This document shows, piece after piece, positions 1 to 42,083 of a DNA stretch of 42,083 nt. The notes under the pieces were generated by a model. The model was not told the DNA's origin. It worked only from the letters and a program-made list of their open reading frames with translations, and searched no databases. The stretch comes from Bacteroidales bacterium (lineage in GTDB: Bacteria; Bacteroidota; Bacteroidia; Bacteroidales; WCHB1-69), in NCBI GenBank assembly GCA_024682995.1, contig JAIKYR010000129.1, positions 1 to 42,083 of the forward strand, given 5' to 3'. Made by a program: the position numbers and the translations under genes. The first letter of the stretch is position 1. Each line of letters opens with the position of its first letter.

Positions 1-647
1 GGCACAGGCTGGCCCCACACGGCATGCTGATAGTCATTCACCGTGATGTAGCCCACAAACTGCAGCGAGTCGCCGTATTCCCACGGATGGCTGCCATAGA
101 CCTTCATCTGCGACTTGCCGCTGGCGGCACCCGTCATGCCCACGTACTCCAGAGAGTTCGCGCCACCGTCACCGCGGCTCACCATCTTCACCGTCGAGGT
201 GCGGCCGTTCTGCCGCGCCGTCAGGAAGTAGAGGCCCGCGTTGGCGAGCGTCACGCGCAGTTCGTGCGCACCCTCCTGCGGGGATTCGATGCGCCGTGTC
301 TCCACCACGCGCCCGAAGATGTCCGTAACCTGCACCTGCACGTCGCCACGGTCCGTCACGTTCAGCGTAGCGCGCGTCTCGCCCTCAAAGGGGTTGGGCC
401 TGTTCTGCTTCAGACCGAAAGTACCCGTCTGTACATAGTGCTCCACGCCCGCGGGCGAGAGTATGAGGCGCAAGTCCGGCGCATACACCGTCTCCGTCCA
501 GTTCTGCGTCAAGTTGGTCACCACCACGCTGTCCATCTGTACAGCCTGGTCGTTACCGTCCATTCCTTCAAAGCTGATTACCACCTGCTGCGCCGGCAGC
601 AGCAGCACCATCAGCATCATCGCGATAAGAGTAAAGGTCTTTTTCAT
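1..647 (-). CDS. Secreted FISUMP-type protein, N-terminal part (3' end outside the window)
   Basis: I translated this open frame by hand. It begins at an ATG at 647-645 and stays open to the window edge, so only about 215 residues are seen. Residues 1-20 form a signal peptide (MKK start, Leu/Met-rich core, cut near PAQQ). Residues 20-65 match the 'VVVTNL..W' opening I remember from Bacteroidales proteins carrying the Fibrobacter succinogenes major paralogous (FISUMP) domain. Around residues 73-150 there is a beta-sandwich with NRPNPF, then 'DIFGRVV', then 'GLYFLTARQNGR'. This looks like a T9SS type A sorting domain but lies near the N-terminus rather than at the C-terminus. A TATCTTTG promoter sits just upstream. 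Substrate and role are unknown. The family assignment is from memory, and the FISUMP domain itself would lie off the window. Confidence 0.6.
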   Translation of the reverse strand, partial: MKKTFTLIAMMLMVLLLPAQQVVISFEGMDGNDQAVQMDSVVVTNLTQNWTETVYAPDLRLILSPAGVEHYVQTGTFGLKQNRPNPFEGETRATLNVTDRGDVQVQVTDIFGRVVETRRIESPQEGAHELRVTLANAGLYFLTARQNGRTSTVKMVSRGDGGANSLEYVGMTGAASGKSQMKVYGSHPWEYGDSLQFVGYITVNDYQHAVWGQPV

Positions 648-680
648 ATCTATAAAGTTTTAATTTTCAGTATTGGATTG

Positions 681-688
681 CAAAGATA
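681..688 (-). promoter_or_regulatory. Promoter -7 element for the FISUMP-type gene
   Basis: Reads TATCTTTG on the minus strand, matching the Bacteroidota TAnnTTTG element, 33 nt before the ATG at 647. It suggests the FISUMP-type gene has its own promoter rather than depending on the radical SAM gene upstream. Confidence 0.6.
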
Positions 689-707
689 CAAAATTCGGAT
701 AAACAAA

Positions 708-1778
708 TCACTCCCCAAAGAGCTTCCTGTACAGGCATCCCACCAGCTGTCGGTCGTCGTCGCGCTGGTGCATGCCGCCGCCCAAACAGTAACGGAAGGC
801 CTCGCAATGCTCGCACGGGCCGGTCTTGGCCCAACGGCGGTCGCGGAACTCCTGAAAACGGTTCTGCCACACATCCCAGAAGTCATCCTGATAGATATTG
901 CCCTGGTGGAAATTGTGCCGGATGCTGGTACAACCGGAGATACTGCCGTCGATGCGGATGCTGGCGGCATTCACGCCGGCGGCGCAATGGTAGAAATAGT
1001 CGCGCACCTCAGCCTCGTATTCCCCTAAAAAGCCCTCGCAGGCAAAATTCAGACGGATGCGGCCCTCTTGGCGGGTGCTTTTGATGAATTCCATGATGCC
1101 CCGCACCTGCTCGGAGGATAGTTGCAGCGTGTCATCGTCGGCCGCCCGTCCCGCCGGAAAGATGGTGAAGATGCGCCAGCGCCGTACACCGAGGCTGATC
1201 AGGAACTCCTTGAAACGTTCTAAATAGGGAAATGTCTGCGGCGTCACGCAGGTGACCACATCGTAGGTAAGGCCCTTCTCCTGTGCAATCATCCGGATGG
1301 CCTCCACGGCCCTGTCAAAGCTGTCGGGATGGCCGCGCATGGCGTTGTGCTCCTCGGCGAAACCGTCCAGACTGATCGTGATAGAGTGCAGGCCCGCCCG
1401 CAATAGGGAATCTAACCGCGCACGGTCCAGCAACATGCCGTTGCTCACCATGCCCCACGGATATTCGCGCTTGTAGAGTTCCCGTCCCACCTGCTCCAAA
1501 TCGTTGCGCATCAGCGGCTCGCCGCCCGAGAAAATAATCATCACCTTATGCGGGTCCACATGCGGCGTAAGCTTGTCGATGACGGCCAGAAAATCCTCCG
1601 CCGGCATATCGGGCGTGTTGCTCTTGGCGGTGCAGTCGCTGCCGCAGTGCTTGCAGTTGAGGCAGCAGCGAAGCGTACACTCCCAGAAGAGCTGCATCAG
1701 CGTATGTTCCCGCACCTCGATGGCGTGATACTTGCGATACAACTCCAGCGCGCCCCGTTTCTTCCAACCCAGTTTCAT
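708..1778 (-). CDS. Radical SAM/SPASM enzyme of the rSAM/lipoprotein pair
   Basis: A 356-residue radical S-adenosylmethionine protein. The [4Fe-4S] motif CxxxCxxC is Cys38-Cys42-Cys45 within a Cys-rich stretch starting ECTLRC. A GGEP motif follows near residue 86 in 'IIFSGGEPL'. The C-terminal quarter has SPASM-type auxiliary-cluster cysteines (HCAAG, GCTS, CEHCEAFRYC, GCLY). The 'WECTLRC.L.C.HCGSDC' signature is the one I associate with TIGR04133, the radical SAM member of the uncharacterised Bacteroidota rSAM/lipoprotein system. A 78-residue lipoprotein gene ends 7 nt upstream of this ATG, which strongly suggests co-transcription and a functional pair. The likely role is modifying a peptide or protein, as SPASM enzymes do. 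The substrate is not shown; the lipoprotein is the obvious candidate. Lengths and motifs look intact. Confidence 0.85.
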   Translation of the reverse strand: MKLGWKKRGALELYRKYHAIEVREHTLMQLFWECTLRCCLNCKHCGSDCTAKSNTPDMPAEDFLAVIDKLTPHVDPHKVMIIFSGGEPLMRNDLEQVGRELYKREYPWGMVSNGMLLDRARLDSLLRAGLHSITISLDGFAEEHNAMRGHPDSFDRAVEAIRMIAQEKGLTYDVVTCVTPQTFPYLERFKEFLISLGVRRWRIFTIFPAGRAADDDTLQLSSEQVRGIMEFIKSTRQEGRIRLNFACEGFLGEYEAEVRDYFYHCAAGVNAASIRIDGSISGCTSIRHNFHQGNIYQDDFWDVWQNRFQEFRDRRWAKTGPCEHCEAFRYCLGGGMHQRDDDRQLVGCLYRKLFGE

Positions 1779-1784
1779 AAACGG

Positions 1785-2021
1785 CTATTGGGAATCGTCT
1801 GTGTATGGCAACTCTTCGGATGAGACACCCTCCGTTTGCGGGATGGCGTCTGTTTGCTTGCCAGGCTCAAAAGTCTTGTAAACAACACCATACATTTCCG
1901 ACATCGTATCGCCAGGTGTCGTCCAGTGATCGGGAGGAACAGGGCCATACATGAGTTCGGGTCCGTCACAGGCTGTGAAAAAGCCCAAGGCTGAAAGCAG
2001 CAATGCGAGAATCTTTCTCAT
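1785..2021 (-). CDS. Small lipoprotein paired with the radical SAM enzyme
   Basis: A 78-residue protein with a short basic start, a hydrophobic core and a lipobox ending at Cys18 (GFFTAC), so it should be lipidated and exported. The mature part is about 60 residues, acidic and Pro/Thr-rich, with 'MYGPVPPDHW' just after the Cys and no other cysteine. It lies between the flotillin gene (11-nt gap) and the radical SAM gene (6-nt gap). Position, size and the 'MYG.P.P' stretch fit the radical-SAM-associated lipoprotein family (TIGR04134 type), though this copy looks short for that family. It may be the substrate of the radical SAM enzyme; this is inference. No catalytic motif is visible. Confidence 0.7.
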   Translation of the reverse strand: MRKILALLLSALGFFTACDGPELMYGPVPPDHWTTPGDTMSEMYGVVYKTFEPGKQTDAIPQTEGVSSEELPYTDDSQ

Positions 2022-2032
2022 GACAATTAGGC

Positions 2033-3541
2033 TTATTGGTTGTTATTGTTTTTCTGCGAAGTCCGTTTCACGGCGCCCTCTAACGTGGTGGTCTTCATAA
2101 TCTCGCCCATGTTCACGCCGGTGGCGTCGGATACCACGTCCATGGTTTGGCGGATGACGGTGGGCACATTGCCCGACATCTCGGCCACACCCTTGCCGTC
2201 GTTGCCGTAGATGCGCACGTCCTTGATGGCGGAGATGGGCTCGGCGATGCTGGCGGCGATTTCCGGCAGTTTCTCGATGACCATCTGGGCCTTGGCGGCA
2301 TCGCCGTACTCTTTGTAGGCCTCAGCTTTCAGGCGCAGAGCCTCGGCTTCAGCTTTACCTTTCTGTTCGATGGCATAAGCTTCGGCATCGGCGATTTTCT
2401 TTTTACCGATAGCTTCCTGTTCCATCTTGTACTGTTCGGCCTCGGCCAGAGCGCGAACCGCCTTGGCGTTCTGTTCGGCCTCGTAGGCGGCGGCTTCCGC
2501 ATTGCGCTTGCGCTGCTCCAACTCGGCGGCGGCGGCAATCTCGGTGTTGTATTTGTCGGCATCGGCCCTCTTCTGGATTTCGGCTTCCAACGTATTCTGC
2601 TGAATCTTAACCTTTTCGGCGGTCAGTTCCTGCTCGCGTTTCGCCTTTTCAATCTGGGCCTCCACCTGCTTGGAGTTGATAACCTTCTGTTTCTCCTGTT
2701 CGAGGATGCTCTTGGCAGCCACAGCCTCCACCGTCTTCTCGTTCACCGTTTTCTGTTGCTCTTGCTGCTGGATCATGTAGGCGGCATCCGCCTTGGCCTT
2801 CTGCGTGTCTTCCACCACCTTAAGGTCGGCGATCTTCACAGCTAGCTCATTGTTTTTCTCAGCGATGATGGTCTCGTTGAGCACGCGCGCGTCGTTGGCG
2901 GCCTTCTTGGCTTCCGACTGCTTGATGGCGATGTCGCGCTCGGCCTCCGCCTTGGTGATGGCCGCCTGCTTGCGGATGGCATAGGTGTTGTCGGCACCCA
3001 AGTCCTTGATCAAGCCCACCTCATCGGTGATGTTCTGGATATTACAGGAGATAATTTCGATGCCTAACTTGGCCATATCGGGACCGGCTTTCTTGGCAAT
3101 CTGGTCCGAGAAACCGTCGCGGTCGATGTTGAGGTTTTTCAGCGTGACGGCACCGATGACCTCACGCATGTTGCCCTCTAACGAGTCCTTGCACTGCAGG
3201 GCGATATCTTTCTCCGACATGTTCAGGAAGTTCTTGGCAGCCAGCCGGATGCCTTCGGGCGTGTTCATGACGCGGATCTTGGCCACCGCATCCACCATCA
3301 CGTTGATGAAGTCGTTGGTGGGCACCGAGGTGCTGGTCTTGATGTCCACGGAGGTTTGTCCTAAAAACACTTTGTCAATCCGCTCGAAAAACGGAATCCG
3401 GAATCCTCCCTTGCCAATCAGGACACGGGGTTGCCGGGACAGACCGGAAATAATCATAGCCTCTTTTGGCGGGGTTTTAACGTAGGAAAAGAGGATTATG
3501 AGAAATAGGACGATAGCTGCAATAATAATGATGACACTCAT
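2033..3541 (-). CDS. floT: Flotillin-like SPFH domain membrane protein
   Basis: A 502-residue SPFH/band-7 protein of the flotillin (YuaG/FloT) type. One N-terminal membrane segment (about residues 2-20) is followed by 'PPKEAMIISG' and the SPFH domain to about residue 210. A long Ala/Glu/Lys-rich coiled coil (about 180-410) follows, then a C-terminal region with 'EKLPEIAASIAEPISAIKDVRIYG', split here as the conserved flotillin end. Flotillins form large membrane assemblies that organise membrane fluidity and signalling. A TATATTTG promoter lies upstream at 3613-3620. The lipoprotein and radical SAM genes follow within 11 and 6 nt, so this may be the first gene of a three-gene transcript. Bacterial floT genes often pair with an NfeD-type gene; none is adjacent here. 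The gene symbol follows B. subtilis usage. Confidence 0.88.
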   Translation of the reverse strand: MSVIIIIAAIVLFLIILFSYVKTPPKEAMIISGLSRQPRVLIGKGGFRIPFFERIDKVFLGQTSVDIKTSTSVPTNDFINVMVDAVAKIRVMNTPEGIRLAAKNFLNMSEKDIALQCKDSLEGNMREVIGAVTLKNLNIDRDGFSDQIAKKAGPDMAKLGIEIISCNIQNITDEVGLIKDLGADNTYAIRKQAAITKAEAERDIAIKQSEAKKAANDARVLNETIIAEKNNELAVKIADLKVVEDTQKAKADAAYMIQQQEQQKTVNEKTVEAVAAKSILEQEKQKVINSKQVEAQIEKAKREQELTAEKVKIQQNTLEAEIQKRADADKYNTEIAAAAELEQRKRNAEAAAYEAEQNAKAVRALAEAEQYKMEQEAIGKKKIADAEAYAIEQKGKAEAEALRLKAEAYKEYGDAAKAQMVIEKLPEIAASIAEPISAIKDVRIYGNDGKGVAEMSGNVPTVIRQTMDVVSDATGVNMGEIMKTTTLEGAVKRTSQKNNNNQ

Positions 3542-3612
3542 GATGGTTGTTTTTTGTCTAATACTATGGATTATTAATTTCTAATGATTTTTGTATCTTG
3601 AAAACACAACGG

Positions 3613-3620
3613 CAAATATA
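3613..3620 (-). promoter_or_regulatory. Promoter -7 element for the flotillin operon
   Basis: TATATTTG on the minus strand, 72 nt before the flotillin ATG. It is divergent from the thiamin-receptor promoter at 3657. Confidence 0.6.
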
Positions 3621-3656
3621 CATTTTTTTTAAAGACATCACATTGAAAATATTTTG

Positions 3657-3664
3657 TATTTTTG
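3657..3664 (+). promoter_or_regulatory. Promoter -7 element for the TPP-riboswitch transcript
   Basis: TATTTTTG followed within 11 nt by the start of the TPP aptamer, so transcription should begin just before the riboswitch. Confidence 0.65.
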
Positions 3665-3674
3665 CCGCCGTTTT

Positions 3675-3746
3675 GAAAGGGGTGCCTTCCGAGGCTGAGA
3701 TCAGACCCGTTGAACCTGATGCGGATAATGCCGCCGTAGGGAGATA
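3675..3746 (+). promoter_or_regulatory. TPP (thiamin pyrophosphate) riboswitch
   Basis: The conserved THI-box segments appear in order: GGGGTGCC, GGCTGAGA, ACCCGTTGAACCTGAT and GCGGATAATGCCG, then CGTAGGGAG. It lies between a TATTTTTG promoter and the TonB receptor gene, 62 nt before that gene's first ATG. TPP-bound RNA normally lowers expression of thiamin synthesis or uptake genes. Here the only downstream gene is the receptor, which points to thiamin or precursor uptake. I could not identify the expression platform; the short spacing suggests control of translation start. Confidence 0.95.
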
Positions 3747-3808
3747 AACAGAGTCTTCTTTTCCCTCTTTCAGTATTTGTTTAATTATAAAATAAAACTG
3801 TTAGAGTT

Positions 3809-6208
3809 ATGATTAAAAGTTTAGAGTTTAGAGTTGAGCGTTTCAAGTACAACAATCAACAGCTAACGGCTAAAGGCCAACAGCCCACGGCCCGTTTTTT
3901 CCGTTTGTTTTCTGCCATGATAGCCATGCTGATTCCGTCAGTGTTGTTCGCGCAGCTCCCCGACACTGTGCAGCGCGGCGAGGTGGAAGAAGTGACCATC
4001 CAGTTCACCAAGCCCACGGTGCAGACTTCGGCCAACGTCACCACCATGTCCATGCCGCAGATACGCGCCCAGCAGGGCAACGGAAGCGTCAACAACCTGT
4101 TGGAACTGATGCCCTCGGTGGTCACCACCTCCGAGTCGGGTAACGGTCTGGGTGCCACCTACCTGTTCATCCGCGGCATTGACCAGACCCGTATCAACAC
4201 CACTCTCAACGGCGTGACTATCAACAATGCCGAATCACAGGGCTCTTGGTTGGTGAATTTGCCCGACATGGGCGCTTTTATCGAAAATGTGAGCGTGCAG
4301 AGCGGGGCCAACACCTCCGACGGCAGCACCTCCTACGGTGCCCGCGTCGATTTCGTGACGCGCGAAATACCCACCAAACCCTTTGCCGAGGTGCGCAGCT
4401 CCTACGGCTCGTTCAACACCTTCCACAATATGGTGAACGCCGGCACCGGCCTCATCGGCAAGCGCTTTTCCATGCTGGCCTCCTTCTCCGACATCCGCAG
4501 CGACGGTTACATCGACTACTCCGGCGTGCGCCTCAACTCCGGTTTCTTGACCGCCCAATATGATTTGTACAATTTTAAAAAGAATAAAGACTACGGAAAA
4601 CTGAAATTCCATCTCCTTTTCGGCACCGAGCACACCGGCCTTGCCTGGAACGGCGTGTCCTATGATATGTTAGAGACCAACCGCACATACAACTCCTGCG
4701 GCGAATATTACGATGACAACGGAGATTACCATTACTATGAGAATTCCAAAGACCATTACACCCAGACATTCTATCAATTGGAATACGTCAAAGATTGGAT
4801 TCGCCAGGAGGGACGCCAACGCCACAGCCTGCAGGTGATGCCCTATCTGACACGCGGCATCGGTTATTACGAACAGTATAAAGACGATAAGAAGGTGAAG
4901 AAATACGGTTTGGAAGGCATCATCCATATGGTGGGTCATGAACTGGACAGCGCCACGTACACAGTTACCACTCTTTATGACACTTCAAAGAAAGCCGACT
5001 TTGTCACACAGAAATACTTGGACAACTATTTTTACGGTGTTCATGCGCAATATACGGGCACGCAGGTGTTCAAGGAGCATAGCGACCAAGGTCTGCGCTG
5101 GGTGGCTGGTGCGGATGTCAGCAACTACAACGGCAAGCACTATGGCTACATCGTGTGGGTGCAACCCGACCGCGTGGTGGATTGTCCGGCCATGTACAAA
5201 TGGTACGAGGGCACCGGCAACAAGCTGCAGGCCAAGCTCTTTGGCAGTCTGCGCTATTGGTACAAGAACTTCAGCGTGACGGGCGAGTTGCAGTACCGTC
5301 GGGTGAATTACGTCATTGACGGTGTCAACGACGAACTGACCCCCATCCCGCAGGAGTATCACTGGAACTTTATCAACCCGAAAATCGCGTTGCACTATTA
5401 TATAGACAAGAACCCATTGAAACACAGTTTCGACCTCTCCTTTGCCACCGCCAACCGCGAGGCCACACGCAACGATCTCGTTGGCGCCCCTGACAACCGA
5501 AAGCCTATGCCGGAAACGCTCTACGACTTGGAGTTCAGCTATATGATGCACAATGCCAAGTTCTTCTTCAACACCACGTTGTATGGTATGTATTATAAGG
5601 ACCAGCTGGTGCGAACCGGCGAGTTGGACCAGACCGGCGACCCACTCATGACCAACGTCGATAAGAGCTATCGCGCTGGCATTGAGCTTTCAGCGGCCTA
5701 CCGTCCGGTGCGCTTCTTCACCTGGCACATCAACGGCGGCTTCAGCCTCAACCGCATCATCGATTACGTGCATTATGTGGATCACTATTCGGGAGAAAAT
5801 TGGGACTGGGACGGTCAAACCGAACAACACCTGGGCAACACCCCGATCTCCTTCTCACCGAGCGTAGTGCTGGGCAATGACTTCACCTTCACCCCGCTCA
5901 AAGACTTCAACATTTCCCTGATTACCAAGTTTGTCAGCAAGCAATATCTCGACAATTCCGGTGACGACACCTATTGTTTGAGGCCGTACTCCTACAGCAA
6001 CCTGCGTCTTTCCTACACTTTCCATTTCAAATGCTTGAAGGATCTGGAACTTTTCTTCCATATCAACAATCTCTTCAATGCCAAATACGAAAGCAACGCC
6101 CAGATATATACCTCTTATTATGAGGATGAACCGGACAAGTACTACAGTACCGGTTATTTCCCGCAGGCGGGCATCAATTTCTTAGGCGGCGTGAGATTGA
6201 AATTCTAG
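3809..6208 (+). CDS. TonB-dependent outer membrane receptor, probably for thiamin
   Basis: A 799-residue TonB-dependent receptor. The signal peptide core is residues 30-49 (FFRLFSAMIAMLIPSVLFAQ). The plug starts near residue 55 and has 'LLELMPSVV', 'YLFIRGID' and 'TTLNGVTINNAE'. The barrel follows and ends in Phe ('GGVRLKF'), as outer membrane proteins do. No carboxypeptidase-like N-terminal domain and no SusD partner is present. Control by a TPP riboswitch makes it an OMP-thi type receptor importing thiamin or a precursor. No pnuT-like transporter or thiamin synthesis gene is nearby. The first 29 residues are encoded by an intergenic-type repeat (see findings). Starting at Met37 would leave a signal peptide with no positive charge, so the long start is preferred but uncertain. 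Confidence 0.9.
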   Translation: MIKSLEFRVERFKYNNQQLTAKGQQPTARFFRLFSAMIAMLIPSVLFAQLPDTVQRGEVEEVTIQFTKPTVQTSANVTTMSMPQIRAQQGNGSVNNLLELMPSVVTTSESGNGLGATYLFIRGIDQTRINTTLNGVTINNAESQGSWLVNLPDMGAFIENVSVQSGANTSDGSTSYGARVDFVTREIPTKPFAEVRSSYGSFNTFHNMVNAGTGLIGKRFSMLASFSDIRSDGYIDYSGVRLNSGFLTAQYDLYNFKKNKDYGKLKFHLLFGTEHTGLAWNGVSYDMLETNRTYNSCGEYYDDNGDYHYYENSKDHYTQTFYQLEYVKDWIRQEGRQRHSLQVMPYLTRGIGYYEQYKDDKKVKKYGLEGIIHMVGHELDSATYTVTTLYDTSKKADFVTQKYLDNYFYGVHAQYTGTQVFKEHSDQGLRWVAGADVSNYNGKHYGYIVWVQPDRVVDCPAMYKWYEGTGNKLQAKLFGSLRYWYKNFSVTGELQYRRVNYVIDGVNDELTPIPQEYHWNFINPKIALHYYIDKNPLKHSFDLSFATANREATRNDLVGAPDNRKPMPETLYDLEFSYMMHNAKFFFNTTLYGMYYKDQLVRTGELDQTGDPLMTNVDKSYRAGIELSAAYRPVRFFTWHINGGFSLNRIIDYVHYVDHYSGENWDWDGQTEQHLGNTPISFSPSVVLGNDFTFTPLKDFNISLITKFVSKQYLDNSGDDTYCLRPYSYSNLRLSYTFHFKCLKDLELFFHINNLFNAKYESNAQIYTSYYEDEPDKYYSTGYFPQAGINFLGGVRLKF
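3812..3897 (+). repeat. Composite intergenic-type repeat fused to the receptor's 5' end
   Basis: Tandem GTTTAGAG units are followed by a unit rich in CAACAGCTAACGGC / GGCCAACAGCC. The same two units occur in the same order on the minus strand at 35911-36033, and the first unit recurs at 32046-32069. Here the repeat is read as codons 2-29 of the TonB receptor. Confidence 0.65.
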
Positions 6209-6214
6209 TTTCTG

Positions 6215-6814
6215 TTATCGTTTCAGCCATTCCGGATGGGCATACGGTTCCTTGTCCTCCAGATTGAACCAGCCCTTGTGTTTGCCACGCATCCCGTAAT
6301 AGTATTTCTCAATCTCCTCCATATCCTTCTCGTAGTCGCCCGTGGGGTAGAATATTTGGCCGATGCCGGCGGTTCGGCTGCGAAAGTCGATGTGACTGAT
6401 ACATATTGGCACGCCCGCCTTGACGGCAATCTGATAGAAGCCGCGCTTCCATTTAGTCACCAGCTGGCGGGTTCCCTCGGGACAGATGATGAACGCAATC
6501 TCGTCACGGCTTTTTATCAAATCCACGGCGAAATCCGCGAAATGCAGTGCGTGCTGGCGGTCCACCGGCACACAACCGATTTTGAGGAGAAGAGGTTTCA
6601 ATGGGAATATGAAGAACTCCTTTTTCATGGCCATTGCCATCTTCAGCCGCAGATGACGAATCACCCTCAACCCGATGAAGAAATCGGCAACGGCGGTGTG
6701 TGGGGCCATAATGACCACGCACTTTTTCAGGTCAGGATTGCTGTGGATTTCCTCCGGGGTAAGACCCGATACCCGAAAACGATGGAATTTCAAGAAGAAG
6801 GTATGTACTGACAT
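6215..6814 (-). CDS. PlsC-type glycerolipid acyltransferase
   Basis: A 199-residue protein with the acyltransferase motif HxxxxD at His39-Asp44 ('APHTAVADF') and the second block 'CPEGTR' near residue 133. These are the catalytic and phosphate-binding motifs of the 1-acyl-glycerol-3-phosphate acyltransferase (PlsC/LPLAT) superfamily. It lacks the strong N-terminal membrane helix of classic PlsC and is short, so it may act on another lipid acceptor at the inner membrane surface. It follows the LD-carboxypeptidase gene by 6 nt and is likely in the same transcript. It converges with the TonB receptor (6 nt between stop codons), with no clear terminator between them. Confidence 0.82.
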   Translation of the reverse strand: MSVHTFFLKFHRFRVSGLTPEEIHSNPDLKKCVVIMAPHTAVADFFIGLRVIRHLRLKMAMAMKKEFFIFPLKPLLLKIGCVPVDRQHALHFADFAVDLIKSRDEIAFIICPEGTRQLVTKWKRGFYQIAVKAGVPICISHIDFRSRTAGIGQIFYPTGDYEKDMEEIEKYYYGMRGKHKGWFNLEDKEPYAHPEWLKR

Positions 6815-6820
6815 AATGCT

Positions 6821-7723
6821 TTAATTTTCAATGATGATGGAATGGTCTTCGCACAGGCATTTCATTGGGCATCCCATGCGGATGGCCAGGTTGTCGGCCT
6901 CGTGACCGGCGGGGAATCCGAAGACGACGGGAAAGTCATACCGTGCAGCATGTTCGGCCACAATCTCTTCGGCGGTTTTGCCGTATGGGATAGTGTTGTC
7001 GTGCATGTCGCTGAGATGACCCACCAGCAACCCAGCCAGCCGACGCAGTTTGCCGGCCCGCTCCAAGCTGGTCATCATCCGGTCGATATGGTACAGGTAT
7101 TCATCCAAATCTTCGATGAAGAGCACCTTACCATCGGTGTTCACATCCGAGGGGGAGGCGAGTAAGGAGTATAGCATTGACAGGTTGCCGCCGGTGAGTG
7201 TGCCCTCGAAGTTGCCGGGACGGCTTAGCGGGTGTTGTGGCAGCTCATAGTGCAGGGATTCGCCCCGTAGGGCGGCTATCAGCGAATGGTTTGCGGCATT
7301 GCCAAGCTCTATCTCATGCACATTGATGGGCATAGTGGCATGGAGGGTGGCGATGTTGAAATTCTGCTGGATGTGGGAATGGAAGACTGTCACGTCGCTG
7401 TAGCCACAAATCCATTTGGGATGGGCGCGGAAAGCGGTGAAGTCCAGCCGGTCAATAATGCGGGCGGAGCCGTAGCCGCCGCGGGCGCACCACACGGCCT
7501 TGATGTCGGGGTTGTCAAGCAACTCCTGAATGTAGCCTGCACGCACAGCCTCGTCACCAGCAAACTGGTGACATTCGGCAAAGAGGCGCTCGTCATAAAA
7601 AACGTTAAAACCCGCCTGGTGGAGCAAGTCCACGGCGGGCGTAATCTCCGCAGGGGATATTTTCCGCGCCGGAGCCGCAATGGCCACCGTGTCGCCGTTC
7701 CGCAAATAGTCAGGGATAATCAT
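6821..7723 (-). CDS. LD-carboxypeptidase, peptidase family S66
   Basis: A 300-residue protein. '[10 protein letters not shown]' near the start, '[15 protein letters not shown]' and 'ICGYSDVT' (nucleophile Ser in GYSD), followed by '[16 protein letters not shown]' (Glu) and a C-terminal His region, are the hallmarks of family S66. These enzymes remove the terminal D-alanine from murein tetrapeptides during peptidoglycan recycling in the cytoplasm; some members act on microcin-type peptides instead. Length is typical. The ATG overlaps the stop of the upstream dehydrogenase (ATGA at 7720-7723), indicating translational coupling, and the acyltransferase follows 6 nt later. Confidence 0.9.
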
Positions 7724-8574
7724 AATGTTATGCCGTTTTTCCGCAAAATCTCCTGTGTCATCTCGCGCAACAGTGTCCTCTCTTGTTTGTTGTTATAAAA
7801 ACGCTTTTTAGGCTTTTTAACATTGCATTTTTTGAAATAGGCTCCAGTCACCCCTTCAAATTCCGGGTTCAGCGCGGCTGCCAGCATGGTGGCTGCACCC
7901 TCTTCAGGTGTGTTGATGAGCGGACGGAAAATCCAGTCGCACAGCTTATCCACCACGATGTTGCCCTGCCGGATGATGCCAGTACTCACAATGTCAGGGT
8001 CTGCCACGTTGATGCAGATGCCGCGCTCCCTCCAGGCTTCGGCAGCATCCAGCGTGAAATAGTAGAGTGCGCGTTTGGAGTTGCCGTACGTGGAGAAACG
8101 GTTGAATTTGTGATCGTCCGTAGGTTCGAAGTAATCCTTCCGGATCTTGCCCACGACATACGCTATGGACACCATACTCACAATGCGCGTACCTCGACCC
8201 ATGATCGGTAGCAGGGCGTTGGTTAACGTGTAGTGACCCAAGTAGTTGACTGCAGTGGTGTATTCAATGCCGTTCACACTGTTGCGGGCCCGATGGCACA
8301 ATACACCGGCATTGTTCAAAAGAATCTGCAAAGAGGGAAACTCCTTCTTCACCTCATCGGCGAAGCGGATGATATCCTGAAGATTGCCGAGGTCCACCTG
8401 CTTCAAAAAGAGATTTGCTCCGGTCTCCTTGCGGATCGCCTCATAGGTGGGACGTGCGATTTCCGTGTCGTAGCAGGCCATGATGACATCATAACCGGAT
8501 TTCGCCAATGTACGGGTGTGTATTGTTCCCATACCTCCGTCGGCACCCGTTACTAAAGCTGTTCCTTTACTCAT
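7720..8574 (-). CDS. Short-chain dehydrogenase/reductase (SDR), retinol-dehydrogenase-like
   Basis: A 284-residue protein from the chosen ATG at 8574. It has the Rossmann NAD(P) motif TGADGGMG near the N-terminus, NNAG in the middle, and the catalytic Ser with Tyr-x3-Lys in '[10 protein letters not shown]'. It resembles the extended retinol/protochlorophyllide-reductase-like SDR group. The C-terminus is basic ('KKPKKRF'). An upstream in-frame ATG at 8634 would add 20 residues before the Rossmann start with no conserved sequence, so '[10 protein letters not shown]' is taken as the start. A TATATTTG promoter is at 8655-8662. It is the first gene of a transcript with the LD-carboxypeptidase and acyltransferase. 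Substrate unknown. Confidence 0.85.
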
Positions 8575-8654
8575 CTGTTCTGATATGTAGATAATTAGAT
8601 ATTGTAAGTACTGATTCCAGCGGTCACGCCGCAAGCAGGCCCTGAAACCGAGTG

Positions 8655-8662
8655 CAAATATA
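8655..8662 (-). promoter_or_regulatory. Promoter -7 element for the SDR-S66-acyltransferase operon
   Basis: TATATTTG on the minus strand, about 80 nt before the SDR ATG. It is divergent from the plus promoter at 8695. Confidence 0.55.
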
Positions 8663-8694
8663 CAAAATATTTGTCTTTTACGTTAGTTTTTTCG

Positions 8695-8702
8695 TACCTT
8701 TG
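8695..8702 (+). promoter_or_regulatory. Promoter -7 element for the amidotransferase-like gene
   Basis: TACCTTTG, with a -33 TTTG at 8670-8673 at 21-nt spacing, close to the full Bacteroidota promoter consensus. The ATG follows at 8723. Confidence 0.65.
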
Positions 8703-8722
8703 CACCCTCAAAAATCATTCTT

Positions 8723-9985
8723 ATGAAGCGGCTTGTTTTCAGTCTCTTTTTCAGCATAATATGCGTTACATCCGCATTTTGCACTCATATTCTCATTCCG
8801 ATGGACATGGGACAAACCAACCATCTCAAAGCATACGGGATAGCTTACTATGCCGTTTCTCATCAGGTGGACATGAGTTGGCTGCTCAACTACCGGGGAG
8901 GCAGTTTCATGTGCCAATACAATTCGGACATTGAAAACGAGTGTTCCATCCGAGGGGTCTCGTATCAGGTTATTGCAGATATCCAGGCCCAGCAGATTTT
9001 GAGCGAAATTGCGGCCGTGGAGAACAATATGAATGAAATCCGGTTGACAAAAGAGCCCAAAATCGCCGTCTATTCCCCTAAAAACAAACTTCCTTGGGAT
9101 GATGCCGTCACATTGGTCCTAACTTACGCGGAAATTCCGTACACGGTTATTTATGATGAAGAGGTTATCAAAGGGGAACTCCCCAAATATGACTGGCTGC
9201 ATTTGCATCATGAGGATTTTACAGGACAATACGGGAAATTCTGGGCCAATTACAGGAATGCCAAATGGTATCAGGATGATGTGAAGGAGAATGAAGAGCG
9301 GGCCGCACAGTTGGGTTTCGCCAAGGTCTCGCAAATGAAGCTGGCCGTGGCTAAAGGCATCCGGGATTTCGTGGCCGGTGGCGGATACCTCTTCGCCATG
9401 TGCTCCGGCCCTGACAGCTACGACATCGCCTTGGCTGCCGAAGGTGTGGATATCTGCGATGTTATGTTCGACGGCGATCCCATGGACCCGCAGGCGCAAA
9501 GCAAATTGAACTACGATAATTGTTTCGCCTTCACCAACTTCAAAATAGAGACAAATCCTTATGTCTATGAGGTGTCCGATATTGATGTCAGCCCAACCTT
9601 GCATATGACCAACAAATCCAGCGACTATTTCACCCTGTTTGAACTTTCCGCCAAATGGTATCCCGTGCCCACCATGCTCTGCCAGAACCACTTGACAGTC
9701 ATCCCTGGTTTCATGGGGCAGACGACGGCCTTTCGGAAAGAACTTATCAAGCCCACCGTTACCATCATGGGGGAAACGCAGCTTTTCAATGAGGCACGCT
9801 ACATACATGGCGAATACGGGAAAGGTACCTGGACATTCTATTCGGGCCACGATCCCGAGGATTACCAGCATCTGGTGAACGATCCGCCAACCGAGCTGGA
9901 CCTGTTTCCCAACTCGGCGGGTTACCGGCTCATATTAAACAATGTGTTGTTCCCCGCTGCAAAAAAACAGCAGCAAAAGACATAA
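8723..9985 (+). CDS. Secreted protein of the 'asparagine synthetase B' misnamed family, amidotransferase-like fold
   Basis: A 420-residue protein with a clear signal peptide (residues 1 to about 20). The mature start 'ILIPMDMGQTNHLKAYGIAY', then 'WLLNYRGGSF' and 'GVSYQVI', matches a Bacteroidota family that databases label asparagine synthetase B, as I remember it. It lacks the ATP-pyrophosphatase domain of real AsnB. 'KIAVYSPKN' and 'DFVAGGGYLFAMCSGPDSYDIALAA' resemble a class I glutamine-amidotransferase/ThuA-like alpha-beta fold; the Cys in 'AMCSG' could be a nucleophile-elbow residue. It is exported, so cytoplasmic asparagine synthesis is unlikely. It has its own promoter and a strong terminator and is probably transcribed alone. 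True function unknown. Confidence 0.7.
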   Translation: MKRLVFSLFFSIICVTSAFCTHILIPMDMGQTNHLKAYGIAYYAVSHQVDMSWLLNYRGGSFMCQYNSDIENECSIRGVSYQVIADIQAQQILSEIAAVENNMNEIRLTKEPKIAVYSPKNKLPWDDAVTLVLTYAEIPYTVIYDEEVIKGELPKYDWLHLHHEDFTGQYGKFWANYRNAKWYQDDVKENEERAAQLGFAKVSQMKLAVAKGIRDFVAGGGYLFAMCSGPDSYDIALAAEGVDICDVMFDGDPMDPQAQSKLNYDNCFAFTNFKIETNPYVYEVSDIDVSPTLHMTNKSSDYFTLFELSAKWYPVPTMLCQNHLTVIPGFMGQTTAFRKELIKPTVTIMGETQLFNEARYIHGEYGKGTWTFYSGHDPEDYQHLVNDPPTELDLFPNSAGYRLILNNVLFPAAKKQQQKT

Positions 9986-9991
9986 TAAGGA

Positions 9992-10029
9992 AACAGACAT
10001 TAGATAATACCTAATGTCTGTTTTATTTT
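9992..10029 (+). terminator. Rho-independent terminator, overlapping the 3' end of udk
   Basis: A 12-bp perfect stem, AACAGACATTAG with CTAATGTCTGTT, and a 7-nt loop, followed by a T-rich run on the plus strand. One arm and the loop are also the last codons of udk on the other strand. The minus-strand side lacks a good T run. Confidence 0.85.
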
Positions 10030-10614
10030 AGAGGTAAGAATATCGATTCCCTTTTCATTTTGGGCGCCCACAGGAATAATGATATCCGCTGAGCGTTTGG
10101 ACGGCTCGATGAAGAGCTCGTGCATGGGCTTTACAAAATGTTGGTAATGGACGATTGATTTGTCCAATCCACGTCCACGCTCATTCACGTCCCGTTGGAT
10201 GATACGAATCAAGCGCTCATCCGCATCCGTATCCACAAACACTTTTAGGTCGAGAACATCCCGGAGGGCTTTGTCAGTGAAAATCAAAATGCCCTCCACA
10301 ATCAGCACATCACAGGGATTGACGGGGATTGTGTCTTTGCCGCGTGCGCAGGTGACATACGAGTAGGTGGGCATCTCTACGGGAATACCTGCTTTCAGTT
10401 TGGCAATATGGTCCACCAGCAGGGTCCATTCAATGGCCGACGGGTGGTCGAAGTTGATCTTCTCCTTTTCCTCTTGGGGCAGATGACCGTTGTCTTTGTA
10501 GTATGCGTCCTGGGAAAGCACGCTGACCTGCTCTTTGGGCAGGCTTTGGATGATTTTCTTTACCACCGATGTTTTGCCGGATCCGGATCCGCCGGCGATT
10601 CCAATTACGAGCAT
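10000..10614 (-). CDS. udk: Uridine kinase
   Basis: A 204-residue P-loop kinase. The Walker A motif GIAGGSGSGKTS starts at residue 5. 'SQDAYYKD', 'NFDHPSAIEW', 'PTYSYVTCAR' and 'VDTDADERLIRIIQRDVNERGR' are the usual uridine kinase blocks. It phosphorylates uridine and cytidine to UMP and CMP in pyrimidine salvage in the cytoplasm. Length is typical. A TATCTTTG promoter is at 10641-10648. Its neighbours are not pyrimidine genes. The end of the frame overlaps the terminator of the convergent gene, which may constrain its last codons. Confidence 0.95.
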   Translation of the reverse strand: MLVIGIAGGSGSGKTSVVKKIIQSLPKEQVSVLSQDAYYKDNGHLPQEEKEKINFDHPSAIEWTLLVDHIAKLKAGIPVEMPTYSYVTCARGKDTIPVNPCDVLIVEGILIFTDKALRDVLDLKVFVDTDADERLIRIIQRDVNERGRGLDKSIVHYQHFVKPMHELFIEPSKRSADIIIPVGAQNEKGIDILTSKIKQTLGII

Positions 10615-10640
10615 AATGTTTGTGTTTTAAAATGCGAACG

Positions 10641-10648
10641 CAAAGATA
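10641..10648 (-). promoter_or_regulatory. Promoter -7 element for udk
   Basis: TATCTTTG on the minus strand, 26 nt before the udk ATG, downstream of the tRNA-Gln terminator. Confidence 0.6.
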
Positions 10649-10670
10649 CTATTTTTCGGTTATGGGAATA

Positions 10671-10700
10671 AAAAAAAATCACGCCGAAAGCGTGATTTTT
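10671..10700 (-). terminator. Terminator downstream of tRNA-Gln
   Basis: The stem AATCACGC / GCGTGATT with a 5-nt loop is flanked by A runs on the left and T runs on the right, so it can work in both directions. For the minus-strand tRNA it is followed by about eight U. Confidence 0.8.
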
Positions 10701-10704
10701 ATTG

Positions 10705-10775
10705 TTGCCCCGATAGGACTCGAACCCATACAAACAGAACCAGAATCTGCTGTGCTACCATTACACCACAGGGCA
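10705..10775 (-). tRNA. tRNA-Gln, anticodon CTG
   Basis: I folded this by hand. Acceptor stem TGCCCTG / CGGGGCA with discriminator A; D arm GTGT..GCAC; anticodon stem GCAGA / TCTGT with loop TTCTGGT giving anticodon CTG (reads CAG); T arm ATGGG TTCGAGT CCTAT. All stems pair with a few G-T pairs. 3' CCA is not encoded. The promoter is at 10790-10797 and the terminator at 10671-10700, so it is a stand-alone tRNA transcript. Confidence 0.93.
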
Positions 10776-10780
10776 AAAGT

Positions 10781-10827
10781 TTGAGCGCGCAAAGATATAC
10801 TTTTTTTCATATACCAAGCGCGCTCAA
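10781..10827. repeat. 10-bp perfect inverted repeat enclosing the tRNA promoter
   Basis: The arms TTGAGCGCGC (10781-10790) and GCGCGCTCAA (10818-10827) are exact reverse complements 27 nt apart. The tRNA-Gln -7 element TATCTTTG (minus strand, 10790-10797) begins at the end of the first arm. It could be a protein-binding site or, in RNA read through from 10841, a long-loop hairpin. Confidence 0.7.
10790..10797 (-). promoter_or_regulatory. Promoter -7 element for tRNA-Gln
   Basis: TATCTTTG on the minus strand, 14 nt upstream of the mature tRNA 5' end. It overlaps the inner edge of the 10-bp inverted repeat. Confidence 0.65.
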
Positions 10828-10840
10828 GTAATTTTTTTTT

Positions 10841-12040
10841 CTAACTTACGAAAATCACTTCATACCAGATATACCCACTCACTATAACTTCCTTATAATA
10901 AACGTTATCCACTTTGTAGTAAACGTTTCCGTCCAGAACGATTTCCTCATAATTGCTCGGAAGTTCAGCCACGCGGGCACCAATCGGAGGGTTCACAACC
11001 ACGTAATCTTTCTGTCTCGGGGTGTAAAATGTGCCATCATCGTAGTAGTAAGTCACATTTCTGTAAACGACCACCACAGGTCTCCAGGTGTGGAAGATGG
11101 AGTGTGCGATGACAGCTCCTACAGGCGGGCGGCAGATGATATAGTATCCGTTGATGTAGCGGCAATAAACACTATTGTAGAAGTAGTAGGGGACACCGTG
11201 ATAGTAAACGGGGCGGATACCGTGAGGAACGTGCATGTGGTGACCGAAAGAGTGGTGGTTCGGGTGTACATAGGGCGCGGCGAGCGGAGCGTGGTGTCTG
11301 GGAGCCGGTTTGCCGTCAGGGCTGGGTGCAACACCTTGACCTGAGGGGCGACCGCCTTCATAACGGGAGGATGCTGGCTGAGGAGTTGCTTGACCTGTGG
11401 AAGTATATCCACGTTTGGCTTCTGACGAACTGACCGTGGCCGTTGCCGTTGCCGGTGTTGACACGCGAGAATCTACAGTTCTATTGCTGACAGCGGCAGA
11501 TGTCGTTGGACGACTTGTCGCAGAAGAGGCAGGTTTTGCAACCTCGGACGAGGCAGGTCTGGCTGTCGTTGAGGAAGCCGGTTTTACCGTTGTTGAGGAG
11601 GCCGGACGAGACACGCTTGATGAGGTGTTCGTGCGGGTGGCACTCGGGGTTACGGTAGAGGAGCTGCTCGTGGAAGCCGGGCGTGCTGCCGCAGGCGTGG
11701 AGCTGTTCCGGGAGGCCGGCGTAACCGAGGAAGAGGTAGCCGGACGGGACACGGACGACGGTGCGGAAGTCCTGGATGAAGCGCTCGACGACGTGGATGC
11801 CGGTCTGCTCACCGTGCTTGAAGAAGTCGGTCTCGGTGTTGTCTGTGCCTTTTGGTAACTGCTGTTGGCTCTGCTCATCTGCGCGTCACCTTTCCGGACC
11901 TGACGATCCACCGGACTGCTGACAGTGGTTGCGGGCTTGCTGCTCGGTGCAGAAGCTCTGGATGTGGGCTGTGCCATAACTGAAGAAACGGCCAAACTGC
12001 CCATCCATAAAAGGCTGATTAACAAAACTGACTTTTTCAT
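10841..12040 (-). CDS. Exported Ser/Thr/Pro/Ala-rich protein with C-terminal DUF6515-like domain
   Basis: A 399-residue protein. Residues 1-23 form a signal peptide (MKKSVLL.. ..VMAQ). Residues 25 to about 245 are low complexity, built from Ser, Thr, Pro, Ala and Arg with loose repeats such as 'SRPASS' and 'KPASST'. They probably form an extended, disordered linker. The C-terminal 150 residues are Tyr/His/Val-rich. The tail ('PPIGARVAELP', 'DGNVYYKVDNVYYKE') resembles the DUF6515 family of Bacteroidota, whose function is unknown. The linker could hold the globular part away from the membrane or tether it in the periplasm. The C10 peptidase gene lies 80 nt upstream; only a weak promoter-like TAACTTTT separates them, so shared transcription is possible. 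Confidence 0.7.
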   Translation of the reverse strand: MKKSVLLISLLWMGSLAVSSVMAQPTSRASAPSSKPATTVSSPVDRQVRKGDAQMSRANSSYQKAQTTPRPTSSSTVSRPASTSSSASSRTSAPSSVSRPATSSSVTPASRNSSTPAAARPASTSSSSTVTPSATRTNTSSSVSRPASSTTVKPASSTTARPASSEVAKPASSATSRPTTSAAVSNRTVDSRVSTPATATATVSSSEAKRGYTSTGQATPQPASSRYEGGRPSGQGVAPSPDGKPAPRHHAPLAAPYVHPNHHSFGHHMHVPHGIRPVYYHGVPYYFYNSVYCRYINGYYIICRPPVGAVIAHSIFHTWRPVVVVYRNVTYYYDDGTFYTPRQKDYVVVNPPIGARVAELPSNYEEIVLDGNVYYKVDNVYYKEVIVSGYIWYEVIFVS

Positions 12041-12120
12041 GATAATGTGATTTTAAAAGTTAGTGAAAACGACAGGTAAGACGAGAAAAGCAATCCGATG
12101 TTTAAGGCACCTGAAAAAAA

Positions 12121-14217
12121 TTATCGTTCCACGACAATTTTTCTACGAAAAACATTCTTGTCATCATATACCTTTAATATATATATGCCTGATGGAAGGG
12201 AAGAAACATCCATAATACAATCCGCGCCAGAATCTGTCATCATCTTGCGGACAAGTTTTCCAGATAGGTCATACAGTTGAATATCCGTCTTTTTCGAGCA
12301 AGAAGGCATAGAAATATGCAACTGGTTGGAGACGGGATTCGGATATATGGTTACATCATTTCCTTGGGGGTCCTGTATGGAGGAAACAACGCTGTCGGTA
12401 ATCCACGAAAGCGTGAATCCGCCCGCATTCAGATAGTTGTCGGTCTCGAGTATTATCAGAATCTTATTGGTGTTTATAGTAAGTGGTTCCGGAATCTGAT
12501 TCCCCGAATAGTTGGCCACCAGCCTGTTGCTTTGCGATTGGACATCATAGATAAAAAGATTGTCGTTGGGGTGGATATCCATTTCGGGAAAAGAGAGGAT
12601 GATGTATTGGGCATGGCTGGGCCAGAGTCTCCAAATACAATAACTGTTGGGCAGGTAGTTCAAAGTGCCGCTACCATCTGTGATTGTGCCCTGATGTGTT
12701 CTGTGCAATTCGTAACTGCAATAATAGGTAAGACTTGTCACCTCATACGAAAAGCGCCATCCTTGTCCGGTTCCCGATTCGTTGGTGTTGAACGTGACAT
12801 ACAGTGTATCCGTTTGAAACGTGTAATTCAACTGCGAAGGCAGCTGACCGGAAAAGGATTTCAGAAGATGTCCGTTTGACGGATGACCGTTCCAGAAGGA
12901 GAGCGTATCCTGTCCATCTTCCGTATCCATCCTCTGCAGGGAGATACTGATGTAATCCGCGTAGTCATCTGTGATTGCCATCATGCAATGGGTGTTGTTC
13001 TGGTAATGCGATGGACCGCTTCCGTCTTCGATGGTCCCTTTGGAGGATTTTATGATTTTATCTGTACAATAATAGGGATAATTAGCATCGCCCGGGTAGC
13101 AGTTGACAATCATCTGCTGGCTGTGATGGAAGCCGCCGACAGCTGTGGAACTTTCTGAGGAACTCAACGCATAATAGCCGTTAGACGATCCGCCCCAGCC
13201 GAAATTGAAATGGAAAAGGTTGTTTTCATCATATCCGTCGCACACGAAAGCGTGACCACCCTCATCTCCATGTCCTGAATAGTAAACAGGTCGGCGATTA
13301 TTCAGTTCGGTTTTCAGCATTTGTTTCCACTGGGAGTTAGAATAGTTGTATCGTCCTACGATGGAAGCGTTGGGGCTGTACCCGAAATAGGTCTGCATGG
13401 CTCCTGGCACATCGTGGGAATAGGCACCGGATCCAGATGAGCCATACATCATATTCACGGATGTTGCGCAATGGAAAATCAGCTTGGCCACTTCATCATT
13501 CGGGCCGGTGAGAACATCTTCCATTGCTTCGTAGCAATAGTTCTGTTGGCCGAAATTCACATAAAAATCGCCATAATCCGTATAGTTCGTATGGCTGCCA
13601 GTGCCATGGGCGGGATAGCGGTAATAATACATGATCATAGCCATAGCTACGGCCACGCATCCATTGGGTGTCCGGCGATCATACGCCGCCGGCACACTGT
13701 CATCCTCTGGGGAATATTTGTTGTAGTACTTTGTCTGATTCCATTCGGCTGTCAGAAGGGGTGAAACGACAGCACTGTCGCCTTTTATGGCTTTGCCGTT
13801 TTTGAGGGTATTCCAGTCCGGATGGATGGAACGATCAGGGTTGTTTCGGACAAAGGCTATTTCTTTGGCATATTGGTTCAGCCAGTCGCGGGCGGCGGGG
13901 GGCATGTCGTCCAAATCCATCTGTTCGTCCAGTGAATAGGCCAGTACCGGGCTGACGGCATCATCTGCGGCCAGCACCATAAATCCCTTGTCGAAGTTTG
14001 TGATCAGCAAAACGGTATCCTCCCCATTTTTGTAGAATGAAGCGGAACACACTGACACATCCCGTGTGCCAGGCATGTGACCGTTCAATTTTTGGAGAAA
14101 AGCTTTTTTCGATAGAGTAATCAGAGAATCGGGAGCGACAGGAGCGGCATTTGTCACGAAAGAGGCTAAAAAGAGACAAACGACCAGCAGCCAGTATCTG
14201 TTACAAAATCGGATCAT
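12121..14217 (-). CDS. C10 family cysteine peptidase (streptopain-like), T9SS cargo
   Basis: A 698-residue secreted peptidase. The signal peptide is within residues 1-24. An inhibitory propeptide follows, with 'NFDKGFMVLAADDAVSPVLAYS'. The catalytic Cys is residue 187 in 'PNGCVAVAMAM' and the His is residue 322 in 'GGHAFVCDGYD'; 'FNFGWGG' follows. Two CUB-like beta domains each begin near 'YC..' with 'GTI.DGSG'. A T9SS type A sorting domain ends the protein ('IYPNPVSNQLHIS', 'LPSGIYILKVYDD'). It should cross the outer membrane through T9SS and act outside the cell. The start is set by a strong AAAAGGAGG ribosome site (14227-14235) 9 nt before this ATG; an ATG at 14238 lies upstream of that site. 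It overlaps the upstream four-helix gene by 17 nt. Confidence 0.92.
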   Translation of the reverse strand: MIRFCNRYWLLVVCLFLASFVTNAAPVAPDSLITLSKKAFLQKLNGHMPGTRDVSVCSASFYKNGEDTVLLITNFDKGFMVLAADDAVSPVLAYSLDEQMDLDDMPPAARDWLNQYAKEIAFVRNNPDRSIHPDWNTLKNGKAIKGDSAVVSPLLTAEWNQTKYYNKYSPEDDSVPAAYDRRTPNGCVAVAMAMIMYYYRYPAHGTGSHTNYTDYGDFYVNFGQQNYCYEAMEDVLTGPNDEVAKLIFHCATSVNMMYGSSGSGAYSHDVPGAMQTYFGYSPNASIVGRYNYSNSQWKQMLKTELNNRRPVYYSGHGDEGGHAFVCDGYDENNLFHFNFGWGGSSNGYYALSSSESSTAVGGFHHSQQMIVNCYPGDANYPYYCTDKIIKSSKGTIEDGSGPSHYQNNTHCMMAITDDYADYISISLQRMDTEDGQDTLSFWNGHPSNGHLLKSFSGQLPSQLNYTFQTDTLYVTFNTNESGTGQGWRFSYEVTSLTYYCSYELHRTHQGTITDGSGTLNYLPNSYCIWRLWPSHAQYIILSFPEMDIHPNDNLFIYDVQSQSNRLVANYSGNQIPEPLTINTNKILIILETDNYLNAGGFTLSWITDSVVSSIQDPQGNDVTIYPNPVSNQLHISMPSCSKKTDIQLYDLSGKLVRKMMTDSGADCIMDVSSLPSGIYILKVYDDKNVFRRKIVVER

Positions 14218-14644
14218 CGAAGTCGTCCTCCTTTTCATCGCGGATTATACTGTTCGAGCTTCTCTGCAGGGATGCGATCAGCGATCCGACCATTTTGGTT
14301 AATTCCATCAGTTGGTTACGGGAATATTCCTTAGCGTCATCCGAGAAGACACCCAGCTTGTAGGCGATCTCGGTGAAGACGACACATTCGCGTACGGAAC
14401 TTTTGGCCATTTTAAGATAATACAGGAACTGGGTCTTATTACGGGAAGAACCCTCTGCCATATTCAAGGCAATACTCTGCGCTGATTTCAGGAAGGAATC
14501 CCGCAGAACATTCTTACAGTCGGCAACTTCCAAAATGAAACCTGCTGTCTCCTGATAGAGCCAGGTTATATAGTCTGTTGCTTTGGCATAAATCCTCAAG
14601 TCCTCAAACCTGAAAAAGCTCACATTGTTGTCTTGGTCATTCAT
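14201..14644 (-). CDS. Four-helix-bundle protein, 23S rRNA intervening-sequence (S23) type
   Basis: A 147-residue protein with 'FRFEDLRIYAKATDY', 'SFLKSAQSIALNMAEGSSRN' and 'FLYYLKMAKSSVRECVVFTEIAYKLG'. These blocks define the S23/four-helix-bundle family (TIGR02436/PF05635), first found inside rRNA intervening sequences but common as free genes in Bacteroidota. Function unknown. The promoter TATCTTTG at 14672-14679 and ATG at 14644 set the start; an earlier TTG lies inside the promoter element. Its stop codon lies inside the start of the C10 peptidase gene, so the two are probably translated from one message. Confidence 0.88.
   Translation of the reverse strand: MNDQDNNVSFFRFEDLRIYAKATDYITWLYQETAGFILEVADCKNVLRDSFLKSAQSIALNMAEGSSRNKTQFLYYLKMAKSSVRECVVFTEIAYKLGVFSDDAKEYSRNQLMELTKMVGSLIASLQRSSNSIIRDEKEDDFDDPIL
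14227..14235 (-). promoter_or_regulatory. Strong Shine-Dalgarno site for the C10 peptidase
   Basis: AAAAGGAGG on the minus strand, 9 nt before the ATG at 14217. It is unusual in this window, where most genes lack a clear ribosome site. It decides the start of the peptidase and sits inside the upstream coding frame. Confidence 0.75.
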
Positions 14645-14671
14645 AACATTAATTTTAATTAAGAGTGGGGA

Positions 14672-14679
14672 CAAAGATA
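14672..14679 (-). promoter_or_regulatory. Promoter -7 element for the four-helix/C10 operon
   Basis: TATCTTTG on the minus strand, 27 nt before the ATG at 14644. Confidence 0.65.
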
Positions 14680-14770
14680 AATTTTTTTTTAAAACAACAC
14701 CATTTCATATTATTTTTATTTTCACATTGACTATTCTTTGAATTGATGAAGCAAAGAGCGCATTTTTTTG

Positions 14771-14778
14771 TATTTTTG
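14771..14778 (+). promoter_or_regulatory. Promoter -7 element for the M23-phoH-lpxK-punA operon
   Basis: TATTTTTG, 21 nt before the ATG at 14800. An in-frame ATG at 14743 lies upstream of this element and so should not be in the message, which fixes the start at 14800. Confidence 0.65.
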
Positions 14779-14799
14779 CGCCCAAAAAAAAAATCTCGG

Positions 14800-15717
14800 A
14801 TGGGCAAATTTCAAAAATTTAAGAAGTTTTGGAGCGTTATTGTGAGCGAATGGAAGACCCGCTACCGGTTGGTCTTCTCCAATGAGGAGACCCATGAGCA
14901 GAGTTTTGTCATCAAGAAGATTACGATTCAGAAGATGGCTGTTTTCATCATATTAGCTTCCGTTGTGCTCATCCTGCTGACGACGGTCTTCATTGCGCTT
15001 ACGCCTTTGCGCATGTACATTCCTGGCTACACCACCCAGAAGGATTACAAGTTATACAAGCAGACAGCCGCACGGGTGGACTCGATGAGCCGCATCATCC
15101 AGTATAACCAGGAATATATCGAGCATTTGTCCAAGATGTTTGCCGGGGATGTGCCCACGATTGGAGAGATGGACAAGGATGCCCAAACCTCTCCGCAGAC
15201 CCACAGTGCCGAGCGTGACAAGAAGCGGATAGCCGAGACGGAATCCATTGAAAAGGAGGCAAAACGGATATTGGGGCGCATCCGGAAAGATGACGGTGGC
15301 GGAAGCGACAACGTTCCAGGCATCGCTCAGGCCAAGATCACAAACCTGTCCTTATACCCGCCGGCCATCGGATCCGTGGTCCAAGTGTTTGACGCCACGC
15401 GCAAACACTATGGGATTGACATCCTTTCCGGGCAGAACAGTGTCGTAGCTTGCATCGCTGACGGGGTGGTTGTTTATTCCGGGTTCACGGCAGATGACGG
15501 CTATACCATCATCGTCCAGCATCCGGGCAATCTGGTTTCCATTTACAAGCGTAACGCAGCCCTGATGAAGAAGACGGGAGCGCGTGTCCGTGCTGGTGAA
15601 GGCATCGCCAAGCTCGGCAACAGTGGCTCTTCCGAAGGGAAAACCTATCATTTGCATTTCGAATTGTGGTACAACGGCTTTCCCATTAATCCCTTAAATT
15701 ATTTAACTATTGAATGA
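14800..15717 (+). CDS. Membrane-anchored M23 (LytM-type) metallopeptidase
   Basis: A 305-residue protein. Residues 1-50 are basic and cytoplasmic. One membrane segment ('MAVFIILASVVLILLTTVFIAL', given here only as a landmark) follows near residues 48-68. The periplasmic part begins with a charged, helix-rich stretch. The C-terminal LytM domain has the zinc-ligand motifs 'HYGID' (His and Asp) and 'HLHFE' (HxH), so it looks active. M23 enzymes cut peptide cross-links in peptidoglycan for growth or division; family members with this layout are common in Bacteroidota. phoH starts 1 nt after its stop codon, so it heads a four-gene transcript. Confidence 0.9.
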   Translation: MGKFQKFKKFWSVIVSEWKTRYRLVFSNEETHEQSFVIKKITIQKMAVFIILASVVLILLTTVFIALTPLRMYIPGYTTQKDYKLYKQTAARVDSMSRIIQYNQEYIEHLSKMFAGDVPTIGEMDKDAQTSPQTHSAERDKKRIAETESIEKEAKRILGRIRKDDGGGSDNVPGIAQAKITNLSLYPPAIGSVVQVFDATRKHYGIDILSGQNSVVACIADGVVVYSGFTADDGYTIIVQHPGNLVSIYKRNAALMKKTGARVRAGEGIAKLGNSGSSEGKTYHLHFELWYNGFPINPLNYLTIE

Positions 15718-15718
15718 T

Positions 15719-16744
15719 ATGGAAAAAATCATCCCTATAGAACCCGACAACGTGGTGGGCCTTTACGGCAGCCAGAATGCCAACATAGACCTGTTGTCGC
15801 ACATTTTCACCAAGCTCAAGATCATTGCCAGAGGCAACGAGATCAAGGTTATGGGAGAGGACCACGAGGTTCTGCTTTTTGAAGAACGGATACAGCTGCT
15901 GCAGAAGCACTTGGAGGAGTTTGGCAAGCTTACGGAGACGGATATTCTCAACATCACGGCCTTGGAGGACGACAGCTTTTACCGGCTTGACAGTGGTGAC
16001 AGCAACGTCATCGTGCATGGGCGGGAGGGCAAACTCATCAAAGCCATCACGCCCAATCAGAAGAAGATGGTGGCAAGTGCCGCCAAGAACGACATGGTCT
16101 TTATCATCGGGCCAGCGGGTACTGGCAAGACATACACTGCCGTGGCTTTGGCCGTGCGGGCTTTGAAAAACAAGCAAATCAAGCGCATCATCCTCACCCG
16201 TCCTGCGGTGGAGGCGGGCGAAAACCTCGGATTTCTCCCCGGAGATCTCCGCGACAAGCTCGACCCGTATCTGCAACCGCTTTATGACGCACTTTGGGAC
16301 ATGATGCCCATGCAGAAGCTCATGTCGTACATGGAGGACAAGGTGATAGAGATTGCGCCGTTAGCCTTCATGCGCGGACGCACTTTGGACAATGCCTATG
16401 TCATCCTTGACGAGGCTCAAAACGCCACCTCGTCGCAGTTGAAGATGTTCCTCACCCGCATGGGGAAAAATGCCAAGTTCTTCATTACCGGCGACATCAC
16501 CCAGATTGACCTGCCCAAGAACCAGCAGTCGGGGCTGATTCAGGCCGACCGCATATTGAGTTCCATTCCGGGTATTGACTTCATCTACATGGACACTAAG
16601 GATGTGGTGCGCCATCATCTGGTGACCAAGATCATCAACCGTTACGAAGCCTACGAGAACCATCTTGCCGAATTGGCCAAAGAGCGAAAGGAGAGCAAGT
16701 TTAAAGCGCAGGCTGAAGCCTCAACCGAAACGGATCATGAGTAG
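15719..16744 (+). CDS. phoH: PhoH family ATPase
   Basis: A 341-residue protein. The N-terminal part has a KH-like fold region ('LKIIARGNEIKVMGE'). The PhoH P-loop domain follows with 'IGPAGTGKTYTAVALAV', 'LTRPAVEAGENLGFLPGDL', 'YVILDEAQNATSSQLKMFLTR' (Walker B) and 'GDITQIDLP'. PhoH proteins are cytoplasmic ATPases linked to RNA metabolism and stress. The start is placed at ATG 15719, 1 nt after the M23 stop; the frame also runs back to a TTG that overlaps the previous gene. The ATG of lpxK overlaps its last codons by 8 nt, so translation is coupled. Confidence 0.93.
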   Translation: MEKIIPIEPDNVVGLYGSQNANIDLLSHIFTKLKIIARGNEIKVMGEDHEVLLFEERIQLLQKHLEEFGKLTETDILNITALEDDSFYRLDSGDSNVIVHGREGKLIKAITPNQKKMVASAAKNDMVFIIGPAGTGKTYTAVALAVRALKNKQIKRIILTRPAVEAGENLGFLPGDLRDKLDPYLQPLYDALWDMMPMQKLMSYMEDKVIEIAPLAFMRGRTLDNAYVILDEAQNATSSQLKMFLTRMGKNAKFFITGDITQIDLPKNQQSGLIQADRILSSIPGIDFIYMDTKDVVRHHLVTKIINRYEAYENHLAELAKERKESKFKAQAEASTETDHE

Positions 16745-17825
16745 GCCTTTCAAGATACGACGACTGTTGGTGCCAGCGGGATGGCTCTTCGGCAACATCG
16801 CCCGATTGCGCCGGTGGGCTTACCATAAGGGTTTTATTCCTTCCTATAAGGCGGATATTCCGGTGATTTGCGTCGGCAATATCGCCATCGGGGGTACGGG
16901 CAAGACACCGCATGCCTCTTTTATCACACGCTGTCTGAGCCGATTCGCACACGTGGCCATGTTGAGTCGTGGTTACGGGCGGAAATCCAAAGGGTATGTT
17001 CTGGCCAACACCACGCCATCAGCGGATCTGAATGCCAATCTGATTGGGGACGAACCGCTTCTGTTGCATCAGCGTTTTCCGGCATTGCCGTTGGCGGTGG
17101 CTGAGGACCGTGAGGAGGGTATCTGTCGTCTTATCGATTACGCACCCGACACCGATGTCATCGTGATGGACGATGCCTTCCAGCATCTGTCCGTTACCCC
17201 GTCGCTACGCATCATCCTGACCGAATATGCCCGACCTTATTTCCGAGATTATCCCTTGCCTGCGGGACGGTTGCGTGAGTTCCCTGATGCTGTGCGCGAT
17301 GCCGACTTGGTACTGGTTACCAAGGTGCCGGATGATTCCGCATCCGTTGATCGGGACTTTTGGCGGCAGCAGTTGGGACTTGCCCCGCATCAGCCGCTCT
17401 TTTTCACCCGATACACCTATGCGCCACCGGAGCCTGTTACGGAGCAGGCTTGCAAAATCACGCTTACGCCAGACTCCAATATCGTGCTGATTACGGGAAT
17501 CGCCAATTCTTCACCACTTTACGAATATCTCCGGCAACAATTTCATCGCATACAGCATGTGCGTTTTCCGGATCATTACAATTATTCCGAGAGCGACATT
17601 CAACATGTCAGGGAATCCTATTTCACCCATACTGCTGAGCAGCCTGTTCTTTTCACTACGGAGAAAGACTGGATGCGGCTGCAAACAGAGCGTTTGAAAA
17701 AAAACGTATCTTTGCTCCCAGTTTTCATCCTTCCTATTGAAGTAGGATTCATTTTTGAAAACGACAGACAAGAATTCATTAACATCCTCGAGCATCATGT
17801 CAGAAAATCAGAAGAAAAAAATTGA
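16737..17825 (+). CDS. lpxK: Tetraacyldisaccharide 4'-kinase
   Basis: A 362-residue protein. 'VICVGNIAIGGTGKTPH' is the LpxK Walker A region, followed by 'MLSRGYGRKSKGYVL', 'GDEPLL', 'VIVMDDAFQH' and 'PAGRLREF', all classic LpxK blocks. It phosphorylates the 4' position of the lipid A disaccharide at the inner membrane, so this organism makes lipid A. The start is ATG 16737 inside the end of phoH; an upstream in-frame start would add 24 residues with no family match. The end overlaps punA by 29 nt, an lpxK-purine phosphorylase order I recall from other Bacteroidota. Confidence 0.95.
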   Translation: MSRPFKIRRLLVPAGWLFGNIARLRRWAYHKGFIPSYKADIPVICVGNIAIGGTGKTPHASFITRCLSRFAHVAMLSRGYGRKSKGYVLANTTPSADLNANLIGDEPLLLHQRFPALPLAVAEDREEGICRLIDYAPDTDVIVMDDAFQHLSVTPSLRIILTEYARPYFRDYPLPAGRLREFPDAVRDADLVLVTKVPDDSASVDRDFWRQQLGLAPHQPLFFTRYTYAPPEPVTEQACKITLTPDSNIVLITGIANSSPLYEYLRQQFHRIQHVRFPDHYNYSESDIQHVRESYFTHTAEQPVLFTTEKDWMRLQTERLKKNVSLLPVFILPIEVGFIFENDRQEFINILEHHVRKSEEKN

Positions 17826-18621
17826 AGAAACCGTCCAATATTTGAACCAGCGCAAACCCAATGCGCCGAAAATAGCCATCGTTCTGGGCTCCGGCTTGGG
17901 AGGCCTTACGAGACAGATTGATGTTTTAGTCGAAATCCCATACACGGACATTCCCAACTTTCCGGTTTCCACCGTCAAGGGACACAAGGGTACCCTCATT
18001 TTCGGAAAGCTGAACGGCATTGATGTAGTGGTGCTCAATGGCCGTTTCCACTATTATGAGGGCTATTCGATGGACACGTTGACCTATCCGCAGCAGGTGT
18101 TCTGCGGTCTTGGTGTCAAGACCATCATTCTATCGAATGCTGCCGGCGGCATGAACCCGACCTTCGTTGAGGGGGATATCATGATTATCCGCGACCATAT
18201 CAACTTTTTCGGCACCAATCCGCTCATCGGGCCCAACGATGACTCTCTTGGGGAGCGTTTCCCCAATATGAGCGAGGTGTATTCCCATCGGCTCATCCAG
18301 TTGGCGCGGCAGAAGGCCAAAGTGCTTAACATCCATCTGCAGGAGGGTGTTTACTTAGGTGTTTCCGGTCCTTGTTTTGAGACCCCTGCCGAGTATCGGG
18401 CCTACCATATTCTGGGTGCCGATGCCGTGGGCATGTCCACGGTGCCGGAAGCCATTGTAGCCCACTACCGTAGAATGGAAATTTTCGCCTTGTCGGTCAT
18501 CACAGACTTGGGAGTGGTGGGGAAGGTCATGAATGCCTCGCACGAAGAGGTGCTGGCTGCCGCCAACGCCGCCGAGCCGAAAATGGTGCAGCTGATCTGT
18601 GCCATGCTGCCGGAAATTTAG
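17797..18621 (+). CDS. punA: Purine nucleoside phosphorylase I
   Basis: A 274-residue protein of the trimeric purine nucleoside phosphorylase family. 'IVLGSGLGGL', 'VKGHKGT', 'GRFHYYEGYSM', 'LSNAAGGMNP', 'GVSGPCFETPAEYRA' and 'VGMSTVPEAIVA' carry the phosphate and purine binding residues. It splits inosine and guanosine (and deoxy forms) with phosphate to free base and ribose-1-phosphate in purine salvage. The start at ATG 17797 overlaps lpxK by 29 nt; an earlier in-frame ATG at 17755 would add 14 unconserved residues. It is the last gene of the M23-phoH-lpxK-punA group and converges with the lipoprotein gene at 18640. Confidence 0.94.
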   Translation: MSENQKKKIEETVQYLNQRKPNAPKIAIVLGSGLGGLTRQIDVLVEIPYTDIPNFPVSTVKGHKGTLIFGKLNGIDVVVLNGRFHYYEGYSMDTLTYPQQVFCGLGVKTIILSNAAGGMNPTFVEGDIMIIRDHINFFGTNPLIGPNDDSLGERFPNMSEVYSHRLIQLARQKAKVLNIHLQEGVYLGVSGPCFETPAEYRAYHILGADAVGMSTVPEAIVAHYRRMEIFALSVITDLGVVGKVMNASHEEVLAAANAAEPKMVQLICAMLPEI

Positions 18622-18639
18622 TTCGGGAATTTCTTCGGA

Positions 18640-19056
18640 TTAATTGAAAACTCTCAATTTCATCCCGTCGTAGCGGGTCTTGTACATTCGGGCGGGCCAT
18701 TTGGCCGGACCGGATAGGACGCTGCCATCCAGGATGTTGAATGTGGAGCCGCACAGCGAATCCACCAGCCGCAGACCGTCCGGGGCCACGTATAGCCATG
18801 AATTCGGCTCTTCGTAATCGAATGAGCAGGCCCGATCATAGGCCAGGAATGTCCATTCATCGAGACGGTACACGATAATCCCGTTCACACCGCCCGTGAA
18901 ATACTCGTATCCGCCGTATGTGTTGAGACGATAGTACATCACATCATTGGGATAAATGGTAAAATCCACCGCCACATTGGGGATGGTGGGATGATTGTAA
19001 AAATCACATCCCATCAGAGAAAAGATCAGGACCAGTATAAGCAGGCTTTTTTTCAT
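18640..19056 (-). CDS. Rieske-fold-like lipoprotein lacking the histidine ligands
   Basis: A 138-residue lipoprotein (lipobox ending at Cys17, FSLMGC). The C-terminal half reads like a Rieske domain: 'ACSFDYE' around Cys77 in place of CxH, then 'CGSTFNILDGSVLSGPA' starting at Cys102 in place of CxxH, then the Rieske-like tail 'MYKTRYDGMKLRVFN'. Both cysteines remain but the two histidine ligands are Phe79 and Thr105, so a normal [2Fe-2S] Rieske cluster is not expected. The two cysteines might form a disulfide or bind something else. I recall similar uncharacterised lipoproteins in other Bacteroidota. It follows the steroid-reductase-like gene by 3 nt. The fold assignment is by eye. Confidence 0.65.
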   Translation of the reverse strand: MKKSLLILVLIFSLMGCDFYNHPTIPNVAVDFTIYPNDVMYYRLNTYGGYEYFTGGVNGIIVYRLDEWTFLAYDRACSFDYEEPNSWLYVAPDGLRLVDSLCGSTFNILDGSVLSGPAKWPARMYKTRYDGMKLRVFN

Positions 19057-19059
19057 CTT

Positions 19060-19848
19060 TTAATAAATCCAGGGGAAAATCTTATAACGCTTCAAAGAGG
19101 TGAACTCCTCGCCGAAGAATTGGGTGTAGCGGCTGTACACTTCTTTAGAGCGCGGGATGATATTGGCGCACGTCCATAGCAGGAACACGAAGCCGGACAT
19201 TGACCAGGTGAGGATGGCAAAGCCGAGCCATTCGAGAATTTCACCAAAATAGTTGGCGGAGCTGATGCGGGTGAAGGGCCATCCCATCGGCAGATAGTAA
19301 TTGTTGTCCATATCATCCTTCCGAAGTCCGCGAATGATACGGTCGGCATAGATGTTCACCACCATGCCGAAGAGGAATATCAGCGTGCCAATGATGAATT
19401 GTGGCGACCAGAACCAGGAAATCGGGTAGGCGTCAACGGCGGAGAAATAGAAGAGCCAGCCGCCCTGCATGATGGCGTTGAACGTGTTGAACACGAAACC
19501 AATGATGATGATGGAGATGGGCATCTTGCTTTGGCCTTTCATCAGCAGAGGGAAAATAAACGATCGTTGGAAATAATGGAACTCAAAGAAGATGAACATC
19601 AACCAGGTGACGATATTGAAAGGCCGGATGTTGTAATACAGCGAGATGAAATAGAGCACCAGCATCGTGAAAAACACGGGGGATTCCATGATAAACCATC
19701 CGAGATTGCTCCTTACGGAAACGCCCCACCGGCTGTTGAATGTCATGCCGTACGCAGCCGTTTTGAACTGGAGGACCACAAAGACGACCACGCCCAAGAT
19801 GGACATTACAATGAGCAGATAGTGGTAAAATTGCGCAAAAAATTCCAT
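19060..19848 (-). CDS. Steroid 5-alpha-reductase-like (DUF1295/3-oxo-steroid dehydrogenase family) membrane protein
   Basis: A 262-residue protein with about six to seven membrane segments. 'FEFHYFQRSFIFP', 'GMVVNIYADRIIRGLR', 'SANYFGEILEWLGFA' and the ending 'YTQFFGEEFTSLKRYKIFPWIY' are the conserved blocks of the eukaryote-like 3-oxo-5-alpha-steroid 4-dehydrogenase family. The family reduces a carbon-carbon double bond next to a carbonyl using NADPH; steroids are the known animal substrates, while bacterial substrates vary and are not shown here. It sits in an operon between a glycosyltransferase (21-nt gap) and the Rieske-like lipoprotein (3-nt gap). Confidence 0.85.
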   Translation of the reverse strand: MEFFAQFYHYLLIVMSILGVVVFVVLQFKTAAYGMTFNSRWGVSVRSNLGWFIMESPVFFTMLVLYFISLYYNIRPFNIVTWLMFIFFEFHYFQRSFIFPLLMKGQSKMPISIIIIGFVFNTFNAIMQGGWLFYFSAVDAYPISWFWSPQFIIGTLIFLFGMVVNIYADRIIRGLRKDDMDNNYYLPMGWPFTRISSANYFGEILEWLGFAILTWSMSGFVFLLWTCANIIPRSKEVYSRYTQFFGEEFTSLKRYKIFPWIY

Positions 19849-19869
19849 ACAATAATATATTTGTTAAGA

Positions 19870-20880
19870 TTAAACAAATTTTTCTCCGTCGAAAATCTTC
19901 TTACGTTTGAAATAGTGCAGAAAAACGATAGATTTCTGATATGTGTCGGAGTAGGCCAGTTTGGGCATTGTGTTGCGTTTGGCTTTGCAGTAGTTATAGT
20001 TCTTGTAAAATGCCGCCATCGCTTTGAAGACGGCGGTGAAATCCTTGAAATGGCCTTGCAGCAGGAAGGATCCGGCCGCCATGATGTCGAGGAAGAATCG
20101 GGCCACGAAGGTGGGGGCGAGGCGTTCGTCGGGCAGGTTTTTCAGGAGGAGGAACAGGTTGTTTCGGAAGTTGAGAAACGTCTTATAGGAGTTGTGTTTC
20201 GGCAGGGTGCCGCCGCCGATGTGGTAAACCACGGACTGCGGGCAGCATTTTATCTTATAGCCGGCGTTCTTGATGCGCCAGCAGAAATCAATCTCCTCCA
20301 TGTGTGCGAAGAAGTCGTCGTCGAGGCCACCCATGACGCGATAGACATCGCTGCGGACAAACAGTGCGGCGCCCGTGGCCCAGAAGATGTCGATGTCGGA
20401 ATCGTACTGTCCGTGATCCTTTTCCACATCTCCGAACACACGCCCCCGGCAGAAGGGGTATCCGTACTTGTCAACAAATCCGCCGGCGGCGCCGGCATAT
20501 TCGAAGGAATCCCGTTGGTTGAAGGAACGCAACTTGGGCTGCACAGCAGCAATCTTGTCGTTGGCGTCCATCATTTCGATGATGGGCTCCACCCAGTGCT
20601 CGGTCACTTCTATGTCGGAATTGAGCAGGCAGTAGTACTGGGCTTCCACTTGCTGCAAGGCCACGTTGTATCCGCGGGCGAAGCCCTCGTTGCGTCCGTT
20701 CTCGATGATGCGGACCGAAGGATACTGCTCTCGGAGGAACGACACGGAGTTGTCGGTGGAGGCATTGTCGGCCACCACAAGTTCGGCATAATCCGGCATA
20801 TAGCGCAGCAGAGTGGGCAGGAAACGTTCCAGATAGCGTTCCCCGTTCCAGTTCAAGATCACGATGGCGAGTTTGGTCAT
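19870..20880 (-). CDS. Family 2 glycosyltransferase
   Basis: A 336-residue GT-A fold transferase. 'LAIVILNWNGERYLERFL', 'VVADNASTDNS', 'NEGFARGYN' and 'CLLNSDIEV' (the DxD-like metal site) mark the nucleotide-sugar binding half. 'ATGAALFVRSDVY', 'GGLDDDFFAHMEEIDFCWR' and 'YHIGGGT' mark the acceptor half, close to rhamnosyltransferase-like GT2 enzymes. It probably adds a sugar to a surface glycan or glycolipid on the cytoplasmic side. A TATCTTTG promoter at 20904-20911 makes it the first gene of a three-gene transcript with the reductase-like and Rieske-like genes. The sugar and acceptor are unknown. Confidence 0.9.
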   Translation of the reverse strand: MTKLAIVILNWNGERYLERFLPTLLRYMPDYAELVVADNASTDNSVSFLREQYPSVRIIENGRNEGFARGYNVALQQVEAQYYCLLNSDIEVTEHWVEPIIEMMDANDKIAAVQPKLRSFNQRDSFEYAGAAGGFVDKYGYPFCRGRVFGDVEKDHGQYDSDIDIFWATGAALFVRSDVYRVMGGLDDDFFAHMEEIDFCWRIKNAGYKIKCCPQSVVYHIGGGTLPKHNSYKTFLNFRNNLFLLLKNLPDERLAPTFVARFFLDIMAAGSFLLQGHFKDFTAVFKAMAAFYKNYNYCKAKRNTMPKLAYSDTYQKSIVFLHYFKRKKIFDGEKFV

Positions 20881-20903
20881 AGGCGCACTTGTTCAAAAGA
20901 GTG

Positions 20904-20911
20904 CAAAGATA
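20904..20911 (-). promoter_or_regulatory. Promoter -7 element for the GT2 operon
   Basis: TATCTTTG on the minus strand, 23 nt before the glycosyltransferase ATG. Confidence 0.65.
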
Positions 20912-21124
20912 CAAAAATTTTGAGTTAAGAAAGGAAAGATTTGGGAAATCGGACTCGACGGTTGGCAATTTGCCTTTAGACATAGGCTTTAACTTCCCAG
21001 TTCAACGATTAAACACATCAACAATCCAACACTTCCACGGCCATCCCAAATACCCATTTGCAAACCTCTAAAAGCCTCTGAAAAATAATTGCAGGCGAGA
21101 ATTCCATCATATTAAAAAAAATGC
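20912..21124. other. Intergenic stretch with degenerate repeat-like sequence
   Basis: No gene is seen. Around 20998-21050 there are CAACGATTAAACA and CAACAATCCAACA runs that look like decayed relatives of the window's simple intergenic repeats. The stretch separates the divergent GT2 and rpsO promoters. Confidence 0.4.
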
Positions 21125-21132
21125 TACCTTTG
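21125..21132 (+). promoter_or_regulatory. Promoter -7 element for rpsO
   Basis: TACCTTTG, 48 nt before the rpsO ATG. Confidence 0.65.
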
Positions 21133-21180
21133 CCGCCCGAAAGAAGAAAAGTAAAAAGTATTAAAAATTAGACGTTTATT

Positions 21181-21450
21181 ATGTATTTGACAACTGAAGT
21201 TAAGAAAGAAATTTTCGAACAGTACGGTAAAAACGCTACGGACACTGGTTCTCCGGAAGCACAAGTTGCCCTGTTCACCCACCGCATCAAGCACCTCACC
21301 GAGCATGTGAAGGCCAATGGCGGCGACAAAGTCACCAAGCGTGCGCTGATCAACCTCGTCGGTAAGAGAAAGAAAATGCTCGAATACCTCAAACAGCAGG
21401 ATATTGAGCGCTACAGAGCTTTGATCAAGAAGTTAGGTCTCAGAAAATAA
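21181..21450 (+). CDS. rpsO: 30S ribosomal protein S15
   Basis: An 89-residue protein of exactly the usual S15 length. 'DTGSPEAQVALFTHRIKHLTEH' and 'LINLVGKRKKMLEYL' are the conserved rRNA-contact blocks, and the protein ends 'LIKKLGLRK'. It binds 16S rRNA in the platform of the small subunit. It is followed by a terminator hairpin at 21475-21503 and then pnp, the conserved rpsO-pnp order. Confidence 0.98.
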   Translation: MYLTTEVKKEIFEQYGKNATDTGSPEAQVALFTHRIKHLTEHVKANGGDKVTKRALINLVGKRKKMLEYLKQQDIERYRALIKKLGLRK

Positions 21451-21474
21451 GTTTTGGGAAAATGTTTTAAAAAA

Positions 21475-21503
21475 GGGCAATTTCTTACAATTGCCTTTTT
21501 TTT
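21475..21503 (+). terminator. Terminator between rpsO and pnp
   Basis: A 7-bp stem GGCAATT / AATTGCC with a 6-nt loop followed by eight T. It should reduce read-through from rpsO to pnp. Confidence 0.8.
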
Positions 21504-21510
21504 AATTATG

Positions 21511-21529
21511 GCACATGTTGAAGATGTGC
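21511..21529 (+). promoter_or_regulatory. Small hairpin in the pnp leader
   Basis: GCACAT and ATGTGC pair across a 7-nt loop, 32 nt before the pnp ATG. A role in pnp self-control, as with the RNase III-cut leader of E. coli pnp, is only an analogy. Confidence 0.4.
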
Positions 21530-21560
21530 TGATTTGTTTATTATTTAATTTGAAATTATT

Positions 21561-23918
21561 ATGTTAGGAATAAATACAAGTTTTACATTACCCGATGGTC
21601 GTGAAGTGACCATCGAAACGGGCAAGTTGGCCAAGCAGGCCGACGGTTCTGCCGTTGTGAGAATGGGCAACACCATGATATTGGCCACCGTGTGCTGCAA
21701 GAAGGAGGCTGTAGAAGGCACCGACTTCATGCCGTTGCAGGTGGAATATCAGGAGAAATACGGCGCTTTGGGCCGCATCCCTGGGGGCTTCTTCAGACGT
21801 GAGGCTCGTCCTTCCGAGTACGAGATCCTGATCGCCCGCCTCGTGGACCGCGCCATCCGCCCGCTGTTCCCCAAGGACTTCCACGCCGAGACACAAGTCA
21901 TCGTGACGCTGATTTCCGGCGACAAAAACCAACTGCCCGACTGTCTGGCCTGTTTAGCAGCCTCTTCGGCCATCGCCGTTTCCAACATTCCCTTCGAATG
22001 CCCCATTTCTGAAGTCCGCGTGGGCCGTGTGAACGGCGAGTTCATCGTCAACCCGACCGTGGAGCAGATGGAGAATTCCGACATCGACATGATTGTGGCC
22101 GCTTCCATGGACAACATCATGATGGTGGAAGGCGAAATGAAGGAGATTTCCGAGGACGACATGGTTGCCGCCCTCAACTTCGCCAAGGACAACATCAAGG
22201 TTCAGTGCCAGGCTCAGTTGGATCTGGCCGCCAAGGTGCCCACCGCCAACCCGAAACGCGAATACTGTCATGAGACCAACGACGAGGAGATCCGCGAGCG
22301 TATCCAAAAGGAAACCTACGACAAAGTGTATGCCGTAGCCAAGTCCTTCATGGGCAAGCAGGATCGCAACGAGGCTTTCGACCAGATTCTGGCCGACTTC
22401 ATGGAGACGATTCCTGAAGAGGAGCGTGCCGAGAAAGAGGTGATGGTGAAACGTTACTACAGTGATGTGCAATATCACGCCATGCGTAACATGATTCTGG
22501 ATGAGCGCATCCGTTTGGACGGCCGCGACTTGGAGACCATCCGTCCCATCTGGATTGAGACCGACTATCTGCCCGCCGCTCATGGTTCTGCCATCTTCAC
22601 CCGTGGTGAAACGCAGGCATTGGCCAGCTGTACCCTCGGTACCAAGTTGGACGAGCAGACCATTGACGGTGCGGTGATTGAAGGTTCCAGCCGTTTCATG
22701 TTGCACTACAACTTCCCGCCCTATAGCGTGGGTGAAGTGAAGCGTATCGGCAGCACAGGCCGTCGTGAGATTGGTCATGGTAACTTGGCCAAGCGTGCCG
22801 TTGCTCCCATGATCCCGTTCGACGATCCCACATTCCCCTATACGGTCCGCATCGTGTCTGACATCCTCGAATCAAACGGCAGTTCTTCCATGGCCACCGT
22901 TTGCGCCAGCACCCTCGCCCTGCTTGACTGCGGTGTGAAGCTCAAAAAGCCGGTGTCTGGTATCGCTATGGGTCTGATCACCGACGAGAAATCCGACAAA
23001 TACGCCATCTTGTCCGACATCCTTGGTGATGAGGACCACCTTGGCGACATGGACTTCAAGGTCTGTGGTACGGAAGACGGTATCACAGCTTGCCAAATGG
23101 ACATCAAGATTCACGGTCTTTCCGCCGAAGTGATGGCTGAGGCCCTCGCACAGGCGCACCGCGGACGTATGTTCATCCTCGGAAAAATCAAGGAAGCCAT
23201 GCCGGCTCCTCGTGAGGACTACAAACCCTTCGTCCCGCGCATCATCCAAATGCAAATCCCGCGCGAGTTCATCGGTGCCGTCATCGGACCGGGAGGCAAG
23301 ATTATTCAAGAGATGCAGCGTGAAACCAACACTGTCATTAATATTGAGGAGGTGGGTGAGTTCGGTGTCATCGACATTGCCGCCCCGAATCTGGACAACA
23401 TCAACGCCGCCATGGATCGCATCAAACTCATCTGTACCAAACCGGAAGTGGGTGAGATTTACGAAGGTACGGTCAAGACCATCACCGCCTTTGGCGCTTT
23501 CGTCGAGTTCCTGCCCGGCACCGACGGTCTGTTGCATGTGACGGAGATTGCCTACCGCCGCATTGACAATGTGGAGGATGTGCTGAAGGTGGGTGACAAG
23601 ATCAAAGTCAAACTCATTGAGATTGATGAGAAGACTGGCAAGTTCAGACTTTCGCACAAGGTTCTCCTTCCGAAGCCGGAAGGTTATACGGATCCTGAAT
23701 CCAAGCCGAGAGGTGGAAACCGCGGCGGTCGTGGTGACCGTGTCCCGCGCGGCAATGGTGAGGCTCCTCGCCGTAGCAACGACCGCGGCGAACGCGGTCC
23801 GCGTCCGAACCACCGCAACGACCGTGGCCCTCGCAACAACGACCATGCTCCGCACACCCGTCCGGAAAAAGAGGCTCCCAAGCAGAACGACCTGCCAGAT
23901 TTTCCCGAACTTGACTAA
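21561..23918 (+). CDS. pnp: Polyribonucleotide nucleotidyltransferase (PNPase) with Arg/Gly-rich tail
   Basis: A 785-residue PNPase. Two RNase PH-type domains lie at about residues 10-140 and 320-460 with a helical linker between ('[16 protein letters not shown]', '[13 protein letters not shown]'). A KH domain has '[15 protein letters not shown]' near residue 575, and an S1 domain starts '[20 protein letters not shown]'. PNPase degrades RNA from the 3' end with phosphate and is part of RNA turnover in the cytoplasm. Residues after about 705 are an extra Arg/Gly/Asn-rich tail with RGG-like groups ending in an acidic 'FPELD', an RNA-binding-like extension not found in E. coli PNPase. A strong terminator follows at 23941-23970. 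Confidence 0.97.
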
Positions 23919-23940
23919 TCAACCATTCTTATAAAAGCCA

Positions 23941-23970
23941 AAAAGCAGGGCTCATCGCCCTGCTTTTTTT
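23941..23970 (+). terminator. Terminator after pnp
   Basis: An 11-bp stem AAAAGCAGGGC / GCCCTGCTTTT with a 5-nt loop, continuing into T residues. Its 5' A run means it could also act for the convergent gene at 24000. Confidence 0.88.
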
Positions 23971-23999
23971 ATGTGTTATAGAATGAAAGGGTAAGCGTC

Positions 24000-26261
24000 T
24001 TATGATTTCAGGAATTCGTCGATGGATTGGGCGGCCCGCTTGCCCGCGCCCATGGCCAGGATGACTGTGGCCGCCCCGGTGACGATGTCGCCGCCGGCAA
24101 AGATGCCTTTCCGAGAGGTGCGTCCGTCGTCATCGGCGGTGACACAACCATGGCGGTTGATGTCGAGACCATCGGTGGTGGAGGCTATCAGCGGGTTCGG
24201 GGACGTTCCCACCGCGATGATCACCATATCCACATCAAGGGTGAACTCCGAGTCTGGAATGGGCACTGGACGACGACGACCTGACGCATCCGGCTCACCA
24301 AGCTCCATGCGTGCGCACACCATTCCATTGACCCATCCCTGCTCGTTACCAAGAATCTTCACTGGATTGCAAAGCAGGTGGAAGACCACGCCTTCCTCTT
24401 TGGCATGATGCACCTCTTCGGCACGGGCGGGCAGCTCAGCTTCCGAGCGGCGATATACCACGTACACGTCCGCACCGAGTCGGATAGCGGTACGGGCGGC
24501 GTCCATCGCCACGTTGCCTCCGCCAACCACCGCCACGCGCTTGCCGACGAAATTGGGTGTTTCATGCTCCTTTTTATAGGCGAATAGCAGATTGTTGCGC
24601 GTCAGGAACTCGTTGGCCGACACCACGCCGCACAGGTTTTCGCCAGGTATGTTCATGAAATTGGGGAATCCGGCGCCTGTGCCCAGGTAAACGGCATCAA
24701 AGCCCCACTTGTTCAATAAATCATCCACGGATACCGTACGTCCAATCACCACGTTGCTTTCAAAGCGCACGCCTAATTTTTTGATGTTCTCTACCTCATG
24801 GTGCACCACGGTGTTCTTAGGCAGACGGAACGAGGGAATGCCATAGACCAGCACACCGCCAAATTCGTGCAGGGCCTCGAAAATGGTCACATTGTAGCCC
24901 TTGATACGCAGCTCCTTGGCGCAGGTGAGCCCCGAAGGACCGCTGCCGATTACTGCCACCTTGTACCCGTTTTCATCCGAGTTTTTCGACAAGGTGAAAT
25001 TGTTCTGTCGCGACCAGTCACCGACAAAGCGTTCCAGTTTTCCGATGGCGATAGGTTCGCCTTTGCGTCCCAGCACGCATTTGCCTTCGCACTGAGTCTC
25101 TTGTGGGCACACGCGGCCGCACACGGCGGGCAGAGCTGAGTCTTCATTGATGATGCGGGCGGCTTCGGCGAAATGGCCTTCCGCCACCTGCTGGATAAAC
25201 GCGGGTATGTTGATTTGCACGGGGCATCCTGACACACATTGCGGCTTCTTGCAATTCAAGCAGCGGCGGGCTTCGGCCATGGCCTCTTCCTCATTATAGC
25301 CCAGACACACCTCATCGAAATTATGCCGGCGGATCTCGGCGGGCTGCTCGCGCACAGGCACACGGCGTGCCGTCGGGATGGAGAGTGGGGTCTGCTCCAC
25401 AGCGGCATCCATACACTCGCAGTGGTGCTCTGACTCCTTTCTGCCGTCAATATGGTCGTACATGGCCTGACGGCGCATACATTCGTCAAAATCAATCAGG
25501 GAAGCATTGAATTCGGGGCCGTCCACGCAGGTGAAGCGGGTCTGCCCGCCGACTGTCACGCGGCATGCGCCGCACATGCCCGTGCCGTCCACCATCAAGG
25601 CGTTCAGGCTCACGATGCATGGGATATTGAGCTGTGCCGCTTTCAATGCCACGAATTTCATCATAATCATCGGGCCGATGGCTGTAATCTCATCATAGCG
25701 TTTACCCTCTTTTTCCACCAAACGTGACAAGACATCTGTCACGGTGCCTTTCTCGCCTATGGAACCGTCGTCGGTGGCGATGTAGAGATTGTCGGAAACG
25801 GGTTTCAGTTTTTCAATGTAAAACAGCAATGATTTGGTGCGGGCACCGATAATTACATCACAGTCAAGGCCGTGTGCGTACATCCATTTCACCAGTGGGT
25901 AGATGGGTGCGATGCCTACGCCGCCAGCGATGAAGCAGTAGCGTGTGCGTCGCAGCTCGCCGATGGGCCGATGGATAAAGGCGGAAGGCCGCCCCAAGGG
26001 ACCGACAATGTCGTGGTAGGATTCGCCCACCTGGAAATTCAACATCTTGCGGGTGGAATAGCCAATTGTCTTCACCACTAAGGTGATGGTGCCGTCAAAA
26101 AGGTCCGTATCGCTGATGGTCAGTGGGATGCGTTCGGCTTTCTCATCCGCCTTCACGATAACAAACTGGCCTGGCAGTGCCGCCTGTGCAATCTTAGGGG
26201 CTTCCACTTCCAGCAGATAGGTGTCTTGTCCGAGTTCTTCCTTCTTAATGATTTTATACAT
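24000..26261 (-). CDS. Fused NfnAB-like oxidoreductase (FNR-like subunit plus GltD-like subunit)
   Basis: A 753-residue fusion. Residues 1 to about 280 are an FNR-like FAD/NAD-binding module ('PGQFVIVKADEKAERIPLTI', 'GGVGIAPIYPLVK') ending with 2Fe-2S ligands in 'GMCGACRVTVGGQTRFTC'. Residues from about 310 are a glutamate-synthase small-subunit-like module with [4Fe-4S] cysteines ('CLNCKKPQCVSGCP', 'CGRVCPQETQCEGKC'), an FAD site ('VIGSGPSGLTCAKEL') and an NADP site ('VAVVGGGNVAMDAAR'). This is the NfnA plus NfnB layout in one chain, often annotated as dihydroorotate dehydrogenase B/glutamate synthase or sulfide dehydrogenase. Likely NADH/ferredoxin:NADP+ transhydrogenase. ATG 26261 is used; the frame runs back only to a TTG next to the upstream terminator. 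Confidence 0.88.
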   Translation of the reverse strand: MYKIIKKEELGQDTYLLEVEAPKIAQAALPGQFVIVKADEKAERIPLTISDTDLFDGTITLVVKTIGYSTRKMLNFQVGESYHDIVGPLGRPSAFIHRPIGELRRTRYCFIAGGVGIAPIYPLVKWMYAHGLDCDVIIGARTKSLLFYIEKLKPVSDNLYIATDDGSIGEKGTVTDVLSRLVEKEGKRYDEITAIGPMIMMKFVALKAAQLNIPCIVSLNALMVDGTGMCGACRVTVGGQTRFTCVDGPEFNASLIDFDECMRRQAMYDHIDGRKESEHHCECMDAAVEQTPLSIPTARRVPVREQPAEIRRHNFDEVCLGYNEEEAMAEARRCLNCKKPQCVSGCPVQINIPAFIQQVAEGHFAEAARIINEDSALPAVCGRVCPQETQCEGKCVLGRKGEPIAIGKLERFVGDWSRQNNFTLSKNSDENGYKVAVIGSGPSGLTCAKELRIKGYNVTIFEALHEFGGVLVYGIPSFRLPKNTVVHHEVENIKKLGVRFESNVVIGRTVSVDDLLNKWGFDAVYLGTGAGFPNFMNIPGENLCGVVSANEFLTRNNLLFAYKKEHETPNFVGKRVAVVGGGNVAMDAARTAIRLGADVYVVYRRSEAELPARAEEVHHAKEEGVVFHLLCNPVKILGNEQGWVNGMVCARMELGEPDASGRRRPVPIPDSEFTLDVDMVIIAVGTSPNPLIASTTDGLDINRHGCVTADDDGRTSRKGIFAGGDIVTGAATVILAMGAGKRAAQSIDEFLKS

Positions 26262-26294
26262 AGTCGGTCGTTGTATTTTGGGTTTGTTTCTAGT

Positions 26295-26321
26295 CAAAAA
26301 ATAACCGCCACGAGGGCGGTC
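26295..26321 (-). terminator. Terminator after the flavodiiron gene
   Basis: On the minus strand, ACCGCC and GGCGGT pair across a 5-nt loop, followed by TATTTTTTG. It lies between the flavodiiron stop and the NfnAB-like gene. Confidence 0.75.
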
Positions 26322-26327
26322 TTTTAC

Positions 26328-27533
26328 TTATGCCTGCAATGAGGTCACGATGGCATCCGCCAGCTTCTCCAAATCCGCCAACTGATTCGCTTTCAGTGAT
26401 GATTTCATCGTCACGACGGGTTCCAACAGCGTATTGGATTTCATCTCCGCCATAATCTTGCGGATGACATTGGCGGCTTGCGGGGCCCACGTACCGTTTT
26501 CCACCAGGGCGAATGTTCTGCCCTGCAGGGCATGGGCCTGCAAGTCCAGCAGGAAGGTCTCCATGGGTGGGAAGAGGCCGTTGTTGTAGGTGGGTGCGGC
26601 CAGCACAATGTGGCTGTAGCGGAATGCTTCTGCCACCAAGTCCGACACGTGTGTCACGGAGACATCGTACATCTTGATGTCGCGTACCCCCTCTTTCGCC
26701 AGATAACCTGCCAAAATGGTGGCGGCATTTTCCGTGTGGCCATACGGGGAGCCATAAACAATCACAACTCCCTTCTGTTCGGGTTCGTAACGGCTCCACA
26801 AGTCATGTTTATGGATAAAATACGCCAGATTCTCGCGCCAGATCGGCCCATGCAGCGGACATATCATCTGAATATCCAGCGCAGCCGCCTTTTTCAGCAG
26901 ATTCTGCACTTGGATGCCATATTTTCCTACAATATTCGTATAATAGCGGCGGGCATCGTCCAGCCAATCGTGGTCAAAGTCAACCTCATCGGCGTACAGG
27001 TTCCCGCTCAATGCGCCGAATGTGCCAAAGGCGTCGGCGGAAAACAGAATCTTGGCTGTAGTATCATACGAAACCAGAACCTCGGGCCAGTGGACCATCG
27101 GAGCCGATACGAACTGGAGCGTATGGTCGTTCACCGTGAGCGTATCGCCATCCTTCACAATCTGCAGTTGGCCCGACAGGTCCATGTCAAAGAACTGTCC
27201 GATGAACTTCGCCGCCTGTTGGCTGCACACCACCTTCACCTCAGGATAGCGGAGCAAGACTTCCTTCATCATGGCCAGATGATCGGGCTCCACATGATGG
27301 ATAACCAGATAGTCCAATTTCTGCCCGTTCAGGGTTGCATCCAGATTTTCAAGGAATTGTTCGCCGATGGAGCTGTCGGCGGTATCCAACAGCGCGGTCT
27401 GTTCACCAGTGTAGAGATAGGAGTTGTAAGAAACGCCTCTCGGCACGGGCATGACATTTTCAAAAAGGGCCAGTCGGCGGTCGGAGGCTCCGATATACCA
27501 AAGATTCGGTATTATTTCACGAGCTGTATTCAT
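26328..27533 (-). CDS. fprA: Flavodiiron protein (A-type flavoprotein)
   Basis: A 401-residue flavodiiron protein. The metallo-beta-lactamase-like half has diiron ligand motifs 'HHVEPDH', 'MVHWPEV', 'FSADAFGTFG' and 'PLHGPIW'. The flavodoxin half begins 'VVIVYGSPYGHTENAA' (FMN phosphate loop) and includes 'APTYNNGLFPPMETFL'. These enzymes reduce O2 to water (and sometimes NO to N2O) to protect anaerobes in the cytoplasm. No rubredoxin gene is adjacent, so the electron donor is unclear; the NfnAB-like enzyme downstream could feed reduced cofactors, which is inference. No clear TAnnTTTG element lies just upstream, so it may be read from the AtpZ/bactofilin transcript. Confidence 0.93.
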   Translation of the reverse strand: MNTAREIIPNLWYIGASDRRLALFENVMPVPRGVSYNSYLYTGEQTALLDTADSSIGEQFLENLDATLNGQKLDYLVIHHVEPDHLAMMKEVLLRYPEVKVVCSQQAAKFIGQFFDMDLSGQLQIVKDGDTLTVNDHTLQFVSAPMVHWPEVLVSYDTTAKILFSADAFGTFGALSGNLYADEVDFDHDWLDDARRYYTNIVGKYGIQVQNLLKKAAALDIQMICPLHGPIWRENLAYFIHKHDLWSRYEPEQKGVVIVYGSPYGHTENAATILAGYLAKEGVRDIKMYDVSVTHVSDLVAEAFRYSHIVLAAPTYNNGLFPPMETFLLDLQAHALQGRTFALVENGTWAPQAANVIRKIMAEMKSNTLLEPVVTMKSSLKANQLADLEKLADAIVTSLQA

Positions 27534-27566
27534 GTTTTACTATTATATATTATTGTAAAAAAAATG

Positions 27567-27977
27567 TCATTTCGTTTTTTCTTGTTTTCCAAGCTCTTCG
27601 TTTTCCTTTTTCAGCACGATTACCTCCACGATGGCATATAGAAAATAGATAATTAGGAATGCAATGGCAAAACGCCAGGCATCCTTTTTATTTAAAACCA
27701 TATACAGTACCAAAAACAGGAGGCAGGAGAGAAGTTTCACCACGCGGGAGAGCATATAGTTGGATACAAACTGCTTGCCCGCTTTCCCGCTGCTGTCGCG
27801 CAACACGATATAAAGGGAGAATAGGGTGATAATCAGGAAGAAGAGTACGATGAAAGGCAGTGCTGGCGATGCGTAGGTAGGGCACAGCCATTGGAACAGA
27901 ACGGTCAAGGCGGCCACCACCACCGAGAACACCAGGATGCGGAACGAGAATTTCTTAATGGGTATCTTCTGGCTCAT
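27567..27977 (-). CDS. Four-helix membrane protein, AtpI-like
   Basis: A 136-residue protein from ATG 27977, with four hydrophobic segments (about residues 12-32, 40-60, 75-95 and 105-125) and a Lys/Glu-rich tail ('VLKKENEELGKQEKTK'). It overlaps the atpZ frame by 23 nt and has the size and place of the ATP-synthase-I-like protein that often stands before atpB in Bacteroidota. I do not see a diagnostic motif, so the AtpI label rests on topology and context. The frame also opens at a GTG two codons earlier. No F-type ATP synthase subunit gene follows here; fprA does. Confidence 0.6.
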   Translation of the reverse strand: MSQKIPIKKFSFRILVFSVVVAALTVLFQWLCPTYASPALPFIVLFFLIITLFSLYIVLRDSSGKAGKQFVSNYMLSRVVKLLSCLLFLVLYMVLNKKDAWRFAIAFLIIYFLYAIVEVIVLKKENEELGKQEKTK

Positions 27978-28206
27978 GTTCACTCTTTTTTGCAGGGGTT
28001 ACACCTTTGATCATCAGGTAGATAGCTATTGCAACCGAGCCTAAGGAACCAATCAGGGTAAGCAAGGGCAGCGTTCCCAGCATCTTATCCAACTTCACAC
28101 CACCGAAAACACCTATCAGCACAATCACACCCATTTCGATGGCGAGATTGGAGTAATAGGCATACTTTGCCAGGGGAGAATCCTTCTTGATGGGCGGTTG
28201 CGGCAT
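27955..28206 (-). CDS. atpZ: AtpZ/AtpI-type small membrane protein
   Basis: An 83-residue protein with two membrane helices ('LAIEMGVIVLIGVFGGVKLD' and 'LLTLIGSLGSVAIAIYLMIK'). It has the 'A..S.LA.e.g....G...G..lD..l' pattern of the AtpZ family (PF09527, F-ATPase accessory protein), which helps assemble or supply Mg2+/Ca2+ to the c ring in some bacteria. It starts 5 nt after the bactofilin stop and overlaps the next gene, so translation is probably coupled. The usual atp operon is not in the window. Confidence 0.78.
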   Translation of the reverse strand: MPQPPIKKDSPLAKYAYYSNLAIEMGVIVLIGVFGGVKLDKMLGTLPLLTLIGSLGSVAIAIYLMIKGVTPAKKSEHEPEDTH

Positions 28207-28211
28207 TGGTG

Positions 28212-28592
28212 TTATTTCCTTTCAGGCTGGGGCGCGACGGGAGTCTTCGAGGTCTGCATCTTGCAGTTGCCAGAGAACTCGGCACCCGGCTCGATGGCGA
28301 TTTTTCCCACCACAATGTTGCCCAGCAGTTTGGCGGACGACTTTAGTGTCATGAGGTCGCTCACATTCAGGGTCTCGGCTTTTACCGTACCCTCAATCTC
28401 TACGCTGTTGCAAGTGATGTTGCCCTCCACCAGACCACTGCGTCCGATGATAATTTTGGACTTGGACGTCACATTACCCTTCACATGTCCGTCGATGCGG
28501 CAGTCGCTGTTGGTAACGACGCTGCCCTCTACCTGCGTTCCTTGTGCAATCATGTTGACCGCACCTAAATCTCTGATTTCGTTGTCTTTCAT
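28212..28592 (-). CDS. Bactofilin, polymer-forming cytoskeletal protein
   Basis: A 126-residue bactofilin (DUF583). 'IAQGTQVEGSVVTNSDCRIDGHVKGNV' and the repeats 'KIIIGRSGLVEGNI', 'SVEIEGTVKAETLNV', 'AKLLGNIVVGKIAIEPGAEFSGNC' form the right-handed beta-helix that polymerises without nucleotide. The N- and C-terminal tails are short and unstructured. Bactofilins scaffold cell shape and wall enzymes near the inner membrane. It lies between porW and atpZ, an order I recall in many Bacteroidota. Confidence 0.93.
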   Translation of the reverse strand: MKDNEIRDLGAVNMIAQGTQVEGSVVTNSDCRIDGHVKGNVTSKSKIIIGRSGLVEGNITCNSVEIEGTVKAETLNVSDLMTLKSSAKLLGNIVVGKIAIEPGAEFSGNCKMQTSKTPVAPQPERK

Positions 28593-28633
28593 ACTATCTT
28601 TTTTTCTGTTCGTAACAATTGTTATTTCTATTT

Positions 28634-31330
28634 TTACTGTTGTTTCAGATAATTCTCTTTGAAAAAGTCGTTATATAGGGCTCTTCCCTCCTTGTTGTTG
28701 TAGAAGGTCGTGTAGTTGGTGGCCGACATGGCGTACACCTCGATGTTGCCATTGGCGATGTCGGGGGCAAATTTCTCGTGTTTCACCAGAATATTATAGT
28801 AGTCCATCGCCGCCATCTTGTTGTTAAATTTGGCCACTGTGACCATCTGCTGGGTGTTGTTGATATAGAAACTGCTGAGGTTGAACCGCTGCAAACTGAA
28901 GTGTGTTTTATTGAAGTTTGTCAGATTGAGTTTCACATCTTGCACGGGCAGGTTGGCGGTTTTCACCAGCAGCACCACATAGTGCATTTCGTCATCTTTG
29001 ATCACGAAAAGATTCGTCAGGTTGCTTTGTGGGGTTTCCACGACAGGAGCTTCCGAGGTCTGGGTGGTGTCTGTCACTGTCGGGAGGGTGGTGGCCAGCT
29101 TCTGGGCATCAAAGGTGGAGAGGTAAATGCGTGCCAGCTCGGCCACATCATACTGGCTGTAGCGGCTTATCACGTTCTTAAGCCCCACGATGAGTGTGTC
29201 CTCGTTATAGACCTGACCGGCAGCCACTGCACGCAGGTAGGCGAACTTCGACTTCAGCTCCTCGTCCTGGCATTGGGACATGGCCACGTCAGACTTCTGT
29301 ACCACACTGCTCCACTGACGGTTCTGGTAGTCACCATACACTTCCGCATATTTTTCTTCAACAATCTTCTCCTGATTGGCCAGCTTCTTGTAATAGTCGG
29401 GATCCTGAACCAGCTTGGCGTAGTCCGTATCCGGATATTTGGTCAGCAGAATCTGCTTGTAATGTTCGTATTTCGGGTCATTTTGTTTTAAGTAGATGGA
29501 ATAAAGCAGGAAGGTACAGGGCAGTGCGTATTCCGATTCGGGGAAACGTTTCAGAAGGGATTCGAACGAGGCGCAGGTGCGCGGAATGTCGTTCAGGAGG
29601 TCCTGATAGATGAAGCCCACCTCATAGAGGTCACGGGCGATGATGGCGTTGGAGGTGTCAATTGCTCCTGGAGTGAGCGGCAGGTCTTGCAGGTAGTATT
29701 CCTCTTTCTTGGGGTCGGTTTCCCGCTTCTTGATGGGATTGCCATCCTCGTCATACTCTACCGAATCTTTGGCGAGGTTCGGGTCGTTCATCACAGCCAT
29801 ATCCTCGAAGGAGATCTGTACCTTATTGCTGACAAACCAGTTGTCTTCCAATTTGCGGTTGCCCCAACGCCGGTAGAAATCCTGTTGGCCGGCGGTCACC
29901 AGCGACTGGTTATAGAAATACCACTTGCCGTTAGAGGAGGTAGTGTTGATGTTCGTATAGGAGGAGGCGTTCTGCAGTGCCAGCATCCGTTCAGCCTCTT
30001 CAGCGGCGGCTTTCCGCTCCGCCTCGGTATAGTCGGCGATCATCTTGCGTACCCACGCTTTGCGTTGTCCTTCCGGCATCTTGGCGATGCGCTGCAAGCT
30101 GTCCTGCAGGTCGATTTCATCCAGTTTGTCCACCAGATCCTTCAGCACATTGGCCCGTTTCAGGATGTTGTCGTAATCGGGATAATTCTTGGGAATGCTC
30201 ATGGCCGCCGTGTCATAGTAGGCTTGTGCCATGCGGTATTCATCCTGGCTGAAGAACAGGTCGGCGAGCGTGAGGCTGGAGAACGTCTTCTGATAATAGT
30301 TGTTCGTGGAGGAAGAGACCGACTTCTTCAGGTAGCTGACACGCAGGGAGTCGTCCCCATCAACGCGGGAGATTTCCGAGCAGGCGTAGTAGATTTGGTC
30401 TTTGAAATCCTCGTTCTTGTGTTCGCCGAGCATCTTCTTGAATTGTTTCATGATGGCATTCCGGGACGATTCGCTGCCGTCGTAGTTGGAGGCCAGATGC
30501 ATCTGGGCGCTGAATATCTGCTCATAGACGGATGACTTTTTTATGACCTTCATGAAGTTCTTCTGAGCTTCGGTCTGCTGTCCCATCTCCTCATACAACT
30601 GTCCCAGAATCAGGTACAGACGGGTTTTGAAATCGCGTTTCGGGTGGGCGTCAATGGTGTTCTGGATAAAGTCGATGGCCTCCTGCTTGTCGCCGTCGGG
30701 GGCGGTGAGGTGGTACTCGGCCTTTGCCGCGTTGAACCACACGTTGAACTTCTTGTTTTTCTTGTTGGTGGCCAGATAGTGCAGGTTCTCGAGCTGTTCG
30801 TCGGCACTGGAGAAATAGCCTTGGCGCATGGCGGTGCGGGCCAGCATGACGGCGGCCTCATTGTACGTGTTCGACTTGGGGTAATTGTGCATGATGTAGT
30901 TGAACACGCGCTGCGCCTGTGTGTAGTCCTGCTTGTAGAAGTAGGCCTTACCCATGATGAGGTAGGCGTCATCGATGCTTTTCACGTACTCCTTGCCCCG
31001 GATTAGCATCGAATGCTTGTAGATGGACTTCGAAGCCTTCTCAATGGTCCTGTCCAAGTAGGGTAGTGCCGAGCCGAGGTCTGATTTGCTGGGGTAGTTA
31101 TAGACGGGCAGGCGCGTCGTGTAGTTGTCCTTGCCCACCTTGGCGAGTTCCGCCTCTGCGCTCTTCATGGCCTGTTGGCCGTTCCAAAGCACATTGTACT
31201 TGTTGGTTACATTATGGTAGGCCCTGTTGGGGAACGTGTTTTTGGATGTGGAACAGCCCGTCAGCCCGACTAGCAAGGTTGCCAGCAGGCCCATCAACAT
31301 AAGATTAAGAAGGTTATTTTTCTGTTTCAA
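28634..31330 (-). CDS. porW: T9SS lipoprotein PorW/SprE, TPR-rich
   Basis: An 898-residue lipoprotein (lipobox ending at Cys26, VGLTGC). 'NRAYHNVTNKYNVLWNGQQAM' just after the lipobox is the family start. Multiple TPR helices follow ('DDAYLIMGKAYFYKQDYTQA', 'ARIYLSTFDAQ'), with a charged middle region, and 'YVVLLVKTANLP' plus a final 'YYNILVKHEKFAPD' domain at the end. PorW/SprE is needed for type IX secretion and gliding in Bacteroidota and links trans-envelope parts. It is 41 nt upstream of bactofilin and 48 nt downstream of ribE. With porP at 37698 and several cargo genes it shows that T9SS is active here. Confidence 0.9.
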   Translation of the reverse strand: MKQKNNLLNLMLMGLLATLLVGLTGCSTSKNTFPNRAYHNVTNKYNVLWNGQQAMKSAEAELAKVGKDNYTTRLPVYNYPSKSDLGSALPYLDRTIEKASKSIYKHSMLIRGKEYVKSIDDAYLIMGKAYFYKQDYTQAQRVFNYIMHNYPKSNTYNEAAVMLARTAMRQGYFSSADEQLENLHYLATNKKNKKFNVWFNAAKAEYHLTAPDGDKQEAIDFIQNTIDAHPKRDFKTRLYLILGQLYEEMGQQTEAQKNFMKVIKKSSVYEQIFSAQMHLASNYDGSESSRNAIMKQFKKMLGEHKNEDFKDQIYYACSEISRVDGDDSLRVSYLKKSVSSSTNNYYQKTFSSLTLADLFFSQDEYRMAQAYYDTAAMSIPKNYPDYDNILKRANVLKDLVDKLDEIDLQDSLQRIAKMPEGQRKAWVRKMIADYTEAERKAAAEEAERMLALQNASSYTNINTTSSNGKWYFYNQSLVTAGQQDFYRRWGNRKLEDNWFVSNKVQISFEDMAVMNDPNLAKDSVEYDEDGNPIKKRETDPKKEEYYLQDLPLTPGAIDTSNAIIARDLYEVGFIYQDLLNDIPRTCASFESLLKRFPESEYALPCTFLLYSIYLKQNDPKYEHYKQILLTKYPDTDYAKLVQDPDYYKKLANQEKIVEEKYAEVYGDYQNRQWSSVVQKSDVAMSQCQDEELKSKFAYLRAVAAGQVYNEDTLIVGLKNVISRYSQYDVAELARIYLSTFDAQKLATTLPTVTDTTQTSEAPVVETPQSNLTNLFVIKDDEMHYVVLLVKTANLPVQDVKLNLTNFNKTHFSLQRFNLSSFYINNTQQMVTVAKFNNKMAAMDYYNILVKHEKFAPDIANGNIEVYAMSATNYTTFYNNKEGRALYNDFFKENYLKQQ

Positions 31331-31378
31331 TCTTGTAGAATCTAATAATAAAGACAGAATAACGTTCCGACTGGGATT

Positions 31379-31990
31379 TTATTTTTCCCGCTGCTTGAAA
31401 TATTCTTCCAGCAGACGTTGGACATATTTACCGAACACATCGAATTCGATATTGACGACAGTTCCGGGTTTGAAGTTGTGGAAATTGGTCACCTTGTGCG
31501 TGTAGGGGATAATGGCCACGGAGAACATACCCCGTTCGGAGTCCACCACCGTCAGGCTCACTCCGTTGACGGAGATGGAGCCTTTGGGTACGGTGAAGTT
31601 GTTCTTTTCGGGGTCATACGAGAAATAGTAGCGCCAGCTGCCGTTCTCATCCACCACCTTCTCGCATACGGCGGTCTGATCGACATGACCTTGGACGATG
31701 TGGCCGTCGAAGCGGCCGTCCATGCGCATGCTGCGTTCCAGGTTCACCTCATCGCCCACTTTCCATGTGCCGAGGTTGGTTTTCAGCATGGTTTCCTCCA
31801 TGGCAGTCACCACGTACTGCTTCTTTTCTTTGTCCAGCTTCACGATGGTCAGGCAGCATCCGTCATGGGCCATACTCTGGTCAATGGATAGTTCGTCGGC
31901 GAAATCCACCTCCAACGTAAAGTCAAAATTCGTCCTATCCTGTTTTATATCAACGATTTTGCCTGTTTTTTCAATAATACCCGTAAACAT
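31379..31990 (-). CDS. ribE: Riboflavin synthase, alpha subunit
   Basis: A 203-residue protein starting MFTGIIEKTG, the invariant start of riboflavin synthase. Two lumazine-binding repeats are seen: 'CCLTIVKLD' with 'MRMDGRFDGHIVQGHVD' and 'NGVSLTVVDSE' with 'IIPYTHKVT'. It joins two 6,7-dimethyl-8-ribityllumazine molecules to make riboflavin in the cytoplasm. Length is typical. A TATCTTTG promoter at 32015-32022 makes it the first gene before porW. No FMN riboswitch is seen in its 24-nt leader. Confidence 0.96.
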   Translation of the reverse strand: MFTGIIEKTGKIVDIKQDRTNFDFTLEVDFADELSIDQSMAHDGCCLTIVKLDKEKKQYVVTAMEETMLKTNLGTWKVGDEVNLERSMRMDGRFDGHIVQGHVDQTAVCEKVVDENGSWRYYFSYDPEKNNFTVPKGSISVNGVSLTVVDSERGMFSVAIIPYTHKVTNFHNFKPGTVVNIEFDVFGKYVQRLLEEYFKQREK

Positions 31991-32014
31991 TATTTACCTA
32001 ATTTAAAAAACGTG

Positions 32015-32022
32015 CAAAGATA
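32015..32022 (-). promoter_or_regulatory. Promoter -7 element for ribE-porW operon
   Basis: TATCTTTG on the minus strand, 24 nt before the ribE ATG. Confidence 0.65.
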
Positions 32023-32045
32023 CAAAAAATCAGGGAATAATGAAT

Positions 32046-32069
32046 AGTTTAGAGTTGATAGTTTGGAGT
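32046..32069 (+). repeat. Short GTTTAGAG-type intergenic repeat
   Basis: AGTTTAGAGTTGATAGTTTG between ribE and the dCMP deaminase gene. It matches the first unit of the composite repeats at 3812 and 35911. Confidence 0.6.
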
Positions 32070-32100
32070 AATGTGCCAAAAGCCGCCGGACAGCAGTCAA

Positions 32101-32595
32101 TTATTGGTTCTTGTATTTCACCACTTCATCGGAGAAGAACTCTATCTGTACCCCGGCAGCCTTGAACATCTCCTCTGATTCGGCGCCGGCGTGGTATTTG
32201 TTGGCGCACACCACCCGCTTGATGCCGCAGTTGATGATGAGCATAGCGCACACGCGGCAGGGGGTCATACGGCAGTAGAGGGTGGCTCCATCCAGCGAGA
32301 TGCCTAACTTGGCGGCCTGGCAGATGGCGTTCTGTTCGGCATGGACAGTGCGTACGCAGTGCTGGGTCACGGTGCCGTCCTCATGGACTGTCTGCTTGAG
32401 CTGGTGGCCCACCTCGTCGCAATGGGGCAGCCCCTTGGGTGAGCCCACATAGCCGGTGACGAGGATCTGGCGGTCGCGCACCACTACGCAGCCGCTGCGC
32501 CCGCGGTCGCACGTGGCCCGCTTGCTAACCGTATCGGCAATCTCCATGAAATATTCATCCCATGAGGGACGTATGTGTTTGGTTTCTTCCATCAT
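32101..32595 (-). CDS. dCMP deaminase family protein
   Basis: A 164-residue zinc-dependent deaminase. The zinc and catalytic motifs are 'VHAEQNAI' (HAE) and 'MTPCRVCAMLI' (PCxxC). 'RATCDRGRSGCVVVRD' and 'YVGSPKGLPHCDEVGH' match the ComE-type deoxycytidylate deaminases. It converts dCMP to dUMP for thymidylate synthesis in the cytoplasm. The first two codons are both ATG and either may be used. A TATTTTTG promoter lies at 32617-32624, and the gene diverges from the cobalamin riboswitch transcript. Confidence 0.92.
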   Translation of the reverse strand: MMEETKHIRPSWDEYFMEIADTVSKRATCDRGRSGCVVVRDRQILVTGYVGSPKGLPHCDEVGHQLKQTVHEDGTVTQHCVRTVHAEQNAICQAAKLGISLDGATLYCRMTPCRVCAMLIINCGIKRVVCANKYHAGAESEEMFKAAGVQIEFFSDEVVKYKNQ

Positions 32596-32616
32596 TTCTG
32601 TTTTTTATTTAAAATG

Positions 32617-32624
32617 CAAAAATA
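32617..32624 (-). promoter_or_regulatory. Promoter -7 element for the dCMP deaminase gene
   Basis: TATTTTTG on the minus strand, 21 nt before the ATG at 32595. Confidence 0.6.
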
Positions 32625-32759
32625 CAAAAAATAGTGAATTTTCCGTGTTACGGCAAATCTATACTTAAACAATAGTATTGTGTAATGGTTTCATAAATAA
32701 ACTTTTGTCAGACAAAGATTCTTTTTTAGCATAGTCTATAGTTGAGTTTATGTTTTTTG

Positions 32760-32767
32760 TATTTTTG
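32760..32767 (+). promoter_or_regulatory. Promoter -7 element for the cobalamin riboswitch transcript
   Basis: TATTTTTG immediately before the riboswitch; it fixes the transcript start near 32773. Confidence 0.65.
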
Positions 32768-32773
32768 CCGCCG

Positions 32774-32935
32774 TTAAGTGGTGAGGGGTTTTATATTTTA
32801 AAATCCTGAGAGGGAAACAGGTGCGAATCCTGTACAGTACCCGCTGCTGTAAGTTCCGCGAATGGGAACGGCAAGATGTCACTGTCGAAAGATGGGAAGA
32901 CGCTGTTCTTGGAACGAGTCAGAAGACCTGCCGCT
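32774..32935 (+). promoter_or_regulatory. Cobalamin (adenosylcobalamin-type) riboswitch
   Basis: The conserved segments are in order: GGGAAACAGGTGCGAATCC, then ACAGTACCCGCTGCTGTAA, then GATGTCACTGTC, GGGAAGACGC, and the B12-box-like AGTCAGAAGACCTGCC near the end. The region between the TATTTTTG promoter and the ATG at 33148 contains no gene, and about 210 nt follow the aptamer. The expression platform is not resolved; a GAGAGCTCTC palindrome lies at about 32974-32987. Cobalamin-bound RNA normally turns off uptake or synthesis genes. The only gene after it is the tandem-domain T9SS cargo. Confidence 0.95.
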
Positions 32936-33147
32936 TATACGTTGTTGTCGCTTCGGGAGGTAGGCGGATACAAAGAGAGCTCTCTTTCGTGCTCTTCATC
33001 CCATATTAACCGAAGCATTTTGTTGAACCTGAATGCCGAGGATTATGCATTGGTGGTTTTTATTGGAAAACAAGAATTCGCATCCGGAATGCTCTTTCGG
33101 CAGTTTTTTCATGCACATTTTTCAATAATTCACTAAATAAAAACACT
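32936..33147 (+). other. Long 5' leader between cobalamin aptamer and coding start
   Basis: About 210 nt with no convincing gene; the small open frames through the aptamer have no family features. It is likely to hold the expression platform of the riboswitch. Confidence 0.5.
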
Positions 33148-34458
33148 ATGAGAAATTTTCTAACTATTTTGGGGTTGTTCTGTATGATAAACCTGACCTT
33201 TGCCCAGCAGACAGTTATTCGTAACGGGCATGATGTTCAAACATGCTCACCGCGCACCGTCAGTCACCACAATGTCCTGGCTCCCGCACCCACCGTTGAC
33301 GCCTCCATCTCCGCCAATGATATCACATGTTGGGTGGGGACGGGGAACACGGAAGTGATTTTCGTTGGCAACTGGTGCAGCCCGGATGTGGCGTTGGCCT
33401 GGGGTGTGCGCTTCCAGGGTGACAGTATCACGGTGAAGTCGGTGATGGACACCATCCTGGCTTATGATAACCGCTTTGGCTATTCCGGCATGTACAGCAC
33501 CATTGATGAGGTTACCTATCAGGACGGAACCTACAACCTCACCATGTCGCAACCCACTACAGGGTATATCATGTATAATGTCAACGGGACACTTGCCGAT
33601 TGGGGATTTACCCTCATGTATGTGCATCAAGGCGACCTCATCAAGGTGGGGAACACCGAATGTGCGATCTCTACGGGTGACCCGAACGACTGGACTACTT
33701 GGGGTTACGCATGGGAAACCATTATCACCCCTGTGGCCCCCATTGCGCTTCCCGCACCTCCTGATGCCACCATCAGTTTCAATGAGATTCTCTACTGGGT
33801 GGGCGAAGGCTCGAATGAGGCTGTAATGGCCGTCAACTGGGCCGATACCGCCTTGGCTTGGGGCTACCGCTGGAACGGCACGGCCACCGTGGCCGACATG
33901 ATGGCCGGCATCGCCGCCGCCGACCCACGCTTCAGCTATACAGTCAGCGGCTTTCTTGATGATATCAACTATCTTGATTCCGCCGCCGGCATGACAACCC
34001 CGTTAGGCATCACCCCTGGCAACTTCTGGGAAAGCTACAACAACGGCTTCATGGACATGGGCCTGACGCAGACCCTCAACAACGGCGATTTCGAGAAGTG
34101 GGCTGACCCTGCCGCCGGTATCATCATCGATAGCACCTACGATGCCACTTACGACTACTGGTGGTACACCCGCGTCTATCCGATGACCATCACCCCCGTC
34201 ACCGTACCCGACACCACCCATTCGGGCATCAGCAGCCGCGAAACAGCACGTGTCGTCGCTTATCCGAGCCCCTGCACCGGCACGCTTCATGTTGTTGGTG
34301 AAAACGCTAACCGTGTGGAACTCTATGGCGTGGATGGCAGACTGTTGGAAGTGGTTGACAACCATGGGAACCGGATTACCATCAACATGCATAATTATCC
34401 TGCCGGACTATATTTGCTGAAAGCAGGAAACAGCATTCAGAAAATCTTGAAAAAATAA
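33148..34458 (+). CDS. Cobalamin-riboswitch-controlled T9SS cargo with two tandem domains
   Basis: A 436-residue secreted protein. The signal peptide is residues 1-20 (ends FAQ). Residues 51-196 and 206-350 are two copies of one domain: each begins 'DA.IS', has 'WVG.G..E' and 'ALAWG.R', then 'DPRF' or 'DNRF', and closes with 'ITPV'. Copy 1 has Cys61, Cys77 and Cys172, which copy 2 lacks. Residues 366-436 are a T9SS type A sorting domain ('VVAYPSPCTGTLHV', 'YPAGLYLLKAG'). The 'WVG.G...ALAWGYRW' domain recalls one in secreted proteins of other phyla, but its function is not known to me. Riboswitch control suggests corrinoid capture or processing at the cell surface. No btuB or btuFCD gene is adjacent. 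Confidence 0.85.
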   Translation: MRNFLTILGLFCMINLTFAQQTVIRNGHDVQTCSPRTVSHHNVLAPAPTVDASISANDITCWVGTGNTEVIFVGNWCSPDVALAWGVRFQGDSITVKSVMDTILAYDNRFGYSGMYSTIDEVTYQDGTYNLTMSQPTTGYIMYNVNGTLADWGFTLMYVHQGDLIKVGNTECAISTGDPNDWTTWGYAWETIITPVAPIALPAPPDATISFNEILYWVGEGSNEAVMAVNWADTALAWGYRWNGTATVADMMAGIAAADPRFSYTVSGFLDDINYLDSAAGMTTPLGITPGNFWESYNNGFMDMGLTQTLNNGDFEKWADPAAGIIIDSTYDATYDYWWYTRVYPMTITPVTVPDTTHSGISSRETARVVAYPSPCTGTLHVVGENANRVELYGVDGRLLEVVDNHGNRITINMHNYPAGLYLLKAGNSIQKILKK

Positions 34459-34512
34459 ACCTTCTTTACATGTTAAACAGCCGTTTTTGGAATGAGTGAC
34501 GGCTGGATAAAG

Positions 34513-34538
34513 AACGGCCCTGCGAATGCGGGGCCGTT
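34513..34538 (+). terminator. GC-rich hairpin after the cobalamin-regulated gene
   Basis: An 11-bp stem AACGGCCCTGC / GCGGGGCCGTT with a 4-nt loop, 55 nt after the stop codon. The T run after it is weak, so termination may need Rho or be partial. Confidence 0.6.
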
Positions 34539-34604
34539 TCGGCTTTCGGAGATGCCCATTATTGCTAATAGAAAAATATCCGTCTGTAGAAGTTATCTTT
34601 TTTG

Positions 34605-34612
34605 TATCTTTG
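34605..34612 (+). promoter_or_regulatory. Promoter -7 element for rarA
   Basis: TATCTTTG, 19 nt before the GTG start at 34632. The open frame extends upstream through this element, so the promoter rules out the earlier TTG. Confidence 0.65.
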
Positions 34613-34631
34613 CCCACTTGTTTTTATTGCC

Positions 34632-35900
34632 GTGCAGAAACCGCTTGCCGAAATATTACGTCCCCGGACACTGGAAAGCTACATCGGGCAGGAACACCTG
34701 ATGGGGCCGGGTGCCGTGTTGCGCACAGCCATTGAGAACGACAACATCCAGTCCATGATTTTCTGGGGCCCGCCAGGCGTGGGCAAGACCACGCTGGCCC
34801 TCCTCATCGCCGAGCTTACAGGATCAGAGTTCCACATGCTCAGTGCCATCAGCAGCGGGGTGAAGGACATTCGCGAAGTGATTGACAAGGCCCGGAAATC
34901 CGAACACCGGAGTTTGCTCTTTATTGATGAAATCCACCGTTTTTCCAAGGCGCAGCAGGATTCCCTGTTAGGGGCTGTGGAGCAGGGGGTGGTCACCCTC
35001 ATCGGTGCCACCACGGAGAACCCCTCCTTCGAGGTCATATCCCCTCTTCTGTCACGCTGCCAGGTGTATGTGCTCAAGCCCTTGTCGGTGGACAACCTCA
35101 CCACCATCCTCCGCACAGCGATACAGTTTTTGGAAGAGCATCTCCAGTGCAAGATCCAGTTAGAGGACACCGAGGCTCTTTTGCGCATCTCGGGCGGTGA
35201 CGCGCGCAAGCTCATCAACGCCGTGGAGCTGGTCACCTGGATGACCAAGCCTGTGGACGGCGTCATCACCATCACGCGGGAGCAGGTCATACACGTTATC
35301 CAGCAGAATTTGGCATTGTATGACAAAAAAGGCGAGCAGCATTACGACATCATCTCGGCATTCATCAAGTCGATGCGGGGCAGCGACCCCAACGCGGCGG
35401 TCTATTGGATGGCTCGCATGTTAGTGGCCGGCGAGGATCCGCTCTTCATCGCCCGCCGCATGGTGATCTTGGCCTCGGAGGACATCGGCAACGCCAACCC
35501 CAACGCCCTCCTGTTGGCCAACAACTGCTTCCAGGCGGTGAATGTCATCGGCATGCCCGAGGCGCGGATCCCGCTGACGCAGACAGCCGTCTATTTGGCC
35601 TCCTCGCCCAAGAGCAACGCTGCCATCATCGCCATTGACAATGCCTACGCCCTCATCAAGCAGACCGGCGACCTGCCCGTGCCGCTGCACATCCGCAACG
35701 CGCCCACCAACCTGATGAAGGAGTTGGGCTACCATAAGGGCTACCAGTACGCCCATGATTTCGAGAACAACTTTGTGAACCAGGAGTTTCTGCCGGAGCC
35801 CATTCGTGGGACGAAACTGTACGATCCGCAGAACAACCCGCGCGAAAACGAGCTGCGCAAATACCTGCGCAACTGCTGGAAGGAGAAGTACAATTATTGA
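34632..35900 (+). CDS. rarA: Replication-associated recombination protein A (AAA+ ATPase)
   Basis: A 422-residue AAA+ protein of the RarA/MgsA/WRNIP1 family. 'PLAEILRPRTLESYIGQEHL' starts the protein, with Walker A 'WGPPGVGKTTLA', Walker B 'LLFIDEIHRFSKAQQD' and sensor 'LIGATTENPSFE'. The C-terminal half has 'SAFIKSMRGSDPNAAVYWMARML' and 'RRMVILASEDIGNANP'. It acts at stalled replication forks with single-strand binding protein. The start is GTG 34632, chosen because the promoter lies just upstream and because family members begin here. It is transcribed alone. Confidence 0.96.
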   Translation: MQKPLAEILRPRTLESYIGQEHLMGPGAVLRTAIENDNIQSMIFWGPPGVGKTTLALLIAELTGSEFHMLSAISSGVKDIREVIDKARKSEHRSLLFIDEIHRFSKAQQDSLLGAVEQGVVTLIGATTENPSFEVISPLLSRCQVYVLKPLSVDNLTTILRTAIQFLEEHLQCKIQLEDTEALLRISGGDARKLINAVELVTWMTKPVDGVITITREQVIHVIQQNLALYDKKGEQHYDIISAFIKSMRGSDPNAAVYWMARMLVAGEDPLFIARRMVILASEDIGNANPNALLLANNCFQAVNVIGMPEARIPLTQTAVYLASSPKSNAAIIAIDNAYALIKQTGDLPVPLHIRNAPTNLMKELGYHKGYQYAHDFENNFVNQEFLPEPIRGTKLYDPQNNPRENELRKYLRNCWKEKYNY

Positions 35901-35910
35901 TTTTCTGGGG

Positions 35911-36033
35911 AATTGGGAATCGTTAAGGAGTTAAGCAACTAAGGAGTTAAAGGGGAATTGGCCGTTGGCTATTAGCTATTGACTTTTTCTCTAAACTCTA
36001 AACTTTAAACTTTAAACTCTCAACTCTCAACTT
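35911..36033 (-). repeat. Composite intergenic repeat
   Basis: Read on the minus strand: GTTGAGA and GTTTAAA/GTTTAGAG units, then a CAATAGCTAATAGCCAACGG unit, then a TTTAACTCCTTAG/TTAACTCCTTAAC unit flanked by AATTCCC. The first two units match, in the same order, the sequence at 3812-3897. Confidence 0.7.
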
Positions 36034-36200
36034 TACTTGACCACTATCCGTTGCCATAGCTATACAGTTTACTGACTACTGAACGAACCAGCCGTTGGCC
36101 TGCATGGGTGCGTAGGCAGATGTGTGGGGAGTAACTGTAGTGTTACGCAAGCACGAGGAGACAAGCAATCTAGCAAAAGTAAAAAAATAAATCAAAGAAG

Positions 36201-36216
36201 TTGTATTATATTACAA
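36201..36216 (+). promoter_or_regulatory. Candidate operator of the toxin-antitoxin operon
   Basis: Palindrome TTGTA-N6-TACAA, 6 nt before the TATTTTTG element at 36223-36230. This is the expected place for an autorepressing antitoxin to bind. Confidence 0.5.
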
Positions 36217-36222
36217 TTTTAT

Positions 36223-36230
36223 TATTTTTG
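36223..36230 (+). promoter_or_regulatory. Promoter -7 element of the toxin-antitoxin operon
   Basis: TATTTTTG only 5 nt before the toxin ATG at 36236, so the message should start at or very near the start codon (leaderless). Confidence 0.6.
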
Positions 36231-36235
36231 CACCG

Positions 36236-36574
36236 ATGAAAAAGATAATAGCATACAAGAACCATTATAAGGAATTTATATCTAAACTATCTGATAATGA
36301 GCGTGCTAAAATCAGGAGAGCTTTGCTGCTTTTTGAGACAGAAGATAAAATACCGCAACATTACATCCATTATATTCGCGATGGATTGTATGAATTTCGC
36401 GTAAATTATGGGAACAAAGAATTCAGGATATTTTTTATCTATGACGGAGAGCAGATTGTGGTGTTGTTTAACTGTTTTACGAAAAAATCACAGAAAGTAC
36501 CTAAAAGGGAAATAGAAAAAGCAATAAAATTAAAGGATGAGTATAAAAATGAAAAAAAACGAGGAAATATATGA
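36236..36574 (+). CDS. higB: RelE/HigB-type toxin
   Basis: A 112-residue basic protein. 'KNHYKEFISKLSDNERAKI' and 'YIHYIRDGLYEFRVNYGNKEFRIFFIYDGEQIVVLFNCFTKKSQKVPKREIEKA' match the RelE/ParE superfamily of HigB type ('phage-derived Gp49-like'). Such toxins cut mRNA on the ribosome. The C-terminus is Lys-rich. The toxin gene precedes the antitoxin, as in higBA, and the frames overlap. Codon use is AT-rich (many AAA, ATA, TTA) compared with its neighbours, pointing to recent gain. The transcript may be leaderless. Confidence 0.88.
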   Translation: MKKIIAYKNHYKEFISKLSDNERAKIRRALLLFETEDKIPQHYIHYIRDGLYEFRVNYGNKEFRIFFIYDGEQIVVLFNCFTKKSQKVPKREIEKAIKLKDEYKNEKKRGNI

Positions 36575-36845
36575 CGTTAGTGCCGAATTGGAGCGTGAAT
36601 TCGGTCCCAAAGGTTCTGAAACCAGAAAGCAGGCTGAAGATAAAGCCTGGGAGGAATACAACGCACAAATTCTGCTTGATGCCAGAAAAAACGCTGGATT
36701 GACCCAACAGGAACTTGCTGAAAGGATTGGAACGGACAAAGGTTATGTTTCCCGTGTGGAAAGAGGATTAATTATCCCATCAGTTTCAACTCTTTATCGT
36801 ATTGCCGCTGCTATGGGTTTGACGGTAGAATTGCGACCAGCGTGA
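36549..36845 (+). CDS. higA: HigA-type antitoxin with HTH domain
   Basis: A 98-residue protein from ATG 36549. A helical, charged N-terminal part ('EEIYDVSAELEREFGPKG') should bind the toxin. The XRE-type helix-turn-helix follows: 'ARKNAGLTQQELAERIGTDKGYVSRVERG' is described here as its core, then 'PSVSTLYRIAAAMGLTVEL'. It should neutralise the toxin and repress the promoter through the palindrome at 36201-36216. It overlaps the toxin gene by 26 nt. An in-frame ATG at 36537 is also possible but has its AAAGG directly against the start codon. Confidence 0.87.
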   Translation: MKKNEEIYDVSAELEREFGPKGSETRKQAEDKAWEEYNAQILLDARKNAGLTQQELAERIGTDKGYVSRVERGLIIPSVSTLYRIAAAMGLTVELRPA

Positions 36846-37078
36846 CACGTCCTTTTTACGGCAATTTTTCGTGGTGTAAAATCAGGACATTGTCCGATGA
36901 CAGTTAAATTGTATAAAACAACTGGCAACATGTTTATCGTAAGCCATTAATTATACGATTGATGATAGAATTATTACAAACTCATTCTTTTGTTTTATTA
37001 AGACTCTCCTCATATTCAAGCCATAAAAAAGATGGAACTCCTCTAGAAATATACCATTCGCCAGACTTTGGCCTAATT
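36846..37078 (-). other. Possible decayed coding remnant
   Basis: On the minus strand a 33-codon open stretch just after the small membrane ORF reads like protein ('RPKSGEWYISRGVPSFLWLE') but has no start codon and follows a stop. It may be a frame-shifted remnant. The rest, towards the antitoxin, shows nothing I can name. Confidence 0.25.
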
Positions 37079-37219
37079 TCACATTACTTTCTCAACGGTT
37101 TTTGATGATGAATGAGTCGTTGATGTTTTTTTATTGTTTGTAAAATAAAACATCACAAATAAGCCAACAAGTAAAGCAAGAGTACCAATAAAAATAAATA
37201 CGTTTTTTACGCCTTCCAT
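37079..37219 (-). CDS. Small membrane protein (46 residues), hypothetical
   Basis: I translated this by hand. ATG at 37219, stop TGA at 37079-37081. One membrane helix ('NVFIFIGTLALLVGLFVMFY') is followed by a Lys/Thr/Ser tail ('TNNKKTSTTHSSSKTVEKVM'). An AGAAGG ribosome site lies 3 nt before the ATG, unusually good for this genome. There is no family I recognise. Base composition is AT-rich like the neighbouring toxin-antitoxin pair. It could be a small toxin or a stress peptide, or an accessory of a lost element; none of these is supported beyond the topology. Confidence 0.4.
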   Translation of the reverse strand: MEGVKNVFIFIGTLALLVGLFVMFYFTNNKKTSTTHSSSKTVEKVM

Positions 37220-37600
37220 TTTCCTTCTCGCCGATTGTTACCCTGTCGGCACATCAGGTTTTCCCGCTCCCCAGCACCCCAAGAGCGATGGACATAAAAG
37301 AAGCGTGGTACTGATATGCCACTTCTTCGAATGGAGGTCGTAGGAAAACCCAATGATGGAGATGTGGAACCAGCCCACGCTATTCGCGCAAGCCATCACA
37401 CTCTCTTGCATCATTGTATTGGAAATTTCCTACGTTTCCATTCGCAAGACGAGCATAACGCTTCGTTTTATCTAATAAAATCCCGCCAAACATACAATGC
37501 AATGCGCCTTCAGGTTGACGGGGCAAGGATAAGAAAAATTATTAAAATTAAAGAAAGGGGGAGGGGTCTTCCGTTTTTCCGAATCATATTATGATATTCA
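37220..37600. other. GC-richer element with short open frames on both strands
   Basis: No convincing gene. The minus strand carries a 57-codon ORF (37411 to 37238) ending 'GAGKPDVPTG' and lying 18 nt before the small membrane ORF; the plus strand carries a 92-codon ORF (37316-37594) with no family match. I recall similar short hypothetical proteins across Bacteroidales, which may mean a conserved repeat or RNA rather than proteins. Confidence 0.35.
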
Positions 37601-37609
37601 AAATTTTTG

Positions 37610-37617
37610 TATGTTTG
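37610..37617 (+). promoter_or_regulatory. Promoter -7 element for porP
   Basis: TATGTTTG with an 80-nt leader before the ATG at 37698. Confidence 0.6.
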
Positions 37618-37697
37618 CCCGTTTCATTGGCACGCATGCCGAATACGATTAGATTGCAGACATTCGAGATTTTGAGACAGTGATACATCCTACAGAT

Positions 37698-38744
37698 ATG
37701 CATGGCGTTCCCTTGCGGCGTGGCCTGCGCGGATTCGCGCTGCTGCTGGCGCTGTGCCTGACTGTGTCCATGCTGCGTGCGCAGGATTATCACTTCTCGC
37801 AATTCTACAGTCAGCCGGTCACGTTGAACCCCTCCCTGACGGGTGCTTTCGACGGTGTTTTCCGGGCTGCTGTCACGGAGCGCACCCAGTGGCTGTCGGT
37901 TACCAAGCCCTTCCTCACCATTGGTGCGGGCATAGACGGGGCCATCATAAAGGACAACCGGCGGCAGCAGATGCTGGCCCTCGGGGCGGTGTTCACCGCT
38001 GACAAGGCTGGCGATTTGCACTACACATCTTTGCAGGCACTCGCATCGGTGTCCTACATCAAATATGTCGGACGGCGCAGTCGCCACAAAATCGGCATCG
38101 GAGCGTACGCCGGCATGATCAACAACTCGTACGACATCCTTTGGGCCATGTGGGGTTCCCAGTACCGGGATGGACAATACGACCCCAACATGCCCGGCGG
38201 GGAGAACATCCCGATGAGTAACCAGTTCCTATTCGACTGCGGGGCGGGTCTTTTCTGGAGTTATACGCCCAACAAGACCAACACCTTCCAATTGGGGGCC
38301 GCCGCCGCCCACCTCAACCGTCCGTTCGACGATTTCGGAACTCTCTCCTCCCGTTTGCCTATACGCTACACGGCCCACTTCCTGTCGCGCATCAGTCTTA
38401 CCCGGGAGGTCTCGATAGAACCTCTTCTGTACGGCTCTTGGCAGCGGAATTTCAGCGAATACCTCTTCGGGGCCAACGTCGAGTATTTCCAGCGTCAGAA
38501 CAGCTACAAGACGCTGTTTTCCTTTGGCGGCGGACTCTTTTACCGATGGAACGACGCCATCGTGGTGGATTTCTTCTTCGACTGGCAGAACCTTCGCTTG
38601 GGTGCCAGCTACGATCTCAATGTGTCACGATTCATCCGCGCCACCAAGATGCGCGGTGGTTTTGAGGTGACGTTGTCCTATATTTTCCGGAAAAAAAGTA
38701 TCACCCGATTAGGCAAGGAGCCTTGTCCCTTTGATGTTATGTGA
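37698..38744 (+). CDS. porP: T9SS outer membrane protein PorP/SprF
   Basis: A 348-residue outer membrane beta-barrel. The signal peptide (residues 1 to about 27) ends 'SMLRAQ'. 'DYHFSQFYSQPVTLNPSLTG' is the invariant PorP/SprF start; 'YIKYVGRRSRHKIGIGAYAGM' and 'FDCGAGLFWSY' are barrel blocks. PorP/SprF paralogs help secrete or attach T9SS cargo at the surface, often with a PorE-like partner. The ATG at 37698 is used; a GTG 18 nt upstream is in frame. The PD40-OmpA gene starts 2 nt after its stop. Many Bacteroidota carry several PorP copies, so this need not be the core secretion one. Confidence 0.9.
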   Translation: MHGVPLRRGLRGFALLLALCLTVSMLRAQDYHFSQFYSQPVTLNPSLTGAFDGVFRAAVTERTQWLSVTKPFLTIGAGIDGAIIKDNRRQQMLALGAVFTADKAGDLHYTSLQALASVSYIKYVGRRSRHKIGIGAYAGMINNSYDILWAMWGSQYRDGQYDPNMPGGENIPMSNQFLFDCGAGLFWSYTPNKTNTFQLGAAAAHLNRPFDDFGTLSSRLPIRYTAHFLSRISLTREVSIEPLLYGSWQRNFSEYLFGANVEYFQRQNSYKTLFSFGGGLFYRWNDAIVVDFFFDWQNLRLGASYDLNVSRFIRATKMRGGFEVTLSYIFRKKSITRLGKEPCPFDVM

Positions 38745-38746
38745 TT

Positions 38747-40342
38747 ATGAGAAAGGCTCTTGCGTTCATATTACTCATCATCACCTGCGGGTTTGTGCAG
38801 GCTCAGGTGCGGCTGTCGGACCGCCAGCGGGACGAGCAGATCCGGTTCATCCGGAATGACACGCTCCCCGTGACGGTAAACGCCCTTCCTTTCAGTATAA
38901 ACTCCCGTTTCTCGGAGTTCTCGCCCGTCCTGTTGCCGGATTCCACTTTCCTGTTCACCTCCATGCGTGCCGACCGCGAGGAGGATGCCGACCGCTACTT
39001 TGAGACCAGCTGGTATTGCAACATCTACCGTTCCCAGCTGCTCTCCGATGGAGACTATGCGCCGGCCGTGGCCTTGCCTTCCAGCATCAACAACCGGCGT
39101 ACCTTTAACAGCAACTTCTGCTGGAATGCCGCCCAGAACGAGCTAATCTACTCGCGCTGTCTGCGCGACAACACAAATGAGCTGCGGTGCTCGTTATGGC
39201 GCACTTGCCGCAACAACCGGGGATGGAGCTCCCCTCAGAAGCTGCCCTCTGCCATCAACGCCGAATCCTCCACCAACATGCAACCCTGCCTCGTGACTAT
39301 GCACGACTTCGAAGTGCTTTACTTTGTTTCCAACCGGAAAAGCGGATTCGGTGGTCTGGATATCTGGTATTCCATCCGCAAAAACGGCAAATTCGATGTC
39401 CCCATCAATGCGGGTCCGATCATCAACACCGAAGGCAATGAGATTACCCCCTTCTATGATCCGGGCAAGAAAATCCTGTATTTCAGCTCTGATGAACATC
39501 TCGGCATCGGCGATTACGACATCTTCTACGCGGAAGGGGCCTTGAGCCAATGGGGTGAAGTTGCCAACATGGGTGTTCCGTACAATTCACCCTACAATGA
39601 CTTCTACTTCCAACTGCTTCCTGATGGGGAGAGTGGCTATTTCTCCTCCAACCGTCCGCACGACGACCTTCAACTGGAAGACACCTGCTGCAACGACATC
39701 TTCCATTTCCAAAAACACTATCCGGAAGAAACTCCAGCCGAATCCAAGGACACGGTTTCTATGCATGAAAAAATCGCCTCCGTGCTGCCCATCACTCTTT
39801 ATTTCCAAAATGACCAGCCCGACCCCAAGACCCTTTCCGACACGACCAAGACAGACTATCCGGCCCTCTATAACCGTTATGTGGCCGATATGCAGCATCA
39901 TATAGCGCAATCCATCAGTGGTTTGGATGATGATAGCATGCACATTGTCCGGCAGATGATGATTCGATTCATGCGTGATTCGGTCGCTGCCGGTTATGGC
40001 CGTCTCCTGGCCTTCACCCGTTATCTGAAGGAGGCCCTGACGGCGGGCGACTCCGTGGGCATCCTCATCAGCGGGTACGCCTCGCCCCTGCACAATCCTG
40101 TTTATAACCGGCATCTCTCCGCCCGCCGAATTGTCAGCCTGGTCAACTATCTCCGCACGGCGGAAGGGGGCTTCTTCCGGCCTTATCTGGACGGCAGCCG
40201 GGCGGGACTCACCCTCCGCACCGACCCGCAGGGAGCCGTGGGTCCGGCATTCACCACCGATGACACCCGCGAGACCGTTTACGGCATCCAGGCGGCCAAG
40301 GAGAGGAAAATCGTTGTCTCTATCCTCTATGACAAACCCTGA
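38747..40342 (+). CDS. PD40 beta-propeller/OmpA-like partner of PorP (PorE-like)
   Basis: A 531-residue exported protein (signal peptide about residues 1-20). Residues 45-300 are PD40-type propeller repeats, for example 'LYFVSNRKSGFGGLDIWYS' and 'ILYFSSDEHLGIGDYDIFYA'. After 'LPITLYFQNDQPDP' there is a long helical insert, then an OmpA-like peptidoglycan-binding domain ('ISGYASPLHNPVYNRHLSARRI') ending 'AKERKIVVSIL'. This is the PorE-like layout without an N-terminal TPR part. It should link the outer membrane PorP to peptidoglycan. It lies 2 nt after porP, so the two are translated together. Start is ATG 38747. Confidence 0.85.
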   Translation: MRKALAFILLIITCGFVQAQVRLSDRQRDEQIRFIRNDTLPVTVNALPFSINSRFSEFSPVLLPDSTFLFTSMRADREEDADRYFETSWYCNIYRSQLLSDGDYAPAVALPSSINNRRTFNSNFCWNAAQNELIYSRCLRDNTNELRCSLWRTCRNNRGWSSPQKLPSAINAESSTNMQPCLVTMHDFEVLYFVSNRKSGFGGLDIWYSIRKNGKFDVPINAGPIINTEGNEITPFYDPGKKILYFSSDEHLGIGDYDIFYAEGALSQWGEVANMGVPYNSPYNDFYFQLLPDGESGYFSSNRPHDDLQLEDTCCNDIFHFQKHYPEETPAESKDTVSMHEKIASVLPITLYFQNDQPDPKTLSDTTKTDYPALYNRYVADMQHHIAQSISGLDDDSMHIVRQMMIRFMRDSVAAGYGRLLAFTRYLKEALTAGDSVGILISGYASPLHNPVYNRHLSARRIVSLVNYLRTAEGGFFRPYLDGSRAGLTLRTDPQGAVGPAFTTDDTRETVYGIQAAKERKIVVSILYDKP

Positions 40343-40402
40343 CCTTTCGCCGGAATCTTGACCACCATCACAAAAATCATCCCGACCGCCCATTATTTTT
40401 TT

Positions 40403-40410
40403 TATTTTTG
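40403..40410 (+). promoter_or_regulatory. Promoter -7 element for the AAA-thioesterase-GldL-like operon
   Basis: TATTTTTG, 21 nt before the ATG at 40432. The open frame reaches back to a TTG inside this element, so ATG 40432 is preferred. Confidence 0.6.
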
Positions 40411-40431
40411 CAGCCCATAAATACCTCACGT

Positions 40432-41043
40432 ATGCCTACAAGAATCGTCCTCACTGGCGGGCCCTGTGCCGGAAAATCCACTATTTTAAAGCGTATTGTA
40501 CAAAAATACAGACAGTTGGGATATGCCGTCTATACCCTGCCGGAATCTGCTACGATGTTTATCTTGTCCGGTGCCGATTTTCTTACCCCGAACCCGCACC
40601 TCTCCTTTGTTACGGAAACGGCCAAGCTGAAATTCCAGATCCAGATGGAGGACAGCATGGCGCAAATAGCTGAGGCAACTGGGCAACCGGCCATCATCGT
40701 GGGCGACCGCGGCACAATGGACACCTTCGCCTACGTGTCTGAAGATACCCGCCGGAAGATTTTAGAGGCCGTGGGGATGACGGAACACAGCCTGCGTGAC
40801 GAGCGCTACGATGCTGTGCTGCACATCTGCACGGCCGCCAAGGGCGCCGAACAGTTCTACACCCTCGCCAACAACACCTGCCGCTCCGAATCCATCGAGA
40901 AGGCCCGCAGCGTGGACGATCACATCTTAGCCGTATGGCATCAGCATCCCTCCTTCCACGTCATCAATGCAGAAATCGACTTTGAAGTCAAAATCCGTAA
41001 CGTTCTCGACACGATTGACACGATCCTTTCTGAAATAAAGTAA
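40432..41043 (+). CDS. AAA-type (AAA_28/NadR-like) ATP-binding protein
   Basis: A 203-residue P-loop protein. 'RIVLTGGPCAGKSTIL' is Walker A at the N-terminus; 'PESATMFILSGADF' and 'IIVGDRGTMDTFAYVSED' match the AAA_28 family (PF13521), which includes NadR-like kinases and the TTD14-like group. It may phosphorylate a small molecule; the substrate is not known. The acyl-ACP thioesterase begins 6 nt after its stop, followed by the GldL-like gene and the phosphatase, so they form one transcript. No clear functional theme links them. Confidence 0.82.
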   Translation: MPTRIVLTGGPCAGKSTILKRIVQKYRQLGYAVYTLPESATMFILSGADFLTPNPHLSFVTETAKLKFQIQMEDSMAQIAEATGQPAIIVGDRGTMDTFAYVSEDTRRKILEAVGMTEHSLRDERYDAVLHICTAAKGAEQFYTLANNTCRSESIEKARSVDDHILAVWHQHPSFHVINAEIDFEVKIRNVLDTIDTILSEIK

Positions 41044-41049
41044 ATTTCT

Positions 41050-41790
41050 ATGGAACAGCGCGAACGAACTCATTATGAAAAGAAGGCCATTGCCTCCTAT
41101 ATGGTGGATGGCAAACGGCAACTCACCCCGACTCTGATGTTCAACCTTATGCAGGAGGTGGCCGTCAACCACGCCGATCTTTTGGGGGTGGGCTGGAATT
41201 TCCTGCACAAAGTCAACCAGTTCTGGGCACTCTCGCGTATGGATGTGGAGATCCTGCGGATGCCGGAATGGCAGGAGCAGGTGGAAATCTTCACTTGGCC
41301 CAAGAAGGCCAACTTCTTGGTCCAACCCCGTGATTACCAAATAGAAACATTGGATGGCGAAGTACTGGTGCGTTCCACCTCCAACTGGGTGATATTGGAC
41401 GACAATGGCAAGCCCCAGCAGCTGAGTGCCTACGAAGACAATTTGGGTATTCAGGAGGGGTTGCACTCAATAGAGGCTCCCGCCTCGCGCCTGCGCACGG
41501 GTGTGCCTTGCGAAAATCCCGTCTTCAAGCCCGTGGTCTATTCCAACATTGACATGAACCGTCACGCCAACAACTCGGCCTACGTCACGTGGGTGATGGA
41601 CAGTTTTGACAATGAATTCCACGATACGCACAGACTCTCTTTTCTGGCTATCAATTACTTGCAGCAGACGCACGCCGATGACCGGTATGCTGTCATGAAG
41701 CAGGAAACCGCCCCTGATGATTTCCTATGTTCCGTTTACTCCGAAAAGAACATGGTGGAAGTGTGCAGAGTGAGAACGGTGTGGAAGTAA
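41050..41790 (+). CDS. Acyl-ACP thioesterase
   Basis: A 246-residue double-hotdog protein. The N-terminal hotdog has 'MFNLMQEVAVNHADLLGVGW' and 'WALSRMDVEILRMPEWQEQV'. The C-terminal hotdog has the catalytic-type stretch 'YSNIDMNRHANNSAYVTWVMDS' in which the Asn/His pair of plant-type thioesterases is kept (quoted only to mark the site). It releases fatty acids from acyl carrier protein in the cytoplasm (family PF01643). Length is typical. It lies 6 nt after the AAA gene and 25 nt before the GldL-like gene. Confidence 0.92.
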   Translation: MEQRERTHYEKKAIASYMVDGKRQLTPTLMFNLMQEVAVNHADLLGVGWNFLHKVNQFWALSRMDVEILRMPEWQEQVEIFTWPKKANFLVQPRDYQIETLDGEVLVRSTSNWVILDDNGKPQQLSAYEDNLGIQEGLHSIEAPASRLRTGVPCENPVFKPVVYSNIDMNRHANNSAYVTWVMDSFDNEFHDTHRLSFLAINYLQQTHADDRYAVMKQETAPDDFLCSVYSEKNMVEVCRVRTVWK

Positions 41791-41815
41791 AAATAACATT
41801 TTAATACGCAACATT

Positions 41816-42025
41816 ATGTCCAGTTTAAGAAACCTTTTCCAATCCAGCGGATATCAGACATTCATGAAAAAATTAGTGTTGTATGCGGTTATCGAAATTG
41901 TCATCGGAGTGCTTTTCCTGTTCATGCACTGGCCCGGTGGCAAGACCATTACCATAGTGGGTGTAGGCACCTTGATGGTCTGGGCAATATTTGACATTTT
42001 GGAAAAGATTACGATGCGCTCATAG
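41816..42025 (+). CDS. Small GldL-like membrane protein
   Basis: A 69-residue protein with two membrane helices (about residues 17-37 and 43-62). Between them is 'FMHWPGGKTITIVGVGT', which matches the conserved HWPG turn of GldL, the inner membrane motor part of T9SS. Full GldL is about 200 residues or more with a cytoplasmic domain that is missing here. It is therefore a mini-version carrying only the membrane hairpin. It is likely in the AAA-thioesterase transcript and ends 1 nt before the phosphatase start. Function unknown; GldM is not in the window. Confidence 0.6.
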   Translation: MSSLRNLFQSSGYQTFMKKLVLYAVIEIVIGVLFLFMHWPGGKTITIVGVGTLMVWAIFDILEKITMRS

Positions 42026-42026
42026 T

Positions 42027-42083
42027 ATGGTCAGTATTCTTTTTGTGTGCCATGGAAACATCTGCCGCAGTCCGATGGCTGAG
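42027..42083 (+). CDS. Low-molecular-weight protein tyrosine phosphatase, 5' end only
   Basis: Nineteen codons are seen before the window ends. They start MVSILFVCHGNICRSP, whose Cys-x5-Arg loop (CHGNICR) is the catalytic P-loop of low-molecular-weight tyrosine phosphatases. It begins 1 nt after the GldL-like stop. Such enzymes dephosphorylate phosphotyrosine proteins or related small molecules. The rest is outside the window. Confidence 0.9.
   Translation, partial: MVSILFVCHGNICRSPMAE

Follow-up and report, generated by a model that had tools for sequence, protein, structure and literature searches.

A cobalamin riboswitch precedes the gene of a predicted exported protein with two transcobalamin-like domains in a Bacteroidales bacterium

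In the stretch of DNA analysed here (the window, all 42,083 nucleotides taken from contig JAIKYR010000129.1 of the Bacteroidales bacterium assembly GCA_024682995.1), a cobalamin riboswitch precedes a single gene whose 436-residue product combines a probable signal peptide, two copies of a domain resembling the transcobalamin beta domain, and a type IX secretion system (T9SS) sorting domain. This product is probably an exported corrinoid-capture protein working with BtuB and BtuG, with corrinoid binding as its predicted activity. The riboswitch, the sorting domain, the linkage of the family to riboswitches and, in some relatives, to btuB and btuG, and a btuG-like start in the leader are read from the sequence, and the fold is taken from a predicted model.

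The aptamer lies at 32762..32949 on the plus strand and matches the cobalamin family RF00174 of Rfam over its full length (positions 1-189), scoring 98.3 bits (E 1.7e-23) where the gathering score is 31.5. A preliminary description of this region had reported a well-formed cobalamin aptamer and tied its claim to the riboswitch model score; with a score above the threshold, the aptamer is confirmed and the claim is not refuted on this point. The element is a cobalamin riboswitch, which would bind a cobamide and control the gene. The promoter that had been proposed in front of it fared less evenly. A sigma-70 promoter scan found four sites against a shuffle mean of 2.8, which is about chance, and the combined sigma-70 and terminator scan led nowhere. 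A Bacteroidota-type -7 box, TATTTTTG, was read directly from the letters at 32760..32767 (+) by what we take to be the consensus of such boxes; it is identical in three of the four aligned relatives, with TACTTTTG in the remaining one. The aptamer end is separated from the start codon by 198 nt, which replaces the earlier estimate of about 210 nt for the leader. Directly behind the aptamer, the stretch 32950..33032 (+) contains the complementary arms GCTTCGG and CCGAAGC and is strongly conserved across 18 aligned leaders (the window and 17 close relatives). These arms are paired in the minimum free energy fold of the leader, whose energy goes weakly beyond that of shuffled sequences (z -1.87, with 10 of 200 shuffles as good). 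This element is probably the expression platform.

The remainder of the leader contains a 31-codon stretch resembling the start of btuG (MPRIMHWW..., 33033..33128, +), which begins 84 nt after the aptamer. A spacing of 84-85 nt separates the aptamer from a btuG beginning with MPRIM, MPRFM or MLRIM in seven relatives with a riboswitch-btuG arrangement (L050, L054, L056, L057, L058, L070 and, at its first riboswitch, L062); the btuG-like frame of the window, from 33033, closes after 31 codons. A btuG-start-like stretch was found behind 19 of the 79 riboswitches examined, the window included. In the btuG-carrying loci L049 and L075 the stretch is not in frame, and the start of btuG would lie a few codons further on; in L047, L048 and L052 it continues in frame into the frame of the domain gene. 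The gene copy of L048 (487-1920) is itself broken by a stop codon, with one stop inside the match in genome G028. The btuG form and the domain-gene form occur together on one stretch in L062, where a riboswitch, btuG, an opposite-strand gene, a second riboswitch and the domain gene follow one another. The stretch in the window is probably the leftover of a btuG start and possibly an upstream ORF, and it may have been retained because translation from there belongs to the switch. We read the leader as a copied or trimmed riboswitch-btuG head that now drives the domain gene, which would account for the lone position of this gene. The preliminary description had pointed out that no transporter lies beside it. 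This holds for the window, where no transporter gene was found among the neighbours of the domain gene, and looks secondary in view of the apparent btuG-start leftover in the leader and of a BtuB homologue encoded on another contig of the same genome, C3.

The gene occupies 33148..34458 on the plus strand. Its probable Sec signal peptide (33148..33207, +), MRNFLTILGLFCMINLTFAQ, was recognized by eye and by hydropathy, with a hydrophobic peak and without a cysteine at the likely cleavage site, in agreement with the earlier reading. The two domain copies were likewise recovered: copy 1 at 33295..33735 and copy 2 at 33760..34212, both on the plus strand, span about residues 50-198 and 204-358 and share 45 identical residues over 138 aligned positions (33%). 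Copy 1 is supported by an AlphaFold model, by Foldseek and by the family profile A3 (149.4 bits, a score to be read knowing that A3 includes the window copy among its own sequences); copy 2 is supported by the same profile (195.5 bits) and by an AlphaFold model of the tandem. The T9SS type A C-terminal sorting domain (34261..34455, +) was confirmed by two models above their curated cut-offs, namely Por_Secre_tail (PF18962; residues 372-436, 31.4 bits, cut-off 27) and TIGR04183 (26.7 bits, cut-off 23); the entry IPR026444 presumably denotes this T9SS sorting domain. The signal peptide, the two beta-grasp copies and the sorting domain fill the 436 residues, and Pfam gave no match in the window protein to DUF4465 (BtuJ), to a beta-propeller domain (BtuG, DUF5074) or to the alpha domain of the animal carriers.

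Upstream of the riboswitch, the opposite strand carries a deaminase gene (32101-32595); the downstream neighbour is rarA, as had been noted (family PF12002, 235 bits). Three further observations were made in the window. A TPP riboswitch at 3668-3760 (68.6 bits) stands directly before a TonB-dependent receptor gene (3809-6208), which is probably a thiamin-related outer-membrane uptake gene. A small Gp49-like (DUF891) protein is encoded at 36236-36574 and is possibly the toxin of a toxin-antitoxin pair. At 37680-40342, a PorP/SprF gene and a protein with sub-cut-off PorE/OmpA-like matches are parts related to the T9SS.

The domain had been left unassigned in the preliminary description, and its predicted fold now places it near the transcobalamin-like clade. 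At the sequence level, the DUF4430 model (PF14478) scored 14.8 bits on the window protein, below its gathering score of 23.8. In whole-protein scans of four relatives, L026 (54.0 bits) and L034, a paralogue on contig C3 of the source genome (25.2 bits), passed this cut-off, and L033 (21.0 bits) and L009 (11.7 bits) failed. Three alignments were prepared: A1, with 24 hand-chosen domain copies (two from the window and 22 from relatives); A2, with 124 of the 127 non-redundant pairs (of 154) and the window; and A3, with 139 of 143 copies and the window, 140 in all. DUF4430 matches were obtained for 10 of the 24 copies of A1 at E<=0.1 (best 2.2e-10) and for 10 of the 140 copies of A3 at E<=0.001; the copies of A3 matched nothing else in Pfam at this level. 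A WxGxG motif in the N-terminal part was invariant in all 140 aligned copies of A3. Neither the window protein nor the domain profile found a relative in sequence searches of the PDB, one DUF4430-rich copy gave antibody matches only, and hhalign against one DUF4430 protein reached only 59-70%.

The AlphaFold model of the single domain (copy 1) reached pLDDT 95.0 and pTM 0.90, and the tandem model pLDDT 94.2 and pTM 0.69. In the Foldseek search of the PDB with a single copy, ranks 1-18 were all transcobalamin, intrinsic factor, haptocorrin or 3u7z (probability 0.99-1.00, E 0.0041-0.066), and the probability fell to 0.11 at rank 19; the first 17 matches of the tandem search all came from the same set. 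The structure 3u7z, from R. gnavus, presumably belongs to DUF4430. Copy 1 matched 5np4, the human transcobalamin beta domain with cyanocobalamin, at a TMt of 0.70 and 3u7z at 0.68-0.69, and the fold alignments with transcobalamin chains had 13-15% identity. Neither the single-copy nor the tandem search gave a match at E <0.001, so the case for the fold rests on the consistency of the list. A general beta-grasp resemblance alone is less likely, since the best other listed matches of the single-copy search, a ubiquitin-like domain (0.33) and ThiS (0.30), did not exceed a probability of 0.33; in the tandem search, the molybdopterin synthase chain 6jbz_B, another beta-grasp, reached 0.75 (E 0.53). 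In the copy 1 model, helix 49-59 is followed by strands 63-68 and 71-78, which form a beta hairpin directly after the helix. The available text of PMC1796856 gives such a hairpin as the defining feature of the transcobalamin-like clade, and the model of copy 1 has it. On its predicted fold, we class the domain as distantly related to this beta-grasp clade and do not count it as a member of PF14478.

The genomic context of the family was analysed in 79 related loci, which come from the best 80 of 256 confirmed related stretches and were found through the domain. Rfam found 78 cobalamin riboswitches in these loci, with at least one in 71 of the 79. In 69 of them, a domain ORF has a same-strand riboswitch no more than 3 kb upstream, including L098, whose riboswitch scores only 36.6 bits. 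Among the ten other loci, six end at a contig edge (L051, L055, L083, L102, L105 and L112), L115 falls outside solely through the start codon chosen, in L116 btuB and btuG separate the domain ORF from its riboswitch, which lies 3.2 kb upstream, and L096 and L100 carry the domain with no riboswitch in the DNA examined. At the level of ORFs, a riboswitch was present within 600 nt ahead of 61 of the 76 domain ORFs compared with 12 of 423 other ORFs (Fisher p 2e-51, a nominal value since the loci are related and were picked by similarity). This comparison left out ORFs starting less than 400 nt from the upstream end of a locus, and its 423 other ORFs include those on the minus strand, which are all misses, every riboswitch found being on the plus strand. 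The 12 other ORFs behind riboswitches, mostly named by eye, are nine BtuG-like genes, the BtuB gene of L116 and two CoA-transferase-like genes. In L061 (9850-10040) and L065 (9716-9906), a second cobalamin riboswitch stands before a 434-aa CoA-transferase-like gene (by eye), and the Bacteroidales locus L060 contains a SAM-II riboswitch match at 7873-7932 (59.2 bits).

In an independent sample of the phylum, comprising 296 genomes, profile A3 found the domain in six, the source genome (G000) included, and the Pfam DUF4430 model in two, one of which is G000. Four of the five other genomes (G146, G353, G357 and G411) have a same-strand riboswitch 0.1-5.8 kb upstream; in the fifth, G391, no riboswitch was found on the contig, which ends shortly upstream of the domain gene. 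For three of these far matches, L165, L168 and L172, rescoring aligned only about 60 of the 150 profile positions, counted from the start, so that the profile supports only the first part of the domain in them. The occurrence of relatives near B12 genes or riboswitches, on which the preliminary description had also staked its claim, is thus borne out by 69 of the 79 loci and by the btuB and btuG rows described below. These results bear on a rival reading in which the ligand is something else or the role does not depend on B12, with the riboswitch merely marking B12 shortage. Other members of the SLBB superfamily are thought to bind other ligands, according to the accessible part of PMC1796856, but the riboswitch linkage recurs in near and distant families and linkage to btuB or btuG in several, and we regard such a role as highly improbable.

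In several relatives, the domain protein is encoded in one row with cobalamin uptake genes. In L049, L050, L057 and L064, the riboswitch is followed by a BtuG-like lipoprotein and then by the domain protein (lipoprotein signals by eye). The identity of BtuG was tested against the PDB for L050 (8blw_B, 5.6e-85) and L116 and judged by eye for L049, L057 and L064. The order in L116 is riboswitch, BtuB (8blw_A, 1.6e-113), BtuG (8ptf, 2.8e-32) and domain protein. In G411 (L165), the riboswitch is followed by BtuB (5.6e-129), a DUF5074 protein and a lipoprotein whose PKD_3 match is sub-threshold. Behind these comes the domain protein, of 746 aa (L165:4982-7222), in which one transcobalamin-like domain, matched over its first part, is combined with a T9SS tail and a domain of the DUF5074 propeller family, which BtuG-like proteins also match. 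In G146 (L169), the order is riboswitch, TonB receptor (47% identical to the L165 BtuB), BtuG (1.6e-39), PKD protein and domain protein, the last (L169:6073-6861) being a 262-aa protein with a lipoprotein-type signal (by eye). Because the L169 copy has a lipoprotein signal and others have a T9SS tail, the domain occurs with either export route. The earlier proposal that this organism uses T9SS rather than lipid anchoring is not supported: a BtuG-like lipoprotein stands beside the T9SS gene in L049, L050, L057, L064 and L116, G000 itself has a BtuG-like gene on contig C172, and G146 carries the domain on a lipoprotein-type protein. An explanation of the lone gene by replacement of lipoproteins was rejected, as relatives encode both.

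The nearest relatives of the source genome are Bacteroidales or Bacteroidetes metagenome-assembled genomes and one "bacterium P3", many of them from rumen or ungulate gut sites. G000 contains three cobalamin riboswitches: the one in the window; one before the C3 paralogue (L034:1186-3090, 634 aa), which has two domain copies and a sorting domain; and one on C111, which precedes apparent genes for the anaerobic ribonucleotide reductase nrdD and its activase (by eye). The riboswitch before the apparent nrdD of this genome is at L035:2722-2906. The T9SS machinery of G000 is represented by SprA (2457 bits) and by PorP/SprF inside the window, and three B12-binding-domain matches are over the cut-off. 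The BtuG-like gene on C172 is 57% identical to the L050 BtuG over residues 7-362, and a BtuB homologue at C3:8699-10768 has 31% identity to the L116 BtuB over 685 aa. No riboswitch was found before either gene, which is weak evidence, since the assembly has a completeness of 88%, is split into 181 contigs and has the gene row of C172 starting near a contig end. An 831-aa TonB receptor encoded before the BtuG-like gene on C172 was rejected as BtuB, since it is not BtuB-like (E 0.96), and both receptors of G000 matched by the BtuB family model fell far below its cut-off.

A highly conserved module of about 221 aa, designated module M, was found in 67 of the 79 loci (best 80 of 256 stretches), in two of them only in part. 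It is fused with the domains in 54 ORFs and occurs without them in 14. The mean column identity of 11 aligned copies is 72%. Pfam gave nothing significant for module M (best E 0.019), and no match in the PDB was found by sequence. Of the ten best-matching other genomes, all but G164 and G170 have the module within 5 kb of a riboswitch on the same strand, and two of these eight have weak riboswitch scores (37.3 and 34.9 bits). The C3 paralogue has the module at L034:2173-2841, another example is L116:6798-7475, and no match was found in the window gene. Module M, absent from the window gene, could be the true binder, which would suit a B12-regulated surface protein that aids uptake structurally, as a scaffold for BtuG or vesicles, and binds no corrinoid itself. 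Arrays of two to five domain copies, present in most relatives, would also suit a scaffold. Such a role is proposed for BtuL of B. theta in the available portion of PMC12751083, where BtuL and BtuK2 are encoded in B12 operons yet do not bind cobalamin. The single-domain fold match, however, picks corrinoid-binding beta domains over other beta-grasp folds, and we consider a purely structural role unlikely.

For the favoured reading, an exported corrinoid-capture protein, the following course can be proposed. At low cellular cobamide, the riboswitch would allow expression of the gene. Sec would carry the product across the inner membrane and the type IX system across the outer one, after which it would stay on the surface or be released. 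Its two beta-grasp domains would capture corrinoids outside the cell, and the captured corrinoid would be passed to the BtuBG uptake complex, with BtuG as the likely recipient. The earlier suggestion of an exported protein that binds or releases corrinoids is upheld as to corrinoid-related export, for which the fold, the riboswitches, the btuB and btuG rows and SprA argue; the binding itself we infer. T9SS products can be released, and no transporter gene adjoins in the window, both of which would fit a decoy or hoarder resembling haptocorrin, which would bind corrinoids outside chiefly to deny competitors or to hold analogues, and less to feed the cell's own BtuBG. We judge this improbable, because in some relatives the gene stands in one riboswitch-led row with btuB and btuG and because the riboswitch would express the gene when the cell itself is short of B12. 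Within the capture reading, a more specific arrangement can be advanced only tentatively: the two transcobalamin beta domains might close clam-like on one corrinoid, replacing the alpha/beta pair of the animal proteins, and T9SS-exported arrays of two to five domains might act as a B12-repressed trap feeding BtuBG. Animal carriers hold B12 between an alpha and a beta domain (PMC11107200, as far as its available text goes), and no alpha domain was found by Pfam in the window protein. The isolated transcobalamin beta domain has been crystallized with cyanocobalamin, according to the accessible part of PMC5599065, and the beta domain is said to bind before the alpha domain in the same portion of PMC11107200.

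DUF4430 is described as the C-terminal domain of transcobalamins in the part of PMC4350170 that was available, and a 2007 description of transcobalamin-like domains covers low-GC Gram-positives, planctomycetes and some archaea and predicts B12 as one of the ligands (PMC1796856, available text). Surface B12-binding lipoproteins of Bacteroides, BtuG, BtuH, BtuJ and BtuK, are known from the available portions of PMC8941943, PMC12751083 and PMC10404256. No report combining a riboswitch, T9SS and a transcobalamin-like domain was found in the open-licence literature, covered mostly as titles and abstract starts; transcobalamin-like domains and Bacteroidota surface B12 binders are each known. The analysis links the B12-binding domain of animal carriers to B12-regulated export in rumen and other Bacteroidota, gives a name to a family mostly missed by the Pfam DUF4430 model (two against six of the 296 genomes), and adds T9SS to the ways in which such bacteria may compete for cobamides.

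Compared with these systems, the window protein shows both likenesses and differences. BtuG, BtuH, BtuJ and BtuK are likewise riboswitch-controlled accessory surface proteins, as far as the accessible texts describe them, and some relatives of the window gene adjoin btuG; they have a lipid anchor, whereas the window protein has a T9SS sorting domain instead. None of the four was among the best 50 fold matches listed, and the domain could still be identical to BtuK of B. theta. DUF4465 proteins are B12-binding exoproteins (PMC13398666 and PMC12751083, available parts) with a beta-jellyroll fold (PMC13398666), in contrast to the beta-grasp copies of the window protein, which has no DUF4465 match. 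IPR026444 is present on 229 of the 824 DUF4465 proteins examined in the accessible portion of PMC12751083, so that T9SS sorting of B12 binders has already been noted at the annotation level. The Ruminococcus gnavus protein RUMGNA_00854 (3u7z) has the same fold but consists of one small domain, and its PDB entry names it a putative metal-binding protein. The closest likeness is to the beta domain of transcobalamin, intrinsic factor and haptocorrin (DUF4430, SLBB), which is the best fold match of the window domain, 5np4 included; the window protein differs from these animal carriers in its tandem copies, its WxGxG N-terminal part, its T9SS tail and its riboswitch.
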